Made by a program: the position numbers and the translations under genes. A stretch of 64,000 nucleotides of DNA from Arthrobacter jiangjiafuii (lineage in GTDB: Bacteria > Actinomycetota > Actinomycetes > Actinomycetales > Micrococcaceae): contig NZ_CP076022.1 in NCBI RefSeq assembly GCF_018622995.1, positions 3,472,001-3,536,000 of the forward strand, read 5' to 3'. Below, piece by piece: positions 1 through 64,000 of the stretch (positions within the stretch are counted from its first letter, which is position 1; each line of letters opens with the position of its first letter). The notes beneath the pieces were generated by a model, which was given only the letters and a program-made list of their open reading frames with translations, was not told where the DNA came from and did no database searches.

Positions 1-53
1 CTTACTCCACCCAGCCTAACGAGGGTCCGGCCGCTGCCCGCACTTAGGACCCG

Positions 54-1193
54 CTAGGAAACGAGGGGACCCTTTGTATAAGTTGCACATATTGCCAGGA
101 ACCTGGAGTTGGCCTCCGGCTCGCCGATGGTGACCCTGACACCTTCGGCACCGAACGCCCTGACGGCCAGCCCCTGCCCTGCCGCAAGGGCCGCAAACCC
201 GGGGGAATGCTCCCCCAGGGCGAGCCATACAAAGTTCCCCTGCGCCTCCGGAATCCGCCATCCGAGCTCTCTCAGGCCCTCGACGACGCGTGTCCGCTCG
301 GCAACGATTCCTTGTATTCTTTCCACAAGTTCGCCGTGGTGCTGCAGTGATGCCACAGCGGCTGTTTCCGCGAGTTGGGAGACCGCAAACGGGACGGCTG
401 CCACGCGCAGGTAGTCGGTAACCGGAGGATGTGAAATGGAGTACCCCACCCGCAGGCCGGCGAGCCCCGCCCCCTTCGAGAACGTGCGCAGGACCACAAC
501 GTTTGGATACTTGCGGTACATCCCGATGCCGTTGACCACCTCCGGGTCGCGGACGAAATCCTCATAGGCCTCATCAATCACCACAATGACGTCGGCGGGA
601 ACCTTGGCGAGGAAGGCCTCAACCTCGGCGGTTTTCAAGGCCGGTCCGGTCGGGTTGTTGGGCGTGCAGAGCAGGATGATGCTGGTCCGCTCGGTCACTG
701 CGGCCGCCATGGCCTCCAGATCGTGGGTCCCGTCCCCGCGCAGCGGCACCTGGACGCTCGCTGCCCCCGCCAGGCCGACGCTGATCGGGTACGCCTCGAA
801 GGACCGCCACGGGTAGATGACCTCGTCCGGGACGCCGTCGTCGTTTTGCCCGGCGAACGCCGCAAGCAGCTGGTTAAGGGCCCCCAGGCTCCCGCCGCCG
901 GTGACGATGTCCTCGGCCGGGACGTCCAGGAATGTGGACAGCTCGTTGCGCAGGGTGGTGGACAGCGGATCCGGATACCGGTTGATGTCCTGGAAGGCGC
1001 TGATCACTTCCAGCACCGAGGGAAGCGGCGGAAGGGGGTTTTCGTTGGACGACAGCTTGTAGCCCTGCAGTCCGTCGATGGCTGCCGGCGGCTTGCCTGC
1101 CACATAGCGGGGCAGTTTCGCCAGGGCGCTGCGGGGGCGGATGTGCGGGGCCGGATCGGCAGCTGCCGCGGTGTCCTTCTCGGTGGTGGTCAT
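54..1193 (-). CDS. hisC: Histidinol-phosphate / aromatic aminotransferase (class I/II, PLP)
   Basis: A 379-residue fold-type I PLP aminotransferase, the normal length for HisC and actinobacterial aromatic aminotransferases (Pat). Visible motifs are the N-terminal SSNENP segment (about residues 48-53), the CTPNNPTG loop (176-183), DEAY (207-210), and FSKGAGLAGLRVGY (238-251) with Lys240 as the PLP-binding lysine. The reaction would be amino-group transfer between glutamate and histidinol phosphate or an aromatic 2-oxo acid. No other his genes lie nearby, so a housekeeping aromatic or histidinol-phosphate role cannot be separated by context. ATG start; stop at 54-56. It is divergent from the small membrane protein at 1304. 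Confidence 0.88.
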   Translation of the reverse strand: MTTTEKDTAAAADPAPHIRPRSALAKLPRYVAGKPPAAIDGLQGYKLSSNENPLPPLPSVLEVISAFQDINRYPDPLSTTLRNELSTFLDVPAEDIVTGGGSLGALNQLLAAFAGQNDDGVPDEVIYPWRSFEAYPISVGLAGAASVQVPLRGDGTHDLEAMAAAVTERTSIILLCTPNNPTGPALKTAEVEAFLAKVPADVIVVIDEAYEDFVRDPEVVNGIGMYRKYPNVVVLRTFSKGAGLAGLRVGYSISHPPVTDYLRVAAVPFAVSQLAETAAVASLQHHGELVERIQGIVAERTRVVEGLRELGWRIPEAQGNFVWLALGEHSPGFAALAAGQGLAVRAFGAEGVRVTIGEPEANSRFLAICATYTKGPLVS

Positions 1194-1303
1194 GCCTTAA
1201 CACTAATATCCTTCCCCGCGTCAGTGATCTGTGACACCGGCACGGTACCCGCCTCGCCCGCGCCACGCTTGGGGCCGGTGGGCGGGTGTGCCAGCATGGG
1301 GGC

Positions 1304-1702
1304 ATGCGCTTTCTGGTTCGGATCCTCATCAATGCCCTGGCTGTCTGGGTGGCAGGCCTGCTGCTGCCCGGGATCGCAATCACCGAAACCGCCGGTGACG
1401 TCACCGGTGACCCCACGTTCGATTTGGTGCTCGCCTATCTCTTCATCGGCCTGGTCTTCGGACTCGTCAACGCGCTGATCCGGCCTGTCGTCAAGTTGTT
1501 GTCACTGCCGCTGACCATCCTGACCCTCGGCCTGTTCACGATTATCATCAATGCGGCCATGCTCATGCTCACCTCCTGGCTGAGCAGCTTCACGCCGGTG
1601 CATCTGGTGGTGGACTCCTTCTTCTGGACCGGAATCCTGGCGTCGATCATCATCTCCCTGGTCTCGCTGGTGGCCGGATCATTGACCGGGACCCGAAAGT
1701 AA
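1304..1702 (+). CDS. Phage-holin-family (mycobacterial 4 TMS type) membrane protein
   Basis: A 132-residue, almost entirely hydrophobic protein with four predicted membrane spans, beginning MRFLVRILINALAVWVAG. The signature IRPVVKLLSLPLTILTLGLF, a basic linker followed by a long span, is typical of the Phage_holin_4_2 family, common as a chromosomal gene of unknown function. An in-frame GTG six codons earlier (1286) exists, but the ATG at 1304 starts exactly at the conserved N-terminus. It sits alone and is not in a prophage. Its last 24 bases overlap the convergent hydrolase gene. Confidence 0.75.
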   Translation: MRFLVRILINALAVWVAGLLLPGIAITETAGDVTGDPTFDLVLAYLFIGLVFGLVNALIRPVVKLLSLPLTILTLGLFTIIINAAMLMLTSWLSSFTPVHLVVDSFFWTGILASIIISLVSLVAGSLTGTRK

Positions 1703-3085
1703 CGGCCGCTCCCCTGGGACACCGGCTCCCTTCCGGGCCGGCGCACAAACACCCGCCGGCGGTACAGGAACTGCTGGTGCAGGAACTGCTGGTGCAGGAA
1801 CTGCTGGAAGAAGCCTGGCCAGCCCCGGCGGCCGGGACCGGGAGAGCTGGAAAAGACTCCGGGACGCCACAGCCCCCGGCCCCACCAGCTGCCCCAGCTG
1901 CCCCAGCTGATCCGTCAGCGACGGATCGGTGCTGGCATCGGCCGCCGCTGCCAGATCGAGGTAGCTGTCCAGGGAATGCGCAGGCCCCAGGCCGGGATCG
2001 ACATCCGGCAGCAGCGGCACAGGTGCGGTTCCGGTAACCGTAATCCGGTCCGGGGTGTCCGGATTGGATGACCCGTCCGCGCCGGCCACCCAATCCCGCG
2101 TATGTTCCAGGTGCAGCACCTTGACGCCGTCGGGCACGTCCCGGTCACCGCGCGGCGCTCCCGCAGTGAGGATCATCCGCACGGAGAACTCTCCGGTCTC
2201 CACCAGCCTGGCCCCGGTGTTGACGGCATGGATTCCGCCCTGGCTGTACCCCACCAGGATCACTGGGTCCTCGGCCGCGGCACCGCCCTGCCGGAGTGCT
2301 TCGGCCACTGCGTTCGCCACGTACCGGCTGTCCTCTGCCCGGGCCTCCGCGTTGCCGTAGGCATCAAAAGGGTTCGCGCCAACCATGACGGATCCGGGCT
2401 GGGTTCCGGGCAGGGTGACGATCCGGACCTGCCGGCCGTCGCGGTTTATCGTCAGGATCTCGATGACGCCCGGGTCCTGGTGCTGCAGTTCACGGGACCG
2501 GCCCAGCAATCCGCCGGCGGTGCCGGAGAGCGCAACCCGGCCGTGGTTTCCCTCCAGCGCGACGACGTCCACGTGGCGCAGCCCGCCTACCACTCCGGAG
2601 GCGAGCGCGGTAAAGAGGGAAATAATGGCCTCGTCGTGCTGCGGAACCAGCAGCTCCGTGACCCGGCGGCCCGGATATCCACCACCGTTGTTTTTCCAAT
2701 CAAGGACGGCAAGTCCCAGCGAACCGGGCACCTTCTTCAGCGCCGATTCCAGCCGCCCCTCGGTGTCCAGATAGTTCCGGCTCGCTTCCCGCAGGCCCCG
2801 GGCAGCGCCCGTCAGGTCCTCGATGTCCGCCCGAAGCTCCCGCACAGCGGTCTCCACCGCTACGGCTGCATGGCTTGCGTCTTCCGGCGCAGCGCTTAGC
2901 CCATAGAGCCGGTTGCAGTGGTCTGCACCGCGGAACTGCAGGTCCCGGAGCACTTCGAGCTTTTCCTCCAGTTTTCCGGCCACGGCCTGCAGCTCCTGAT
3001 ACTCCACGGTCAGCCCCTGCGAGCCCCCTTTAACGTGCAGCCCGGCACCGGCCTCCGTCCGCCCGGAGAATGCCCCTTCCTCCAC
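1679..3085 (-). CDS. Helical N-terminal domain + alpha/beta serine hydrolase, ESX-linked type
   Basis: A 468-residue two-part protein. Residues about 27-120 are charged and helical like the long ESX/LXG-type N-terminal domains. From about 200 an alpha/beta hydrolase follows, with nucleophile elbow GYSQGG (Ser281) and a later AGAPRGDRDVP segment, resembling cutinase/lipase-like hydrolases. No signal peptide or TM segment is visible. The C-terminus carries a Pro-Ala repeat (PAVPA units) encoded by a 15-bp DNA repeat. The GTG start overlaps the stop of the upstream small WXG100-like gene (TAGTG), so the two are translationally coupled. Type VII export is inferred from this pairing. Substrate unknown. 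The 3' end overlaps the convergent holin-like gene by 24 bp. Confidence 0.6.
   Translation of the reverse strand: MEEGAFSGRTEAGAGLHVKGGSQGLTVEYQELQAVAGKLEEKLEVLRDLQFRGADHCNRLYGLSAAPEDASHAAVAVETAVRELRADIEDLTGAARGLREASRNYLDTEGRLESALKKVPGSLGLAVLDWKNNGGGYPGRRVTELLVPQHDEAIISLFTALASGVVGGLRHVDVVALEGNHGRVALSGTAGGLLGRSRELQHQDPGVIEILTINRDGRQVRIVTLPGTQPGSVMVGANPFDAYGNAEARAEDSRYVANAVAEALRQGGAAAEDPVILVGYSQGGIHAVNTGARLVETGEFSVRMILTAGAPRGDRDVPDGVKVLHLEHTRDWVAGADGSSNPDTPDRITVTGTAPVPLLPDVDPGLGPAHSLDSYLDLAAAADASTDPSLTDQLGQLGQLVGPGAVASRSLFQLSRSRPPGLARLLPAVPAPAVPAPAVPVPPAGVCAPARKGAGVPGERPLLSGPGQ
1765..1809 (+). repeat. 15-bp tandem repeat, three copies, inside hydrolase 3' end
   Basis: Three consecutive copies of CAGGAACTGCTGGTG (1765-1779, 1780-1794, 1795-1809, the last with one or two changes). 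On the minus strand they encode the repeated Pro-Ala-Val-Pro-Ala stretch near the C-terminus of the hydrolase. The unit is a multiple of three, so copy-number change keeps the frame. Confidence 0.9.
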
Positions 3086-3363
3086 TAGCCATCCCCCTGA
3101 CCCGGCATTCCCAGCTCCGTTTCATACCGGGCCAGGGCCACCCTGGCAGCCTCAAACTCCTCCAGGGTCTGTCCGATGCTGAGCCCACAGCTCTCCATCA
3201 AGGATGAAAACTCATCCGCTGCCTGGGAGCGCCAGTCCATCTGCACCATACCGGGCAGCATGTTCTGCAGGGTTTCCAGATTCGTTATGACCGAGCTCAC
3301 GTACCCGGCCGCGGCAGCAGCGTCCGCTGCGCCGGGGGGATTTGCCCCGTGCCATGCTTCCAC
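3085..3363 (-). CDS. WXG100-like (ESAT-6 family) small protein
   Basis: A 92-residue helical protein beginning VEAWHGANPPGAADAAAAAG. A central turn MDWRSQAADEF (about residues 42-52) has Trp followed by Arg-Ser in the place of the usual W-x-G, flanked by two amphipathic helices, as in WXG100 helix-turn-helix proteins. The GTG at 3363 is preferred over GTG 3369 because a GGGAGG ribosome site lies six bases upstream of it. The stop overlaps the start of the hydrolase gene, so the pair forms a two-gene unit. No EccC/EsxA machinery is in the window, so the exporter would have to be elsewhere. Family assignment is by size, helix pattern and gene pairing. Confidence 0.6.
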   Translation of the reverse strand: MEAWHGANPPGAADAAAAAGYVSSVITNLETLQNMLPGMVQMDWRSQAADEFSSLMESCGLSIGQTLEEFEAARVALARYETELGMPGQGDG

Positions 3364-3630
3364 GTCCACCCTCCCGCCTGCCGGTCCGGCCCCGCCTATT
3401 TCCGGCCCTGCCGTATTCCGGCCCCGATTCGGCCGCCCCGGCCACCCCTGTTCTCTCATCTGGCCCCGGGCGGCGGAGGAGCCGCGGTCCCGGCTGGGGA
3501 GGAGCAGCCCGGCAGGGCCCGGACCGCCTGCCGGTTGAGGACAGGTCTCGCGGGTGCGGACACGCGCGCGGGTCCCGCCGTAGCAGGTCACAGAGCCGGG
3601 GACGGGTGCGGAACATGAAAGAATTGCCGC

Positions 3631-5052
3631 ATGGCTGAAACCGCTGCTCCCCGCGTCCCCCTTGCCTCCGTCACACCCGCGATCGCGCTGGGCCCGTTGG
3701 ACGGCCGCTACCGCGGCGCCACGGCACCGCTCGTGGACTACCTCTCCGAAGCCGCACTGAACCGCGACCGGACGCACGTGGAAGTCGAGTGGCTGATCCA
3801 CCTGACGTCCAACGCGGTGCTTCCGGGCACCTCCCCGCTCAGCGATAAGCAGCAGGCACAGCTGCGCGAAATCGTCACCGGCTTCAACGGCACTTCCATT
3901 ACCGAACTGGCCGAGATCGAGCAGGTCACCGTCCACGACGTCAAGGCCGTGGAGTACTACATCGGCCGCCGGCTGGCAGCGATCGGCATCGAGGACCTGA
4001 CCGCACTGGTGCACTTCGGCTGCACCTCCGAAGACGTCAACAACCTCTCCTACGCCCTGGGCGTCAAGGGTGCCGTGGAAAACGTGTGGCTTCCCGCCGC
4101 GCACGACCTGGTGGACCGGATCACCGTCATGGCCGAGGAAACCCGTTCCGTACCGATGCTCTCGCGCACCCACGGCCAGCCCGCCACGCCCACCACGCTG
4201 GGCAAGGAACTGGCCGTCACGGCCCACCGCCTGACCCGCCAGCTGCGCCGGATCGAAAAGACCGAGTACCTGGGCAAGATCAACGGCGCCACCGGTACCT
4301 ATGCCGCCCACTATGCCTCGGTGCCCGGCGCCGACTGGCAGCAGGTGGCCCGCAGCTTCGTGGAGGGCCTGGGCCTGGCCTGGAACCCGTTGACCACGCA
4401 GATAGAATCCCATGACTGGCAGGCCGAGCTCTACGCCGACGTAGCCCGCTTCAACAGGATCCTGCACAACTTCTGCACCGATGTGTGGAGCTACATCTCC
4501 ATTGGCTACTTCAAGCAGATTCCGGTGGCCGGCGCCACCGGCTCCTCCACCATGCCGCACAAGGTCAACCCGATCCGCTTCGAGAACGCCGAGGCGAACC
4601 TGGAGATTTCCAACGGCCTGCTGGATACCCTGGCCTCCACCCTGGTGACCTCCCGCTGGCAGCGCGACCTCACCGACTCCTCCTCGCAGCGCAACATCGG
4701 GGTGGCGTTTGGCCACTCAGTGCTTGCCATCTCCAACGTGGTGAAGGGCCTGGAACGCCTGGACGTGGCCGACGACGTCCTCGCCGCCGACCTGGACACC
4801 AACTGGGAGGTGCTCGGCGAAGCGATCCAGATGGTGATGCGCGCCGAGGCCATTGCCGGCGCCCCCGGCCTGGAAAACCCGTACGAGCGCCTCAAGGACC
4901 TGACCCGCGGCCAGCGCGTGGATGCGGAGCGGATGCGGGAATTCGTGTCCGGGCTCGGCCTGCCCGCCGACGCCGAAGCCCGCCTGCTGGCGCTGACCCC
5001 GGGCAATTACATCGGGATCGCCGATGCCCTGGTGGATCACGTCACCAAGTAG
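3631..5052 (+). CDS. purB: Adenylosuccinate lyase
   Basis: A 473-residue PurB of the long (E. coli) type. It cleaves adenylosuccinate to AMP and SAICAR to AICAR in purine synthesis. Visible are the N-terminal GPLDGRYRG, the RTHGQPATP block with catalytic His181, and the fumarase/aspartase superfamily signature GSSTMPHKVNP around residues 305-317. Length is as expected. It stands alone, not in a pur operon, and is followed by a long hairpin (5062-5108) shared with convergent rlmN. Confidence 0.97.
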   Translation: MAETAAPRVPLASVTPAIALGPLDGRYRGATAPLVDYLSEAALNRDRTHVEVEWLIHLTSNAVLPGTSPLSDKQQAQLREIVTGFNGTSITELAEIEQVTVHDVKAVEYYIGRRLAAIGIEDLTALVHFGCTSEDVNNLSYALGVKGAVENVWLPAAHDLVDRITVMAEETRSVPMLSRTHGQPATPTTLGKELAVTAHRLTRQLRRIEKTEYLGKINGATGTYAAHYASVPGADWQQVARSFVEGLGLAWNPLTTQIESHDWQAELYADVARFNRILHNFCTDVWSYISIGYFKQIPVAGATGSSTMPHKVNPIRFENAEANLEISNGLLDTLASTLVTSRWQRDLTDSSSQRNIGVAFGHSVLAISNVVKGLERLDVADDVLAADLDTNWEVLGEAIQMVMRAEAIAGAPGLENPYERLKDLTRGQRVDAERMREFVSGLGLPADAEARLLALTPGNYIGIADALVDHVTK

Positions 5053-5061
5053 CCCCGAACA

Positions 5062-5108
5062 GACGACGGCGGGAGGCCGGGTTTCGCACCCGGCATCCCG
5101 CCGTCGTC
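5062..5108. terminator. Long hairpin between convergent purB and rlmN
   Basis: A perfect 13-bp outer stem, GACGACGGCGGGA (5062-5074) with TCCCGCCGTCGTC (5096-5108), continues after one mismatch into a 7-bp inner stem (5076-5082 / 5088-5094) with a TTCGC loop. It lies in the 87-bp gap between two converging genes and can work in either direction. There is no T-tract. Confidence 0.75.
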
Positions 5109-5139
5109 ATATCCATAGCCTTAGGCCCTGCCGGTACGC

Positions 5140-6393
5140 CTAGTCCGCGGCAGCCAGCTGGCCGCAGGCGCCGTCAATCTCCTTGCCGCGGGTATCGCGC
5201 AGCGTGGTCGGGATGCCGGCGTCGATCAGATGGTTGATGAACTCGCGCGTCACATGCGGTTCAGGCGAGGTCCAGATGGAGCCGGGGGTGGGGTTCAGCG
5301 GAATCGGATTCACGTGGACCCAGCCGCGGCCGCGGGCGTTGAGCTTCTTCGCCAGCAGGTCCGCACGCCAGGGATGGTCGTTCATGTCCTTGATCAGGGC
5401 GTACTCGATGGACACGCGGCGGCCGGTGACGCGGTAGTAGTTGTATGCGGCGTCCAGCGCCTCGTCCACCTTCCACCGGCTGTTGACGGGAATCAGCTCG
5501 TCGCGCAGCTCGTCATCGGGGGCGTGCAGACTGAGCGCGAAGGTGACCGGAATGTTCTCCTCGGCCAGCTTGTTGATCGCCGGGACCAGACCCACGGTGG
5601 AGACGGTGATGTGGCGGGCGCTCATGCCCAGGCCCTCGGGGACATCGGCGGCCATGCGGTGCACGGCGTTCATGACGCGCTTGTAGTTGGCCAGCGGCTC
5701 CCCCATGCCCATGAAAACGATGTTGGTGACGCGCTCGGCGTCGTGGCCGCCGTCGTTGCGTTTGCCGCCCAGGCCGCCTTCCTTGATCACCCGGTTGGCC
5801 TGGACAATCTGGTCCAGGATTTCCGCGGTGGACATGTTCCGGGTCAGGCCGGCCTGGCCGGTGGCGCAGAACGGGCAGTTCATGCCGCAGCCGCACTGGC
5901 TGGACACGCACAGGGTGATCCTGCCCGGGTAGCGCATGAGGACGGACTCCACGAGGGAGCCGTCGAAGAGGCGCCAGAGGAACTTAATGGTGTCGCCGTT
6001 GTCCGTGGTCAGGCGCTTGACCTCGGTCAGCAGCGTCGGGAACATCTCCTTGACCAGATCGTCGCGGCGCTCCTTGGGGAGGTCGCTCATGGCCTCGGGG
6101 TCCGTGGTGTAGTGCTGGAAGTAGTGCACCGAAAGCTGCTTGGCCCGGAACGCCGGCAGGCCCAGCTCCTTGAGCTTGGCCTGGCGCTCGGGCAGCGAGA
6201 GGTCCGCCAAGTGCTGCGGCGGCTGGGAGACGCGCGGCGACTTGAACTGCAGCAGCGGGCGGCCGTCAGGCTCCTTGGCCTGTTCCCAGCCCTCCGTGGC
6301 AGGACGGACCTGCGCCTTCCGCGCCTGCAGCTGCGCCTTGGAGGTACCGACGGGCCTGGTCGGGGTTGCGGAGGAAGTATCGAGGGAAGTCAT
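5140..6393 (-). CDS. rlmN: 23S rRNA (adenine-C2)-methyltransferase RlmN
   Basis: A radical-SAM enzyme that methylates C2 of A2503 in 23S rRNA and A37 in some tRNAs. The radical-SAM cluster motif reads C-GMN-C-PF-C in [15 protein letters not shown], the CxxxCxxC form of this family. [14 protein letters not shown] and [11 protein letters not shown] are also typical RlmN blocks, and the C-terminus contains [17 protein letters not shown] with the conserved resolving cysteine. The chosen ATG (6393) gives 417 residues; an ATG three codons earlier (6402) is equally possible, and further upstream ATGs lengthen only an unconserved end. Confidence 0.96.
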
Positions 6394-6531
6394 CCCTTCC
6401 ATTTTTGCACGCATCCGGCATCTCTGCTTTCTGTTTGCCAGCTGGCCACAGCATTGAAACACCGTTGAAACGGCAGGCTCCTAGGGTGAGGAAAAAGCCC
6501 GCTCCGGCGCGCTCACCGCACAGGAGGTCCC

Positions 6532-7086
6532 ATGCTTGCCGACAAGCCACCGCACCTGACCATCCGTGAAGTGCCCTGGTCCAACCCGGTGGGGGCAGAT
6601 CTGCGCGCGGCCCAGCAGGCTGAACTGGATTCACGGTTCGGGAGCTTTGACCACGAGGCGGATCCCCCGTCCGCCGAGGACACCGCGGTGTTCCTGGTGG
6701 CCTACGACAAGAGTTCCGGGCAGCCCCTTGGCTGCGGCGGCCTGCGCCGGCTGGATGCTGCCACCGCTGAGATCAAACGGATCTACGTATTGCCGTACGC
6801 CCGCGGTTCCGGCGTGGCAACCGCAGTGCTCACCGCGCTGGAATACCGGGCCCGGGCCGCTGGCTATGCGGTGATCAAAGCCGAGGCGGGTTCGGCCCAG
6901 CCGGACGGGCGCCGGTTCTACCAGCACGGCGGGTACAGCGTGGTGCCGAACTACGGGCCGCACGCCGGACGGGAGGAATCGGCCTGCTATGCCAAGCGCC
7001 TCGGAGAAGAGACCCGGGCACCGGCCCGGCCCGGGGCGGGCAGTACCCGGCCGGAAGCGGGGCGGCTGCCCGGCCGGACTCAGTAG
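6532..7086 (+). CDS. GNAT family N-acetyltransferase
   Basis: A 184-residue acetyl-CoA-dependent acetyltransferase of the GNAT fold. The acetyl-CoA binding motif A region is KRIYVLPYARGSGVATAVLTALE (about residues 83-105), with the R-G-S-G-V-A loop, and the later YQHGGY segment is the usual motif B. A strong ribosome site, AGGAGGTCCC, precedes the ATG. The last 25 residues are low-complexity and rich in Ala, Pro, Arg and Gly. The stop overlaps the convergent deaminase gene by 7 bases. Substrate unknown. Confidence 0.85.
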   Translation: MLADKPPHLTIREVPWSNPVGADLRAAQQAELDSRFGSFDHEADPPSAEDTAVFLVAYDKSSGQPLGCGGLRRLDAATAEIKRIYVLPYARGSGVATAVLTALEYRARAAGYAVIKAEAGSAQPDGRRFYQHGGYSVVPNYGPHAGREESACYAKRLGEETRAPARPGAGSTRPEAGRLPGRTQ

Positions 7087-7577
7087 TCGGTGCGGCGCTC
7101 CGCGGCATTCCAGGCGTTGAACGGAGACATGGCTTCGCTTCCGTCACCTTCGGTCAGCTGCGAAACCGGCATAAGGCTGGCCGCGGCGGGAGCCTCGAAA
7201 TACTCGTAGAACGCGGCGTCGTCGAACCCTGCACCAGCGGCGTCGTACCGGTCGGCAGCGAAGACCACCCGGCTCACACGGGCCCACAAGGATGCCGCAA
7301 GGCACATCGGGCAGGGTTCGCAGCTGGTGTAGAGGACGGCGCCGCTGAGGTCGAATGTTCCCAGCTCCGCGCAGGCGTTGCGGATGGCGCTGACCTCGGC
7401 GTGGGCGGTGGGGTCATTGGAGGCGGTGACCCGGTTGACGCCGTCGAACGCCTTTCCTTCGGCAGTGACGACAACCGCTCCGAACGGCCCCCCGTTGTTG
7501 GCCACGTTGGCGGTGGCCAGGGTTACGGCCCGGCTGAGGTATTCGGCGTCGCTGGTAGCCATGTCGCTGGTAGTCAT
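7080..7577 (-). CDS. Nucleoside/guanine deaminase, CDA family
   Basis: A 165-residue zinc deaminase of the cytidine/deoxycytidylate superfamily. The metal sites are visible: HAEVSAIRNAC (His ligand and catalytic Glu) and SCEPCPMCLAA (two Cys ligands). The C-terminal part with FYEYFEAP and FNAWNAA resembles guanine deaminase GuaD, which turns guanine into xanthine, more than tRNA adenosine deaminase. The ATG at 7577 was chosen because AAGGAG lies eight bases upstream; an upstream start would add an unrelated tail. Substrate is inferred from the C-terminus only. Confidence 0.85.
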   Translation of the reverse strand: MTTSDMATSDAEYLSRAVTLATANVANNGGPFGAVVVTAEGKAFDGVNRVTASNDPTAHAEVSAIRNACAELGTFDLSGAVLYTSCEPCPMCLAASLWARVSRVVFAADRYDAAGAGFDDAAFYEYFEAPAAASLMPVSQLTEGDGSEAMSPFNAWNAAERRTDY

Positions 7578-7918
7578 ATGGGCGTCTCCTTGGAGCTTCG
7601 ATTCCGGCACCTGGGAACAGCGGTGAGCCGGAAGGATCGTAAGGGTCTGCCAGGTAGATAACGCCCGCGGGCGCCCGCCTTCGGCAGCATGAGACTAGCA
7701 CCGATGCCCTTCCGGCCGGGACTGTGACGCCAGGGCTGGAGGCAGTGCTTCACCATGGCAGGCAGCCATCCCGCCGGCGGCTGGCGCTCCACGCTCATGG
7801 CAGGCAGCCATTGAAACCACCCGCCGCCGGTGGCACTGTGAACAGCGTGCACATTCTGTGTCGCAGGTCTCATTGAACATCCTACAAGTGCAATACCTGG
7901 CGCCGAAAGGACACGATC
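7578..7918. other. Divergent intergenic region, deaminase / VOC gene
   Basis: A 341-bp divergent promoter region with no supported gene. It contains two copies of a 16-bp sequence able to form a small hairpin (7754-7769 and 7796-7811), placed 42 bp apart, and nothing else recognised. Confidence 0.6.
7754..7811. promoter_or_regulatory. Paired 16-bp hairpin repeats, possible operator pair
   Basis: CATGGCAGGCAGCCAT occurs at 7754-7769 and again at 7796-7811. Each copy contains the inverted repeat ATGGC-AGGCA-GCCAT. Start-to-start distance is 42 bp, four DNA helical turns, which would place two bound proteins on the same face. A regulator site for the divergent deaminase and VOC genes is inferred. 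Confidence 0.5.
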
Positions 7919-8350
7919 ATGGCCCGCATGATTCTCCCCAACCTGCCCGTCGCAGACCTTCAAAAGTCCACGGAGTTTTACCTGGGTCTGGGCTTTGTAA
8001 AGAACCGCCAATTCAGCAACGACGAATGCACGGCGGTGGTCATTTCCGACAACATTTCTGTGATGCTGCTGCAGCAGGACTTCTTCCAGGGTTTCCTTCC
8101 AAAAGGTGACAGCCCGCATCTTGGCTCAGCCGGCAAGGAGATCATCAATGCCCTCACCTGTGACAGCCGCGAGGAGGTGGACACGTTCCTGGCAAACTGC
8201 GCCAAGGGCGGCGGGGCCCTGTATCAGCCGGCGACCGAACAAATGCCGGGCATGTACTCGGGGTCGGCCGCGGACCCGGACGGACACATCTGGGAGTTTT
8301 TCTGGCTGGATCCGTCCATCCCCACCACTGTGGTGGAGGAAACCTCCTAA
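7919..8350 (+). CDS. VOC (glyoxalase/bleomycin-resistance) superfamily protein
   Basis: A 143-residue protein with the paired beta-alpha-beta-beta-beta modules of the vicinal oxygen chelate family. It opens MARMILPNLPVADLQKSTEFYLGLGF and ends with SAADPDGHIWEFFWLDP, the usual site of the last metal ligand (Glu). It is closest in style to lactoylglutathione-lyase-like proteins of unknown substrate. A GAAAGGA ribosome site precedes the ATG. The stop codon is inside the first copy of a triple 13-bp repeat. Confidence 0.85.
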   Translation: MARMILPNLPVADLQKSTEFYLGLGFVKNRQFSNDECTAVVISDNISVMLLQQDFFQGFLPKGDSPHLGSAGKEIINALTCDSREEVDTFLANCAKGGGALYQPATEQMPGMYSGSAADPDGHIWEFFWLDPSIPTTVVEETS

Positions 8351-8376
8351 GGAAACCTCCTAAGGAAACCTCCTAA
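8338..8376 (+). repeat. Perfect triple 13-bp tandem repeat at VOC gene end
   Basis: GGAAACCTCCTAA is repeated perfectly at 8338-8350, 8351-8363 and 8364-8376. The first copy supplies the last codons and TAA stop of the VOC gene; the other two lie in its 3' untranslated region. Each copy contains ACCTCCT, the anti-Shine-Dalgarno sequence of 16S rRNA. Confidence 0.95.
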
Positions 8377-8677
8377 AGAGGCATCGGCTGCAAAAAGAAG
8401 CGGCGGCGCGACCCGGCGCGTGCCGGACCATGCCGCCGCTGAGCCACGGGCCGATACCGTGGCCGGCCCTTCTGGTCAGGGCCGGGCCTGAATCTCCGGA
8501 GCCGGAGAGCTGCTTCAGGAACAGCGCCTTCAGGGTGCGCGTCCGCTTCCGGGGGAACAGCGGTGCGGGCACAGGCGCCAGTGGATGCGCGGCGTTTTCC
8601 CGGCCGTTGCAGAGCCGGGAACGGCCGCACAGAATGAAGCAGGACCTGCGCCCAAGGCGCGAGGGCAAGGAACGGAG
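8377..8677. other. Intergenic region upstream of UvrA-like gene
   Basis: About 300 bp without a supported gene. It begins with an A-rich tract and a nested inverted repeat (8391-8440). Reading frames through the remainder lack recognisable domains or good ribosome sites, so the promoter of the UvrA-like gene is its likely content. Confidence 0.5.
8391..8440 (-). terminator. Terminator-like hairpin reading leftward
   Basis: AGCGGCGGC (8399-8407) pairs with GCCGCCGCT (8432-8440), and CCGGC-GCGT-GCCGG (8413-8426) nests inside. On the minus strand the stem is followed by CTTCTTTTTG, giving a rho-independent terminator shape. No minus-strand gene is known immediately upstream of it. Confidence 0.55.
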
Positions 8678-11077
<2,400 letters not shown>

Positions 11078-11097
11078 CCGGCCGGCTCCTCGGCCGG
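11078..11097. terminator. GC-rich hairpin after UvrA-like gene
   Basis: CCGGCCG (11078-11084) pairs with CGGCCGG (11091-11097) across a six-base loop, immediately after the TGA of the UvrA-like gene and before the end of the convergent AlaX-like gene. No T-tract follows. Confidence 0.45.
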
Positions 11098-11107
11098 ACC
11101 GGGCGGC

Positions 11108-11992
11108 TCAGCCGGCAGGCTGGACGCAGATGGTGTCCATGGTGAGCGTGACGGCGCCGTCGCCGGCGTCGGCGGTCAGCGTCACCTGGATGCCGCCGGT
11201 CTCCGCCAGGGACTGCGCGTGGGTGCCGCCGCAGGGGATGTGAACCGTACCCTCGGGCAGGTCCACGGTCCAGCGGCGCAGGTCGGTGAGGCCTTCGCCG
11301 TCGCACTCGATCCGCACCTTCGCACCGGTGGCGGTCCAGTCCGCGAGGATTGCGTTGATGCCTGCTTCGGCAGCAGGCAGGTCCTGAAGCAGCGCCTCCG
11401 GCATGAAGCCCTTGCGCCGCAGGGACTTGCCCAGCCGGTAGACGTCGGTGGAGCCATGCTCGGTGATGGTGGAGGTCTCGATGGCCAGCGCATCAAAATT
11501 GGGGTTCCCGGCGGCGTCTGGTTGAACGTCCTTTTTCCAGGCCCCGGCCAGCTGCCGGTTCAGCGCCAGCGAGGCCAGGTGGCAGGCGGTGTGTCCGGCC
11601 GAGAGCGCGGCCCGGTAGGCGCGGTCCACCTCGATCCGCACCGGCTCGCCTTCAGCCACCGAAGCGCCGGCGGGCAGCAGGTGCGCGACGGTGAAGGCCC
11701 ACCCCTCGGTGCCCTTTTTGACCGGGATGTCCGCGCCGAGGAACAGTGCGGTGCCGTCGGTGGCGGCGACGACGGCGTCGAGGAGGCCGTAAGCGGTTCC
11801 GTCCGCCGCAGTGAGTACCGCGCGGTCAGCGCCCTGGTCCGGCCAGCCGGCGTCCACGGGATGAACTGCGGTGGTGTCCAGCAGCACGGCGCGTGTGCCG
11901 TCGGGCAGCTCTTCAACGTGGAGAACGATGCCGGTGGACTCCACGGCGCCGGAGGGATAAGTGACGGTTGTATCTACGGTAGGCAGGCTCAC
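11108..11992 (-). CDS. AlaX-like alanyl-tRNA editing / AlaRS-related hydrolase
   Basis: A 294-residue stand-alone protein related to the editing domain of alanyl-tRNA synthetase. The zinc-site pattern is present: HTACH (HxxxH) near residue 137 and CGGTH (CxxxH) near 247. An N-terminal OB/beta-barrel-like part precedes it, as in AlaX-M/L proteins that hydrolyse Ser- or Gly-tRNA(Ala). GTG start (11992) with a weak upstream ribosome site. It is single and convergent with the UvrA-like gene. Confidence 0.82.
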   Translation of the reverse strand: MSLPTVDTTVTYPSGAVESTGIVLHVEELPDGTRAVLLDTTAVHPVDAGWPDQGADRAVLTAADGTAYGLLDAVVAATDGTALFLGADIPVKKGTEGWAFTVAHLLPAGASVAEGEPVRIEVDRAYRAALSAGHTACHLASLALNRQLAGAWKKDVQPDAAGNPNFDALAIETSTITEHGSTDVYRLGKSLRRKGFMPEALLQDLPAAEAGINAILADWTATGAKVRIECDGEGLTDLRRWTVDLPEGTVHIPCGGTHAQSLAETGGIQVTLTADAGDGAVTLTMDTICVQPAG

Positions 11993-12087
11993 CTGTCCAC
12001 CCTAGCGGCTGATTCAGGAGCCGAATGGTGACGGCTGTCACTGGATTCTTTATCCGGGCGCACATGGGGGTACAGTTCTAAGTACGA

Positions 12088-12164
12088 CGCGGGGTGGAGC
12101 AGTTCGGTAGCTCGCTGGGCTCATAACCCAGAGGTCGCAAGTTCAAATCTTGCCCCCGCAACCA
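12088..12164 (+). tRNA. Initiator tRNA-fMet (CAT anticodon)
   Basis: A 77-base cloverleaf with encoded CCA. Acceptor strands are CGCGGGG and CCCCGCA, so position 1:72 is the C:A mismatch that marks initiator tRNA. The anticodon stem has three consecutive G:C pairs next to the loop, and the anticodon CAT is at 12122-12124. The T arm reads GTTCAAATC. A strong terminator follows 7 bases later. Confidence 0.97.
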
Positions 12165-12171
12165 AGAAGAT

Positions 12172-12209
12172 GGTCCTGACCGGTGAAAACCGGTCGGGGC
12201 CGTTTTGTT
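12172..12209 (+). terminator. Rho-independent terminator of tRNA-fMet
   Basis: GGTCCTGACCGGT (12172-12184) pairs over 13 positions, three of them G-T wobbles, with ACCGGTCGGGGCC (12189-12201), closed by a GAAA tetraloop and followed by GTTTTGTTT. The most complete intrinsic terminator in the window. Confidence 0.93.
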
Positions 12210-12251
12210 TAAGCCGCCCTGGGTGTCCCGGGCCCCACCATTGGGAGTTTC

Positions 12252-12878
12252 TCAGGGCTGGGGAAAACCGTCCCGGGGCCACCACCCGGGCAAAAGGCTC
12301 GTCAGGGACGCCAGCCAGGCTTCGACGTCGTCATCCTCCCCGGAAACCCACTGCGCAATCCACGATGCGTACGCCCCACCGAGGAATGCGGCGGCAACCT
12401 CGCAGTCCAGGTCCGGGACCAGCCCATACCCCTGCCAGGCATACAGCGCCAGGAGGAACCGCGGGCGCAGCCCGTCCGCCAGCACCGCATGGAACGTGCC
12501 GGTCTGGAACAGGGCACGGTAGACCCGCCGCTCCGCGAAGGTGTGCTCCAGGATCCGGCGGAGGGCATCGGCATAGAGGACGCCAACCTCCAGCTGGGTC
12601 TTGCCCGTTCCGCGCTGGTCCACGTCCACCGCGCCAAGCCCGTTCACCACGTTTGCATAGACCGAGGCTGCGAAGTCGATGATGTTGCGGTGGTGGCCGT
12701 AGAACGTGGTGCGGTGCACGCCTGCCTTCCGGCAAAGCGCCGAGACGCTGATGTCCGCCAGGTCATGGTCCCGCAGCAATTCCCACAGCCCGGTTTCGAG
12801 CGCGCAGCGCGTGCGGGCGATCCGGGGCTCGACCGCGGGGGCCGCGTCGGGCGGGAGGGAAGGAACTGGTGCAGCCAT
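12252..12878 (-). CDS. TetR/AcrR family transcriptional regulator
   Basis: A 208-residue regulator with an N-terminal helix-turn-helix: LADISVSALCRKAGVHRTTFYGHHRNIIDF (about residues 42-71) matches the TetR DNA-binding domain. The ligand-binding half has no close relative recognisable by eye. ATG 12878 was chosen as the first start before the conserved domain. It is convergent with tRNA-fMet. Upstream lies the terminator of the DUF1295-type gene, so it is probably transcribed separately. No target gene is obvious. Confidence 0.85.
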   Translation of the reverse strand: MAAPVPSLPPDAAPAVEPRIARTRCALETGLWELLRDHDLADISVSALCRKAGVHRTTFYGHHRNIIDFAASVYANVVNGLGAVDVDQRGTGKTQLEVGVLYADALRRILEHTFAERRVYRALFQTGTFHAVLADGLRPRFLLALYAWQGYGLVPDLDCEVAAAFLGGAYASWIAQWVSGEDDDVEAWLASLTSLLPGWWPRDGFPQP

Positions 12879-12906
12879 GCCATCAATCTTCGCAGAACAA
12901 ACGACA

Positions 12907-12932
12907 AAGGGCCCCGCCGAAGCGGGGCCCTT
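12907..12932 (-). terminator. Rho-independent terminator with UUCG loop
   Basis: On the minus strand AAGGGCCCCGC and GCGGGGCCCTT form an 11-bp stem closed by TTCG, followed by TGTCGTTTGTT. It ends transcription coming from the DUF1295-type gene before the TetR gene. Confidence 0.8.
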
Positions 12933-13102
12933 GGCCGTGCGCCGGCGCAGGGGGACGCCGGTACCGAGGCGTTCTTGGTTATTCAACACCTGTAGAAAAG
13001 AGTCTAGTGCAGAGCGGGCCGGCTCCGGCGCACCTGACCTTCCGGGCGTGTTGACCGGGGATGGACGGCGTGGGCCGGATCCTGAGCGGGCACTCCCCCC
13101 GC

Positions 13103-13924
13103 TCAACCGGCCGGTGCCGGCCGCGGCCGGCCGCGCGGCGGCAGGGGAATGATGGGCGAGGTGCGGCGCTGGTACTGGACATAGTCCGGATATCGGGACC
13201 GGGAAATGCTTTCGGTGAACAGGGTCGAGCCGGCAAAGAGCAGGGTCAGCGCCAACGCGCCCAGGATGGTCCAGTGCAGCCAGGCGCCGGTGGCCGCCAC
13301 GGCAAACCCGTAGAAGATCCACCACTGCGCCTGCTCGCAGAAGAAGTTGGGGTGGCGGGAGAACCGGAACAGGCCGGATTGCAGGAATCCGGGTTGCGGG
13401 GTGCGGCCGGCCGCCCGCTCGGAGGCCTTCCACCGGTGAAAGTCCCACTGCTGCTGATCAGCGGTGGTTTCTCCCGCGAGGGCGGCCAGGAACAACACCG
13501 CCAGAATCCAGTCTGCCGGGTTGAGCGGACCCGGGTTTTGGTACACGGTCAGGGCCGGCAAGGTCATGCCGAAGATGATGAGGTTCTGATAGACGCTGAT
13601 GAACAACAGATTGAAGACGGCGAACTGCCACGGCTTCAGGCGTTGTCTTAGGATCGACCACCGGTAGTCCTCACCGCCGGGAGCGTAGCCGCCCTTACGG
13701 GCGAAGTTGAACGTCAGCCGGGCTCCCCACAGGCTCACCAGCACCGCCATGAGCACCAGCCGTGGTTCGAAGCCCGACGCCGCAGCGAACACCCAGACGT
13801 AGGCCAGCGGCACCAGGGACCAGATGCGGTCCGTCCAGGAATACTCCCGCGTCATCAGGGAGAGGACCCAGGTGCCGGCGCAGGCCGCGGCAAGGATCCA
13901 AAGGCACACCAGAATCGGGGACAT
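13103..13924 (-). CDS. DUF1295 / steroid 5-alpha-reductase-like membrane protein
   Basis: A 273-residue integral membrane protein with about seven spans. The C-terminal third contains SGLFRFSRHPNFFCEQAQWW and later SRSRYPDYVQYQRRTSPIIP, the conserved block of the DUF1295 and isoprenylcysteine methyltransferase/5-alpha-reductase-like superfamily, which binds NADPH or SAM at the cytosolic face. ATG 13924 starts at the first membrane segment. Substrate unknown. Its transcript ends at the UUCG hairpin at 12907-12932. Confidence 0.82.
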   Translation of the reverse strand: MSPILVCLWILAAACAGTWVLSLMTREYSWTDRIWSLVPLAYVWVFAAASGFEPRLVLMAVLVSLWGARLTFNFARKGGYAPGGEDYRWSILRQRLKPWQFAVFNLLFISVYQNLIIFGMTLPALTVYQNPGPLNPADWILAVLFLAALAGETTADQQQWDFHRWKASERAAGRTPQPGFLQSGLFRFSRHPNFFCEQAQWWIFYGFAVAATGAWLHWTILGALALTLLFAGSTLFTESISRSRYPDYVQYQRRTSPIIPLPPRGRPRPAPAG

Positions 13925-13994
13925 GTTTGGAGGATACGTCCGGTGCCAGCTGCGGGGAATGCTGCTGGCAGCCTCGGCGGCTGGCGGTCCCCAG

Positions 13995-14441
13995 CTAGCG
14001 GATGCCTCCAGCGGGAACCAGCTCAACATCACGGCACACGGACAGCCGCCCCAATGCAGCTGCAATCCCGACGCTGAGCCCGACGACTCCCCCGAAGGGG
14101 TCGAACCCGAACACTGCCCACAACACGGCGGAAGGCACCGCAAAAAACACGGCTACATGAATCCACTGCCGCCGTACCGGACGCAGCAACAGCCCCATCA
14201 CCAGCCCCATGGGCACCCCCACCAGCAGTGACAGCCCGCCGAAGACGACCATCATAAAGAGCCACAAGCCGAAGGGGTTGAAGTCCGATCCAGGCTGCTC
14301 CTGCCCTTGAAACAGAAGGACAACGTACAGAAACGTCGCTGCCGCCAGCCAGAGTCCCGTGGCCACGGCAAGGCCCTTGATCAGGGCGTAGTTACCCAGC
14401 ACCACCCGGCCGCTTCCGGCCAGGCCTTTTCCTGCACGCAT
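13995..14441 (-). CDS. Hypothetical membrane protein
   Basis: A 148-residue protein with four likely TM segments (ALIKGLAVATGLWLAAATFL; LWLFMMVVFGGLSLLVG; WIHVAVFFAVPSAVLW; GVVGLSVGIAAALG). I do not recognise its family. ATG 14441 follows the stop of the Rieske gene by only 9 bp, so the two are probably cotranscribed. Confidence 0.65.
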   Translation of the reverse strand: MRAGKGLAGSGRVVLGNYALIKGLAVATGLWLAAATFLYVVLLFQGQEQPGSDFNPFGLWLFMMVVFGGLSLLVGVPMGLVMGLLLRPVRRQWIHVAVFFAVPSAVLWAVFGFDPFGGVVGLSVGIAAALGRLSVCRDVELVPAGGIR

Positions 14442-14450
14442 CCGGGGCCG

Positions 14451-15341
14451 CTATTCCCCGGCCCCGGTCAGGCTCACTTCCAACTGCCCGCCCCGGACCC
14501 GGGTGCGGAACACCGGCTGCGGAGCTGTTGCCGGGCCATGGATCACTTCGCCGCTGGCCACTGAGAAGGTACTTCCATGCCAGGGGCAGACCACGCACAG
14601 CTGGCCACGGACTTCTTCCAGGTGCCCCTCTTTCAGGGGGCCGCCCAAATGCGAGCACGTGCCCGCCAGCACCGAGACGCCGTCGTCGGCCGCCACCGTC
14701 CGCAGCACCATCAAGGGAACACTGCCGAGCTTGGCTGAGGCGGGCTGGCCCACCGGGAAACCGTCCACCGGGCCCAGCGAATGCCAACCGTCCGGGACCT
14801 CCTCGGGCAGGTCCTCATTGCGGTTCACGCCAGCGCCCTGCCGGTAGGACAGGTGCCCGCCCAGGAAGCCGCCGATCCCCGCAGCGGCCAGCCCGGCAAA
14901 GGAGAGGATTTTCCCGAGGCCCTGGTTGCCCCGCCTCCGGGCTGCCCACGAGCAGGCGTACAGGGCGGTGGCCAGGACATTGGCGGCCTCGTGCACGATC
15001 CCGACCCGCTGCTGCTGCGTTTCAAGCTGCGAGAAGTCGGTGACACCGGTCAGCGCGGTAGGAAGTGCTGCCAGCGCACCGAAGCCGACCAGGGTCCGGG
15101 CGGCCCGCTCATTGCCCGGGAGCAGATCCAACACTGCGGCGGAAACCCATGCGCCCAGGGGCACTGCCACCAAGCCCGGATGCAATGGATGGCCCAGCGG
15201 AACCCCGTGCAGCAGATCCGTCACCGCGGGCTGCCCAGGCATGTTTTTCCTGACACTGCCGGACACTGTACTGGCGGCCGGATCCAGCCAGGCTGCGTCC
15301 TCGAGCTTGTCAACGACACTGACCAGGGGCAGACGTGGCAT
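14451..15341 (-). CDS. Rieske [2Fe-2S] protein with DUF2231 membrane domain
   Basis: A 296-residue fusion. The N-terminal two-thirds is a DUF2231-type domain (GVPLGHPLHPGLVAVPLG, about residues 46-63) with several membrane spans. The C-terminal domain carries the Rieske ligands CSHLGG and CPWHGS, binding a 2Fe-2S cluster by two Cys and two His. It probably moves electrons at the membrane, with unknown partner. ATG 15341 has GAGGAGA six to nine bases upstream. It sits upstream of the small membrane protein gene. Confidence 0.88.
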   Translation of the reverse strand: MPRLPLVSVVDKLEDAAWLDPAASTVSGSVRKNMPGQPAVTDLLHGVPLGHPLHPGLVAVPLGAWVSAAVLDLLPGNERAARTLVGFGALAALPTALTGVTDFSQLETQQQRVGIVHEAANVLATALYACSWAARRRGNQGLGKILSFAGLAAAGIGGFLGGHLSYRQGAGVNRNEDLPEEVPDGWHSLGPVDGFPVGQPASAKLGSVPLMVLRTVAADDGVSVLAGTCSHLGGPLKEGHLEEVRGQLCVVCPWHGSTFSVASGEVIHGPATAPQPVFRTRVRGGQLEVSLTGAGE

Positions 15342-15440
15342 GGTGTTCTCCTCAGACGGGACCGGCAGGTCCTGAACAGGGTAGCCACCAAGCCGATCGG
15401 GCACCACAGTAAGCGGCCCGGTCTGGGCTGCCGGACCCGC

Positions 15441-16418
15441 CTAGTACCGGCTGCCCTCCGGCTGCGGCGCGTTGTCCAGCATGGCCAGGTCCTCATCACT
15501 GAGCATGAGGTCAGCGGCGGCAACGTTTTCACGCAGGTGCTTGGGCGTCTTGGTCCCCGGAATCGGGATCACCCGGCGGCCCCGGGCCGCCACCCACGCC
15601 AGCGCCACCTGCCCCGGCGTCGCGCCAACCCGTTCAGCGACGTCGCGCACCCGCTGCACGATGGCTAGGTTGGTTCGCAGGTTCTCCTGCTGGAAACGTG
15701 GCAGCCTGCGCCGCATATCGTCGGCAGGCAGGTCCTCAAATGAGGTGAAGCGGCCGGTCAAAAATCCCCGTCCCAGCGGCGAGAAGGGAAGGAAGGCCAG
15801 ACCGTTCGCCTCACAGTAGGGCACGACGTCGGACAGCCGGTCCCGGGTCCACAGGGAGAGTTCCGATTGCACTGCGGTCACCGGGTGCACCGACTGGGCG
15901 AGCTGGATCTGTTCCACGCTGGCTTCGGACAGTCCGATGGCGCGGGCCTTGCCGTCCTGGACGGCCTGGGCCATGGCACCCCAGGACTCCTCCAGCGGCA
16001 CCTGCGGATCCACCCGGTGCAGGATGTACAGGTCAACGTGGTCGGTGCCCAAGCGGCGCAGGCTCCCGTCGATGGCTTCCCGGATGTGCTCGGGGCGCCC
16101 GTTCTTCACCAGCCCGGGCATGGTCCCGGCGGCGGGAGCCGCGTTGCTGATTTCCAGGCCCACCTTGGTGGAAAGCACCGCCTGTTCGCGGAAACCACCC
16201 CTCAGCGCCCGTCCCACCAGCTCCTCATTGGTGTACGGACCGTAAACGTCAGCCGTGTCGATCAGGGTTGCCCCCAGCCCGATCGCTCCGCGGATCACGG
16301 AGACGGCGGTCTCGTCGTCGCGCTCGGCCTGCATGTCGTAGGCGTAGCTCATGCCCATGCAGCCGAGCCCGATGACGCCGACTTCGGGGCCGTTGGTCCC
16401 CAGTGTGGTTGTTCGCAT
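15441..16418 (-). CDS. Aldo/keto reductase
   Basis: A 325-residue NADPH-dependent oxidoreductase of the AKR superfamily (YghZ/AKR13-like). Visible are GCMGMSYAY, DTADVYGPYTNEELVGRAL with catalytic Asp and Tyr, and the NADP-binding IPIPGTKTPKHLRENV near the C-terminus. ATG 16418 is preceded by AGGAGGAACC. Single-gene unit; physiological substrate unknown. Confidence 0.92.
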   Translation of the reverse strand: MRTTTLGTNGPEVGVIGLGCMGMSYAYDMQAERDDETAVSVIRGAIGLGATLIDTADVYGPYTNEELVGRALRGGFREQAVLSTKVGLEISNAAPAAGTMPGLVKNGRPEHIREAIDGSLRRLGTDHVDLYILHRVDPQVPLEESWGAMAQAVQDGKARAIGLSEASVEQIQLAQSVHPVTAVQSELSLWTRDRLSDVVPYCEANGLAFLPFSPLGRGFLTGRFTSFEDLPADDMRRRLPRFQQENLRTNLAIVQRVRDVAERVGATPGQVALAWVAARGRRVIPIPGTKTPKHLRENVAAADLMLSDEDLAMLDNAPQPEGSRY

Positions 16419-16561
16419 GTCCGGTTCCTCCTGGTTGCCTGCTGCGTTGCCGCCCTGTTCAGAAACGGCTTCCACTGACCAAGGCTAGAAGGGGTGCCGC
16501 GTGTTCGGGAGGGAAGCCGGGGGTTTAGGGTCCAGCCGGCCCGTGTGGCAGGGTGGTGGTC

Positions 16562-17035
16562 ATGAATTCGGGGGAACAGCCGCCAGCCACCACGTTCCGC
16601 ACCCGCATACCGGTCAGGTACAGGGCTGTTCTGGGCGTCCTGGGGCTGACCGCCGCAGGCGGCAGCGCTCTTGCCGCCCTCGAGGCCGGCCCTCTGCCGC
16701 TGGTCACCGGCCTGCTGATCGCGGCCGTTTTTGCGCCGATCCTGATGATGACAGCCCGGATTTCGGTTGGGGAGGACGGTGTGCAGATCCGGGTGGCGGC
16801 CCTGTTCTCAACGCAGATCCGGTACCGGGAAATAACCGGCATCTCGGCGGGACCGGTCACCGGGCTCCGGGAAGGCATGGGCCTGCGGATCCTGCCCGAC
16901 GGAACGGGGTACCTGGTGGGCGGTCCGTCAGTCCGGATCGACTGCGGCAGCACGGCCGTGGTGGTCTCCTGCACCGATCCCGAACGGCTGCTCGCCTGCC
17001 TCGGCCCACGCCTGGAGGCGGCGGCAGGGCGCTAA
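16562..17035 (+). CDS. Membrane protein with bacterial PH-like domain, hypothetical
   Basis: A 157-residue protein with two close TM segments (about residues 20-62) followed by a beta-rich domain (TARISVGEDGVQIRVAALFSTQ...YREITGI) that resembles bacterial pleckstrin-homology-like membrane proteins. The last part, CGSTAVVVSCTDPERLLACL, fits the final helix of such domains. ATG 16562 was chosen; a GTG three codons upstream is possible. Function unknown. Confidence 0.6.
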   Translation: MNSGEQPPATTFRTRIPVRYRAVLGVLGLTAAGGSALAALEAGPLPLVTGLLIAAVFAPILMMTARISVGEDGVQIRVAALFSTQIRYREITGISAGPVTGLREGMGLRILPDGTGYLVGGPSVRIDCGSTAVVVSCTDPERLLACLGPRLEAAAGR

Positions 17036-17081
17036 ACCGTAGCGCCGCAGGATAGCCGGGCCGGACCTGAGGTTTAACGGA

Positions 17082-17121
17082 CGGTGCCGCCCTCCTCCGT
17101 CACGGGAGAAGAGCGGCACCG
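17082..17121. terminator. Inverted repeat between PH-like and MMPL genes
   Basis: CGGTGCCGC (17082-17090) pairs with GCGGCACCG (17113-17121), with a second short stem inside the 22-base loop. It lies between converging genes and is a probable two-way terminator without a T-tract. Confidence 0.5.
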
Positions 17122-17152
17122 GCGCTGTTTCGGTTCAGCTACCCGGTTCGCG

Positions 17153-19702
17153 TCAGCGGGCAGACGCGCCGTCCACACCGGCCACGGCAGGGGCGGAACC
17201 GGCGTCATCCGCTTGAACCTCGGCGTGCGGATGGCGGCGCTCCAGCGACGCGCCTTCCACATCGACGTCGGGCAGGATCTTGTCCAGCCACTTCGGCAGC
17301 CACCAGGCCTTGTCCCCGGCCAGGTGCATCAGCGCCGGGATCAGCAGCATGCGCACCACAAAGGCGTCCAGGAGGACACCGAAGGCCAGCGCGAAACCGA
17401 TCGGCCGGATCATGGTGCTGTGCGAGAAGATGAAGCCGCCGAACACCGCGGCCATGATGATCGCCGCGGCGGTCACCACTGAGCGGCCGGCCCGGACGCC
17501 CTGGGCAACAGCCAAACGGGCCGGCGCTCCGTGGGCGTAGGCCTCGCGCATGCCCGAGCCCAGGAACAGCATGTAGTCCATGGCCAGGCCGAAGAGGATA
17601 CCCACCAGGATGGTCGGCAGGAAGCTCAGGATCGGGCCGGGGGTCTCCACGCCGAAGACGGCGGAGAGCCAGCCCCACTGGTAGATCGCCACGACGCCGC
17701 CCAGGGCTGCGAAGTAGGACAGGATGAAGCCGAGGGTGGCGATGACCGGAACGTAAAGGGACCGGAATACCAGGATGAGGATCAGCAGCGACAGGCCCAC
17801 CACCACGCCGAGGTAGATCGGCAGGGCTTCGGAGAGCTTCTCGGAGATGTCGATGTTGCCGCTGGCGGAGCCGGCCACGCCGATCTCGTATTCGCCGTTC
17901 AGCGGAGACATGTCCCGGAGCGTGTGCACCAGGGTTTCAGTGGATTCGCTGGTGGGGCCCTCTTCCGGGATGACCTGGAAGGCGGCCACGGTGCGGTCCT
18001 CGGAGGAACCGATCGGCGCAATTGCCGCCACGTCCTGCGCCCCGAAGATGGTCCGGGCGATTTCGGTCTGGGCCGCCAGCGCTTCTTCCTCGGTGGGCTC
18101 GCCGGGGATTTCAGCCACTACCAGCAAGGTGCCGTTCTGTCCCTCGCCGAACTTCTCGGACACTGCGGCGTAGGCCTGGTACTGGCTGGAGTCGTGCGCT
18201 TCGGCTGAACCGTCCGGCAGGTTCTGCCGCAGGTCCAGGGCCGGGATGGCGATCAGCAGCAGGCCGGCAATGGCGGCGACCACGGTGAGGATGGCCCGGC
18301 CGGTGCCCATGGGCTTGGCCTGCACGCTTTCGGGACGGCCGTTGCCGGCGGCACCGGTTGAAGCGGCAGTGTTATGAGCGTCGAGGGCAGCCCGCTCCTT
18401 GCGGCTGAGTACGCGTATTCCGGCGAGTTTCAGCAGCGCCGGGGTCAGCGTGACGGCGATGAGCACAGCGATGGCAACGCAGGCTGCACCGACGGTGCCC
18501 ATCAGGCCCAGGAAGGGGATGCCGGTGACGTTCAGGGCCAGCAGGGCGATGAACACGGTGGCACCGGCGAACACCACGGCATTGCCGGAGGTGCCGTTCG
18601 CCAGGGCGATGGATTCCTGCAGGGTGTAGCCGGCCTTGAGCTGGCGGCGGTGCCGGTTGACGATAAACAGGGCGTAGTCGATACCCACGGCCAGTCCCAG
18701 CATCAGTCCGAGCACCGGGGTGATGGAGGCCATTTCGACGACGCCGGAGAAGGCCAGCGCGCCCAGGGCGCCGATACCGACGCCGATCAGAGCAGTCAGC
18801 AGGGGCAGCCCGGCGGCGATGAAGCTGCCGAGCATAACCACCAGCACGACGGCGGCGACCACCAGGCCAACCACCTCGCCAATGCCGAAGAGGCTGGGGA
18901 CGGCGGCGGAGATCTCTGCGGAATAGTCCACCTTCACGCCGTCGATCGACGCGTCGTCGAAGGCCGCCACGACGGCGTCCTTGGTCTCCTGAGTGATTTC
19001 CATCTGGGATTCGCTGAAGACAACGTTCACCACTGCGGCGCTGCCGTCCTCGGAGACGGTACGGATTTCCTTGGCCATCTCCAGCAGCTCGGCGCCCTGT
19101 TCGGCAGGCAGCGCCTGGGCTTCAAGCTCGGCGGTCCCTGCCTCCAGGTCCGCACGGCCGGCATCCAGCTGGGCCTGCTGGGCATCCAGGGCGGCGAGCA
19201 TTTCCGCCGGTGCACCGGCCGCCTCGGCCTGCGCCCGGGCGGCGTCCAGCTGGGCCTGTCCGGCGTCGAGCTCGGCACGGGCCTGGTCGAGCTGGGCGCG
19301 GCCGGCGTCAATCTGCGCCTGGCCGTCGGCCAGCTGCTGTGCCTGCGCCGCACGCTCTGCCTCGGTGGCAAAGGGGTCGACGACGTTTTCGACGCCGTCG
19401 ATTTTCGCCGTCTCGGCGACCAGTGCGGAAATGTCCCGCTGCTGCTCCTCTGTAAAGGCCGAGCCGTCCTCGGTCTGGACAATGACCGAACCCGATCCGC
19501 CCGACGCCGCCGGGAGCTTTTCCTGCAGCCGTTCGGTCACCTGCGTGGTGGGGGTGTTCGGGATGGAGAAGGAAGTGGCAAGGGTGCCGCCGAAGAGCGT
19601 GAAGGCGACCCCGGCGATCACCAGCACTGCGAACCAGGCCGCAAGGACGGTGCGCGCGCGGTGCGCCGCCGCCCGGCCGAGCCGGTAGAGGAATTCAGCC
19701 AT
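17153..19702 (-). CDS. MMPL/RND family transporter
   Basis: An 849-residue membrane exporter with the MMPL pattern: one N-terminal TM, a large extracytoplasmic loop, five TMs, a second loop and five more TMs. MLGLAVGIDYALFIVNRHRR and FGLAMDYMLFLGSGMREA are the paired proton-relay GxxxDY regions. The first loop (about residues 115-195) holds a long helical stretch built from seven-residue QAQLDAG/ARAQLDA units, a likely coiled coil. Such proteins export lipids or drugs. The TetR gene 42 bp upstream, on the same strand, should control it. Confidence 0.93.
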   Translation of the reverse strand: MAEFLYRLGRAAAHRARTVLAAWFAVLVIAGVAFTLFGGTLATSFSIPNTPTTQVTERLQEKLPAASGGSGSVIVQTEDGSAFTEEQQRDISALVAETAKIDGVENVVDPFATEAERAAQAQQLADGQAQIDAGRAQLDQARAELDAGQAQLDAARAQAEAAGAPAEMLAALDAQQAQLDAGRADLEAGTAELEAQALPAEQGAELLEMAKEIRTVSEDGSAAVVNVVFSESQMEITQETKDAVVAAFDDASIDGVKVDYSAEISAAVPSLFGIGEVVGLVVAAVVLVVMLGSFIAAGLPLLTALIGVGIGALGALAFSGVVEMASITPVLGLMLGLAVGIDYALFIVNRHRRQLKAGYTLQESIALANGTSGNAVVFAGATVFIALLALNVTGIPFLGLMGTVGAACVAIAVLIAVTLTPALLKLAGIRVLSRKERAALDAHNTAASTGAAGNGRPESVQAKPMGTGRAILTVVAAIAGLLLIAIPALDLRQNLPDGSAEAHDSSQYQAYAAVSEKFGEGQNGTLLVVAEIPGEPTEEEALAAQTEIARTIFGAQDVAAIAPIGSSEDRTVAAFQVIPEEGPTSESTETLVHTLRDMSPLNGEYEIGVAGSASGNIDISEKLSEALPIYLGVVVGLSLLILILVFRSLYVPVIATLGFILSYFAALGGVVAIYQWGWLSAVFGVETPGPILSFLPTILVGILFGLAMDYMLFLGSGMREAYAHGAPARLAVAQGVRAGRSVVTAAAIIMAAVFGGFIFSHSTMIRPIGFALAFGVLLDAFVVRMLLIPALMHLAGDKAWWLPKWLDKILPDVDVEGASLERRHPHAEVQADDAGSAPAVAGVDGASAR

Positions 19703-19744
19703 GAGAGTCCTAACAGGGAGGAAGGGTAAGTGGAAGGGCAGGTA

Positions 19745-20398
19745 TCAGTGCAGAGGCTGCGGTGGGGATTCGTTGCCGTGCCCGTCCCGGACTGCCGCTA
19801 TCAGGCGTTCCAGGAGCAGGGACCAGACACGACGGGATTCGGGGGTGTCCACTGCGCCGGTTTCTGCGGCCCAGTGGTGATAGAGGACGCCCACGCCGCC
19901 GGCGAGTGAGCCGACCAGCAGGTGCACGGCCAGCTTGTCGGCTTCCGGCCGCCGGGCCAGCATCTCAGCCAGGAGCCGGTCGCTTGCCTCGGTGAAAACA
20001 CGCAGCGTCATCAGGGCCTGCCGCGGAGACGGGTCCTGCTCGGGGCAACCCAAGACCCGCGTCAGGTAGGCCATGGGGGCAACCAGATCGGCAGATCGGA
20101 ACGCGGCGGCCATTTCCTCCATCATGGTGGCCTCGCCGCAGTCGCCTGCCGGCACGGCGGCAAGGCTTTCGATGACGGAGCTGAGGACATTGCCGCACGC
20201 TTCCGTGACGACGTCGTCCACCGAGGAAAAGTGGTTGAACACCGTGCGGCGGGAAACATCCGCGCGCTCGGCCAGCTGCTCGACGGTGAAATCGGTGCCG
20301 GACCGTTCATTCATCAGCTCCGCCGCGGCATCAACGATGGCCTGCCGGTGACGGGTCTTCAGCGCCACGCGGCGGTCAGCGGGAAGGTTACTCAGCAC
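19745..20398 (-). CDS. TetR/AcrR family regulator of the MMPL exporter
   Basis: A 217-residue regulator. FTVEQLAERADVSRRTVFNHFSSVDDVV (about residues 37-64) is the TetR helix-turn-helix. The GTG start (20398) lies 12 bp from an 18-bp palindrome (20410-20427), a probable autoregulatory operator. Transcription continues into the MMPL gene after 42 bp, giving a repressor-exporter operon. The alpha/beta hydrolase on the other side is divergent and could share control. Confidence 0.9.
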   Translation of the reverse strand: MLSNLPADRRVALKTRHRQAIVDAAAELMNERSGTDFTVEQLAERADVSRRTVFNHFSSVDDVVTEACGNVLSSVIESLAAVPAGDCGEATMMEEMAAAFRSADLVAPMAYLTRVLGCPEQDPSPRQALMTLRVFTEASDRLLAEMLARRPEADKLAVHLLVGSLAGGVGVLYHHWAAETGAVDTPESRRVWSLLLERLIAAVRDGHGNESPPQPLH

Positions 20399-20409
20399 GC
20401 CTTTACACT

Positions 20410-20433
20410 AAGTGCACCGATGCACTTCGTGCA
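20410..20433. promoter_or_regulatory. Overlapping palindromes, probable TetR operator
   Basis: AAGTGCACCGATGCACTT (20410-20427) is a 7-4-7 palindrome. Its right arm is reused in TGCACTTCGTGCA (20421-20433), a second 5-3-5 palindrome. It is between divergent TetR and hydrolase genes. Confidence 0.75.
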
Positions 20434-20471
20434 ATTCGGCGCAGAGTAACCGGGGCCGTAGGTTGGACCGC

Positions 20472-21386
20472 ATGCAGAACAACAGCGGAACGGACAGTAC
20501 TTCCGAACGTGTTACCGTTCCGGTGCCGGCAGGCGGAGCCCTCACCGGCACCTTGCGGCAGCCGGCGGGGACCCCGCCGGTTGCAACCGTAACCATTCAT
20601 CCGGCGACCGCCGTGGCCGAGCGGCTCTACAACGGTTTTGCCCGCTACCTCGCGGATCACGGTTTTGCCGTCTTCACTTACGACTACCGCGGAACCGGCG
20701 TCTCGGGTGCACCACGGGAGAACCGGACGCTGCGCATGCGGGACTGGATGAGCCAGGACGTTCCAGCCGCAGCGGACTGGATGGCCGCCCGGTTCCCCGA
20801 ACTGCCGCACCTCGCGGTGGGCCACAGCCTTGGCGGGCAGGCCCTGGTACTGGGCAACGCGACGTCGCATTTGGCCGGTTTCGTCGCCGTCGCCTCGCAT
20901 GCCGGCGTGGTCGCCGCCATCGAGGACCGGCCCGAACGCCTGCGGGCGTCACTGGTGCTGCACGTCCTTGGTCCGTTGACGGCCCTGTTGCTGGGTTTTG
21001 TGCCCGGGCGGGGCATGGGCCTGGGTGAGGACATGCCGGCAGCGGCGATGCTGGAATGGAGCAGATGGTCGCGCCGGCCGGGCTACTTTTTTGATGACCC
21101 CGGCATGCGGGCGGCGGAACGTGCGGCAACCGTGTCCACGGAGGTGCTCGCCGTCGGCCTCACCGATGATCTGTGGGCCACGCCCCGGCAGATCGACGGG
21201 TTCTATGCCCACCTGGTGAATGCCCGGGTGGAGCGGCGCACCTACAGCCCGGCCGACGGCGGCGTCCCGGCCATCGGGCACATGGGCTTTTTCCGCAGCG
21301 GTGTTTCCGCTGCCCTCTGGCCTGAACTGCTCGCCTGGCTGACGGAGAAGTCCGGGGCTGCCCGCCAACCCCGCGCTGAAAGCTAG
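20472..21386 (+). CDS. Alpha/beta hydrolase
   Basis: A 304-residue serine hydrolase. The nucleophile elbow is VGHSLGG with Ser119, and DYRGTG (71-76) precedes it as in the serine aminopeptidase S33/YqjL-like group. The region after the elbow has a hydrophobic segment (VLGPLTALLLGFVPG) that may form the lid. ATG 20472 is used; an ATG at 20412 would place the start inside the operator. The 3' end overlaps the convergent FAD oxidase gene by 4 bp. Substrate unknown. Confidence 0.82.
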   Translation: MQNNSGTDSTSERVTVPVPAGGALTGTLRQPAGTPPVATVTIHPATAVAERLYNGFARYLADHGFAVFTYDYRGTGVSGAPRENRTLRMRDWMSQDVPAAADWMAARFPELPHLAVGHSLGGQALVLGNATSHLAGFVAVASHAGVVAAIEDRPERLRASLVLHVLGPLTALLLGFVPGRGMGLGEDMPAAAMLEWSRWSRRPGYFFDDPGMRAAERAATVSTEVLAVGLTDDLWATPRQIDGFYAHLVNARVERRTYSPADGGVPAIGHMGFFRSGVSAALWPELLAWLTEKSGAARQPRAES

Positions 21387-22786
21387 CCCGCCGGCGCTGC
21401 CGGAACGATGTTGTGGTTGCGGCGGAAGAGGTTCTGCGGATCGTAGGCGCTCTTCAGGGCGGTCAGCCGGGCGAGCTTGTCCGGGCCGTAGACCGACGGG
21501 GCCGTACCCTGGGCCACCGGATCCTCGGCACCCATGAAATTCACGTACTGGGCGCCGGAGGAAAACGGTTCCATGGCCGCCGCCAGCCCACGGATAAAGG
21601 CCGTGTGGGCGGCGTCATCCGCCGGGTCCTGCCAGTAGCCGTAAATGTTCAGCCAGTACGGGGCGTCCCGGGTGGGAAACGCGGTGGCTTCTTCGGCCAC
21701 CCGGCCATAGGCGCCGCCCATGTGGTGGATGTCGAAGCCGGTCCCCCGCCGGGTCTGCTCGCATCCGGCACGCACCAGGGCGTCGATGACGGCGTCATCC
21801 AGCCGGTCGATGGAAGAGTTTTTCCAGTAGGCGCGGGAGCCGCGCGGAAAGGTTGAATCCATTGCCGTCTGCCAGGTGGCCCAGGGCACCGCTTCCACTG
21901 CCTCCATGTCAGGTGGAGCCGCCGACGTAAGCTGCCGGATCAGTTCGGCCCCCGCCTCCTGGTCCGGGTCCGCCCAGGCGAGCCCGATCAACAGCAGCGG
22001 CTGGTCCCCCATCTCCCATTCCTCGATCGGTATCAGGCAGGAAACGATCGTGGTCATTTCGTCGGGCAGACCGGCGGCCCACGCGTCGTAGGCGCGCAGC
22101 GCGGCGTGCCAGTGCATGTTGCCGTAGGCCAGGGTCCCGGTGAGGACCTGCTCCGGCAGCGGGTGAGCCTGGAAGGTGAAAGAGGACACGACGCCGAAGT
22201 TCCCGCCGCCGCCGCGCAGCCCCCAGAACAGCTCGGGGTGCTGATCCGGGTCGGCGCGCACCTCCTCGCCGTCGGAGGTGACGACGTCAGCCGCCAGCAG
22301 GTTGTCAACGCTCAGTCCGTGCGCGCGCGTCAGCCAGCCGACGCCTCCCCCCAGGGTCAGGCCGGCCACGCCTGTTCCGGAGACCACCCCCATCGGAACG
22401 GCCAGGTTGTAGGGCGCCGTCGCGGCATCGACGTCGCCCATGGTTGCCCCGGCCTGCACCGTGACGGTGCCGGTCCCGGGGTCCACCGAGACCTCGCGCA
22501 GCCCACCCATATCCAGGACCACGCCGTCGGCTACGGTGCCGTTGCCGGCCACATTGTGACCCCCGCCGCGCACGGCCAGCGGCAGCCCCCAGCGCGAGGC
22601 GAAGTCCAGCACCGGAGCGATGTCCGTGGAGGTTGCTGGCCGGACAATCAGCGCCGGCCGCACGTCGATCATGCCGTTCCAGACGGCGCGGGCATCGTCG
22701 AAGCCCTCATCGTCGGGCAGGATCACCGGTCCGGCCAGCGCAGCGCGGAGGTCGGCAAGGGCATGGGGATTCAGCTCGGACTGCAT
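21383..22786 (-). CDS. FAD-linked oxidoreductase with BBE domain
   Basis: A 467-residue flavoenzyme of the berberine-bridge/PCMH family. VRGGGHNVAGNGTVADGVVLDM (about residues 71-92) contains the His that normally carries covalent FAD. GTGVAGLTLGGGVGWL is the second FAD loop, and the C-terminal YVNFMG...YGPDKLARLTALKSAYDPQNLFR is the BBE segment. It oxidises an alcohol or sugar-like substrate, not identifiable here. ATG 22786 was chosen over a TTG eight codons upstream. It shares its promoter region with the aromatic monooxygenase. Confidence 0.9.
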   Translation of the reverse strand: MQSELNPHALADLRAALAGPVILPDDEGFDDARAVWNGMIDVRPALIVRPATSTDIAPVLDFASRWGLPLAVRGGGHNVAGNGTVADGVVLDMGGLREVSVDPGTGTVTVQAGATMGDVDAATAPYNLAVPMGVVSGTGVAGLTLGGGVGWLTRAHGLSVDNLLAADVVTSDGEEVRADPDQHPELFWGLRGGGGNFGVVSSFTFQAHPLPEQVLTGTLAYGNMHWHAALRAYDAWAAGLPDEMTTIVSCLIPIEEWEMGDQPLLLIGLAWADPDQEAGAELIRQLTSAAPPDMEAVEAVPWATWQTAMDSTFPRGSRAYWKNSSIDRLDDAVIDALVRAGCEQTRRGTGFDIHHMGGAYGRVAEEATAFPTRDAPYWLNIYGYWQDPADDAAHTAFIRGLAAAMEPFSSGAQYVNFMGAEDPVAQGTAPSVYGPDKLARLTALKSAYDPQNLFRRNHNIVPAAPAG

Positions 22787-23007
22787 GGGAGGCACCGCCT
22801 TTGGCGGCAACCGCGGGACCCGTGGTGGTGTCCGCTCTGACGGCTTTCGTGCCGCTGTTGCTCCAAATTGTTCGCCGCCGCCCCGGGGCAGTCAAGAGAC
22901 AGCAGCTACGAGCGGCTGCCCGCCGGTGGACTGCCACAGTGCGTCGTAAATCACATCGAAGCTTGAAGCCCGAATGTAATGCAGCTAACATCGGCTGAAC
23001 GATATGA

Positions 23008-23031
23008 GAACTCGCCGTTCGAATATAGAAC
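23008..23031. promoter_or_regulatory. Candidate IclR-type half-sites
   Basis: GAAC (23008-23011), GTTC (23017-23020) and GAAC (23028-23031) form two overlapping inverted repeats, GAAC-N5-GTTC and GTTC-N7-GAAC. IclR-family regulators often bind such short GTTC/GAAC palindromes, and an IclR gene is two genes away. Confidence 0.4.
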
Positions 23032-23037
23032 ACGTTT

Positions 23038-23083
23038 TCCGGCGGCCTCTGACACAAAGATCCGGCGGCCTCTGACACAAAGA
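23038..23083 (+). repeat. Perfect 23-bp tandem duplication
   Basis: The 23 bases at 23038-23060 (beginning TCCGGCGGCC, ending GACACAAAGA) are repeated exactly at 23061-23083. The second copy ends 16 bases before the GTG start of the monooxygenase and abuts its GAGGAA ribosome site. Confidence 0.95.
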
Positions 23084-23098
23084 AGTGAGGAAAGTCCC

Positions 23099-25000
23099 GT
23101 GCAATTCCACCACCACGGATATGTCTCCGGTGACCCGCGCATCCAGCCCGCCGCGGGCGTCGGCATCAACCGGCCAGAGGAGCTCCCGGACGAGGTGGAC
23201 GTTCTCATCGTGGGTTCCGGACCGGCCGGCATGTTGGCAGCTGCCCAGCTCTCCCAGTTCCCCGGCATCACCACCCGCATTGTCGAGCGCCGGCCCGGCC
23301 GGCTGGCCATCGGCCAGGCTGACGGCATCCAGGCCCGCAGCGTGGAAACCTTCCAGGCGTTCGGCTTTGCCGAGGAGATCACCGCCGAGGCCTACCGGAT
23401 CGTCGAGATGGCCTTCTGGCGGCCTGACCCGGAGGATCCCTCGCGCATCATCCGCACCGGCCGCGCCGTCGACGATGAAACCGGCATCAGCGAATTCCCG
23501 CACCTGATCGTCAACCAGGCCCGCGTGCTGGACTACTTCGCCCGCTTCATGGCCAACTCGCCCTCCCGGATGTCCCCCGACTTCGGCTTCGAATTCCGCG
23601 GCCTGGAGGTCGATGACGACGCCGAGTACCCCGTCACCGTCACCCTGGCCGCCACCGCCGGACCCGACGAAGGGTCCGAGCGGACCGTCCGGGCCAAGTA
23701 CGTGGTTGGCGCCGACGGCGCGCGGAGCAAGGTCCGGGCGGCCATTGGCTGCACCCTCGCCGGCGACAAGGCCAACCACGCCTGGGGCGTCATGGACGTG
23801 CTCGCCGAGACAGACTTCCCCGATATCCGCACCAAGTGCGCCATCCAGTCCTCGAACGGCGGCAGCATCCTGCTGATCCCGCGCGAGGGCGGCCACCTCT
23901 TCCGCATGTATGTGGACCTGGGCGTGGTGCCCGAGGATGACAACGGCGCCGTCCGCACCACCCCGATCGAGGACATCATCTCGCGGGCCAATGACATCAT
24001 GGCCCCCTATACCCTGGACGTCCGCAACGTGGCCTGGCACAGCGTCTACGAAGTGGGCCACCGGCTCACGGACCGGTTCGACGACGTCCTGCCCGCGGAC
24101 CTGGGCACCCGCACCCCGCGCGTCTTCATCACCGGCGACGCCTGCCACACCCACAGCGCCAAGGCCGGCCAGGGCATGAACGTGTCCATGCAGGACGGTT
24201 TCAACCTGGCCTGGAAACTGGGCCACGTATTGGAGGGCCGTGCCCCCGAGGCCCTGCTCTCCACCTATTCCGCCGAACGCCAGGTCGTCGCGCAGAACCT
24301 CATCGACTTCGACAAGGAGTGGTCCACGCTCATGGCCAAGCGGCCGGAGGAGTTCGAGAATCCCTCCGACCTCGAGGACTTCTACGTGAGCACGGCTGAA
24401 TTCCCGGCCGGATTCATGACGCAGTACACGCCCTCCATGCTGATTGCCGAATCCACCCACCAGGCCCTGGCCACGGGCTTCCCTATCGGCAAGCGCTTCA
24501 AATCGGCTCCGGTGCGGCGGGTCAGCGACGCCAATCCGGTCCAGCTCGGCCACCTGGCGCAGGCCGACGGCCGCTGGCGGATCTACGTCTTCGCCGATGC
24601 CGCGCCCGCCGGTGCCGCCTCCCCGGTGGCCGACCTAGCGCAGTGGCTCACCACGGCACCGGACTCGCCGCTTGCCGCAATGCCCGAGGGTGCGGACCTC
24701 GATGCCTGGTTCGATATCAAGGTCATTTACCAGCAGGATCACCGGAACATCGATCTGGGTGCCGTTCCCGCACTGTTCAAGCCGCAGGTCGGACCGTTCC
24801 GGCTCAGCGACCTGGCCAAGGTCTTCGGCACTGAATCACGCGAGGACATCTTCGAGGTGCGGGGAGTGGACCGGGCCGGCGCCGTCGTCGTGGTCCGGCC
24901 GGACCAGTACGTGGCCAATGTACTGCCCCTGGCCGCGACGGCGGAACTGGCCGCGTTCTTCGCGCCGCAGCTGGCCCGCAACTCACCGGCTGCCGGCTAG
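23099..25000 (+). CDS. FAD-dependent aromatic monooxygenase (3-hydroxybenzoate 4-monooxygenase-like)
   Basis: A 633-residue flavoprotein monooxygenase of the phenol 2-/3-hydroxybenzoate 4-monooxygenase group. It shows the Rossmann motif GSGPAGMLAAAQ (39-50), the second FAD/NADPH region with GADGARSKVR (about 200-209), GDACHTHSAKAGQGMN (about 345-360), and a C-terminal thioredoxin-like domain. The N-terminal sequence QFHHHGYVSGDPRI is characteristic of MobA-like enzymes that convert 3-hydroxybenzoate to protocatechuate with NADPH and O2. GTG 23099 has GAGGAA six bases upstream. The IclR gene follows after 6 bp. No ring-cleavage genes are in the window. Confidence 0.88.
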   Translation: MQFHHHGYVSGDPRIQPAAGVGINRPEELPDEVDVLIVGSGPAGMLAAAQLSQFPGITTRIVERRPGRLAIGQADGIQARSVETFQAFGFAEEITAEAYRIVEMAFWRPDPEDPSRIIRTGRAVDDETGISEFPHLIVNQARVLDYFARFMANSPSRMSPDFGFEFRGLEVDDDAEYPVTVTLAATAGPDEGSERTVRAKYVVGADGARSKVRAAIGCTLAGDKANHAWGVMDVLAETDFPDIRTKCAIQSSNGGSILLIPREGGHLFRMYVDLGVVPEDDNGAVRTTPIEDIISRANDIMAPYTLDVRNVAWHSVYEVGHRLTDRFDDVLPADLGTRTPRVFITGDACHTHSAKAGQGMNVSMQDGFNLAWKLGHVLEGRAPEALLSTYSAERQVVAQNLIDFDKEWSTLMAKRPEEFENPSDLEDFYVSTAEFPAGFMTQYTPSMLIAESTHQALATGFPIGKRFKSAPVRRVSDANPVQLGHLAQADGRWRIYVFADAAPAGAASPVADLAQWLTTAPDSPLAAMPEGADLDAWFDIKVIYQQDHRNIDLGAVPALFKPQVGPFRLSDLAKVFGTESREDIFEVRGVDRAGAVVVVRPDQYVANVLPLAATAELAAFFAPQLARNSPAAG

Positions 25001-25006
25001 ACCGGC

Positions 25007-25717
25007 ATGGCTGACCGGCCGGTGAACGGTCCGGCGTCGCAGACCCTCTCGCGGGGGATCCGGCTCCTGGAGATCCTGGCTGGGCAGACCGAGCCGATGA
25101 GCATCGCCACGGCGGCCGCCCAGCTGGGAGTCCACCGTTCCATCGCCTACCGGATTGTCCGCACGCTCGAGGACCACAGCCTGGTGGAACGCGACGACGC
25201 CGGGAACCTGCATCTGGCAGCGGGACTGGCGGCCCTGGCGCAGCATGTCGCGAAGGACCTGCAGGCCGCCGCGCGCCCGGAACTGGGTGCCGTGGCGGAT
25301 GACCTGGGCATGACTGCGTTCCTGGTGGTACTGGAGAACACCACGTGCATCACGCTGCTGAGCGCCGAGCCCCGGGAAGGACCAGGTACGGTGTCGCGCC
25401 GGCCCGGGGCCCGGCATCCGCTGGAAAAGGGAGCCTCCGGCGTCGCGATCCAGTCGGCCATGTCCGACGCGGAGCTGACCGCCCTGTTCGAGGGCCGCGG
25501 GATCCGGCCGGAGGTGGGACTGGCGCGGTCCCGCGGATACACGGTCAGCCGCAACGAGGTGATTGAGGGCCTGACGGGCGTTTCCGTGCCCCTCATCGCG
25601 CCCGGCCGGCCACCGGCCGCGGTGTCGGTTGTCTATATCGCTACGCCCTTTGACAACGAAACCATTGGTGCCCGGCTCCGGCAGGCGGCAGCCGCCATTG
25701 CCGCCCGGCTCGGCTAG
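25007..25717 (+). CDS. IclR family transcriptional regulator
   Basis: A 236-residue regulator with an N-terminal winged helix (SIATAAAQLGVHRSIAYRIVRTLEDHSLV, about residues 28-56) and a C-terminal effector domain containing RSRGYTVSRNEVIEGLTGVSVPL. IclR proteins usually bind aromatic acids or similar ligands. It starts 6 bp after the monooxygenase, so it is likely cotranscribed and controls that gene, perhaps through the half-sites at 23008-23031. Its last 4 bases overlap the convergent histidine kinase gene. Confidence 0.92.
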   Translation: MADRPVNGPASQTLSRGIRLLEILAGQTEPMSIATAAAQLGVHRSIAYRIVRTLEDHSLVERDDAGNLHLAAGLAALAQHVAKDLQAAARPELGAVADDLGMTAFLVVLENTTCITLLSAEPREGPGTVSRRPGARHPLEKGASGVAIQSAMSDAELTALFEGRGIRPEVGLARSRGYTVSRNEVIEGLTGVSVPLIAPGRPPAAVSVVYIATPFDNETIGARLRQAAAAIAARLG

Positions 25718-27375
25718 GCACCCTCCCCGCGACGCTGGCCTTCCTCCGGAAGAACTGCCGTAAATACGGATCCTTCTCCGGGGATGCTGCTGAAGCCCAG
25801 GGTGCCGCCGTGGGATTCCATGATGTTCCGTGCGATGACCAGGCCCAGTCCAGCGCCGGGAATGGCCGAGGAGAGCGCGCGGCGGGAGCGGAAGAACTTG
25901 GTGAACACCTTCTCCTGCTCGGCCGGTGACATGCCGATTCCGGTATCAGCCACCTCAAGCGTGAGGGCGCCGGCCTCCCGCCGCAGGCGGATGGTGACGG
26001 TGCCGCCGTCGGGCGAGTATTTCACCGCGTTGGACAGCAGGTTGTCCAGGACCTGCTCCATCCGCTGCGGGTCGACGCAGGCAGGCATGGTGGCGGGAAC
26101 CTCCACCACCAGGTCGACGCCGGCAGCCACGGCCCGCGGTGCCGCCGAAACGGCACCGGAACGCACCAGGGCGGCCAGATCCACGGTCCTGCGTTCCATT
26201 TTGGTGTTGCCCGACGCTACCGACAACAGATCCGAAACCAGGTCGAGCAAGCGCTCGGCATTGCGCTGCGCCACCGTCAGTGAACCGCTCACCTGCTCCG
26301 ACAGGCCCTCCTCGTCCAGGGCCAGATCCAGATATCCCAGGATGGAGGTCAGCGGAGTCCGCAGCTCGTGCGAAACGTTGGCCACGAAGTCCTCCTGCGC
26401 TGCCACGGCATGCACGAGGCGGGTGACGTCGCTGTAGGAGAGCACCGATCCGCTGATCTCGCCACCATGGACCGGGCGGGCGGAAACGCTCACTGCGGCC
26501 TGCTGCTCGCCGGTACCCAGCCACATGACTTCGTCCGAGAACGTCTCCCCGGCGGCGGCACGCCGGATCGGCCACTGCTCCGGCGCCAGGGGCGTGACCC
26601 GGTCGGCGCCGAAGGCGGAGTATGTAAAAAGGTCGGTGAGCGCCGCGGGCTGGGTGGGATCCGTGGACTCCGTGCCGGCGATCCGCATCGAGTGCGTGGT
26701 GAAGTGTGCATTCGCGAGCATGGGGCTCCCCTCTCCGTCCACCACCAGCAGGCCCACCTGGGCGGTGTTGAGCACGGTTTCCAGCAGCGCCTCCCGCTGC
26801 CTGCTCTCCAACAGGTTTTCCTGCAGGATCCGGTCTTTCTCCTCGAGGGCGCGCTGCTTTTCGAGCAACAACTGCTCCGCCTCAGCCCGGGCCGCCTCGG
26901 CTGCTTCGGCAGCACGCAGGGCCGCGGCCAGCTCACGCTCCCGGAGCGTGCGCTTGGGCACGCTGAACACGGTCAGGCGGTCCACGGCAGAGTCGCCGGC
27001 CCCACTCTCGGCTGGGCAGGAGCGGACGCCGGACACCAGGGCCGGCAGCCGCTCACCGACGGCGTTCAGGAAGGTCACAGCCATCTCCTCGAACCAGCCG
27101 GACACCGCCAGCCGCGGCTCGGCAAAGGAGGCATAGACCACCCGGTCACCCACCGGCATCAGCTCCAGCACACTGGTTCCGATCAGGCCCTGACGGGACC
27201 GCCCGACCCAGCGTGACAGCGTGAGATTGACGTCCAGGATGGTGCCGTCCGGCCGGAGAACCAGGAAGCCGGAGGGGGCCGCATGGAAATGGGCCTCATA
27301 GCCCTGCAGCGCCGGCGTGCTGGTCACGCCGGTCCCGCTGTTGCCGGGTTCTTCGGCAGGCGGCTCAGGAGGCAT
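25714..27375 (-). CDS. PAS-domain sensor histidine kinase
   Basis: A 553-residue kinase without TM segments. Order: PAS-like domain (about 23-140), coiled coil rich in Ala/Glu (145-195), second PAS domain (197-320), HisKA with phospho-acceptor His336 in SHELRTPLTSI, and HATPase with N-box NLLSNAVKYS (445-454), DTGIG (477-481) and GAGLG (507-511). All kinase motifs are intact. The ATG (27375) overlaps the end of the RsbQ-like gene by 11 bp, so the two are translated together. No response regulator is adjacent. Cytosolic sensing through the PAS domains and the RsbQ-like partner is inferred. Confidence 0.9.
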   Translation of the reverse strand: MPPEPPAEEPGNSGTGVTSTPALQGYEAHFHAAPSGFLVLRPDGTILDVNLTLSRWVGRSRQGLIGTSVLELMPVGDRVVYASFAEPRLAVSGWFEEMAVTFLNAVGERLPALVSGVRSCPAESGAGDSAVDRLTVFSVPKRTLRERELAAALRAAEAAEAARAEAEQLLLEKQRALEEKDRILQENLLESRQREALLETVLNTAQVGLLVVDGEGSPMLANAHFTTHSMRIAGTESTDPTQPAALTDLFTYSAFGADRVTPLAPEQWPIRRAAAGETFSDEVMWLGTGEQQAAVSVSARPVHGGEISGSVLSYSDVTRLVHAVAAQEDFVANVSHELRTPLTSILGYLDLALDEEGLSEQVSGSLTVAQRNAERLLDLVSDLLSVASGNTKMERRTVDLAALVRSGAVSAAPRAVAAGVDLVVEVPATMPACVDPQRMEQVLDNLLSNAVKYSPDGGTVTIRLRREAGALTLEVADTGIGMSPAEQEKVFTKFFRSRRALSSAIPGAGLGLVIARNIMESHGGTLGFSSIPGEGSVFTAVLPEEGQRRGEGA

Positions 27376-28237
27376 GGGTGGACCCGGGGAGGAAACCGAG
27401 AATGGCCTGGGCGATTTCCGCGGGGGCATTGACGTGGGGCATGTTGCCTTTGGCATTGAGGTGGACAAGCGCGCTGCAGGACAGTTGCTCGGAGAGGTAC
27501 TGGCAGGAGGAGGCGGGGGTCAGCGGATCTCCGGCGGATTGGAGGATCAGGGCCGGGACCGAAACCTGTCCCAGCAGGTGCCGGACGTCGGCGTGCAGGG
27601 TCATCCGAAGGAAACCCAGGACAAAGTCCGGATCCAGCAGGCAGAGGCGCTCCGCCACCTGGCCGCTGAGGGCGGATGGGGCGGATTGCCCCAGCAGCGA
27701 CGGTGCAACGGAGTCCGCCCAGAGCGGGTGATTGCCATCGACGGCAGCCAGGATCTGGTCCATGTCAGCTGGAGTTAAGCCACCGTCGTACCCCTCGGCC
27801 GGCACCTGCCCGTAGCAGGCGGACGTATTGAGCAGAACGAGCCGCCCGATTCTCGGACTGCCGGCAGCGGCGGTGAGAGCCATCATGCCCGCCACGGTAT
27901 GGCCTACAACGGTGACATCCTCAAGCTCAAGGGCGTCCAGAATGTCCAGGAGATCTCCGGTGTGGCCGGCGAGGGAGGAGTATTTACCGTCCTGAAAATC
28001 GGGAAGGTCTGCGCCGCCGGTTCCGACGTGGTCAAACAGCACGATCCTGTGCGTGTTTTCCAGATAGGGCAGCAACCGGTCCCAAATCACCTGGTCACAA
28101 CCAAACCCCTGCGCCAGCAGCAGCACGGGCCCGTCGGCCGGACCAATTACCCGGACATTGTTGCGGGCCAGGATCGGGCTCGAGGACCTCGGAGCCTGAA
28201 TGCCGGCGCCGAATAGACGCGGGGACGGAGCGGACAT
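27365..28237 (-). CDS. RsbQ/KAI2-like alpha/beta protein with lost catalytic Ser and His
   Basis: A 290-residue alpha/beta-hydrolase-fold protein closely resembling Bacillus RsbQ: YSSLAGHTGDLLDILDALEL, then the elbow VVGHTVAGM, then CYGQVPAEGYDGG. RsbQ has the triad Ser96-Asp219-His247. Here the same spacing gives Thr114, Asp237 and Asn265, so two of the three catalytic residues are replaced (codons ACC at 27897-27899 and AAC at 27443-27445 on the minus strand). The Asp is kept. It should bind, but probably not hydrolyse, a small molecule. The overlap with the PAS kinase repeats the RsbQ-RsbP gene pairing. ATG 28237 has GAAGGT upstream. Confidence 0.85.
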   Translation of the reverse strand: MSAPSPRLFGAGIQAPRSSSPILARNNVRVIGPADGPVLLLAQGFGCDQVIWDRLLPYLENTHRIVLFDHVGTGGADLPDFQDGKYSSLAGHTGDLLDILDALELEDVTVVGHTVAGMMALTAAAGSPRIGRLVLLNTSACYGQVPAEGYDGGLTPADMDQILAAVDGNHPLWADSVAPSLLGQSAPSALSGQVAERLCLLDPDFVLGFLRMTLHADVRHLLGQVSVPALILQSAGDPLTPASSCQYLSEQLSCSALVHLNAKGNMPHVNAPAEIAQAILGFLPGSTHAS

Positions 28238-28495
28238 CGGGTGACCTTCACTATGGAGCGGACTGGCAGCCGGCACGTTGACGAGGCAGGGCCAGGCGGA
28301 GAATCACCCCGTGCTGCCCCGGCCCAAACGAACGCTAACAGAAAAGCATAAGGAGCCCGGACCGCTTTCCCTGCCGGCCAGCGCCGGGCGGGGCAGCTGC
28401 CCCGCCACCGCCTGCTGTGCACAGGGTGTGCAAAGGTAGGAGTGTAAGGAAGGTCTCAACATGTCCATCCGTTTCCACTCTGGCAGGAGCACATC

Positions 28496-28711
28496 ATGGC
28501 CACCAAGGACCCGAACATCAATCCCGGCGCCGACGCTATGGAAAACAACCTGGCCGGCACCCGGGAGGAGTTCAACGATGAGGTGACTAAGCAGCTCGTC
28601 GAGGAAGCGACCTCGAAACAGCATGACGACGAGCGCCAGGAGCGCGAGGAGCAGCCCGCGCTGGAGACGGATAAGGACAGCCCCGCATCCGAAGCCAAGC
28701 CCTCTTCCTAG
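28496..28711 (+). CDS. Small acidic hydrophilic protein, unknown
   Basis: A 71-residue protein rich in Asp, Glu, Asn and Lys, with no hydrophobic segment: MATKDPNINPGADAMENNLA at the start and DDERQEREEQPALE in the middle. A clear AGGAG ribosome site lies six bases before the ATG. It is probably disordered or helical. Not recognised; the composition recalls small stress-induced proteins, but this is only an impression. Confidence 0.65.
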   Translation: MATKDPNINPGADAMENNLAGTREEFNDEVTKQLVEEATSKQHDDERQEREEQPALETDKDSPASEAKPSS

Positions 28712-28795
28712 GCCCCGCAAAAATTTAGTAAGCAGGCTGTCTTTCATGGGAAGGTCTCCGTATTCTGATGGAAACGCGACGAAAGGAGTCTTCCC

Positions 28796-29452
28796 ATGAG
28801 CACCAGCGCAGGAGCCGCCGGCCAGCCGGCGCGCAAGCCCAACCGGGCCCGGCCCGCCTCGCCTGGCACCTCGGCCTCCGGTGATTCCGCACGCAGCGGC
28901 GGCACGGAAAGCCGCGATCAGATCGTCGGGCGGGAAAAGGAGCAGTTCGGCGGCGTCAAGATCGGATCGGCGTTCTTCGGATGGCTCGCTGCCGCCGGAA
29001 CCACCGTGGTCCTGAGCGCCATTGCCACCGCATTCGGCGCCGCCCTGGTTGCCAACAATGTGGATGTGGCCGGCGAAGCAGTGGCAAATCCGCAGGGAGC
29101 AGGCATCACGGGCGTCATCATCCTGATGGTGATCCTTTTTATCGCCTACTTCTGCGGCGGCTATGTTGCGGGCCGGATGGCGCGGTTCAGCGGCATCAAG
29201 CAGGGAGTGGCCGTTTGGGTCTGGGGCATCGTCATTGCGGTGGTCCTCGCCCTCATTGGCGCCATTGCCGGCAGCCAGCTGGATATCAATGCCCAGCTGA
29301 ACACCTACCCGCAGCTCTCCGGGGACAACACGGCAGCAGCCGTCGTTTCGGCCATTATCGCCGCCCTTGTTGCCCTCGCCGGAGCCATCGTCGGCGGACT
29401 GACCGGAATGCGGTTCCACCGCCGCGTCGACAAGGCCGGACTTGGCAACTGA
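28796..29452 (+). CDS. Four-TM membrane protein, unknown
   Basis: A 218-residue protein with a 60-residue polar Pro/Ala/Ser-rich N-terminus and four hydrophobic spans (about residues 60-85, 100-125, 139-163, 180-203). FCGGYVAGRMARFSGIKQGVAVWVWG between spans 2 and 3 resembles TIGR04086/YrzE-like membrane proteins. AAAGGAG precedes the ATG. The next gene begins inside its last codons. Confidence 0.7.
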   Translation: MSTSAGAAGQPARKPNRARPASPGTSASGDSARSGGTESRDQIVGREKEQFGGVKIGSAFFGWLAAAGTTVVLSAIATAFGAALVANNVDVAGEAVANPQGAGITGVIILMVILFIAYFCGGYVAGRMARFSGIKQGVAVWVWGIVIAVVLALIGAIAGSQLDINAQLNTYPQLSGDNTAAAVVSAIIAALVALAGAIVGGLTGMRFHRRVDKAGLGN

Positions 29453-29951
29453 CGGCGAAAAACACTCACGGATACTGCCTGGATGGGTCAGACGCACCGG
29501 CATCGAAGTGGCCGGATGGACTCTGGTCCTCCTTGGCCTGGCAGCCCTGGTCCTGCCCGGACCGGGGCTGCTGGCCCTCGCGGCCGGACTGGCCGTACTT
29601 TCACTCCAGTACCACTGGGCCGGCAGATACCTGCGGCCGCTCAAGGCCAAGGCCTTACATGCGGCCGAACAGGGAGTGTGTACCTGGCCCCGCATCAGCG
29701 CCAGCGTCAGTGGCGCCCTGGCCGTCATTGCGGCGGGCATTATCTGGGGAACCTGGACCGAAATTCCGCCCTGGTGGCCCCTCGCCGATACCTACTGGCT
29801 GCCCGGCGGCTGGGGAACCGGAGCAGGACTGATGCTGTCGGGGCTGATCGCCCTCACCCTGATCTTCTACAGCTGCTACCGGTTCCGCGGACGGCAGCCG
29901 GCAGAACCGGCGGCTGAGCCACCCGTGGCCGATGCCGCCGAAGCGGCATAA
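29442..29951 (+). CDS. PGPGW-type (TIGR02611-like) membrane protein
   Basis: A 169-residue protein with the signature LVLPGPGLLALAAGLAVLS, the hallmark of PGPGW/TIGR02611 membrane proteins, followed by a further two TM segments. A TTG start at 29442 overlaps the preceding gene by 11 bp, which suggests coupling; a later GTG start would cut into the first TM segment. Function unknown. Confidence 0.75.
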   Translation: MATDGEKHSRILPGWVRRTGIEVAGWTLVLLGLAALVLPGPGLLALAAGLAVLSLQYHWAGRYLRPLKAKALHAAEQGVCTWPRISASVSGALAVIAAGIIWGTWTEIPPWWPLADTYWLPGGWGTGAGLMLSGLIALTLIFYSCYRFRGRQPAEPAAEPPVADAAEAA

Positions 29952-29964
29952 CCAAGACAGGCTT

Positions 29965-30429
29965 TCAGGCCCCCTGGTCGGCCCGCAGCAGGGAGTTCAA
30001 CCGCTGCAGCGGGGCCACCGCGGCGTTCAGGGCTTCAACTTCCTCGCCGGTCAGTCCGGCGAGCGCGCTCCGGATCGGGCCGGCCCAGGCATCCTCGATG
30101 GCCTCGTCCTGCGCCAGCGCCACTTCAGTCGGCACCAGCCGGCTGATCCTCCGGTCCGTGGGGCTGCCCTCCCGCGTCACCAGCCCGCGTTCGGTCAGGA
30201 CGCGGACAGCGGCACTGGTATTGCTTTGCTTGAGGGCCATCCGCCGCGCGAGTTCCGTGACGGTCAGGCCGGGGGTTTCCAGCACATGCTTGAGCACTGC
30301 CAGTTCGGTGGAGGCAAGCGGATCGATGCCGCTGACATCGGGAATCCGCCGGTGAATGGTCCAGGCGAGGTCGCGGAGCAGTATGGCCACTTCCCGCCGC
30401 CGGGCCGCTGTCTCGCGCTCTTCGGTCAT
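29965..30429 (-). CDS. MarR family transcriptional regulator
   Basis: A 154-residue winged-helix protein: LTVTELARRMALKQSNTSAAVRVLTERGLVTREGSPTDRR (about residues 54-93) contains the recognition helix and the wing of MarR proteins. It is divergent from a Bcr/CflA drug exporter, and the shared region has a palindrome between the exporter's -35 and -10 boxes. Repression of the exporter until a ligand binds is the expected arrangement. Confidence 0.93.
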   Translation of the reverse strand: MTEERETAARRREVAILLRDLAWTIHRRIPDVSGIDPLASTELAVLKHVLETPGLTVTELARRMALKQSNTSAAVRVLTERGLVTREGSPTDRRISRLVPTEVALAQDEAIEDAWAGPIRSALAGLTGEEVEALNAAVAPLQRLNSLLRADQGA

Positions 30430-30450
30430 GCGCCCATCTTAACCCATATT

Positions 30451-30478
30451 TTGACATACATATGTTTGCATATATATA
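30451..30478 (+). promoter_or_regulatory. Promoter of Bcr/CflA exporter with MarR operator
   Basis: TTGACA (30451-30456) and TATATA (30473-30478) with 16-bp spacing form a near-consensus sigma-70 promoter. The perfect palindrome ACATATGT (30458-30465) lies between them, where a bound MarR dimer would block polymerase. This AT-rich stretch stands out in the high-GC window. Confidence 0.8.
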
Positions 30479-30510
30479 GTGGCTTTCCCCGATTCACCTA
30501 CGAAAGCCAC
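30479..30510 (+). promoter_or_regulatory. 5'-UTR hairpin covering the ribosome site
   Basis: GTGGCTTTC (30479-30487) pairs perfectly with GAAAGCCAC (30502-30510), leaving a 14-base loop. The right arm contains the purine-rich GAAAG and ends one base before the ATG (30512), so the structure would hide the translation start of the exporter. Confidence 0.65.
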
Positions 30511-30511
30511 C

Positions 30512-31780
30512 ATGCCCGACTCCAGCCTTATTCCCCCTTCCACGGGGCGCCGCACCAGCGGCCAGCTCATTCTCCTGCTCGCTCTCCTGACAGCCGTGGG
30601 ACCACTGTCGATTGACCTGTATCTGCCGGCCTTCCCCGGCATGGCAGGCGATCTTGACACCACTGCCGCCGGCATCCAGCTGACCATGACCACCTTCCTG
30701 GTAGGCCTGGGACTCGGCCAGCTGTTCATCGGCCCGCTCTCCGACGGAATCGGCCGGCGCAAGCCGATGCTCGCCGGCACGTTCGTCTGTGCCGCAGCCA
30801 GCGTGATCTGCGCCGTCGCCCCCAACGTTGAAGTGCTTGCTTCGGCCCGCTTCCTGCAGGGCCTCGGAGGCGCCGCCGGCGTCGTCCTTGCCCGCGCCAT
30901 CGTCTCCGATACCGCCCGCGGTGCCGCAGCAGCCAAGCTCCTGGGCATCCTGACCATCATCTGCGTTGTTGCTCCCGTCATCGCCCCGCTGGCCGGCGGC
31001 GCCATCATTGCCGCAGCGGGATGGCGGGCCGTGTTCTGGGTCCTTGCCGTACTGGTCCTGGCCCTCTTCGTGTGGGCCGTGTTTGGCGCCCAGGAAACCC
31101 TTCCGATGGAAGAGCGCAACCACGGCGGCATCAAGACCACGCTGCACGTGGCCGGAGTGGTCCTCGGCAACCGCAATTACACGGGCTACCTGCTGACCTT
31201 CTGCTTCGCATTCGCCGGACTGTTTGCCTACATCTCCGCGTCCCCGTTCGTCATCCAGAACATCATGGGACTCTCCGAGACCCGCTTCTCGCTGATCTTC
31301 GCCATGAACGCCCTGTGCATCACCATCGTCAGCGTCATCGCTGCAGCGCTGGCCGGCAAGGTGTCCTACCGCCGGATGATCGCCATCGGCCTCGTGGTTG
31401 CCATCCTGGCCGCCGCAGGGCTGCTGACCTTCGCGCTGAACGGCACGCCGATGGTTCCCATGCTGGTCCTGTTCGCGGCCTTCCAGGGCTCGCTGGGCTT
31501 CATCTTCGGCAACGCCACCGCCCTGGCCCTCGAGGAAGCCGGCCACCACGCCGGCACCGGCTCAGCCTTCCTCGGCTGCCTGCAGTACGTCCTCGCGGCC
31601 GCAGTGGCTCCCATCGTGGGTCTTGGCGGAGAAGACACCGCCGTGCCGATGGGTATCGCCATGGTCGCATTTGCGGTCCTGTCCGGTGTTTCCTACCTGA
31701 CCCTGACCCGCAAGACCGCGGCACCCGCCGGGACCGAAGCAGACCTGCCGGCCCAAGCGCCTGCACAGCCGGTTTCCTAG
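30512..31780 (+). CDS. Bcr/CflA family drug-resistance MFS exporter
   Basis: A 422-residue, 12-TM proton-driven efflux protein. GPLSIDLYLPAFPGMAGDL in TM1 is the Bcr/CflA signature, and GQLFIGPLSDGIGRRKPML is the MFS loop 2-3 motif. QETLPMEER is the central loop. The ATG at 30512 follows a hairpin that covers the ribosome site. The divergent MarR gene should regulate it. The stop codon TAG lies in the first copy of a degenerate 20-21-bp repeat and a T-tailed terminator follows at 31893. Confidence 0.94.
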   Translation: MPDSSLIPPSTGRRTSGQLILLLALLTAVGPLSIDLYLPAFPGMAGDLDTTAAGIQLTMTTFLVGLGLGQLFIGPLSDGIGRRKPMLAGTFVCAAASVICAVAPNVEVLASARFLQGLGGAAGVVLARAIVSDTARGAAAAKLLGILTIICVVAPVIAPLAGGAIIAAAGWRAVFWVLAVLVLALFVWAVFGAQETLPMEERNHGGIKTTLHVAGVVLGNRNYTGYLLTFCFAFAGLFAYISASPFVIQNIMGLSETRFSLIFAMNALCITIVSVIAAALAGKVSYRRMIAIGLVVAILAAAGLLTFALNGTPMVPMLVLFAAFQGSLGFIFGNATALALEEAGHHAGTGSAFLGCLQYVLAAAVAPIVGLGGEDTAVPMGIAMVAFAVLSGVSYLTLTRKTAAPAGTEADLPAQAPAQPVS

Positions 31781-31823
31781 GGGCACAGCCGGTTTCCCCA
31801 GGGGCACAGCCGGTTTCCCCAGG
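31763..31823 (+). repeat. Degenerate 20-21-bp tandem repeat at exporter 3' end
   Basis: GCACAGCCGGTTTCC begins three successive units at 31763, 31783 and 31804 (20, 21 and about 20 bases). The first unit, one base shorter, contains the exporter's last codons (Ala-Gln-Pro-Val-Ser) and its TAG. The other two read CCCCAGG at that place. Confidence 0.92.
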
Positions 31824-32320
31824 TCCTGCCCGACCGGGCAGCACACCCACCCGAACCTCTGCCACGCCTCCGCGTCGGCAGTGATTCGGCATACGCCTCC
31901 GTGTGCCGTCAAGGCTCCCGGGGGCGTCTTTTTTTCTCCCCCCGGCTTTTCGCCAAGCGCAACAGCCTGCCCATTTTTCCCGGTGATTTCCGGCTAGTAC
32001 TGGCAGAGATGCGCGGCTGCTGGAAGGATATGAGCCTGACGGCAACACTCCAGCACACGTCACTCACACAGCCGGAAGGAAGTTACAGAACCCCGCTTTT
32101 CCTCCTTCAGCCCGGGCCCGGGCAGCAGGACCGCAGGAGGGGTGAGCACGCCCCCTACCTGCCGCAGGACCGCCGCGCAACCAGCCGATGACGCTCCGTT
32201 TCCCCGCCGCCCCAGCGGCCCGCTTGGAACCCCGCGCCCCGCCTTTGGCATGCCGCCACCAGGCTTGCGCCACTGCTCCACGTCTTCTCATATCCGCAGG
32301 AAAACAACGAGAGGGACCCC
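31781..32320. other. 540-bp intergenic region before the SpaB_C gene
   Basis: It contains repeat units, an intrinsic terminator (31893-31935) and then about 385 bp upstream of the SpaB_C gene. Two short open frames, 32009-32191 and 32142-32324, are present, but neither has a well-spaced ribosome site or a recognisable precursor-peptide core. I see no supported gene. Confidence 0.5.
31893..31935 (+). terminator. Rho-independent terminator of the exporter
   Basis: ACGCCTCCG (31893-31901) pairs with CGGGGGCGT (31919-31927), one T-G pair included, and C plus seven T (31929-31935) follows. Confidence 0.88.
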
Positions 32321-33268
32321 ATGAGCCAACTAGCCACACAGGCATCCAAGCCGATGTCCGCCGGAGCCGAATGGTGGTCGCTGACCATCGTCCCCGTAAG
32401 CGGGGACTGCTGTGATTCAATCCTCGGAGAGATCGTGACGCCCCTGGCCGCCCAGGCAAGGTCCTGGGGTGCCCAACGGTGGTTCCACACCCGTTCGGCC
32501 GATCCGGCTCATCCCTTTATCCAAGTACGCATCCTGGCCTCGCCCCGGGTACTGGAGCGCCTGCACTCCCTGATGCGCGCATTGGTCGACCAGTCGATTC
32601 CGCATCTGGGGGAACTGCAGACCGCCGACCACCGGGAAGACGCGATCCCGCCGCGGTGGGAGTCGGGTCCGCTGTCCCAGCGGGCAGAATCCGAGGTGGC
32701 CAAGTACGGCGGGGCCGAGGGCCTGGCGCTGGCGGAGGAAGTCTTCGAACTCTCGTCCGACCTGGCCTCCTGGGCAACGTCCCGGTTCCCCAAGGCCAAT
32801 ACCCGCTCCTCGCTGGCAGCCCTGCTGCTCTTTGACGCCGGGCACGCCATGATGCGTGGCCCCCGGTCCCCCGTCTGGGCAGACCGCCGGAGCATTTCCT
32901 GGGATTACTACTGGGACAGCCACCTGCACAGCTGCACTGCCGCCTCCGGACCGCAGTCGGCCCAGGTGCGAAATGCCCTCACCTCGCAGCTGGCGCCGCG
33001 GATTGTCCCGGCACACCGGCTGATGGCGGCGACGGCGTCCGAACCCGCCGTGGACAACTGGCGCAAGCGCTGGTCCCGGGCCATCGACACCTACCTTTAC
33101 CGGGCCGACAAGGCCCGGGCCAGCCGCAGCGCCCAGCATCTGACCATGTATCAGAGCCGACTCATGCTCAACCGGCTGGGAATATCGGTACGCGACGAGG
33201 CGGGGTTGGGACTGTACGCGCGGTCCTGGAGCAAGGAGCGGGAAGCGGACTTCCTGAGCCACTCCTAG
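32321..33268 (+). CDS. Stand-alone SpaB_C / thiopeptide-type biosynthesis domain protein
   Basis: A 315-residue protein made only of the domain found at the C-terminus of lanthipeptide dehydratases and as separate thiopeptide enzymes. WWSLTIVP near the N-terminus, RWFHTRSADPAHPFIQVRI (about 52-70), EVAKYGGAEGLALAEEVF (about 125-142) and the C-terminal YQSRLMLNRLGIS match the family's order. Members act on tRNA-linked or dehydrated peptides: glutamate elimination, pyridine-ring formation or amino-acid addition. GAGAGGG lies five bases before the ATG. No LanB N-domain, cyclase, protease or clear precursor gene is nearby, so it is an orphan. It overlaps the convergent permease gene by 4 bp. Confidence 0.8.
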   Translation: MSQLATQASKPMSAGAEWWSLTIVPVSGDCCDSILGEIVTPLAAQARSWGAQRWFHTRSADPAHPFIQVRILASPRVLERLHSLMRALVDQSIPHLGELQTADHREDAIPPRWESGPLSQRAESEVAKYGGAEGLALAEEVFELSSDLASWATSRFPKANTRSSLAALLLFDAGHAMMRGPRSPVWADRRSISWDYYWDSHLHSCTAASGPQSAQVRNALTSQLAPRIVPAHRLMAATASEPAVDNWRKRWSRAIDTYLYRADKARASRSAQHLTMYQSRLMLNRLGISVRDEAGLGLYARSWSKEREADFLSHS

Positions 33269-34473
33269 GGTGTGGGGCCGCCCGCGCCGGCGGCCCCGGC
33301 CGTCGCCGGCGCCATCCCGCCATCCGGCACGCCGTCGTCGTCGGGCACCGCAGCAGCAGCGGTAGCCGACCCCAGCAGCGACTGGTCACGCAGGTAGCGC
33401 AGCACCACAATGGCGACGGCGGTGGTGGGAACGGCCAGGAAGGCACCCACGATGCCAAACAGGGTGCCGCCCACCGTGACGGATCCGAGTACGACGGCGG
33501 GATGCAGCTTCAGCGTCTTGCCCACCAGGAACGGCTGCAGGATGTTGGACTCGAGCTGCTGGACCACCAGTACGATGCCCAGCACCACCAACGCGGTAAC
33601 CCAGCCGTGGGCCACCAGTGTCACCATCGTGGCCAGGACGCCGGTTGTCACTGCTCCGACCACCGGAATGAACCCGGCGAAGAAAATCATCACCGTCAGC
33701 GCCAGCGCCAGTGGAACGTCCAGCAGCCACAGGGCCAGCCCGATGAAGACGGCGTCAGCCAGTGCCACCGTGGCCTGGGCCAGGATGTAGGCGGACAGGG
33801 TCTGCCATGCCTCCTCGGAGACCCGCACGGCGTGGACGAAGGCCCGGTTGTTGGTCCACCGGCTGGCCCAGGGCAGGAACCTGTCCCCGTCCTTGAGGCA
33901 GAAGAAGGTGAACACCAGGGTCAGCAGGAATACCAGGGTCAGGGACGTCACCGTGCCCAGTCCGGCTGTGATGCCGGAGACGATGTCGGAGCTGTGTTCC
34001 CGCAGCTGGTCCACTCCCGCGTTGAGCAGCCCGTAAAAGTCGATTTCCTGGACGGCGAACGGCAGCCCGGCCACGAAGTCGCTGAGTTCCCGCAGGTTTC
34101 GGCCCGCCATGCCGACCAGCTGCCGGGATCCGGCGGAAATGGACGGAAGCACCAGCAATGCCGCTGCCGCGACGGCCGCCAGCAGGCTGGCCAGGGAGAG
34201 CAGGGCAGCGAGCGCCTTCGGCAGGACCCTGCGCAGGCCCCGGTTCAACGGCCACAGGATGGAGGAAAGCAGCAGGGCCAACAGGGCCGGCAGCGCGATG
34301 GACCAGAGCGAGCGGATGCCGAACCAGAGCACCACCAGGCCGGCGAGCACGATCAGGCTCCGCCCCACCCAGACCGAAGACGCGGCCAGTCCGCGGGCGA
34401 AGGAGCCGCGCGGCTTGGGCGCGGCAGTTGGCGGAGTGTCCGGCAGCAGGGCGGCGGTGTCGTTCGTAGTCAC
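33265..34473 (-). CDS. AI-2E family transporter (permease)
   Basis: A 402-residue membrane protein of the AI-2E/PerM family with about seven to eight TM segments. FFCLKDGDRFLPW (loop after TM), FIPVVGAVTTGVLATMV and LESNILQPFLVGKTLKLHPAVVL are conserved landmarks. Family members move small molecules or sodium, and the AI-2 role is not general. GTG 34473 is preferred; a GTG at 34491 would add six residues. The short gene at 34505-34705 lies just upstream on the same strand. Confidence 0.88.
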   Translation of the reverse strand: MTTNDTAALLPDTPPTAAPKPRGSFARGLAASSVWVGRSLIVLAGLVVLWFGIRSLWSIALPALLALLLSSILWPLNRGLRRVLPKALAALLSLASLLAAVAAAALLVLPSISAGSRQLVGMAGRNLRELSDFVAGLPFAVQEIDFYGLLNAGVDQLREHSSDIVSGITAGLGTVTSLTLVFLLTLVFTFFCLKDGDRFLPWASRWTNNRAFVHAVRVSEEAWQTLSAYILAQATVALADAVFIGLALWLLDVPLALALTVMIFFAGFIPVVGAVTTGVLATMVTLVAHGWVTALVVLGIVLVVQQLESNILQPFLVGKTLKLHPAVVLGSVTVGGTLFGIVGAFLAVPTTAVAIVVLRYLRDQSLLGSATAAAAVPDDDGVPDGGMAPATAGAAGAGGPTP

Positions 34474-34504
34474 CGTTCCATCTTGCCCCACCCCGGGGGC
34501 CGGG

Positions 34505-34705
34505 CTACTCCGCGAACTGCTGCTGCGTTTCGATGAACACCCAGTCGCGTTCCTCCAGGAGGGGTTCCATCACGGGCCCGCCTGCCTCTGCGATGCGGTC
34601 CTGGATCTTCCCCGGGATGCCTTCGTCGCGGAGGTTCTCCCGGAGCCATGCCTTGGCTGAGCCATCGAGATACGGCCACCAGCGCTCAATCTGAATCGGT
34701 TGCAT
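34505..34705 (-). CDS. Small conserved-looking protein, unknown
   Basis: A 66-residue soluble protein beginning MQPIQIERWWPYLDGSAKAW and ending with WVFIETQQQFAE. A strong AAGGGGG ribosome site lies seven bases before ATG 34705. Not recognised. It precedes the AI-2E-type gene by about 30 bp and may be cotranscribed with it. Confidence 0.65.
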   Translation of the reverse strand: MQPIQIERWWPYLDGSAKAWLRENLRDEGIPGKIQDRIAEAGGPVMEPLLEERDWVFIETQQQFAE

Positions 34706-34814
34706 TCGAGCCCCCTTAACGTGCGGTAGATCAACGGTGCCACCGCACCCCGGCACACGCAAGGGGGCCTGCGCAAGTGCCTGGTTTAGGCCGGGCGGCC
34801 GGTGGCCCGGACCG

Positions 34815-35930
34815 CTAGGGGGTTACCGTGATGCTCTCGATGGCGGCCTGGGCCTGTTCGGCCAGGGGTCCCGGAATGGGTGCGCTCTTCGCGGCGTCCT
34901 GCGACGCGGCCTGCCCTTCGCCGCCCACCACGTAGAGTCCGAACGTCTTAACCAGTTCGACCGTCTCGGGATTCTCGTAGCCGCTGCAGAAGATCTGGTA
35001 GGACACCAGCACCAGCGGATAGGCACCGGCGGCAGTGGTGGTGCGGTCCAGCTGCAGGGCGATGTCGTGGGGCGCGCGGTCCGGCACGCGGGTGGCCTGC
35101 GCGACGGCGATCGAGGCACCGTCGGCGCTGATCGGCACGTACTGCTCCCCGACCAGCAGGTTGGCGGTGCCCATGGAATCGTCGATGACCGAATCATCGG
35201 CGTAGGTGATTGCCCCTTCGGTCCGCGTCACGGTGCTGACCACCCCGGAGTTGCCCTGCGCGTTTTCGCCGCCGAGCCCGGCGGGCCAGGTGCCCGACGG
35301 GCGCTCCGGCCAGGCCTGGGGTGCTGCCTCATGCAGGTACTCGGTGAAGTTCTCGGTGGTGCCGGAGTCATCGGCCCGGCTCACCGGGGTCACGGGCAGG
35401 TCCGGAAGGGCGGTTCCGGGATTCTGCCCGGCAATGGCCGGATCGTTCCACTTCTCGATGTCGCCCCGGAAAATGGCGGCAATGGTTGCAGCGTCCAGGT
35501 TCAGGGACTCGATGCCGGGCAGGTTGAAAGCCACGGCGATCGGTGAGATGTAGGCAGGAATGTCCAGTGCCCCGCCGGGACCGCAGACCTCCCTGGCTTC
35601 GGCGATCTCCTCGTCCTGCAGGTAGGCGTCCGAACCGGCGAAGTCGACGGCGCCGGCCAGCAGGGCGTTGCGGCCGGCACCGGAGCCGTCCGGGGAATAC
35701 TGCAGCTGCACGTCCGGGTGCATCACGCCGAAGCCGGCGATCCAGGCGTCCATGGCCGGGCCCTGCGCGCTGGAACCGGAACCGGAGAGGATGCCGGACA
35801 GCGTGGAGGTGCTGTTCTCCGCGGCCTCGCGCTGCTCGTCACCCAACGGGTAGTCGGAGCCGCAGGCAGAAAGCGCCAGCACGGCGGCGGCAGCCCAGGC
35901 GAAGGTGCGGACGGAACGGGGCTTGGGCAC
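34815..35930 (-). CDS. pstS: Phosphate ABC transporter substrate-binding lipoprotein PstS
   Basis: A 371-residue periplasmic-type binding protein. The N-terminus has a signal peptide ending in the lipobox LSAC (Cys about residue 22), so it is membrane-anchored outside. SGSGSSAQGPAMDAWI, SPDGSGAGRNALLAGAVDFAGSDAYL and RADDSGTTENFTEYL are phosphate-binding PstS blocks. GTG 35930 has GAAGGA eight bases upstream. The pstC, pstA and pstB genes are not in the window, so the gene is separated from its transporter or is a second copy. Confidence 0.92.
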   Translation of the reverse strand: MPKPRSVRTFAWAAAAVLALSACGSDYPLGDEQREAAENSTSTLSGILSGSGSSAQGPAMDAWIAGFGVMHPDVQLQYSPDGSGAGRNALLAGAVDFAGSDAYLQDEEIAEAREVCGPGGALDIPAYISPIAVAFNLPGIESLNLDAATIAAIFRGDIEKWNDPAIAGQNPGTALPDLPVTPVSRADDSGTTENFTEYLHEAAPQAWPERPSGTWPAGLGGENAQGNSGVVSTVTRTEGAITYADDSVIDDSMGTANLLVGEQYVPISADGASIAVAQATRVPDRAPHDIALQLDRTTTAAGAYPLVLVSYQIFCSGYENPETVELVKTFGLYVVGGEGQAASQDAAKSAPIPGPLAEQAQAAIESITVTP

Positions 35931-36183
35931 TGGGAGTGTCCTTCCGGGAACTGGAGGTGCGGGTCTGGTTGGTGGCCCGCCGGGGCGCGGCGGGAAGGCC
36001 GGGCACCCCTTCAAGGCTAGCGGCCCTTCCCGGTCCTCCGCCAACCGAAAAGACGGCCCTCCCCTTGGCCCGGTCCTGCGCAGGTGGAAGCATGGGAGCA
36101 CCACGGCAGCGCCCCTTCCACCGCGGCCGCTGAAGCGGCGGCCACCGGACGCGGGCAGCTGTCTTCGGCCACGAGGAGTCATT

Positions 36184-36567
36184 GTGCTCATTACCGCAGC
36201 CGTTTTTGCCGTGATTGCCGCGGCCATCCACCTCTACATCTTTGTCCTGGAATCCCTGCGCTGGACGGCTCCGACCACCATGGCCGTTTTCCGGGTGGCC
36301 ACCCCGCAAGAGGCCGCCGCCACGCAGGCGCTGGCCTACAACCAGGGCTTCTACAATCTGTTCCTGGGGGTGGGTGCACTGCTCGGGGTAGTGCTGCTCA
36401 CCGCGGGCAGCCGGGTAGCCGGGCTGACGCTGATCAGCTTCGCCTCGGCGTCAATGGTCCTGGCCGCCCTGGTGCTGGTGATCAGCAACCGGGCGATGAT
36501 CAGGCCCGCGCTGATCCAGGGCGGGCCGGCGCTCATCTGCCTGGTGTTCACGGTGCTGGGGGCCTGA
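36184..36567 (+). CDS. DUF1304 family membrane protein
   Basis: A 127-residue protein with four TM segments. AAIHLYIFVLESLRWT at the start and ALAYNQGFYNLFLGVGALLG in the middle are the DUF1304 signature. GTG 36184 has AGGAG five bases upstream. Function unknown. Confidence 0.85.
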   Translation: MLITAAVFAVIAAAIHLYIFVLESLRWTAPTTMAVFRVATPQEAAATQALAYNQGFYNLFLGVGALLGVVLLTAGSRVAGLTLISFASASMVLAALVLVISNRAMIRPALIQGGPALICLVFTVLGA

Positions 36568-36586
36568 GCCGCCGGCGCGGGAAGCA

Positions 36587-37495
36587 TCAGTACGCAGCAC
36601 CGGTCCACAGATGGAACAGGGCGTAGGCCCGCCACGGCCGCCAGGGTTCGGAGAGGTCCCGGGCAGCCCGGGCCGTCGTCACACCCAGCGCCCGCTTGAG
36701 CACCAGGTCATCCGCCGGATAGGCATCCCGGTCGCCAAAGACCCGTACCGCCAGATAGTCGGCCGTCCAGGGGCCGATCCCCGGCAGCGCCAGCAGCGCG
36801 GCCCGGGTGGCCAGGGGTTCCGTTGCGGCATCCAGGGCCAGTCCGCCCGCCACTGCCTCGGCCAGGCTGATAATGGTCCGGGCCCGGGAGTGGGTGATCC
36901 GCACCTGGGCCTGCAGCGCCGTCGGCCCGACGGCGGCCAGCTGCCCGGCAGAGGGGAATGCGCGGAACCCGTGCAGCTCGGCCCCGCCGAAGGACGCCAC
37001 CAGCCGGGAACCGAAGGTACGGGCGGCCGCCAGGGAGACCTGCTGGCCCAGGATGGTCTGCACGGCGGTTTCGAAGCCGTCCACCGAACCAGGCACCCGC
37101 AGCCCGGGATTGGCCGCCACCAGCGGAGCCAGCAGGTCAAAGCCGGCCAGGAACGGATCGATTTGCGCCGGGTCGGCGTCCAGGTCCAGCCAGCGCCGCA
37201 CGGCAGCCAGCACTGCGGCCTCCTGCCCAGGCACGGCATCCTCGGGGGTTCCGGGAGCCAGGGTGAGCTCGGCCTCCACTATGCCCGGGCGCCCGAACCG
37301 GACCCGGACCAGCGCCGGCCCCGCCGGCCCGGACACCAGGCGGCGCACCCAGGCGCCGCCGTCGTCGTGCCCTGTCCCCTCCAGCCCGGGGACGGCGTGC
37401 GCGGCCAGCGCCCGGAACAGCGGCTGCCAGGCAAACGGCTCGGCGCAGGGCAGCAGGTGCCGGACGGCCGGGGGCTGCAGGCCGGCGGAGAGCAT
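36587..37495 (-). CDS. alkA: DNA-3-methyladenine glycosylase II (AlkA)
   Basis: A 302-residue helix-hairpin-helix glycosylase that removes 3-methyladenine and other alkylated bases. The HhH is LPGIGPWTADYLAVR (about residues 214-228) and the catalytic Asp lies in AYPADDLVLKR about 10 residues later; ILGQQVSLAAA is the family block before it. The ATG at 37495 overlaps the alkB stop (TGATG); a GTG one codon earlier is also possible. It is last in the five-gene alkylation-repair operon. No Ada domain is fused to it. Confidence 0.93.
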   Translation of the reverse strand: MLSAGLQPPAVRHLLPCAEPFAWQPLFRALAAHAVPGLEGTGHDDGGAWVRRLVSGPAGPALVRVRFGRPGIVEAELTLAPGTPEDAVPGQEAAVLAAVRRWLDLDADPAQIDPFLAGFDLLAPLVAANPGLRVPGSVDGFETAVQTILGQQVSLAAARTFGSRLVASFGGAELHGFRAFPSAGQLAAVGPTALQAQVRITHSRARTIISLAEAVAGGLALDAATEPLATRAALLALPGIGPWTADYLAVRVFGDRDAYPADDLVLKRALGVTTARAARDLSEPWRPWRAYALFHLWTGAAY

Positions 37496-38181
37496 CACTG
37501 CAGTCCGGTCATGCGCAGGGTGATATTGATCCGTCCGGAGCTCAGCCCGGTGTCGGGGTCCGCGGTTCCGGGCAGCGTTTTGGGCACGCCGTGATAGGCG
37601 AACCTGGACGGGCCGCCGAAGACGAACAGGTCACCCGAGCCGAGCTCAATATCGGTGTAGGGCTTGGTCCGCGTCGATGTATTCCCGAAGCGGAATATGC
37701 ACGTATCCCCGATGCTGAGGGACACCACCGGGGCAGCGGACTTCTCGTCCTTGTCCTGGTGCATGCCCATGTGCGCGCCGTGGGCGTAGTAGTTGATCAG
37801 CGCGGTGTCGGGCGTGTAGTCCTCCGGTTTCCAGATTTCCGGGGCGTAGCCCGCCTGCCCGGGAGCGGCGTAGGCCTCGGCCAGCGCCCGCCGGCCCAGC
37901 TGCACCAGCCAGTCGGGGACGTCGGCCACCCGGCCGCCGCCGGCGTCGTCGGCGGTGCGGGTGTATTTGTAGGGCTGCCAGTGCCAGCCCAGGCAGACGG
38001 TCTGCACCGACATCGGATGCCCGCCGGGCAGCACTGCCGCGCGCATGGGCACCGGGCCGATGGCCCACTGCCGGCAGGCGTCGACGATCCCGCGCTGGGT
38101 GGAATGGTCCAGCCAGCCGGGAACGTGCACTGCGCCCGGCGCCGGTTCGGAGCGGTCGCGGGGAAAGAGCGTGCCGGTCAT
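37495..38181 (-). CDS. alkB: Alpha-ketoglutarate-dependent dioxygenase AlkB
   Basis: A 228-residue Fe(II)/2-oxoglutarate dioxygenase that directly reverses 1-methyladenine and 3-methylcytosine. Iron ligands are His141 and Asp143 (HQD) and His197 (YHGV); Arg217 and Arg223 in RINITLR bind 2-oxoglutarate. Spacing Asp-His is 54, as in E. coli AlkB (133-187). ALINYYAHGAHMGMHQDKDE is the family core. It overlaps its neighbours by 4 bp (upstream) and by 1 bp (downstream). Confidence 0.96.
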   Translation of the reverse strand: MTGTLFPRDRSEPAPGAVHVPGWLDHSTQRGIVDACRQWAIGPVPMRAAVLPGGHPMSVQTVCLGWHWQPYKYTRTADDAGGGRVADVPDWLVQLGRRALAEAYAAPGQAGYAPEIWKPEDYTPDTALINYYAHGAHMGMHQDKDEKSAAPVVSLSIGDTCIFRFGNTSTRTKPYTDIELGSGDLFVFGGPSRFAYHGVPKTLPGTADPDTGLSSGRINITLRMTGLQ

Positions 38182-38807
38182 GCGGCGGCCTCCAGGTTCA
38201 GCAGCAGTCTCTTGGCGGCGGGACCGCCGCGGTAGCCTCCGGGGGTTCCGTCGGAGCGCACCACCCGGTGGCAGGGCACGACGACGGGCAGCGGGTTCAG
38301 CGCGCAGGCGGTGCCGACGGCGCGGACCGCCCCCGGACTGCCGGCCAGGGCTGCCACCGCGGCATAGGTGGCCGTGGACCCGTAACCGATGTCCGGCAGG
38401 TGCTCCACCACGGAGCGGCGGAAGCCCGCGGTCAGCCGAAGATCCAGCGGCAGGTCGAAGGACTGGCGGGCGCCGTCAAAGTACTCGGCGACCTGGCGCG
38501 CTGCGTCCTGCAGCCGCTCGGGCGCCTTCAGGATCCGGGGGCTGATCCGCTGCGCCAGGATTGCCAGCACGGCGTCGTGGTCCTCGCAGGCAAACGAGAC
38601 CCGGACCAGCCCGGCGGGGGTGGCGGCAAGGAGCAGTTCACCCACCGGCGTATCGATCACGGTGTAGGCGACGTCGAGCAGGCCGGTCTCCGCTGCGGAG
38701 GCGGTAAGTCGGCGGTGCAGCCGGGACAGGGCTGCGGCCTCGGCAGCGTCCGGGCCGCACGCCGGCTGCCGTCCCGGTGGCAGTAGTTCTTCCAGCGGCA
38801 GGCTCAT
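38178..38807 (-). CDS. O6-alkylguanine-DNA methyltransferase, second copy
   Basis: A 209-residue MGMT/Ogt-type suicide methyltransferase. The acceptor Cys179 is in VVVPCHRVV, and YGSTATYAAVA plus RAVGTACALNP form the DNA-binding part. Compared with the first copy it has an extra N-terminal segment of about 40 residues, and the usual S-A-N before NP reads T-A-C-A-L. Its ATG (38807) overlaps the sigma factor stop by 4 bp (ATGA), an unusually tight link. It may repair DNA, sense alkylation for the sigma factor, or both. GGAGG lies eight bases before the start. Confidence 0.9.
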   Translation of the reverse strand: MSLPLEELLPPGRQPACGPDAAEAAALSRLHRRLTASAAETGLLDVAYTVIDTPVGELLLAATPAGLVRVSFACEDHDAVLAILAQRISPRILKAPERLQDAARQVAEYFDGARQSFDLPLDLRLTAGFRRSVVEHLPDIGYGSTATYAAVAALAGSPGAVRAVGTACALNPLPVVVPCHRVVRSDGTPGGYRGGPAAKRLLLNLEAAA

Positions 38808-39376
38808 CGGGAGTCCTCCAGGTTCAGGGCGCGTAGTTTTTTCATGCCGTCCGCCGCCGACCGGCGGCAGGCTGCCTCGGTGCCGCCCAGCAGGACAGCC
38901 ACTTCGGCGTAGGACAGCCCGGCGAGGTGGTGGTAGGCCAGGGCCTCGCGCTGGCGCTGCGGCAGGGTTTTCAGGGCGGCCCACAGCGGATCGTAGTCCT
39001 CGGGTCCGCTGTCCGGGCCGCCGGGAGCTGCTGAGCCGGCGCTGGCAGTGCCGGAACGATCCGGCGGCTCCGGCAGGTCTTCGACGGGCACCGGCCGCCG
39101 TGCTGCGGCGCGGTGGAAATCGATGGCCTTGTGCTTGGCAATGGTCACCAGCCAGGCCTGGATATTGGCGCCCGGAGCCAGATCCGGATAGGCACGCAGG
39201 GCGGCCAGGAAGGTCTCCGACCAGGCGTCATCGGCGTCCAGTGGTCCCAGGACGGCGCGGCAGACCCGCAGCACGGCGGCGCCGTGTTCCCTGACTATGG
39301 CTTCGAACGGTTTCACTTCCACACCCGGTAGACGTTTCCGGACGCGGATTTGTGAGCTTTCCTGTGTGGCTCCCAT
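38804..39376 (-). CDS. ECF-type sigma-70 factor in alkylation-repair operon
   Basis: A 190-residue sigma factor. Region 2 runs about 24-92 (DADDAWSETFLAALRA, then IQAWLVTIAKHKAIDFHR) and region 4 about 134-185 (LPQRQREALAYHHLAGLSYAEVAVLLGGTEAACRRSAADGMKKLRAL). A Ser/Gly/Pro linker joins them. There is no region 3 and no anti-sigma gene. ATG 39376 begins 7 bp after the upstream ogt stop, and its stop overlaps the second MGMT. It is probably the inducible regulator of this operon. Confidence 0.87.
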   Translation of the reverse strand: MGATQESSQIRVRKRLPGVEVKPFEAIVREHGAAVLRVCRAVLGPLDADDAWSETFLAALRAYPDLAPGANIQAWLVTIAKHKAIDFHRAAARRPVPVEDLPEPPDRSGTASAGSAAPGGPDSGPEDYDPLWAALKTLPQRQREALAYHHLAGLSYAEVAVLLGGTEAACRRSAADGMKKLRALNLEDSR

Positions 39377-39383
39377 GCTCTTC

Positions 39384-39965
39384 TCAAAACAGCGCGTCCT
39401 GGATGCGGCGCGGATCCTCCAGCCCCAGCAGGAAATGCTTGCGGGCCAGTCCACCGGCGTATCCGGTCAGGGCACCCGCCGCTCCCACCACCCGATGGCA
39501 GGGAATGATGATGGAGACCGGGTTGCGGGCATTGGCCGACCCGACGGCCTGGGCCAGGTTCCTGTCCCCCAGCTGCCGGGCCAGGTCGCCGTAGGACCGG
39601 GTCTCGCCGTACGGGATTTCCTGCAGCAGCGCCCAAACCTGCTGCCGGAACGGGTTGCCTGCCGGTGCCAGCGGCAGGTCGAACTCCCGGCGTTCCCCGG
39701 CAAAGTACTCGGCCAGTTGGTCCCGGGTCCGAGCCAGGACCGCGGCGGCAGGTGCTTCCCGCCCCGCCACCACTTCCCGCCCGGCCGCAGCGGCGTCGCC
39801 CGCGCCACACACGGCGTCGTCGTCCAACTCCACCCGCGTGCCCAGCAGCTCACGCGCGGGCCCGCGCTTGTGGTTCTCCATGTACACGGCCGCGAGGGCG
39901 CCGCCGTCGGCCAGCAGCGTCAGCTCCCCGATGGGCGAGGCCATCACGGCATGCAGGGCAGTCAT
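39384..39965 (-). CDS. ogt: Methylated-DNA-[protein]-cysteine S-methyltransferase (Ogt)
   Basis: A 193-residue canonical O6-alkylguanine-DNA alkyltransferase: IPYGETRSYGDLARQLG (117-133), GSANARNP (142-149), and IIIPCHRVVG with acceptor Cys156. It transfers the alkyl group from O6 of guanine to itself. First gene of the repair operon, with ATG only 9 bp after the SulP stop, so its own promoter must lie inside the SulP gene or it is read from the SulP transcript. Confidence 0.95.
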   Translation of the reverse strand: MTALHAVMASPIGELTLLADGGALAAVYMENHKRGPARELLGTRVELDDDAVCGAGDAAAAGREVVAGREAPAAAVLARTRDQLAEYFAGERREFDLPLAPAGNPFRQQVWALLQEIPYGETRSYGDLARQLGDRNLAQAVGSANARNPVSIIIPCHRVVGAAGALTGYAGGLARKHFLLGLEDPRRIQDALF

Positions 39966-39974
39966 GAGCCGAGC

Positions 39975-41486
<1,512 letters not shown>

Positions 41487-41579
41487 AAGTGTTCCTTTGG
41501 GGTCTTCGATGGTGGGCCCGTACGCGCCGGGGCAGGGGCCGCGGGGGTGGATCCAGTTCCAGATTACCGGGCAATTACC

Positions 41580-41692
41580 GGGCAGCGGGCGGAGCGGCCG
41601 GGGTGCAGGCGGGACCGGGCAGCGGGCGGCGCTGGGACCGGGGTGCAGGCGGGGCCGGGAGCGGGCGGAGCCGGGACCGGGGTGCAGGCGGC
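41580..41692 (+). repeat. G-rich tandem repeat, about 40 bp, three copies
   Basis: The segment GGGGTGCAGGCGG recurs at 41600, 41640 and 41679, each preceded by a variable GGGCAGCGGGCGG-type stretch. Runs of three to four G with short loops are repeated, which fits a G-quadruplex pattern on the plus strand. Confidence 0.85.
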
Positions 41693-41694
41693 CA

Positions 41695-41737
41695 CCCTCC
41701 GGTTTGCGGCATCCCTCCGGTTTGTCGTTATCCCTCC
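41695..41737 (+). repeat. 18-19-bp tandem repeat, three copies
   Basis: CCCTCCGGTTTG-type units begin at 41695, 41713 and 41732 (the last degenerate after CCCTCCG). They directly follow the G-rich repeats. Confidence 0.8.
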
Positions 41738-41853
41738 GCTGCGCGCCGGAGCGATTGTCACAAAGTGGGGGGGAATCAGTGGTGGCACGCGCCGGGCGGG
41801 AAATTCCCCTGCGACCACCCATCCGAACGGGTACAGCCGGGGTTACACTGCAT

Positions 41854-41871
41854 ACATACCGCTCAGTATGT
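41854..41871. promoter_or_regulatory. Palindrome, candidate TetR-type operator of acyl-CoA ligase
   Basis: ACATACCGCTCAGTATGT has 6-bp inverted arms around a 6-bp centre, about 80 bp upstream of the ligase ATG. TetR-family regulators of fatty-acid and aromatic acid genes often use such TAC/GTA palindromes. Confidence 0.6.
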
Positions 41872-41950
41872 GATGCTGGTCACGATCCATCCAGCCGCTG
41901 TCGGTTGGCGCCGCTGACCCCCCGTTCATGTCTGATCAAAGGAGATCTTC

Positions 41951-43489
41951 ATGCAAAACCTCGCCGGCATTCTGACCGATACGGCCGCCCGGGTTCCTGA
42001 CAACACGGTCCTGAAACTGGACTCCACCGTCATTTCCTATGCACTGCTGGATGCGATGAGCGCCAAGGTGGCCGGAGTGCTCCGGGACCTCGGCATCGCG
42101 CCGGGAGAACGCGTGGCGCTGATCATGCCCAATATCCCGCAGATGGCGTTCGTCTATTACGGGGTGCTTCGCTACGGTGCGGTGGTGGTGCCGATGAATC
42201 CGCTGCTCAAGGCCCGCGAAGTGGCCTACCACCTCTCCGATTCCGGCTCCCGCCTGGTCTTCGCTTGGGAGGGCATCCTGGCCGAAGCCCTCGGAGGCGC
42301 CGAAGAGGCCGGCGGCATTCCTGTCATCCCTGTGGACGCCGGCACATTCATGCAGCTGCTGGCCGACACCGACCCGGCCCCCGAGGTGAGGGAGGTCGAC
42401 GGCGGGGACGTCGCCGTCATCCTCTATACCTCCGGCACCACCGGACGGCCAAAGGGTGCGGCTCTGACCCACGACAATCTGCGCAGCAATGCCGATATTT
42501 CACGGAACCTGCTGCACACGCTGGAATCCGACGTGATTTTCGGCGGCCTCCCGTTCTTCCACGTGTTCGGCCAGACCTCGGCGCTGAATTCGGCAGTCAT
42601 GGTCGGAGCGTCGATCAGTCTGCTGCCGCGTTTTGACGCCGGCAAGGCGCTGGAGATCATCGAGCGCGACGGCGTGACCATCTTCGAGGGCGTGCCCACC
42701 ATGTATGTGGGGATGCTGCGTCATCCGGACCTGGCCTCCACCGAGGTGTCCACCCTGCGCGGTGCCATCACCGGCGGGTCCGCGATGCCGCTGGAGGTCC
42801 TGCACGAGTTCGAGCGGGTTTTCGGCACGCAACTGCTCGAAGGCTACGGCCTCTCCGAAACGTCCCCGGTGGTCTCCTTCAACCTTCCCGGGCCGGACCG
42901 GATGGCCGGCTCCATTGGCAAGCCGGTGGAGGGGATGGAAGTGCGGATCGTGGATCCGGAGGGCGCCGAGGTGCCGGTGGGCGACGTCGGCGAGCTGGCG
43001 GTGCGGGGCAGCGGCGTGATGAAGGGGTACTGGAACAACCCGGAAGCGACGCAGGCTGCCATCCCGGACGGCTGGTTCCGCAGCGGCGACCTGGCCCGTG
43101 CCGACGAGGCGGGCAACCTGTACATCGTGGACCGCAAGAAGGACGTCATCCTGCGCGGCGGCTACAACGTCTACCCGCGCGAGGTCGAGGAGGTGCTGTA
43201 TGAGCACCCGGCTGTGGCCGAGGCCGCTGTGATCGGGGTGCCCGATGATCTGCACGGCGAGGAAATCGTGGCGGTGGTAGGTCTCAAGGAGGGCGCCCTG
43301 CCCGACGCCGACGACGCCCGGGACGCGCTGCTGGCCGAAATCCGGGACTTCGCGAAAGACCGGCTGGCCGCCTATAAGTATCCGCGCCGCGTGGTGCTGA
43401 CCGATGAGCTGCCCAAGGGCCCGACCGGGAAAATCCTGAAGCGGGAAATCCGGGTGGACATTCCGGCAGGGGAAGCCGAGACGGTGTAG
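41951..43489 (+). CDS. Long-chain acyl-CoA ligase (AMP-binding, FadD-like)
   Basis: A 512-residue adenylate-forming enzyme that activates a carboxylic acid with ATP and CoA. It has the P-loop-like YTSGTTGRPKGAALTH (about residues 158-173), the acyl-pocket/A5 region EGYGLSETSPVV (about 296-307), GWFRSGDLARADEAGNLYIVDRKKD (about 374-399) and the catalytic Lys in LPKGPTGKILKREI near the C-terminus. AAAGGAG lies before the ATG. Single-gene unit under a palindromic operator. Chain length not predictable by eye. Confidence 0.94.
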   Translation: MQNLAGILTDTAARVPDNTVLKLDSTVISYALLDAMSAKVAGVLRDLGIAPGERVALIMPNIPQMAFVYYGVLRYGAVVVPMNPLLKAREVAYHLSDSGSRLVFAWEGILAEALGGAEEAGGIPVIPVDAGTFMQLLADTDPAPEVREVDGGDVAVILYTSGTTGRPKGAALTHDNLRSNADISRNLLHTLESDVIFGGLPFFHVFGQTSALNSAVMVGASISLLPRFDAGKALEIIERDGVTIFEGVPTMYVGMLRHPDLASTEVSTLRGAITGGSAMPLEVLHEFERVFGTQLLEGYGLSETSPVVSFNLPGPDRMAGSIGKPVEGMEVRIVDPEGAEVPVGDVGELAVRGSGVMKGYWNNPEATQAAIPDGWFRSGDLARADEAGNLYIVDRKKDVILRGGYNVYPREVEEVLYEHPAVAEAAVIGVPDDLHGEEIVAVVGLKEGALPDADDARDALLAEIRDFAKDRLAAYKYPRRVVLTDELPKGPTGKILKREIRVDIPAGEAETV

Positions 43490-43549
43490 CGGCCCCGGCC
43501 CCGGGTTCCCGTGCCGTGAGGCAGGGGTATCCGGGAAAGCCCGGGCGGG

Positions 43550-44542
43550 TCAGGCTGTACCGGTCTCCGCCGCCGGCAGGCCCGCCGCCTTGTCCGACCT
43601 CACCAGGACAACGCCCAGGACAATCAGGGCACCGCCGACCAGTTGGACCGGGCGTGGCAGCTCCGCCAGGAGCAGCCACGCCCACAGGACGGCGAACAGC
43701 ACCTCGGTCAGCGAAACAAAGGACGCCACGCGCGAGCCCAGCCGGCGGGCAGCAACGATGCCGGTGACATAGGCCAGCACCGTGGAGAACAGAACCAGCC
43801 CCGCCAGCGGCACCCACCAGGCGGTGCTCCAGCCCGCCAGAACGACGTCGGACGTGCTGAAGCCGGTGGGCAGCACGCCTGAGGCTCCCAGCGCCAGCAT
43901 GGTCGCCGCACCGACAATCATCCCTCCGGTGGCCAGCACCAACGGTGGCAGGGACTCGTTCTGCCGGGCGGTAATGAAGAAGTAGATCGCCAGGCACACT
44001 GCCGCGGCCAGGCCCCAAAGAACGCCCAGGGGGTCGACCCGCACGTTGCCGGTAACGTCCAGCACCAGCACCAGGCCCGCGACGGCGGCGACGGTTCCGC
44101 CGATGGTCCTGATCCCGGGCCGGCGCCTTGTGGCCAGCCAGATCCACAGCACCATCAGCACGGGAGCCAGGAACTCCAGCAGCAGTGCCACACCTACCGA
44201 GAGCCGCTCCACCGCGTTGAAAAAGAAGAACTGGCAGCCGGCCACGCCAATGAAACCGAAGGCCAGGATCGTTCTCCAGTTTTCCCTCACCTGGTGCCAG
44301 TTTCCCCTCAGGGCGATCAGCGCCGGGACCAGCAGGACCAGTGCCGCGCCGCCCATGCGGACGGCGACGGCGGTGGTGGAGGTCCAGCCGGTCTCCAACA
44401 GGGATTTGGCAAAGGATCCGGAGAGCCCGAACACCGCCGAAGACAGCAGGGCGACGGCCAGCGCGGACGCCCCGCCGGGCACTCTGGCAACGAGGGAAGC
44501 TGCATCGGGAGCCGGCAGCGGGCGGGGAGGCGGGGTGGGCAC
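43550..44542 (-). CDS. EamA/DMT family transporter
   Basis: A 330-residue, 10-TM drug/metabolite transporter (RhaT/YdcZ-like EamA repeat twice). SSAVFGLSGSFAKSLLETGW opens the first repeat and VLWGLAAAVCLAIYFFITAR the second. GTG 44542 is preferred to the ATG at 44596, because GGAG lies six bases upstream and the ATG has no ribosome site. It is divergent from the CGNR-type regulator, an arrangement seen repeatedly in actinobacteria. Confidence 0.9.
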   Translation of the reverse strand: MPTPPPRPLPAPDAASLVARVPGGASALAVALLSSAVFGLSGSFAKSLLETGWTSTTAVAVRMGGAALVLLVPALIALRGNWHQVRENWRTILAFGFIGVAGCQFFFFNAVERLSVGVALLLEFLAPVLMVLWIWLATRRRPGIRTIGGTVAAVAGLVLVLDVTGNVRVDPLGVLWGLAAAVCLAIYFFITARQNESLPPLVLATGGMIVGAATMLALGASGVLPTGFSTSDVVLAGWSTAWWVPLAGLVLFSTVLAYVTGIVAARRLGSRVASFVSLTEVLFAVLWAWLLLAELPRPVQLVGGALIVLGVVLVRSDKAAGLPAAETGTA

Positions 44543-44651
44543 TGGAATCTCCGGGAGCAACAGAAACGGCGTCCCGACGGGACCTGACAGGACCATTATG
44601 TGTTCTAGACCATTACCATGGAAGGACTTACAGCTACTGTCAGGGGTCAAC

Positions 44652-45224
44652 ATGGTTTTAGCTCATGACACAACTGCGGCACTAACCACCGCGGCGGCCT
44701 TCATCAACACAGGCGTGGGCAGCCCGGATACCCTGCGCACGCCCGCAGACCTGGACCGATTCCTGGATGAGCAGCAGTTCAGCGGCTCCCGCGCCCACAC
44801 TCTGGGTGAGCTGCGGGCCGTCCGGCACCTGCGCGCGCTCCTTGCGCAGCTGTGGACGGCTGACGAGGTGGCGCTGGCCGACGGCGTCAACCAGCTGCTG
44901 CGAAACTCCCGGGCCCTACCCCAGGTGCTCCGGCACGACAACTGGGGCTGGCATCTGCACTGCACCTCGCCCGCTGCACCCCTGGAAGAACGAATGGCCA
45001 CGGAAGCAGCCATGGCCCTCGCCGATGTCCTCCGCGGGGGCGAGTTGGGCCGGCTCGGCATCTGCGACGCCCCGGACTGCTCTGCCGTGACCCTGGACCT
45101 GACCCGCAACCGATCCAAGCGCTACTGCGACACCGGGAACTGCGGCAACCGGGAGCACGTTCGTTCCTACCGGACCCGGCGGGCGGGACGGGAAACAAGC
45201 CCCAGGCCCGCAAAAGGACCCTAA
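44652..45224 (+). CDS. ABATE/CGNR zinc-finger regulator
   Basis: A 190-residue regulator with an N-terminal ABATE-type stress domain (about 1-130) and a C-terminal CGNR zinc finger: CDAPDCSAVTLDLTRNRSKRYC...CGNR (about residues 139-170) holds four Cys. It is divergent from the EamA exporter and should control it. The 109-bp gap contains GACCATTA twice, 17 bp apart (44591, 44608). Confidence 0.9.
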   Translation: MVLAHDTTAALTTAAAFINTGVGSPDTLRTPADLDRFLDEQQFSGSRAHTLGELRAVRHLRALLAQLWTADEVALADGVNQLLRNSRALPQVLRHDNWGWHLHCTSPAAPLEERMATEAAMALADVLRGGELGRLGICDAPDCSAVTLDLTRNRSKRYCDTGNCGNREHVRSYRTRRAGRETSPRPAKGP

Positions 45225-45317
45225 AGACCCGGAAACCGTTCGGGCGGGGGCTGGGCTACCTAGACTGTTGGGCGTCGAGCAGACGGCACTTAGGCCCCTC
45301 CCCCCAGGATTTTCGCC

Positions 45318-45713
45318 ATGGACCAGAAACTGCAGTCCCTCTTTCATTCCGTCTCACCCCGCACCGCATGGATCACCATGGGCAGCTGCGTGGCCTTGTG
45401 GGTGCTGTGCCTGAGCGGGGTGCTAACCCCTCCACTCTCTGCGCCGGCGAGCATCACCCTCTTCTGGTTCTACGCGATGCTGATGCTGGTGTTGGCTTCC
45501 GGCGTGGCGGTCATCGGTGCTGCAGCAGCCTTGCTGGTCCGGCGCCGCCGCGCCCAGGAGAGTCCGGAAAGCCAAGAGAGCCAGGAGAGCCCGGAAAGCC
45601 AGGATCCTGTGCCGCACCAGGACGGGCACGCCGGGCAGGGTCAGCAGGACGGGCAGGACCAGCTCGCCGACCTCGGCCGGATGTTGGACGACCCCGACCG
45701 CGGAGCCCGGTAG
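45318..45713 (+). CDS. Small membrane protein with Glu/Ser/Gln repeat tail, unknown
   Basis: A 131-residue protein with two TM segments (about 18-37 and 44-72), then a basic RRRRA stop-transfer and a cytosolic tail with repeats ESPESQ-ESQ-ESPESQ, followed by a Gln/Asp/Gly-rich end. AGGA is upstream of ATG 45318. Not recognised. It precedes the SigF-type gene but is separated by about 195 bp. Confidence 0.6.
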   Translation: MDQKLQSLFHSVSPRTAWITMGSCVALWVLCLSGVLTPPLSAPASITLFWFYAMLMLVLASGVAVIGAAAALLVRRRRAQESPESQESQESPESQDPVPHQDGHAGQGQQDGQDQLADLGRMLDDPDRGAR

Positions 45714-45908
45714 GCGCCGGAACCCGGTAAGCACTTCCAGGCCCCGTCCGGCTGCCGGGCCGGAGAGCCTATACCTTCTGCTCCGCGGGGACGTAAAGCC
45801 CCGAACCGCATTTTCCTTTCCGCCGCCCTTGAAAAACCATCGGTGCTTCTGGTTCCCTGAGGGGGCGGTCCAGCAGGGGGCCCATCAGCAACGACGAAGA
45901 GCTGCCTG

Positions 45909-46691
45909 ATGACGCCTCCTGACCTGCCACCCCACGACCTGCCACAATTCGAAAAAGCCCGCCGCGCCCGGGGGGACCTGCAACAGGCGCTGCACAACGA
46001 ACTGGTCCTGGCGCACCGCGACCTTGCCCACCGGGTTGCCCTCTCCTACGCCGGGCAGGGCCGTGACCGCGCCGACCTCCGCCAGGTCGCCTATCTGGGG
46101 CTGATCAAGGCCGTCAAACGCTTCGACCCCGCCGTGGGCGTGCATTTTCCGGCGTTTGCGGTGCCCACGATCCACGGCGAGCTCAAGCGCTACCTCCGGG
46201 ATCAGTCCTGGATGGTGCGTCCGCCGCGGGAGGTGCAGGACCTGAGAACCAACATTGCCAAGGTCTATCCGGCCCTCGCCCAACGCCTGGCCCGGGAACC
46301 GTCCGTCCCGGAACTGGCCGAGGAACTGGGACACGGGGAAAAGATGGTCGCCGAGGCCCTGAACTGCCAGAGCAGCCTGCAGCCCGATTCACTCGACGCG
46401 GCGTTGGACGGCGATTATCCCGCCGATCTCCCCGCCGGCATTGACACGCGCCTGGAGCAGGCAGAGAACCTGGCCATGCTTGCACTGGCCATCCGCAAAC
46501 TGCAGGACAGCGAAAAGGACCTGCTCTTCCGCCGCTATTTCCATGAAGAGCCGCAGCAGGTGATCGGCGAGCGCCTGGGCATGACGCAGATGCAGGTCTC
46601 GCGGAAACTGGCGCGGATCCTGGTCAAGCTCCAGCACGAAATCCTCGGCCGTCCCGCCCGGGCCGCAGGCAGCGAGGCCGCCAGCGCCTAG
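45909..46691 (+). CDS. RNA polymerase sigma factor, SigB/SigF/SigG type
   Basis: A 260-residue group 3 sigma factor. Region 2 (about residues 30-100: YLGLIKAVKRFDPAVGVHFPAFAVPTIHGELKRYLRD), region 3 (PREVQDLRTNIAK to PSVPELAEELG) and region 4 (LFRRYFHEEPQQVIGERLGMTQMQVSRKLARI) are all present. Such factors drive general stress or developmental genes in actinobacteria and are normally held by an RsbW-type anti-sigma, which is not in this window. Confidence 0.93.
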   Translation: MTPPDLPPHDLPQFEKARRARGDLQQALHNELVLAHRDLAHRVALSYAGQGRDRADLRQVAYLGLIKAVKRFDPAVGVHFPAFAVPTIHGELKRYLRDQSWMVRPPREVQDLRTNIAKVYPALAQRLAREPSVPELAEELGHGEKMVAEALNCQSSLQPDSLDAALDGDYPADLPAGIDTRLEQAENLAMLALAIRKLQDSEKDLLFRRYFHEEPQQVIGERLGMTQMQVSRKLARILVKLQHEILGRPARAAGSEAASA

Positions 46692-46734
46692 AGCGGTTGC
46701 GCCTGAAACCGTTGTGCCAGAAGCGGACCCGCCC

Positions 46735-47682
46735 CTAAAGGACCTCCAGTTTCTCCGCCGCCGCCAGCACATCCGCCACCGTGACCGCCAGCAGCGCCGG
46801 ATCCGGATCCACGGCAAAGGTATCCCCCACCCGCACCGTCTCATCCGTCAACGCGATATGCGGCCCCGCGGGCGGGCCCCACTCCGTCACCGGCGCCGGG
46901 CCGAAGATCACCACCGAGGGACGCGCGTAGGCCGAGGCCAGGTGGGCGGCGCCGGTATCCGCCGACACCACCAGGGCCGCACCGGCCACTACCGCGGCAA
47001 ACGCCTGCAAGTCCAGCTCCCCCGCCGCCACGGAACTCTCCGGCAAGCCCGCCCGCCCGGCGACGGCCAGCGCCCGGGGACGCTCTGAGGCGCTGCCGGT
47101 CAGCAGCACCTGGCGGCCGGTGCGGCTGAACTCGGCTGCCACTGCGGCGAACCGCTCCACCGGCCAGAGCCGGCTGCCGTACGCCGCACCCACGTGCAGC
47201 ACCACCGCCCCGGGCGCCGGGTTCGCGGCCCGCGGCGGCAGCAGCAGATAGTCCAGCGGATCGGCCGCAATCCCGTGCCAGCTCAACAGCCCCGCCCACC
47301 GCTCCCGTTCATGGATGCCGTGGCGCCATTCCGGCCCGGGCAGCCCCGGCGCGGCGTGTCCGATCAGCCGGCGCGGCGCCAGCGCCTCCAGCCGTCCGGT
47401 GCTCTCCGGGCCGCTGCCGTGCAGGTTCACCGCCACGTCGATCCGGCCGGGAGCCAGGTCGATCGGCACATCCAGGCCGTGCAGCGGCAGGAGCGCATCA
47501 ACACTGCCCACCAGCTCCACCGCCGGAGCGAGCCACTCCTGGGCGGCGTAGAGGATCCGGTGCTCCGGAAACTCCCGGCGCAGGGCCCGCAGCGCCGGGA
47601 CAGCCACCAGCAGGTCGCCGAGTTTCAGGGCGCGCAGGGCCAGCAGTTCCGGTTGCTCCCGCAATCCGTTGATGCTCGCCAT
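46735..47682 (-). CDS. Glycosyltransferase family 9 (heptosyltransferase type) I
   Basis: A 315-residue GT9/GT-B enzyme. LRALKLGDLLVAVPALRALRREFP (about residues 14-37) is the N-terminal loop; VVLHVGAAYGSRLWPVERFAAV and ADTGAAHLASAYARPSVVIFGP are the ADP-heptose-binding blocks. ATG 47682 has GGAAG upstream. Divergent from the gmhB-like gene, so both share a 169-bp promoter region, which ties this enzyme to the heptose locus. Confidence 0.87.
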   Translation of the reverse strand: MASINGLREQPELLALRALKLGDLLVAVPALRALRREFPEHRILYAAQEWLAPAVELVGSVDALLPLHGLDVPIDLAPGRIDVAVNLHGSGPESTGRLEALAPRRLIGHAAPGLPGPEWRHGIHERERWAGLLSWHGIAADPLDYLLLPPRAANPAPGAVVLHVGAAYGSRLWPVERFAAVAAEFSRTGRQVLLTGSASERPRALAVAGRAGLPESSVAAGELDLQAFAAVVAGAALVVSADTGAAHLASAYARPSVVIFGPAPVTEWGPPAGPHIALTDETVRVGDTFAVDPDPALLAVTVADVLAAAEKLEVL

Positions 47683-47851
47683 CAGATGCTTCCCATCTCC
47701 GTGTCCTTCCACCCCGGTCCGTCCCTGCCGTCCGCGGCGCGGGACGAGTGGTCATCATCCTGCCAGAGCGCTTCCCGCAGCTTCAGCACCGTCTGCGCAG
47801 GAACCAGTGGAGAAGAAGAAGTAGCAGCAGCAGTGTTTAGGAGCGTGACCG

Positions 47852-48406
47852 ATGGGGAACATGTTCGTTATGGGATCTTCGGACTTCGCACCGCCCCGCG
47901 CCGTGCTCTTTGACCGTGACGGCACGCTCGTGCGCGATGTCCCCTATAACGGCAACCCTGCGCTGGTGGACCCCTTCCCCCAGGCCGCCGCCGTGCTGCA
48001 GGAACTGCGCAGCCGCGGTATCCGGACGGGCGTGATCAGCAACCAGTCCGGCCTGGCCCGCGGGCTGCTCACGCCCGCCCAGGTCCAGGCGGTCAACGCC
48101 CGGGTGGAGGAGCTGCTGGGCCCCTTCGATGTCTGGGAAATCTGTCCACATTCCGCCGAGGACGGATGCCCCTGCCGGAAACCGGCGCCAGGCATGATCC
48201 ACAGCGCCTGCGCCCGGCTTGGCCTGCGGCCGGCCGACACTGCGGTGATCGGCGATATCGGGGCCGACGTCGAAGCCGCCGCCGCCGCCGGGGCACGCGG
48301 CGTCCTGGTCCCCACGTCCGTGACGCGGCCCGAAGAAGCGGCCGCCGCCACCCTGGTGGCCGCCGATCTGGCCGGCGCCGTGGACCTGCTGCTGGGCAGC
48401 CCATGA
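47852..48406 (+). CDS. gmhB: D-glycero-D-manno-heptose bisphosphate phosphatase-like HAD protein
   Basis: A 184-residue HAD-superfamily histidinol-phosphatase/GmhB-type enzyme. Nucleophile Asp21 and Asp23 are in LFDRDGTLV, NQSGLARGLL is motif II region, and CPHSAEDGCPCRKP (C-x-H...C-x-C) is the zinc loop of GmhB. GDIGADVEAA is the metal-binding motif IV. It would remove one phosphate from heptose bisphosphate. First gene of a tightly overlapped series on the plus strand. AGGAG eight bases before the ATG. Confidence 0.87.
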   Translation: MGNMFVMGSSDFAPPRAVLFDRDGTLVRDVPYNGNPALVDPFPQAAAVLQELRSRGIRTGVISNQSGLARGLLTPAQVQAVNARVEELLGPFDVWEICPHSAEDGCPCRKPAPGMIHSACARLGLRPADTAVIGDIGADVEAAAAAGARGVLVPTSVTRPEEAAAATLVAADLAGAVDLLLGSP

Positions 48407-49476
48407 CCCGCCGCATCCTGGTGGCCCGGCTGGACAGCGCCGGGGACGTACTGCTCGCCGGACCTGCGGTCCGCGCCGTCGCCGCCGCCCCGGCAACCCG
48501 GGTCGTGCTGCTCTGCGGACCGCAGGGGACCGAGGCCGGACACCTCCTGCCGGGGGTGGAAACGGTGCTGACCTGGACCGGGCCCTGGGTGGCGGACCCG
48601 GCGCCGCCGGTCACCGCAACCGCGGTTGCTGAACTCTCGGATGCCGTGCGCCGGGCAGCCATCTCCGAAGCGGTCATCCTCACGTCCTTCCACCAGTCAC
48701 CCCTTCCGCTGGCCCTGGTCCTGCGGCTGGCGGGAGTCCGCCGGATCACCGCAGCGTCCGTGGACTACCCCGGATCGCTGCTGGACACCCGCCTCACGCC
48801 CGGCGAGGACTTTCCCGAAGACCAGCCCGAGGCCGAACGTGCCCTGCGGATCGCCGCAGCCGCGGGGTTCCGGCTGCCGCCGGAGGACGACGGGAGGCTG
48901 CGGCTGCGCGGCACCCCTCCGGCCGGGGAGTTGGCGGGCGGGGGCCCCTATGTCGTAGTGCATCCCGGCGCAGCGGTGTCCGCCCGTGCCTGGCCTGCCC
49001 TGCACCACGCCGCGGCCGTTGAGCTGCTGACCGCCGCCGGCTACCGGGTGGTCGTTACCGGCGGCCCGGCGGAAACCCGGCTGACCGCCACCGTGGCCGG
49101 AGTAGCCGGCCTGGATCTGGGCGGGCGGACCGACCTGCGGACCCTGGCCGGGGTGCTGGCCGGGGCGTCCGCCGTCGTCGTCGGCAATACCGGCCCGGCG
49201 CATCTGGCCGCGGCGGTGGGAACCCCGGTGGTGAGCCTGTTCGCGCCCGTCGTGCCGGCCATTCGCTGGGCGCCCTACAAGGTGCCGCTGGAGTTGCTCG
49301 GTGACCAGAACGCAACCTGCCGGCTCAGCCGTGCGCGCATTTGTCCGGTGCCCGGCCACCCCTGCCTTTCCGGCGTGACCCCGGAGCAGGTGGTGGAGGC
49401 CGTCCACCGGCTGACCACCGGCGTGGCATCGCTGGGGACGCGGCGAGGAACACGCAGCGAAACGAGGACTGCATGA
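48403..49476 (+). CDS. Glycosyltransferase family 9 (heptosyltransferase type) II
   Basis: A 357-residue GT9 enzyme. RILVARLDSAGDVLLAGPAVRAV is the N-terminal signature; YVVVHPGAAVSARAW and VVVGNTGPAHLAAAVGTPVVSLFAP are the donor-binding blocks. A cluster of Cys follows (CRLSRARICPVPGHPC) that may bind a metal. Overlaps the gmhB-like gene and the next glycosyltransferase by 4 bp each. Confidence 0.9.
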   Translation: MTRRILVARLDSAGDVLLAGPAVRAVAAAPATRVVLLCGPQGTEAGHLLPGVETVLTWTGPWVADPAPPVTATAVAELSDAVRRAAISEAVILTSFHQSPLPLALVLRLAGVRRITAASVDYPGSLLDTRLTPGEDFPEDQPEAERALRIAAAAGFRLPPEDDGRLRLRGTPPAGELAGGGPYVVVHPGAAVSARAWPALHHAAAVELLTAAGYRVVVTGGPAETRLTATVAGVAGLDLGGRTDLRTLAGVLAGASAVVVGNTGPAHLAAAVGTPVVSLFAPVVPAIRWAPYKVPLELLGDQNATCRLSRARICPVPGHPCLSGVTPEQVVEAVHRLTTGVASLGTRRGTRSETRTA

Positions 49477-50543
49477 GGATCCTGCTTTGGCACGTGCACG
49501 GAGGCTGGATGGAGGCCTTTATCCGCGGGCCGCACCAGTACCTCCTTCCGAAGACTGCCGCCGGAGGCCCCTGGGGGCTCGGGCGGGGCGGCCGGAACTG
49601 GCCCGCATCCGCCGTCGAGATCGCTCCGGAACAGCTGCGGGACGCCGACATCGACGTCGTCGTGCTTCAGCGTGTCGAGGAGATCGGGGAATGCGTCCGG
49701 CTGATGGGACGCCGGCCGGGCAGGGACCTTCCTGCGGTGTACCTGGAGCACAACACTCCCAAGGGGAACGTGCCGGCGGCCGTCCATCCGCTGGCCGACC
49801 AGAGCAACATCCCAATCATCCACGTGACCCACTTCAACCAGCTGTTCTGGGACAGCGGGCGGGCACCGGTCCGGGTCATTGAACACGGCGTCCCGGACCC
49901 CGGCTACCGCTACACCGGAGAGCGGGAACACCTGGGCGTGGTCATCAACGATCCGGTCCGCCGCTGGCGGGTGACCGGAACGGACCTGCTGCCTCGTTTT
50001 GCCCGCGCCGCAGCGTTGGAAGTCTTCGGGATGGGCGCGGACGGGCTGGCCGAAGCCACCGGCCTGGGCGCTGACGAACTCACCGTCCGCGGCGACCTGC
50101 CCCCGGAGGACCTGCATGCGCAGCTCGCGGGCTGCCGGGCGTACCTGCACCCGATGCGCTGGACGTCCCTGGGCCTGTCGCTGCTCGAGGCGATGCATCT
50201 GGGCCTGCCCGTGCTGGCGCTGGCGGCCACGGAGGCCGGCCGCGCGGTGCCGCCGGAAGCCGGAGCCATCTCGACGGACATCGGGGAATTGGTCCAGGCC
50301 GCCGCGCAGCTTGTGGAAGACCCCGACGACGCCCGGAGCCGCGGGCGGGCGGCCCGGGATTTCGCCCTGGAGCACTACGGACTGGACGCCTTCCTGGCTG
50401 CGTGGGACACCGTCCTCTCGGATATTGCGGACGGCAACGTCACGACGGGACCGGTGTCCGGGGGCACGGGATCCGGGGCAGCCGGAGGGCCGCCGATGCG
50501 GGAAACGGAACTGTCAGGAGCTGCAGGAGGGGGCAAGCAGTGA
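49473..50543 (+). CDS. GT-B glycosyltransferase (GT4-like), unusual
   Basis: A 356-residue protein beginning [19 protein letters not shown]. The second half has [52 protein letters not shown], the donor-binding EX7E-like region of GT4 enzymes. The last 35 residues are Gly/Thr-rich. The first half differs from standard GT4 proteins, with few recognisable motifs. Starts and stops overlap the neighbours (ATGA, GTGA). Confidence 0.8.
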
Positions 50544-51808
50544 GAATCTCAATGGTGTCGGAGCACGCCAGTCCACTGGCGGCGCTGGGCTCAGTGGATG
50601 CCGGCGGGCAGAACGTGCATGTCGCGGCACTGTCGGTGGCGCTGGCCCGCCGCGGGCACACGGTCCGGGTCTATACCCGCCGTGACGACCCGGACCTGCC
50701 GGCAGTGGTGCCGGTATGCCCCGGCCTGGACGTGATGCATGTGGACGCCGGGCCGGCGCGGTCGCTGCCCAAGGACGCCCTGCTGCCCTACATGGGCGAA
50801 CTGGCTGCCGGTATTGCCTCCGATTGGGGCACGGCGCCGCCGGACGTGGTGCACGCCCACTTCTGGATGTCCGGTGTGGCAGCCCTGGATGCCTCCCGCC
50901 GGGCCGACACCATGGGCTATCCGGTGCCGGTGCTGCAGACATTCCACGCCCTTGGCACGGTGAAAAAACGGCATCAGGGCCGCGACGACACCAGTCCGCC
51001 GGAGCGCACCTGGCTGGAACCGTCGGTGGGCCGCAGCGCGGACCGGATTATCGCCACCTGCTCCGACGAGGTCTTTGAACTCAAGGCGATGGGCATCCCG
51101 GGCAACCGGATCTCCGTGGCGCCCTGCGGCGTGGACCTGGAACTGTTCGGCAGCCAGGGCCCGGCCGAGCCCCGCGGCCGCACGCACCGGATCGCCGCCG
51201 TCGGCCGCCTGGTCCCGCGCAAGGGCGTGGATCTGGCGGTCCAGGCCCTGGCCCTGCTCGCGGAGGAAGGAATCGACGACGTCGAACTCCTGATTGTCGG
51301 CGGTGCCTCCGATTCCGCCGGGCTGGAATCGGACCCGGAGGCGCGGCGGCTGCTCGCACTGGCGCGGGCGCTCGGCGTGGCGGACCGGGTGCTGCTGCGC
51401 GGGCAGGCACCGCGAGAGGCGATGCCGGCCGTGCTGCGCAGCGCCGACGCCGTGGTCTGCGCACCCTGGTACGAGCCGTTCGGCATTGTTCCGCTGGAGG
51501 CCATGGCGTGCGGGGTGCCGGTGGTGGCTTCCGCCGTGGGCGGGCTGATCGATACCGTGGTGCACGGCAAAACCGGGCTGCACGTGCCGCCGCGGGATCC
51601 GGAGGCCCTCGCCGGGGCGCTGGCCGAACTGCTGCAGAACCCCGGCTACGCCCGGCGGCTCGGCGCGGCCGGACGGCAGCGGGCCCGGGCCCGCTATTCC
51701 TGGGACCGCGTGGCGGCAGACACCGAAAAGGCCTACCAAATGACGGTTGGCGGCAGCGCCGCTGCACGGCGGACCCACCTGCAGCCCCTGGGAGGGAAGG
51801 CATTGTGA
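50540..51808 (+). CDS. GT4 family glycosyltransferase (MshA-like)
   Basis: A 422-residue retaining GT-B enzyme. [25 protein letters not shown] is the acceptor-side motif, [18 protein letters not shown] the linker, and [27 protein letters not shown] the EX7E donor site. It resembles D-inositol-3-phosphate glycosyltransferase but sits in the heptose locus, so a different acceptor is more likely. GTG start overlapping the previous stop (GTGA). Confidence 0.9.
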
Positions 51809-52488
51809 CACCCGACCAGGCAACCGCTGCCTCAGGCGCTGGGGCCGGAACGCTGCTGAGCGATGTGAAGCCGTCATCCGGTCCGGCAGACGTGGAGTCC
51901 ACCGCCCACCGGGCCGTCCTGGAGCATCTGGCCGGGCTGGGGCCTGCCCTCGCGTCGGTTCAGTCCCAGGCCCTGCGGCTCACCGGTTGGGGCGTGGAGC
52001 TCGCCGGGCGGCTGCTGGCCGGGCAGCGGCTGCTCGCGGCGGGAAATGGCGGGTCCGCTGCCGAGGCCCAGCACCTGACCGCTGAGCTCGTGGGACGGTT
52101 CGACGGCGAGCGCCGGGCGTTTTCCGCGATTGCCCTGCACGCCGACACCTCCACGGTGACCGCCATCGCCAACGACTACGGCTATGACCAGCTCTTCGCC
52201 CGGCAGGTGGCAGGCCACGGACGGCCCGGGGACGTGCTGATCCTGTTCTCCACGTCCGGCCGCAGCCCCAACCTGCTGCGCGCCGCAGAGGCCGCCGGGC
52301 GCACCGGCGTGAGAACGTGGGCGGTCACCGGCCGGGGTCCGAATCCGCTCAGCGAGGCCTGCGACGACGCGGTGTGCATCGACGCGGGCGCCGCCAACGC
52401 CCAGGAAGCCCACCTGATCGCCCTGCACGCACTGTGCCGGGCCTTCGACGCCGAGGTATCCCGCCGCGGCACAGAGGAGAGGCCATGA
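51805..52488 (+). CDS. gmhA: Phosphoheptose isomerase (GmhA/SIS domain)
   Basis: A 227-residue SIS-domain isomerase converting sedoheptulose 7-phosphate to a D-glycero-D-manno-heptose 7-phosphate. [23 protein letters not shown] (about residues 75-97) and [17 protein letters not shown] are the phosphosugar-binding loops; [16 protein letters not shown] at the C-terminus is the GmhA ending. About 40 extra N-terminal residues. GTG start overlapping the upstream stop. Confidence 0.92.
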
Positions 52489-53876
52489 ACATCGTGGTGG
52501 TCGGCGACGTCCTGCTGGACGCCGATATCAGCGGCAGCGCGCAGCGGCTGTCCCCGGACGCACCGGTACCGGTGGTGGACGTGGACGACGTCCGGCACCG
52601 GGCCGGAGGTGCCGGACTGGTGGCCCGGATGCTGGCCCGGGACGGGCACGCCGTACAGCTGGTGACCGTATTGTCCGACGACGGCGCCGCCGCCGTCCTG
52701 CGCGAGGCACTGGCCGGAATCGTTGTTACGGCCGGTCCGTCCGGGGCCCCGACCCCGGTGAAGACCCGGATCCGTGCCGGCTCCCACGCCGTGGTGCGCT
52801 TCGATGAGGGCTGCGCTCCCCCGCCGCCACCCGTGGCGACCGACGAGATGCTGGCCGTCCTGGAGACGGCAGACGCCGTCGTCGTAGCGGACTACGGCCG
52901 GGGGCTGACCGGTGACCCGCGCCTGCGCCGTTCGCTCGCTGCCCTGGCGGGGCGGATTCCGGTGGTGTGGGATCCGCATCCGGCCGGGACGGACCCGGTG
53001 CCCGGGGTGGCCGCCGTGACACCGAACCTCTCCGAAGCGCTGCGCGCAGCCGGCCCTGCCGACGACGCAACGGCGACCGGGGACGGGACCGGCGGCGGAA
53101 TTCCCGCAGCCCTGCGCGCCGCCGAAACGCTGCTGGGCCGCTGGCAGAGCCGGGCAGTGGTGGTCACGCTGGGTGCCCTGGGCGCGCTGGTGCTGCCCGC
53201 CTCGGGCCTGCCGCAGATGATCCCCGCCCCGGAGGCCGCCGCCGGTGACACCTGCGGTGCCGGAGACCGCTTCACCGCCACGCTGGCACTGGGACTGGAG
53301 CACGGAACGGCCCTGGAACCGGCCGTCGAGAAAGCCGTGCAGGCCGCTGCCGCCTTCCTCGCCGCCGGCGGCGTGGCATCCCTGCTGCAGGCCCCTGCTC
53401 CCCGGCAACTGCGCAGTGAAAGCCTCGATGCGCTGCGGGCGGCGGAGCAGGTGCGCCGCCACGGCGGAACGGTGGTGGCAACCGGCGGCTGTTTCGACCT
53501 GCTCCATGCCGGGCACGCCCGCACCCTTTCCGCAGCCCGCCGGCTGGGCGACTGCCTGATTGTGGTCCTCAACTCGGACAGTTCCGTGCGCCGGCTCAAG
53601 GGCGAGCAGCGCCCCATCATCGGCCAACAGGACCGCGCCGAACTGCTGCTGTCCCTGGGCTGCGTTGACGGGGTGCTGATCTTCGAGGAGGACACTCCGG
53701 AGGCGGCACTGGACCGGCTGCGCCCGGACATCTGGGTCAAGGGCGGTGACTACCGGGAGGACCAGCTGCCCGAGGCCCGCCTAGTCAAGACCTGGGGCGG
53801 GGAAACCGTGACCGTTCCGTACCACCCGGCCCGTTCCACCTCCAGGCTGGCCGCCGCGCTGGCCAGGGTCGGCTAG
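52485..53876 (+). CDS. HldE-like heptose kinase / nucleotidyltransferase fusion, copy 1 (divergent)
   Basis: A 463-residue two-domain protein. N-terminal PfkB kinase: GDVLLDADISGSAQRLSPDAPVPVV and DTCGAGDRF (about 253-261) with the catalytic Asp. C-terminal cytidylyltransferase-like domain: GGCFDLLHAGHARTL with H341-x-G-H344 and KGGDY. Together: phosphorylation of heptose 7-phosphate and nucleotidyl transfer. The conserved GGAANVA loop reads GGAGLVA (41-47), so this copy is off-consensus at the substrate loop. ATGA overlap with gmhA. Confidence 0.88.
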   Translation: MNIVVVGDVLLDADISGSAQRLSPDAPVPVVDVDDVRHRAGGAGLVARMLARDGHAVQLVTVLSDDGAAAVLREALAGIVVTAGPSGAPTPVKTRIRAGSHAVVRFDEGCAPPPPPVATDEMLAVLETADAVVVADYGRGLTGDPRLRRSLAALAGRIPVVWDPHPAGTDPVPGVAAVTPNLSEALRAAGPADDATATGDGTGGGIPAALRAAETLLGRWQSRAVVVTLGALGALVLPASGLPQMIPAPEAAAGDTCGAGDRFTATLALGLEHGTALEPAVEKAVQAAAAFLAAGGVASLLQAPAPRQLRSESLDALRAAEQVRRHGGTVVATGGCFDLLHAGHARTLSAARRLGDCLIVVLNSDSSVRRLKGEQRPIIGQQDRAELLLSLGCVDGVLIFEEDTPEAALDRLRPDIWVKGGDYREDQLPEARLVKTWGGETVTVPYHPARSTSRLAAALARVG

Positions 53877-53936
53877 CAGCGTCCACGCATCCCCTTTTCC
53901 ACCGAACCCCCGGTACAACCCGTGAAAGGAACACGC

Positions 53937-54638
53937 ATGTCACTACAACTATCCAGCCCCGGACGGGTGCTCGTCACCGGCGGCGGGTCAGGCCTGGGCG
54001 CCGCAGTGGTCCAGGCCGTCACCGAAGCCGGCGGCACCGCCGTCGTGCTGGACCGCGATATCAGCGCGGTGAGCGCAGCCAAGGCGATCGAAGTGGATGT
54101 TGCGGACCGTGCCGCCGTTGAAGCGGCCGTGCGGGAGGCCGCCGCGTCACTGGACGGGCTGGATGCGGTGGTCACCGCAGCCGGCATCGACCGCTGCGGG
54201 CGGCTCGAGGACGTCGCCGCCGAGGAATGGGAAAAGGTGATCGGCGTGAACCTGCTCGGCACCGTCTCGGTAATCCGCGCGGCACTGCCGTATCTGCTGG
54301 ACAGCCACGGCCGGGCCGTCACCATTGCCTCCAGCCTGGGCATCAAGGCAGTCGGGGACGCCACCGCGTACTGCGCCTCGAAATTCGGGGTGGTGGGATT
54401 CAGCCGGGCGCTGGCCGCCGAAACCCGCGGCCGCATGGGCGTCACCACCATGATTCCCTCCGGGATGAAGACACACTTCTTCGATGACCGCACGGAGCAG
54501 TACAAACCGCAGGACGACTCGCGGCTCAACGATCCGCTGCGCGTCGCCGAAGCGATCCTCTTTGTCCTGCACCAGCCGCGCGGATGCGAGGTCCGGGAAA
54601 TGGTCATCTGCCACGAGGAGGAGGAATCCTGGCCGTGA
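53937..54638 (+). CDS. Short-chain dehydrogenase/reductase (classical SDR)
   Basis: A 233-residue classical SDR: VTGGGSGLGAAVVQA (about residues 12-26), NLLGTVSVIRAALP, SS and YCASKF (Tyr/Lys near 145-149). It lacks the extended fold of the ADP-heptose 6-epimerase HldD, so it does not supply that step. It may oxidise or reduce a sugar or acceptor in the locus. AAAGGA precedes the ATG; gap of 60 bp from the HldE-like gene. Confidence 0.88.
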   Translation: MSLQLSSPGRVLVTGGGSGLGAAVVQAVTEAGGTAVVLDRDISAVSAAKAIEVDVADRAAVEAAVREAAASLDGLDAVVTAAGIDRCGRLEDVAAEEWEKVIGVNLLGTVSVIRAALPYLLDSHGRAVTIASSLGIKAVGDATAYCASKFGVVGFSRALAAETRGRMGVTTMIPSGMKTHFFDDRTEQYKPQDDSRLNDPLRVAEAILFVLHQPRGCEVREMVICHEEEESWP

Positions 54639-54645
54639 TCCAGGG

Positions 54646-55782
54646 TTAGGCGGGCGGTGCCGTCCGCAGCGCAGCCACGTCCGCTGACACGGCCGCCGGA
54701 TCCACTGCCGCCACAAACGAATCGTCGTGTTCACAGCGTTCGGCGGTCCATCCGACCTGGGTGACGTCGACTCCGCAGACCGGGCAGGCGGAGACCCAGG
54801 ACATGTGCACCCGGTGCCGGGTGCGGCCCATAGCGCCGGCATTGATGACATTGCCGAACCAGTAGACCCCCACGGTGGGAGTGCCGACGGCCTGGGCCAG
54901 ATGCCGCGGCCCGCTGTCATTGCCGACCATGACGGCGCTGGCCTGGAGCAGCGCGGCCAGCGTGCCGATTTCCAGCTCCCCGGCCACGGAGCCAATGTCC
55001 GCCCCGGGAGCAGCCGCCAGGGCGAGCGCGACGACCTGCTCCGCCAGGCGGCGGTCGCCGTCGTCGCCCACCACCAGGACCCGGCAGCCGTCGGCCGCGG
55101 CCTGCACGGCCACGGCGGCGAAGGACGACGCCGGCCAGCGGCGCCGCGGATCGGTGGCGCCGGGGTGCAGCGTCACCAGGTCCATGCCCGGCACCAGATG
55201 GGCGGCAGCCTTTTCCTCCTCGACCGGCAGCACCGCCAGCTGCGGTTCCAGGGCGACCGGAACGGCACCGGCCAGCCCGGCGACCTCCAGGGCGCGCAGC
55301 ACCTCGTGCTGGTAGTAGATGTAAGGGATGGTCCGCTCCAGCTGCGCGGCATCCGGGGTCCGGGTGCCCACGGTGTGGGCCGCTTCCAGCCCCAGCAGGA
55401 AGGGATTGGAATTGCGTCCGCCGCCGTGGACCTGGACGGCCAGGTCAAAGCGCCTGGCCCGCATCCGGTCATGGAACGCCGCCACCGCTGCCGGGTCTTC
55501 GGCGCCGGGCCGGATTCCCGGCGCAAACGGCAGGATTTCCACCCGGTCCACCGGGCCGGGACGGCCATCGAACAGGGCAGCATGCAGCGGCATGCCCAGC
55601 AGGGTGATCTCGGCGTCCGGATAGGCGGCCGCCAGCGCGTCCAGGGCCGGGAGCGCGAACAGCAGGTCCCCCAGCCCGCCGCCGCGAAGCACCGCTATGC
55701 GGGATACTCCGGCGAAGGGCTCCAGCACCGGCCCGATACCGCGGCGCAGCACCCCGTCCCGGCCGCCCGGCGTCTTCCTCAT
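54646..55782 (-). CDS. Glycosyltransferase family 9 (heptosyltransferase type) III
   Basis: A 378-residue GT9 enzyme: IAVLRGGGLGDLLFALPALDALAAAYP (about 29-55), LVTLHPGATDPRRRWPASSFAAVA, VMVGNDSGPRHLAQAVGTPTVGVYW. Two Cys (CPVCG) near the C-terminus. Convergent with the SDR and divergent from the aldehyde dehydrogenase, in the middle of the locus. Confidence 0.9.
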   Translation of the reverse strand: MRKTPGGRDGVLRRGIGPVLEPFAGVSRIAVLRGGGLGDLLFALPALDALAAAYPDAEITLLGMPLHAALFDGRPGPVDRVEILPFAPGIRPGAEDPAAVAAFHDRMRARRFDLAVQVHGGGRNSNPFLLGLEAAHTVGTRTPDAAQLERTIPYIYYQHEVLRALEVAGLAGAVPVALEPQLAVLPVEEEKAAAHLVPGMDLVTLHPGATDPRRRWPASSFAAVAVQAAADGCRVLVVGDDGDRRLAEQVVALALAAAPGADIGSVAGELEIGTLAALLQASAVMVGNDSGPRHLAQAVGTPTVGVYWFGNVINAGAMGRTRHRVHMSWVSACPVCGVDVTQVGWTAERCEHDDSFVAAVDPAAVSADVAALRTAPPA

Positions 55783-56003
55783 GGCCCACCCTCCCCCTTC
55801 TGCCCGGGCGGTTCCCCGGGCCTTCCGTGGCCGGCGCCGTGCCCGGTGGTCATTTTCTGTGCTTCACCCTAGGGCCTGGAGCGGCCGAACCCAACCAGTG
55901 GTCACGGGTCCAAAACTTCCGCCGTCGACCTGTGTAAGAGGAGCGCAAACGGGGTAGGAAACCTAGACGAGAGCCAGCACTCCAAACCGATCCGAGGAAG
56001 TCC

Positions 56004-57452
56004 ATGTCCCCCAGCGTCTCTTCCCCCGCATCCTCGGCCGCCAATGCCATCAATGCCGCCGCCCCTGGCCCCGGCGACACCGCAACCCTGCTGACCGTGC
56101 ACAATCCGGCCGACGGCACCCTGGTGGGAGAACTCGCGGCAGCAAACGGGCGGCAGGTGGCCGCAGCGGTGGCGGCGGCCCGGCAGGCGGCCGGCGGATG
56201 GGCATCCACCGATCCTGCCGACCGGGGAAAGGCCCTGCGGTCAGCCGCTGCAGCCCTCGCAGCGCGGGCCGGCGAAGTGGCGGCGCTGAACCACCGCGAA
56301 ACCGGCAAGCCGCTGCCCGAGGCCCTCGGCGGTGTGGCCGCCGGCGTCGCTACCCTGGAGCAATACGCCGAACTGGGTCCGGTGCACCGCGGCCACAGCC
56401 TGCGCGGGGCAGCCCTCGCCGCTGACTACACCGTGATCGGGCCGCGCGGAGTGGCGGTGCTGCTGACCCCCTGGAATGATCCGGTGGCGGTGGCCGCCGG
56501 GCTGATCGGCGCTGCACTGGTCACGGGCAACACCGTGATCCATAAGCCCAGCGAACGCTCTCCCCACACCGGCGCGCTGCTGGGGGACCTCCTGTCCCCG
56601 TTCTTCCCGTCCGGCGTGTTCAGCACTGTGACCGGAGCCGCGGACACCGGTGCCCTGCTGACCAGGACCGATGGCGTGGATGTCCTCGCCCATGTGGGCT
56701 CCAGTGCCGCGGGCGCCCGGATAGCCCGGGCGGCTTCATTGTCCGGCGCCCACGTGATCCGGGAGAACGGCGGCAACGATGCGCTGCTGGTGGACGCCGG
56801 CGTGGACCCGGAGTGGGCGGCCGGGCAGGCAGCCGCCGGCGCGTTCAGCAACAGCGGACAGATCTGCACCGCCATCGAACGGATCTACGTGCACCGCGAC
56901 GTGGCCGGAGAGTTCTGCGACGCGCTGGTGCGCGAAGCCCGGCGGCGCAACCGCGAGGCGCCGCTGGCGCCCCTGGTTGATACCCGGCTCCGTGAGGCAG
57001 TCCATGCCCAGGTGAGAGACGCTGTGGCTGCCGGAGCGCGGCTGGCCGAGGGCGGCGTCGTTCCGGACGGGCCGGGCGCCCACTATCCGGCGACAGTGCT
57101 GCTGGACTGCGCAAGGCCCATGGCCGTGTTCACGGAGGAGACCTTCGGCCCGGTGGCAGCCGTCCAGGTGGTGGACAGCTTCGAGGAAGGCCTGGCTCTG
57201 GCCGCCCACGACAAATACGGGCTGGCCGCCACGGTACTGACCCCCGGTATCGAACCGGCGCACCGCGCAGTGGCGGCCCTGCCCGTGGGTACGGTCAAGA
57301 TCAACGCGGTCTTCGGCGGCGCCCCGGGCGGGTCGGCCCAGCCGCGGGGTGAGAGCGGCCGCGGTTTCGGCTACGGACCGGAACTGCTGGACGAATTCAG
57401 CCTGGTCAAGGTGGTCCATGTCGGATTGCCCCGGGTCCGGGGGCAGCTGTGA
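56004..57452 (+). CDS. Aldehyde dehydrogenase family protein
   Basis: A 482-residue NAD(P)-dependent ALDH. Catalytic Glu in IRENGGND and catalytic Cys in SNSGQICTAIER; LTPWNDPVAVAAGLIGAALVTGNTVIHKPSE is the cofactor region; ETFGPVAAVQVV follows. GAGGAAGTCC precedes the ATG. It is followed by the second HldE with a GTGA overlap, so it belongs to the sugar operon; it may oxidise an aldose or sugar aldehyde. Confidence 0.92.
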   Translation: MSPSVSSPASSAANAINAAAPGPGDTATLLTVHNPADGTLVGELAAANGRQVAAAVAAARQAAGGWASTDPADRGKALRSAAAALAARAGEVAALNHRETGKPLPEALGGVAAGVATLEQYAELGPVHRGHSLRGAALAADYTVIGPRGVAVLLTPWNDPVAVAAGLIGAALVTGNTVIHKPSERSPHTGALLGDLLSPFFPSGVFSTVTGAADTGALLTRTDGVDVLAHVGSSAAGARIARAASLSGAHVIRENGGNDALLVDAGVDPEWAAGQAAAGAFSNSGQICTAIERIYVHRDVAGEFCDALVREARRRNREAPLAPLVDTRLREAVHAQVRDAVAAGARLAEGGVVPDGPGAHYPATVLLDCARPMAVFTEETFGPVAAVQVVDSFEEGLALAAHDKYGLAATVLTPGIEPAHRAVAALPVGTVKINAVFGGAPGGSAQPRGESGRGFGYGPELLDEFSLVKVVHVGLPRVRGQL

Positions 57453-59005
57453 GCACGCCGCAGGACCTGAGCCGGCTGCGCAGCCTGGCGCCCTGGCTGC
57501 CCGGCCGGCTGGCCGGGCACGCCCCGCGGATCGCCGTCATCGGCGACGTGATGCTGGACGGCTGGTTCTCCGGCACCACCGACCGCTTCTGCCGGGAGGC
57601 ACCGGCGCCGGTAGTGGATCTGGTCCGGCGGGACTATGCCCCCGGCGGAGCAGCCAACACGGCCATGAACCTGCAGGCCCTGGGCGCACGGGTGCAGTTG
57701 GCCGGACTGGTGGGCGAGGATTCGGCCGGGGAGCGGCTGCGGCGGCTGCTCGGCGCGGCAGGCATCGACGTTGGCCTCCTGGCCTCGCAGCCCGGAGCGC
57801 GTACGGCCACCAAATACCGCATCCTGGCCTCGGACCAGGTGCTGTTGCGACTGGACGACGGCGGCAAAACGGTACCGCCCGACGCCCAGGACCGCCTGGC
57901 GGCGGCGCTGCCGGCCTGGCTCGCGGACACCGATGCCGTGGTGGTCTGCGACTACGGCAGCGGGCTGCTGCATGGGCCGGTCCGTGACGCCCTGGCTGCC
58001 CTGGCCGGGGGCAGGCTGACCGTGGTGGACGCCCACGATCCGGCGCTGTGGAAAGCCCTGGCCCCCGACGTCGTAACCCCCAACGCGCAGGAAGCGGCCA
58101 GCCTGCTGGGCCTGCGGCTGGGCCCGGACAGTGACCGCGCGGAGCTCCTCGGCAGCCGCGGCCCGGACCTGCTGCGTGCTGCCGGCGCGCGCGCCGTCGT
58201 GGTCACCCTGGACCGGGAAGGAACCGTGCTGCTCACCGAGGGCGGCAGCCACCGCACCTGGGCGCGGCCGGCCACCGAGAAGCAGGCCTCCGGTGCCGGT
58301 GACACCTTTGTAGCGTGCCTGACCGTGGCACGGGCCGCCGGGCTGCCGCTGAGCACCGCCGCCGACCTGGCCCAGAATGCTGCGGATATTGTGGTGCGCC
58401 GGGCCGGGACCTCGGTCTGCACCACCCTCGACCTGGAACTGCACCTGACCGCCCTGGCAGACACCGCCCTGTCCCCGTCGGAGCTGGCTTCCCGGATCGC
58501 CGCGGACCGGGCCGCCGGCAAACGCATTGTGCTCACCAACGGATGTTTCGACGTGCTGCACCGCGGCCATACCCGTTACCTGAACCAGGCCAAGGCCCTG
58601 GGCGATGTCCTGGTGGTGGCGCTGAACGGGGACGCGTCAGTGACCCGGCTAAAGGGCCCGGGCCGGCCGATCAATCCGGTGCACGACCGCGCCGGGGTGA
58701 TTGCCGCCCTCAGCTGCGTGGACTACGTGACGGTTTTCGACACGGACACGCCGATTCCGCTGATCGAGGCGCTCCGCCCGGACATCTACGCCAAGGGCGG
58801 TGACTACTCCCCCGAAATGCTGCAGGAAACCCCGGTGGTGCGGGCCTGCGGCGGAACGGTGCGGATCCTCGACTATGTGCCGGACCATTCCACGTCGGCG
58901 GTGGTGCAGCGGATCCGGGCGGCGCAGGGCCAGGAGGGGAACCCCGGAGCTGCCGCGCGGCGGCCGCTGTCCGGTCCGGAAGAGGAAGCCGGGACGCGCA
59001 GATGA
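57449..59005 (+). CDS. hldE: HldE bifunctional heptose 7-P kinase / heptose 1-P adenylyltransferase, copy 2
   Basis: A 518-residue fusion. Kinase domain: GDVMLDGWFSGTTDRF and canonical GGAANTA (66-72), QASGAGDTF with the catalytic Asp. Nucleotidyltransferase domain: TNGCFDVLHRGHTRYL with H371-x-G-H374, KGGDYSPEML. This copy matches the E. coli HldE pattern closely and should convert heptose 7-phosphate to ADP-heptose together with the GmhB-like phosphatase. GTG start overlaps the ALDH stop; its stop overlaps the GT2 start. Confidence 0.93.
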   Translation: MSTPQDLSRLRSLAPWLPGRLAGHAPRIAVIGDVMLDGWFSGTTDRFCREAPAPVVDLVRRDYAPGGAANTAMNLQALGARVQLAGLVGEDSAGERLRRLLGAAGIDVGLLASQPGARTATKYRILASDQVLLRLDDGGKTVPPDAQDRLAAALPAWLADTDAVVVCDYGSGLLHGPVRDALAALAGGRLTVVDAHDPALWKALAPDVVTPNAQEAASLLGLRLGPDSDRAELLGSRGPDLLRAAGARAVVVTLDREGTVLLTEGGSHRTWARPATEKQASGAGDTFVACLTVARAAGLPLSTAADLAQNAADIVVRRAGTSVCTTLDLELHLTALADTALSPSELASRIAADRAAGKRIVLTNGCFDVLHRGHTRYLNQAKALGDVLVVALNGDASVTRLKGPGRPINPVHDRAGVIAALSCVDYVTVFDTDTPIPLIEALRPDIYAKGGDYSPEMLQETPVVRACGGTVRILDYVPDHSTSAVVQRIRAAQGQEGNPGAAARRPLSGPEEEAGTRR

Positions 59006-59883
59006 GCCGGCGCTGGTCCGGGGATTGGGGCGCGGAGCCCGACGGCGGGGTGCCCGCGGAACGCGGGGGCACCCCGCTCCCCGTTGAGGTGTTGATTCCC
59101 ACCCGGGAACGGGGTGCCGAGCTGGCGGTCACACTGGCGGGCCTGGCCGCACAGGAGGAGCCGGACTTCGGAGTGCTGGTCAGTGACCAGAGCCCGGCGG
59201 CGGCGTCCTGGGAGCATCCGGCGGCAGCCGCAATGGTGCGGGTGCTGCGGGCGCAGGGCCGGCCTGTCCGTCTGGAGCGCAACCTTCCCGTGCGCGGGCT
59301 GGCCCAGCAGCGGGCGCATCTGCTGGAGGGCTCCCGCGCCCCGATGGTGCTGTTCCTGGACGACGACGTCTGGCTGGAACCAGGCCTGCTCCGCCGCCTG
59401 GCCGGGGCGCTGGCAGAAAGCGGCTGCGGTTTTGTCGGCTCAGCCGTGCAGGGGCTCTCCTACCTGCAGGACCGGCGCCCGGATGAAGAGGTGTCTTTCG
59501 AGCCGTGGACCGGGCCGGTGGAGCCGGAACGGATTCGGCGCGGAGATCCGGGATTCGAGCGCTGGCCCCTGCACAATGCGGCGAACCTGGCGCATCTGGC
59601 GGCACCGCTGGAGCTGGAGCCGGGCTCCTGGCTGCTGTACAAGGTGGCGTGGGTGGGGGCCTGCGTGCTCTTTGACCGACGGAAACTGCTGGACTGCGGC
59701 GGATTCGGCTTCTGGACCGACCTGCCGGAAGGACACTCCGGCGAGGACGTGGCAGCCCAATGGCGGGTCATGGAACGCTACGGCGGTGCCGGGCTGGTGC
59801 CTTCCGGGGCAGTGCACCTGGAATCACCCACGACGGTCCGGGACCGTTCCACAGACGCTGCCGAGCTGATGTTCGGGCAGTGA
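59002..59883 (+). CDS. GT2 family glycosyltransferase
   Basis: A 293-residue GT-A enzyme: VEVLIPTRERGAELAVTLAGLAAQ at the start and FLDDDVWLEPGLLRRLAGAL with the DDD metal site. GGFGFWTDLPEGHSGEDVAAQWRV carries the ED-type catalytic region. Last gene of the plus-strand sugar unit (ATGA overlap with hldE). Confidence 0.9.
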   Translation: MSRRWSGDWGAEPDGGVPAERGGTPLPVEVLIPTRERGAELAVTLAGLAAQEEPDFGVLVSDQSPAAASWEHPAAAAMVRVLRAQGRPVRLERNLPVRGLAQQRAHLLEGSRAPMVLFLDDDVWLEPGLLRRLAGALAESGCGFVGSAVQGLSYLQDRRPDEEVSFEPWTGPVEPERIRRGDPGFERWPLHNAANLAHLAAPLELEPGSWLLYKVAWVGACVLFDRRKLLDCGGFGFWTDLPEGHSGEDVAAQWRVMERYGGAGLVPSGAVHLESPTTVRDRSTDAAELMFGQ

Positions 59884-59933
59884 GCGGTTTCCGCCGTGCG
59901 GAACCCGCCCGGTCGGCTAAGCGGTACGGCCTG

Positions 59934-60317
59934 CTAGGCGGTCGGGTCGGTGGGGCGGGAGTCCGCGCCGGGTACCTCTTCGGTGCCGGCTGCGGCCGGG
60001 CGCTGGGCAGCTGACCCGCCAATGGTGCCGGCACCGCCGGGAATCTTGGCCGAGCTGCGGTGCACACCGGAGCCTTCGCTGAGGTGGTCCGGGTTCGGCT
60101 TTTCCGTCATCAACAGCAGCGAGCAAATCAGCAGCGAGGCAATGAAGGCGATGCCGGCAGCGGTCAGGCCCAGATCCAGGCGCAGTTCCTTGTCGGCGCC
60201 GCCGGTGGCGAAAATCGTGGTGGCAACACCCGCAATCACCGCCAGAACGGCGGAAAAAATGAGCGGGGCCTTCACGGAGTTCCGCTTCTGCGGGCCTCCG
60301 GATGAGCTGTTCGCCAC
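59934..60317 (-). CDS. Small two-TM membrane protein, unknown
   Basis: A 127-residue protein with two close TM segments (about 18-38 and 49-70), followed by a polar Gly/Ala/Ser/Pro-rich tail. GTG 60317 has AGGAGGAAG upstream. Not recognised. No link to the sugar locus is evident other than proximity. Confidence 0.65.
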   Translation of the reverse strand: MANSSSGGPQKRNSVKAPLIFSAVLAVIAGVATTIFATGGADKELRLDLGLTAAGIAFIASLLICSLLLMTEKPNPDHLSEGSGVHRSSAKIPGGAGTIGGSAAQRPAAAGTEEVPGADSRPTDPTA

Positions 60318-60384
60318 TGTTCTTCCTCCTGCTGTGTTGAAAATCTGCCGGTTCTACAGGTGGTAGAACCGCAAGTATTCCAGT

Positions 60385-60975
60385 TTACGGCTTTTGCCGG
60401 GCGGTTGTTGCCGGACCTGTTCCGGCCGGTTGGCGGGCATCCCAGCGGGCCCCGAGCCCGGACGTGGCCAGGGCCACGGCGATGATGATCGCGGATCCGC
60501 CGGTGACCCCGAGCATGGCATGCGCCCCAAGGCCCATCAGCTGCACGGCGAGCAGGATCAGTGCCGTTCCCACGCCCACTACGCCGGTGATCAGCCAGTC
60601 GCGGGCCGGCAGGAACGCGGCACGGGTGGTTTTCCAGAGGTACAGTTCCACCGCGCCTCCCACTACCAGAGCCAGGCCGGCCGCCACGCAGAAGACTTCG
60701 GCTGACCGCAGCGCCAGCACCGCAACGCCGGCCAGCGCGTAGAGCGCGGCTTCGAGCAGCACCAGGCTGCGGATCCGTGCCTGCCCAAGGCCTCCCGCCA
60801 GGGCCGCCATCGGCCAGAGCACGACGGCGGTCAGCAGCAGATACAGCCCGCCGGCCATGCCGAGCACGCCCTCGCCGGGCTGCTGCCAGAAGACAGTCAG
60901 GATGCCGAAGGCCGCCGCCACGGCGGACCGTAGGAGGATGGGTACCCACGGGGTGCCGTGGTTTGATTCGCCCAC
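60385..60975 (-). CDS. HdeD/DUF308-like membrane protein
   Basis: A 196-residue protein with six predicted TM segments in two groups of three, resembling the DUF308/HdeD family of acid-stress membrane proteins. GTG 60975 was chosen because GGAGG lies seven bases upstream; GTG 61002 is less likely. Function unknown. Confidence 0.65.
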   Translation of the reverse strand: MGESNHGTPWVPILLRSAVAAAFGILTVFWQQPGEGVLGMAGGLYLLLTAVVLWPMAALAGGLGQARIRSLVLLEAALYALAGVAVLALRSAEVFCVAAGLALVVGGAVELYLWKTTRAAFLPARDWLITGVVGVGTALILLAVQLMGLGAHAMLGVTGGSAIIIAVALATSGLGARWDARQPAGTGPATTARQKP

Positions 60976-61032
60976 TGCCGAGCCTCCGCTTTCGTGTTGC
61001 ACAATCGTGTGGCCGGTTGGCCACCAACCAGC

Positions 61033-62391
61033 TTAGTCGCTTGGGCTTCCCGGTGCCGCACCGGTGACCATCCACGCATCGGAGCGGATCCGCCAGCCCA
61101 GCGTCGCGGCCCGGGCGGCCATGTACGCCAGCGCGAAGGCAGCCCAGAGCCAAGCGATCCCGCCCGGTCCCTCGAGCCCGGCAGCGTGCACCCACCAGAG
61201 CAGCGGCAGGTAGGCCAGCAGGTTCAGCACTCCGGTGACGGCCAGGTACCGGGCGTCCCCGGCGCCGATGAGCACGCCGTCGAGCACAAACACCAGCCCG
61301 CAGACCGGCTGCGACGCGGCCAGCACCCAGAGACCGGCGGTCAGCGCGGCATGCACCCCGGGGTCGGTGGTGAAGAGGAACCCGGCGAAGGGCGCTGCCG
61401 CCGCCAGCGCCAGTCCGGTCACCGCACCGAAACCGACTCCCCAGCGGATCATCCGGCGGGTCAGCTCCCGGGCCAGGGACCGGTTGCCGGCGCCCAGTTC
61501 CCTGCCGATCAGTGCCTGCGCGGCGATGGCCAGGGCGTCAAGGGCAAAGGCCAGGAAGGTGAAAAGCGTCATCACCAACTGGTGCGCGGCCAGCGACGCC
61601 GGCCCCTGCGCGGTGGCGACCAGCACCGCAGCCAGCACTGCCACGCGCAGGCTCAGCGTGCGCAGCATCAGCCAGGATCCCACATGGGCGGTGGCCCGGA
61701 TCCCCGGGAGCGAGGGCAGCAGCGACACCCCGGCGCGGCGGGCCATCCGTCCCACCAGCACCAGATAGACGGCGGCCATGCCCCATTGGGTGATGCTGGT
61801 GCCCAGCGCCGATCCGGCCACGGAGAGGTCAAAGCCGTACACCAGCAGGAAGTTCAGCCCGATGTTCACCCCGCAGCCGATGCCGGCCACGGCCAGCGGG
61901 GTCCGGGTGTCCTGCAGTCCGCGCAGCACGCCGGTGGCCGCGAGGACCAGCAGCATGGCGGTCAGCCCGGGCATCGAGTACTGCAGGTAGTCCACTGCGA
62001 AGCGGTGCACCTCGCCGGTGGCCCCCATCGCGGAGGCGAGCGCGGGCGCCGCAAGGATGCCTGCGGTGGAGAGCAGGACGCCGAGGATCAGTGCCAGTCC
62101 CATCCCGTCCCGGCCCGCCGCCACGGCCTCGCGGTGCCGGTCCCCACCCAGATAGCGGGCCACGGTGCCGGTGGTGGAATACGCCAGGAAGACCATGAGC
62201 CCGACGGCGGTCTGCAGCACCGTGGACGCCAGCCCCACGCCGGCCAGCTCGTTGACGCCCAGGTGTCCCACGATCGCGGAATCGGCGATCAGGAACAGCG
62301 GTTCGGCAATCAGGGCGCCCAGGGCCGGGACGGCCAGGGCAAGAATCCGCCGGCCCAGGGCCGGTCCGGTGGTGGGAGATGAAGTGCGCAC
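61033..62391 (-). CDS. MATE family efflux transporter (DinF-like)
   Basis: A 452-residue exporter with 12 TM segments. LAVPALGALIAEPLFLIADSAIVGHLG is the start of MATE; AIAAQALIGRELGAGN and the earlier GLQDTRTPLAVAGIGCGVNIGLNF are family blocks of the DinF group. GTG 62391; a TTG two codons earlier is possible. It follows the MFS gene by 10 bp on the same strand. Confidence 0.93.
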   Translation of the reverse strand: MRTSSPTTGPALGRRILALAVPALGALIAEPLFLIADSAIVGHLGVNELAGVGLASTVLQTAVGLMVFLAYSTTGTVARYLGGDRHREAVAAGRDGMGLALILGVLLSTAGILAAPALASAMGATGEVHRFAVDYLQYSMPGLTAMLLVLAATGVLRGLQDTRTPLAVAGIGCGVNIGLNFLLVYGFDLSVAGSALGTSITQWGMAAVYLVLVGRMARRAGVSLLPSLPGIRATAHVGSWLMLRTLSLRVAVLAAVLVATAQGPASLAAHQLVMTLFTFLAFALDALAIAAQALIGRELGAGNRSLARELTRRMIRWGVGFGAVTGLALAAAAPFAGFLFTTDPGVHAALTAGLWVLAASQPVCGLVFVLDGVLIGAGDARYLAVTGVLNLLAYLPLLWWVHAAGLEGPGGIAWLWAAFALAYMAARAATLGWRIRSDAWMVTGAAPGSPSD

Positions 62392-62401
62392 GTGCAAAAG
62401 C

Positions 62402-63658
62402 CTACGGCGCTTTGAGCGCAGTGCTGGCTGCCGCCGGGCCGGCCTGCGGAGAGAGCACGACGGCGGCTGCCGCGGCCGCCGCGGCCAGCAGCGCTCCCAC
62501 AAACGTGCTCAGCCCGGCCCACCCCCAGATCTGGAAGAAGATGCCGCCCACCCAGCCGAGCAGGCTCGAGCCGACGTAATAGAAGAGGTTGTACAGGGAC
62601 GATGCCTGGGCCCTGCCTTCGGTGGCCAGCAACGGGGTCCAGCCCGAGGCGATGGAGTGTGCCGCGAAGAAGCCGGCGGTGAACACCACCAGCCCGGCGA
62701 TGACGGCCGGCAGCCAGGCGGACAACGTCAGTGCCAGGCCCGCCGCCATCACGGTGATCGACCCCAGCAGCACCGTCCGGCGGCCGCCGCGGGCCGAGAG
62801 CCTGCCGGCCAGCGTACCGGCGGCCCGCGAGGACCAGGTCCCGGCCAGATAGGCCAGGAACAATGAACTGGCCACGCTTTGCGGCAGCGAGAACGGTGCT
62901 GCCCCCAGCCGGAAGCCCAGATAGTTGTAGACCGCCACAAACCCGCCCATGAGCAGGAATCCCTGCAGGTACAGGACCACCTGCCGGGGATTGCGCAGGT
63001 TCGCCAGCAGCCGCCCGGCCAGGCCGGGCCCGGGGTCGGCCCGGCGCAGCGGCGAGAAGCCGCGCTGCCGGGGCGCGGTGAGCATGAACACCACTGCCGC
63101 GCCGGCGGCCAGCAGGCTGACCACGCCGACGCCGACGCGCCAGTTCGCCGCATCGGACAGCGGAGCGGCAACAATCCGCCCGGCCAGCCCGCCGATGGTC
63201 GTGCCTGAGACGTAGCTGCCGGCGGCCACCGCGGCGTGCATCCGGGAGACCTCCTCGCTCAGGTAAGCCAGGGCCACGGCGGGAATCCCGCCCATGGCCG
63301 CCCCTTCGATGAAGCGCAGCACCAGCAGCACCGGCAGGTTGGGGCTGAACGGCACCAGCAGGCCCAGGACCACGGCGGCGGTGATCGCCAGCCGCATCAC
63401 CGGCAGCCGGCCGAACCGGTCAGCGGCGGCGGACCACGGGATAACGGCTGCGGCCAGGCCCAGCGTCGCGGCGGAAACGGTCAGTGCCGCCGAGGACGCG
63501 GAAATGTCCAGGTCCTGCGCCAGTCCGGGCAGCACGCCCTGCAGCGAATAGAGCTGTGCAAAGGTGGCCATGCCCGCGGCAGCCAGCCCGACCAGCACGC
63601 CCCGGTAGCCGGGGCTGCCCTTGGCATGGCCGACCCAGGCCTGCCGACGGCCGCTCAT
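62402..63658 (-). CDS. MFS transporter (YnfM-like)
   Basis: A 418-residue, 12-TM major facilitator. AAVIPWSAAADRFGRLPVMRLAI contains the loop 2-3 motif, and GIPAVALAYLSEEVSRMHAAVAAGSYVSGTTIGGLAGRIVA is motif C-like antiporter sequence. It resembles YnfM/arabinose-efflux permeases. GGGAGAGGT precedes ATG 63658. Cotranscribed with the MATE gene 10 bp downstream; two exporters in one unit. Confidence 0.92.
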   Translation of the reverse strand: MSGRRQAWVGHAKGSPGYRGVLVGLAAAGMATFAQLYSLQGVLPGLAQDLDISASSAALTVSAATLGLAAAVIPWSAAADRFGRLPVMRLAITAAVVLGLLVPFSPNLPVLLVLRFIEGAAMGGIPAVALAYLSEEVSRMHAAVAAGSYVSGTTIGGLAGRIVAAPLSDAANWRVGVGVVSLLAAGAAVVFMLTAPRQRGFSPLRRADPGPGLAGRLLANLRNPRQVVLYLQGFLLMGGFVAVYNYLGFRLGAAPFSLPQSVASSLFLAYLAGTWSSRAAGTLAGRLSARGGRRTVLLGSITVMAAGLALTLSAWLPAVIAGLVVFTAGFFAAHSIASGWTPLLATEGRAQASSLYNLFYYVGSSLLGWVGGIFFQIWGWAGLSTFVGALLAAAAAAAAVVLSPQAGPAAASTALKAP

Positions 63659-63712
63659 ACCTCTCCCTTGTGCACAGTAAAACTGTAGGGCCTTACACCG
63701 GCGGGACCACGC

Positions 63713-64000
63713 TCAGGTTCGGGACAGCTGCAGTTCCGCATGCAGGTTCCGGCGGGCGGACTCCGCCCACAGCCGGCGGGCCGCGTCGGTGGAGAACAAG
63801 GGGTCCTTCGCCAGCAGCCCCTGCACCACCCGGGCGCGTCCTGCGGCGAAGGCGTCGTCGTCCAGGTGCCGGTACTCCTGGCGGACATCGGCAACGTAAC
63901 GCCGGTAGGCTTCCGGGCCCCGGCCCAGCACCGACAGGTCCGCGTCACACAGCAGCTGCCCGGCCGCATCTCCGGGAGCGGGATCGTGGGTGGCGGTCAG
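63713..64000 (-). CDS. HD-domain predicted phosphohydrolase (5' end outside window)
   Basis: The C-terminal 95 residues of a gene continuing past the window edge. LLCDADLSVLGRGPEAYRRYVADVRQEYRHL is the usual Asp-containing segment of predicted metal-dependent HD phosphohydrolases, followed by GRARVVQGLLAKDPLFSTDAAR. The stop is TGA at 63713. The first HD motif lies outside the window. Confidence 0.72.
   Translation of the reverse strand: MTATHDPAPGDAAGQLLCDADLSVLGRGPEAYRRYVADVRQEYRHLDDDAFAAGRARVVQGLLAKDPLFSTDAARRLWAESARRNLHAELQLSRT

Follow-up and report, generated by a model that had tools for sequence, protein, structure and literature searches.

By annotation, an SpaB_C domain always marks a bacteriocin or lantibiotic enzyme, and RiPP maturation is the only use for which it is known. 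A different kind of small-peptide system is represented by ComRS/XIP and ComX/ComQ, peptide-pheromone cassettes with tryptophan-containing peptides; to our knowledge, few classes of peptide communication are known in actinobacteria. The chemistry of the SpaB_C fold can be read against NisB, in which the H961A substitution abolishes dehydration and keeps substrate binding (PMC4341554); with H961A and R786A, glutamylation takes place and elimination does not (PMC4341554, PMC4979651). Stand-alone elimination-domain proteins are encountered in class I lanthipeptide clusters, where they may perform other chemistry (PMC7268733), and the PEARLs typically lack an SpaB_C domain (PMC11962472).

The locus considered here belongs to a window of 64,000 nucleotides (positions 3472001-3536000) of the Arthrobacter jiangjiafuii genome, a single contig of 3.59 Mb that was searched as a whole. 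The window gene (Table 1) is a good coding sequence, with a GC content of 0.82 at third codon positions, and had been predicted to encode a 315-residue protein consisting solely of an SpaB_C domain, a claim borne out by profile search and by full-length fold matches. PF14028 aligns with residues 18-294 over positions 1-245 of its 255 (E 1.4e-18), scoring 68.4 bits for a gathering threshold of 24.4 bits. The AlphaFold2 model (mean pLDDT 91.5) displays the two-part SpaB_C fold, ferredoxin-like and helical, and aligns over its full length to the elimination domain of MibB (Z 19.9, 262 residues) and equally to TbtD (Z 19.5), MadB (Z 19.1), NisB (Z 19.0) and PbtD (Z 18.5), the overall Z range being 17.8-19.9. 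By profile and by fold, the domain spans the protein end to end: this is a genuine stand-alone SpaB_C protein possessing the full SpaB_C fold. It scores 43.7 bits against TIGR03891 (thiopeptide-type bacteriocin biosynthesis protein), just under the cut-off of 48.45, and the core paralogue of the same genome, described below, passes with 60.0 bits. The pyridine-synthase model NF045556 gives no match at E 1. A role in anti-phage defence was considered and dropped, since PADLOC returned no match for the window protein or for P170, a protein encoded beside its orthologues.

Table 1. Features of the window locus (window coordinates) and of the core locus (genome coordinates).
Feature	Position	Strand	Details
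SpaB_C (Lant_dehydr_C) stand-alone gene	32321..33268	+	ATG start, 315 aa; PF14028, AlphaFold2, fold matches
Non-coding conserved element	32011..32044	+	34 bp; alignment of orthologous upstream regions
Tandem repeat	31763..31823		Three copies of 21-bp unit; Tandem Repeats Finder
Bcr/CflA-like MFS transporter	30479..31780	+	ORF and sequence; neighbour, outside the system
AI-2E-like membrane protein	33265..34491	-	ORF call; neighbour, outside the system
Core-type SpaB_C copy	3464161-3465120	-	39 kb from window gene, 7 kb outside window
Core unit: 63-aa gene, SpaB_C, MTTKVWDWI ORF, divergent TrmB/LuxR regulator	G000:C1:3463899-3466588 (L005 8900-11592)

The residues by which a NisB-type eliminase can be recognized are Arg786, Arg826 and His961 (PMC4341554, PMC4979651), and the window protein does not carry the full set. 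Arg70 occupies the Arg786 position and Lys128 that of Arg826, the latter as read by motif only. The His961 position, the fourth residue ahead of the NR pair (NisB numbering H961, R966), is taken by Arg280 (codon 33158-33160), and alignment reveals the same arginine in 9 of 9 rows of the clade to which the gene belongs; the core SpaB_C proteins retain the histidine. The motifs of the family do follow one another in the order originally predicted, except that the C-terminal one, HxxxNRLG, has degenerated to RLMLNRLG. The motifs SWDYYW, WRxRW and YLYRAD are invariant among the paralogues, and D195, H201 and R248 rank among the most conserved residues. Because the equivalent of His961 is Arg280 in all orthologues, canonical glutamate elimination, the first activity listed for such domains, appears unlikely. 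The NisB H961A variant still binds its substrate and a non-eliminating binder would therefore be a reasonable end state, although the loss of one residue may leave room for other chemistry.

The original prediction had named decay without conserved active-site residues as the sign that would speak against it: the catalytic residue is indeed missing, yet the gene shows no decay. Among orthologues, pN/pS amounts to 0.02-0.10, and to 0.17-0.18 for the copy of the window genome. This copy stands at a dN of about 0.11 from its orthologues, which differ among themselves by 0.01-0.06, and its dN/dS is about 0.1, with lower values among the orthologues. The window gene is under strong purifying selection.

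Six SpaB_C genes were found in the window genome: besides the window gene and the core-type copy, three are located at 1.732-1.742 Mb and one at 1.829 Mb. It had been noted that no RiPP partner lies within 15 kb, which holds in the window but overlooks these copies elsewhere in the genome and, above all, the one 39 kb away that belongs to a peptide module. SpaB_C genes are present in all 29 genomes of the genus, in one to eight copies; in a Micrococcaceae sample they occur in 64 of 295 genomes and 10 of 32 genera, mostly as a single copy, and beyond this family a sample of the order yielded weak matches (E 1e-4 to 3e-17). Among the named relatives are Arthrobacter citreus, luteolus, koreensis, gandavensis, agilis and castelli. 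The orthologues of the window gene form one clade in a tree of 77 members, and its slot is syntenic in part of the genus (L038-L040, L107-L110). The window gene is a paralogue sharing descent with the core SpaB_C gene of the same genome, their products being 57% identical. A third clade, comprising the three copies at 1.73-1.74 Mb, is characterized by low dS between species and a pN/pS of 0.30-0.58, indicating that it was recently exchanged and is loosely constrained; the paralogues may therefore differ in function. At their locus (L006, G000:C1:1730000-1749500), these three paralogues have a lower GC3 and lie near a RES-type toxin-like gene.

A distant partner, in the form of a split LanB, had been put forward for the window protein. 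A LanB glutamylation domain (Lant_dehydr_N, here LanB-N) was searched for with PF04738 and with a profile derived from members of the family, and was found neither in the window genome nor in 28 congeners, which does not support the proposal. The controls worked: both profiles find the domain in genomes G033 and G050, and the family profile also in G264. In these three genomes, SpaB_C and LanB-N are encoded side by side, and nitroreductase and PqqD/M50-peptidase genes accompany them at the loci checked; the loci (L098 in G033, L099 in G050 and L101 in G264) are thiopeptide-like Micrococcaceae clusters with split LanB-N and SpaB_C. The G050 cluster adjoins a regulator of the same TrmB/LuxR family as that of the core locus (E 2.7e-60). 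No thiopeptide precursor with paired Ser/Cys was found at the window locus. Participation in tRNA-dependent extension had also been listed among the roles of such domains; it belongs instead to the glutamylation-type half of LanB (PMC11962472). As PEARLs typically lack SpaB_C, this reaction is no role for the window protein, which consists of the elimination-type domain alone and is thus not a PEARL.

The gap upstream of the window gene measures 540 bp (31781-32320), as originally given; the interval first attributed to the enzyme, 32009-33268, contains the gene and in addition 312 bp of this gap, the reading frame starting at 32321. The suggestion that the gap could hide a precursor was not upheld by alignment with seven orthologous loci, in which no small ORF is conserved and the sole common block is the non-coding element of Table 1. 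The core of this element reads GCTGGAAG(T/G)AT(A/G)TGAGCCTGACGGCA, and blastn returned matches of 34-43 bp to its region from four orthologous loci; it is limited to the upstream regions of the window gene's orthologues and absent upstream of the other SpaB_C clades. It is not a precursor, since reading frames are unconserved past MSLTA, and is probably a promoter or operator. Conserved upstream sequences differ from one SpaB_C clade to the next, and no regulatory motif common to the upstream regions of all clades was found. Upstream blocks of the L055 type and of the third clade were also considered as peptides and rejected, for single-base indels or for want of frame conservation. On the other side of the gap, the MFS gene recurs ahead of the orthologue in at least one other locus (L109); the AI-2E-like gene, convergent to the window gene and overlapping its stop by 4 bp, recurs in relatives and provides a synteny anchor.

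In seven orthologous loci, the region corresponding to this gap holds a divergent gene for P170, a protein of about 170 residues ending in a CxC or CxCxxC tail, without a Pfam match and weakly resembling LPD29. P170 is present in 8 of the 29 genomes of the genus, exactly those eight in which the window gene has a close orthologue, and divergently adjoins seven of these eight orthologues; it is absent from G006, which carries a more distant member of the clade. The window locus itself has lost P170, and the tandem repeat at the 3' end of the MFS gene lies in the stretch concerned. A single weak tblastn match in the gap (E 0.03) was not accepted as a P170 remnant. The sole P170 copy of the window genome (G000:C1:1829904-1830398) adjoins the paralogue at 1.829 Mb, in which the catalytic histidine is replaced by serine. 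Overall, P170 (L105 8905-9408; L107 6466-6987) is found divergent to two SpaB_C clades, both of which lack this histidine.

The core-type copy leads to a different arrangement, situated 5-8 kb beyond the left edge of the window and present as one copy per genome in a fixed gene neighbourhood: a hisC-like aminotransferase gene, branched-chain keto-acid dehydrogenase genes, a class I aminotransferase gene, the TrmB/LuxR-type regulator and the divergent SpaB_C gene. At a threshold of E below 1e-30, the regulator was detected in 62 genomes, 62 of which also encode SpaB_C; the two SpaB_C genomes without it, G033 and G264, have their SpaB_C in real thiopeptide-like clusters. Directly 3' of the core SpaB_C gene lies a 63-aa gene found in 58 of 295 genomes, with SpaB_C in 58 of these 58. 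Its conserved C terminus (YLRDAAWADxxW) made it a candidate RiPP precursor, which was rejected since structure prediction gives a winged-helix-like model (pLDDT 75, with weak Foldseek matches) and another ORF is the more constant partner; the 63-aa protein is a possible adaptor.

This more constant partner is a small ORF that contains a W-x-W motif and lies between the regulator and the core SpaB_C gene, typically 80-150 nt ahead of the latter. A W[DEG]W motif close to a stop codon in the 330 nt upstream was recorded in 45 of 48 core loci, in none of 48 paralogues, the window gene included, and in 1.7% of random windows; two of the three core exceptions carry YDWP and WAWP, and in the third SWDWPK stands in a changed frame. 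The WDW precursor of the A. agilis group and others comprises about 33-95 residues; after an N terminus that is mostly of the Sec type come one to six repeats, for example ASWDWPKSQATAGSWDWPK or GVWDWPQQAVA, with six repeats in L093. The ORF of A. hankyongi and A. mobilis terminates in RAWDW. Within the window genome's own genus the signal has been lost and the ORF reduced to MKSWDWF or to a form ending in SIKSWEWF, the window genome encoding MTTKVWDWI; the shortest peptides thus number seven to nine residues (MKSWDWF, MTTKVWDWI). Between the WDW ORF and the SpaB_C gene, core loci such as L061, L065 and L041 contain a GC-rich inverted repeat (CCCGCCCCAGCGGG-like), which may set the expression ratio of peptide to enzyme. 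An Arthrobacter core locus is also borne by L085 (WNZI01000025.1, labelled Vibrio cholerae 35D), a contig that is almost certainly a contaminant or a mislabelled assembly. The open-access literature searched contained no paper on WDWPK and no system combining a TrmB/LuxR regulator with a Trp peptide, and the core unit of Trp peptide, regulator, SpaB_C and 63-aa protein seems undescribed there. The supposition of an unseen RiPP arrangement comes close to the truth at this sister locus; the window gene itself has no adjacent RiPP pathway.

Relatives of the TrmB/LuxR regulator extend to 134 of 296 genomes of the class (E 1e-15). Among the loci inspected (L173-L201), about 11 of 29 have a divergent small ORF with a Sec signal and Asp-Trp motifs, some of them repeated (DSGWNSA-like five times in L188, DSGW five times in L197, DTGWG three times in L193) and others single (TDSLWD, NDSKWD, DPIWG). 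A small control on the same regulator loci gave 10 of 15 versus 2 of 15 (p 0.008). Together, the secreted ORFs and this control support a reading in terms of peptide signalling, as a lead and not as proof, and such divergent pairs are a possible wider peptide-signalling family.

From these elements we propose, with a probability of about 0.38, that the window protein, which descends from the core SpaB_C protein, binds peptides without eliminating glutamate and modulates the WDW-peptide module. It would no longer eliminate glutamate but would keep the peptide-binding fold, and could serve the module as an accessory, whether decoy, chaperone or receptor-like modulator; the WDW peptide of the core locus, P170, or both, are its candidate ligands. 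The module would be a cell-cell signalling system whose regulator answers to the Trp peptide, a reading that rests on gene order, Sec-like signals and repeats, and SpaB_C would be a Micrococcaceae addition to the regulator/Trp-peptide pair. What links the window protein to the WDW peptide is its descent and the genomes that both share. Several observations count against the proposal: the divergent P170 gene has gone from the window locus, pyridine synthases sharing the SpaB_C fold do not eliminate glutamate either, and the loose constraint on the third clade suggests that paralogues may differ in function. The larger scenario, in which SpaB_C was recruited in Micrococcaceae into a WDW signalling system that has a TrmB/LuxR regulator, the paralogues then expanding and the window protein becoming a catalytically altered peptide receptor or modulator, is advanced tentatively. 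The pairing of regulator and secreted Trp-motif peptide may constitute a wider, undescribed actinobacterial communication system.

The main rival to a non-eliminating binder is unrecognized chemistry: the window protein would be an active enzyme catalyzing a reaction other than glutamate elimination, on the WDW peptide or on the Cys-rich tail of P170, in the manner of the TbtD/PbtD cycloaddition. The fold is as near to TbtD as to MibB, strong purifying selection and the three invariant paralogue motifs would suit an enzyme, P170 with its CxC/CxCxxC end co-occurs with the window clade, and genome mining offers a precedent in stand-alone elimination-domain proteins (PMC7268733). However, the WDW peptide contains no invariant Ser, Thr or Cys (MTTKVWDWI in the window genome) and hence offers neither a dehydroamino acid nor a partner for cycloaddition; no cofactor site was recognized and the pyridine-synthase model does not match. 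We consider such an enzyme rather unlikely. A canonical one is very improbable: an orphan RiPP eliminase relying on a LanB encoded elsewhere would agree with a fold identical to that of LanB elimination domains and with the split LanB/SpaB_C pairs known in Micrococcaceae, but no LanB-N was found in the genome or its congeners by two profiles that detect the controls, the equivalent of His961 is arginine, and no precursor rich in Ser, Thr or Cys lies nearby.

The remaining explanations dispense with the WDW peptide or with function altogether. That the window protein and P170 form a separate two-protein system, for instance a binder with a small ligand or regulator, would account for their divergent pairing at seven of eight close orthologues, for the confinement of P170 to the genomes of these orthologues and for the loss of the catalytic histidine in the other P170-linked clade; it is nevertheless improbable, given that the partner was lost at the window locus and is missing from G006, and that P170 has no known domain. 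The same loss of P170, the missing histidine and the greater dN of the window copy would befit a relic, the non-functional duplicate of a lost RiPP eliminase, yet a dN/dS of about 0.1, the intact frame, the preserved upstream element and the high-confidence fold make this quite improbable.

A whole genus with up to eight SpaB_C genes, without LanB or antibiotic precursor, suggests that the customary annotation is misleading and the fold serves some other purpose. The core unit, in which short peptide, stand-alone SpaB_C and regulator are conserved across several genera, offers a directly testable case and, should the peptide be a signal, would bring a further class of peptide communication to actinobacteria. 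The window gene itself is a variant of a known domain family; it is the core unit to which it leads that seems undescribed in the open literature searched.

Compared with the LanB elimination domains of NisB, MibB and MadB, the window protein belongs to the same Pfam family, adopts the full fold and, like NisB, has an arginine at the Arg786 position and an NR motif near the C terminus. Unlike these eliminases, it is a separate, multi-copy protein with arginine in place of His961, in a genome without a glutamylation partner and with no adjacent Ser/Thr/Cys precursor. Split LanB eliminases (TIGR03891; G033, G050, G264) are likewise stand-alone SpaB_C proteins, of 310-330 aa, but adjoin LanB-N, nitroreductase and M50/PqqD genes (YcaO in one), none of which accompanies the window gene, whose product scores below the cut-off of their family. 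TbtD and PbtD are similar in fold, in standing alone and, in all likelihood, in not being glutamate eliminases; they act on two dehydroalanines of a thiopeptide precursor, whereas the window locus has no such substrate or pathway. The stand-alone SpaB_C proteins of lanthipeptide clusters (PMC7268733) resemble the window protein as additional SpaB_C proteins that may perform other chemistry, but accompany a full LanB, of which none was found in the window genome. PEARLs such as BhaBC and TglB keep the glutamylation-type domain, the opposite half, and their link to the window protein is through the LanB name only. As for the WDW module, it differs from the pheromone cassettes ComRS/XIP and ComX/ComQ by its TrmB/LuxR regulator and by the SpaB_C gene in between; it shares with them a short Trp-rich peptide gene adjoining a regulator, a secreted repeat precursor in some species and, possibly, a dedicated modifying enzyme.
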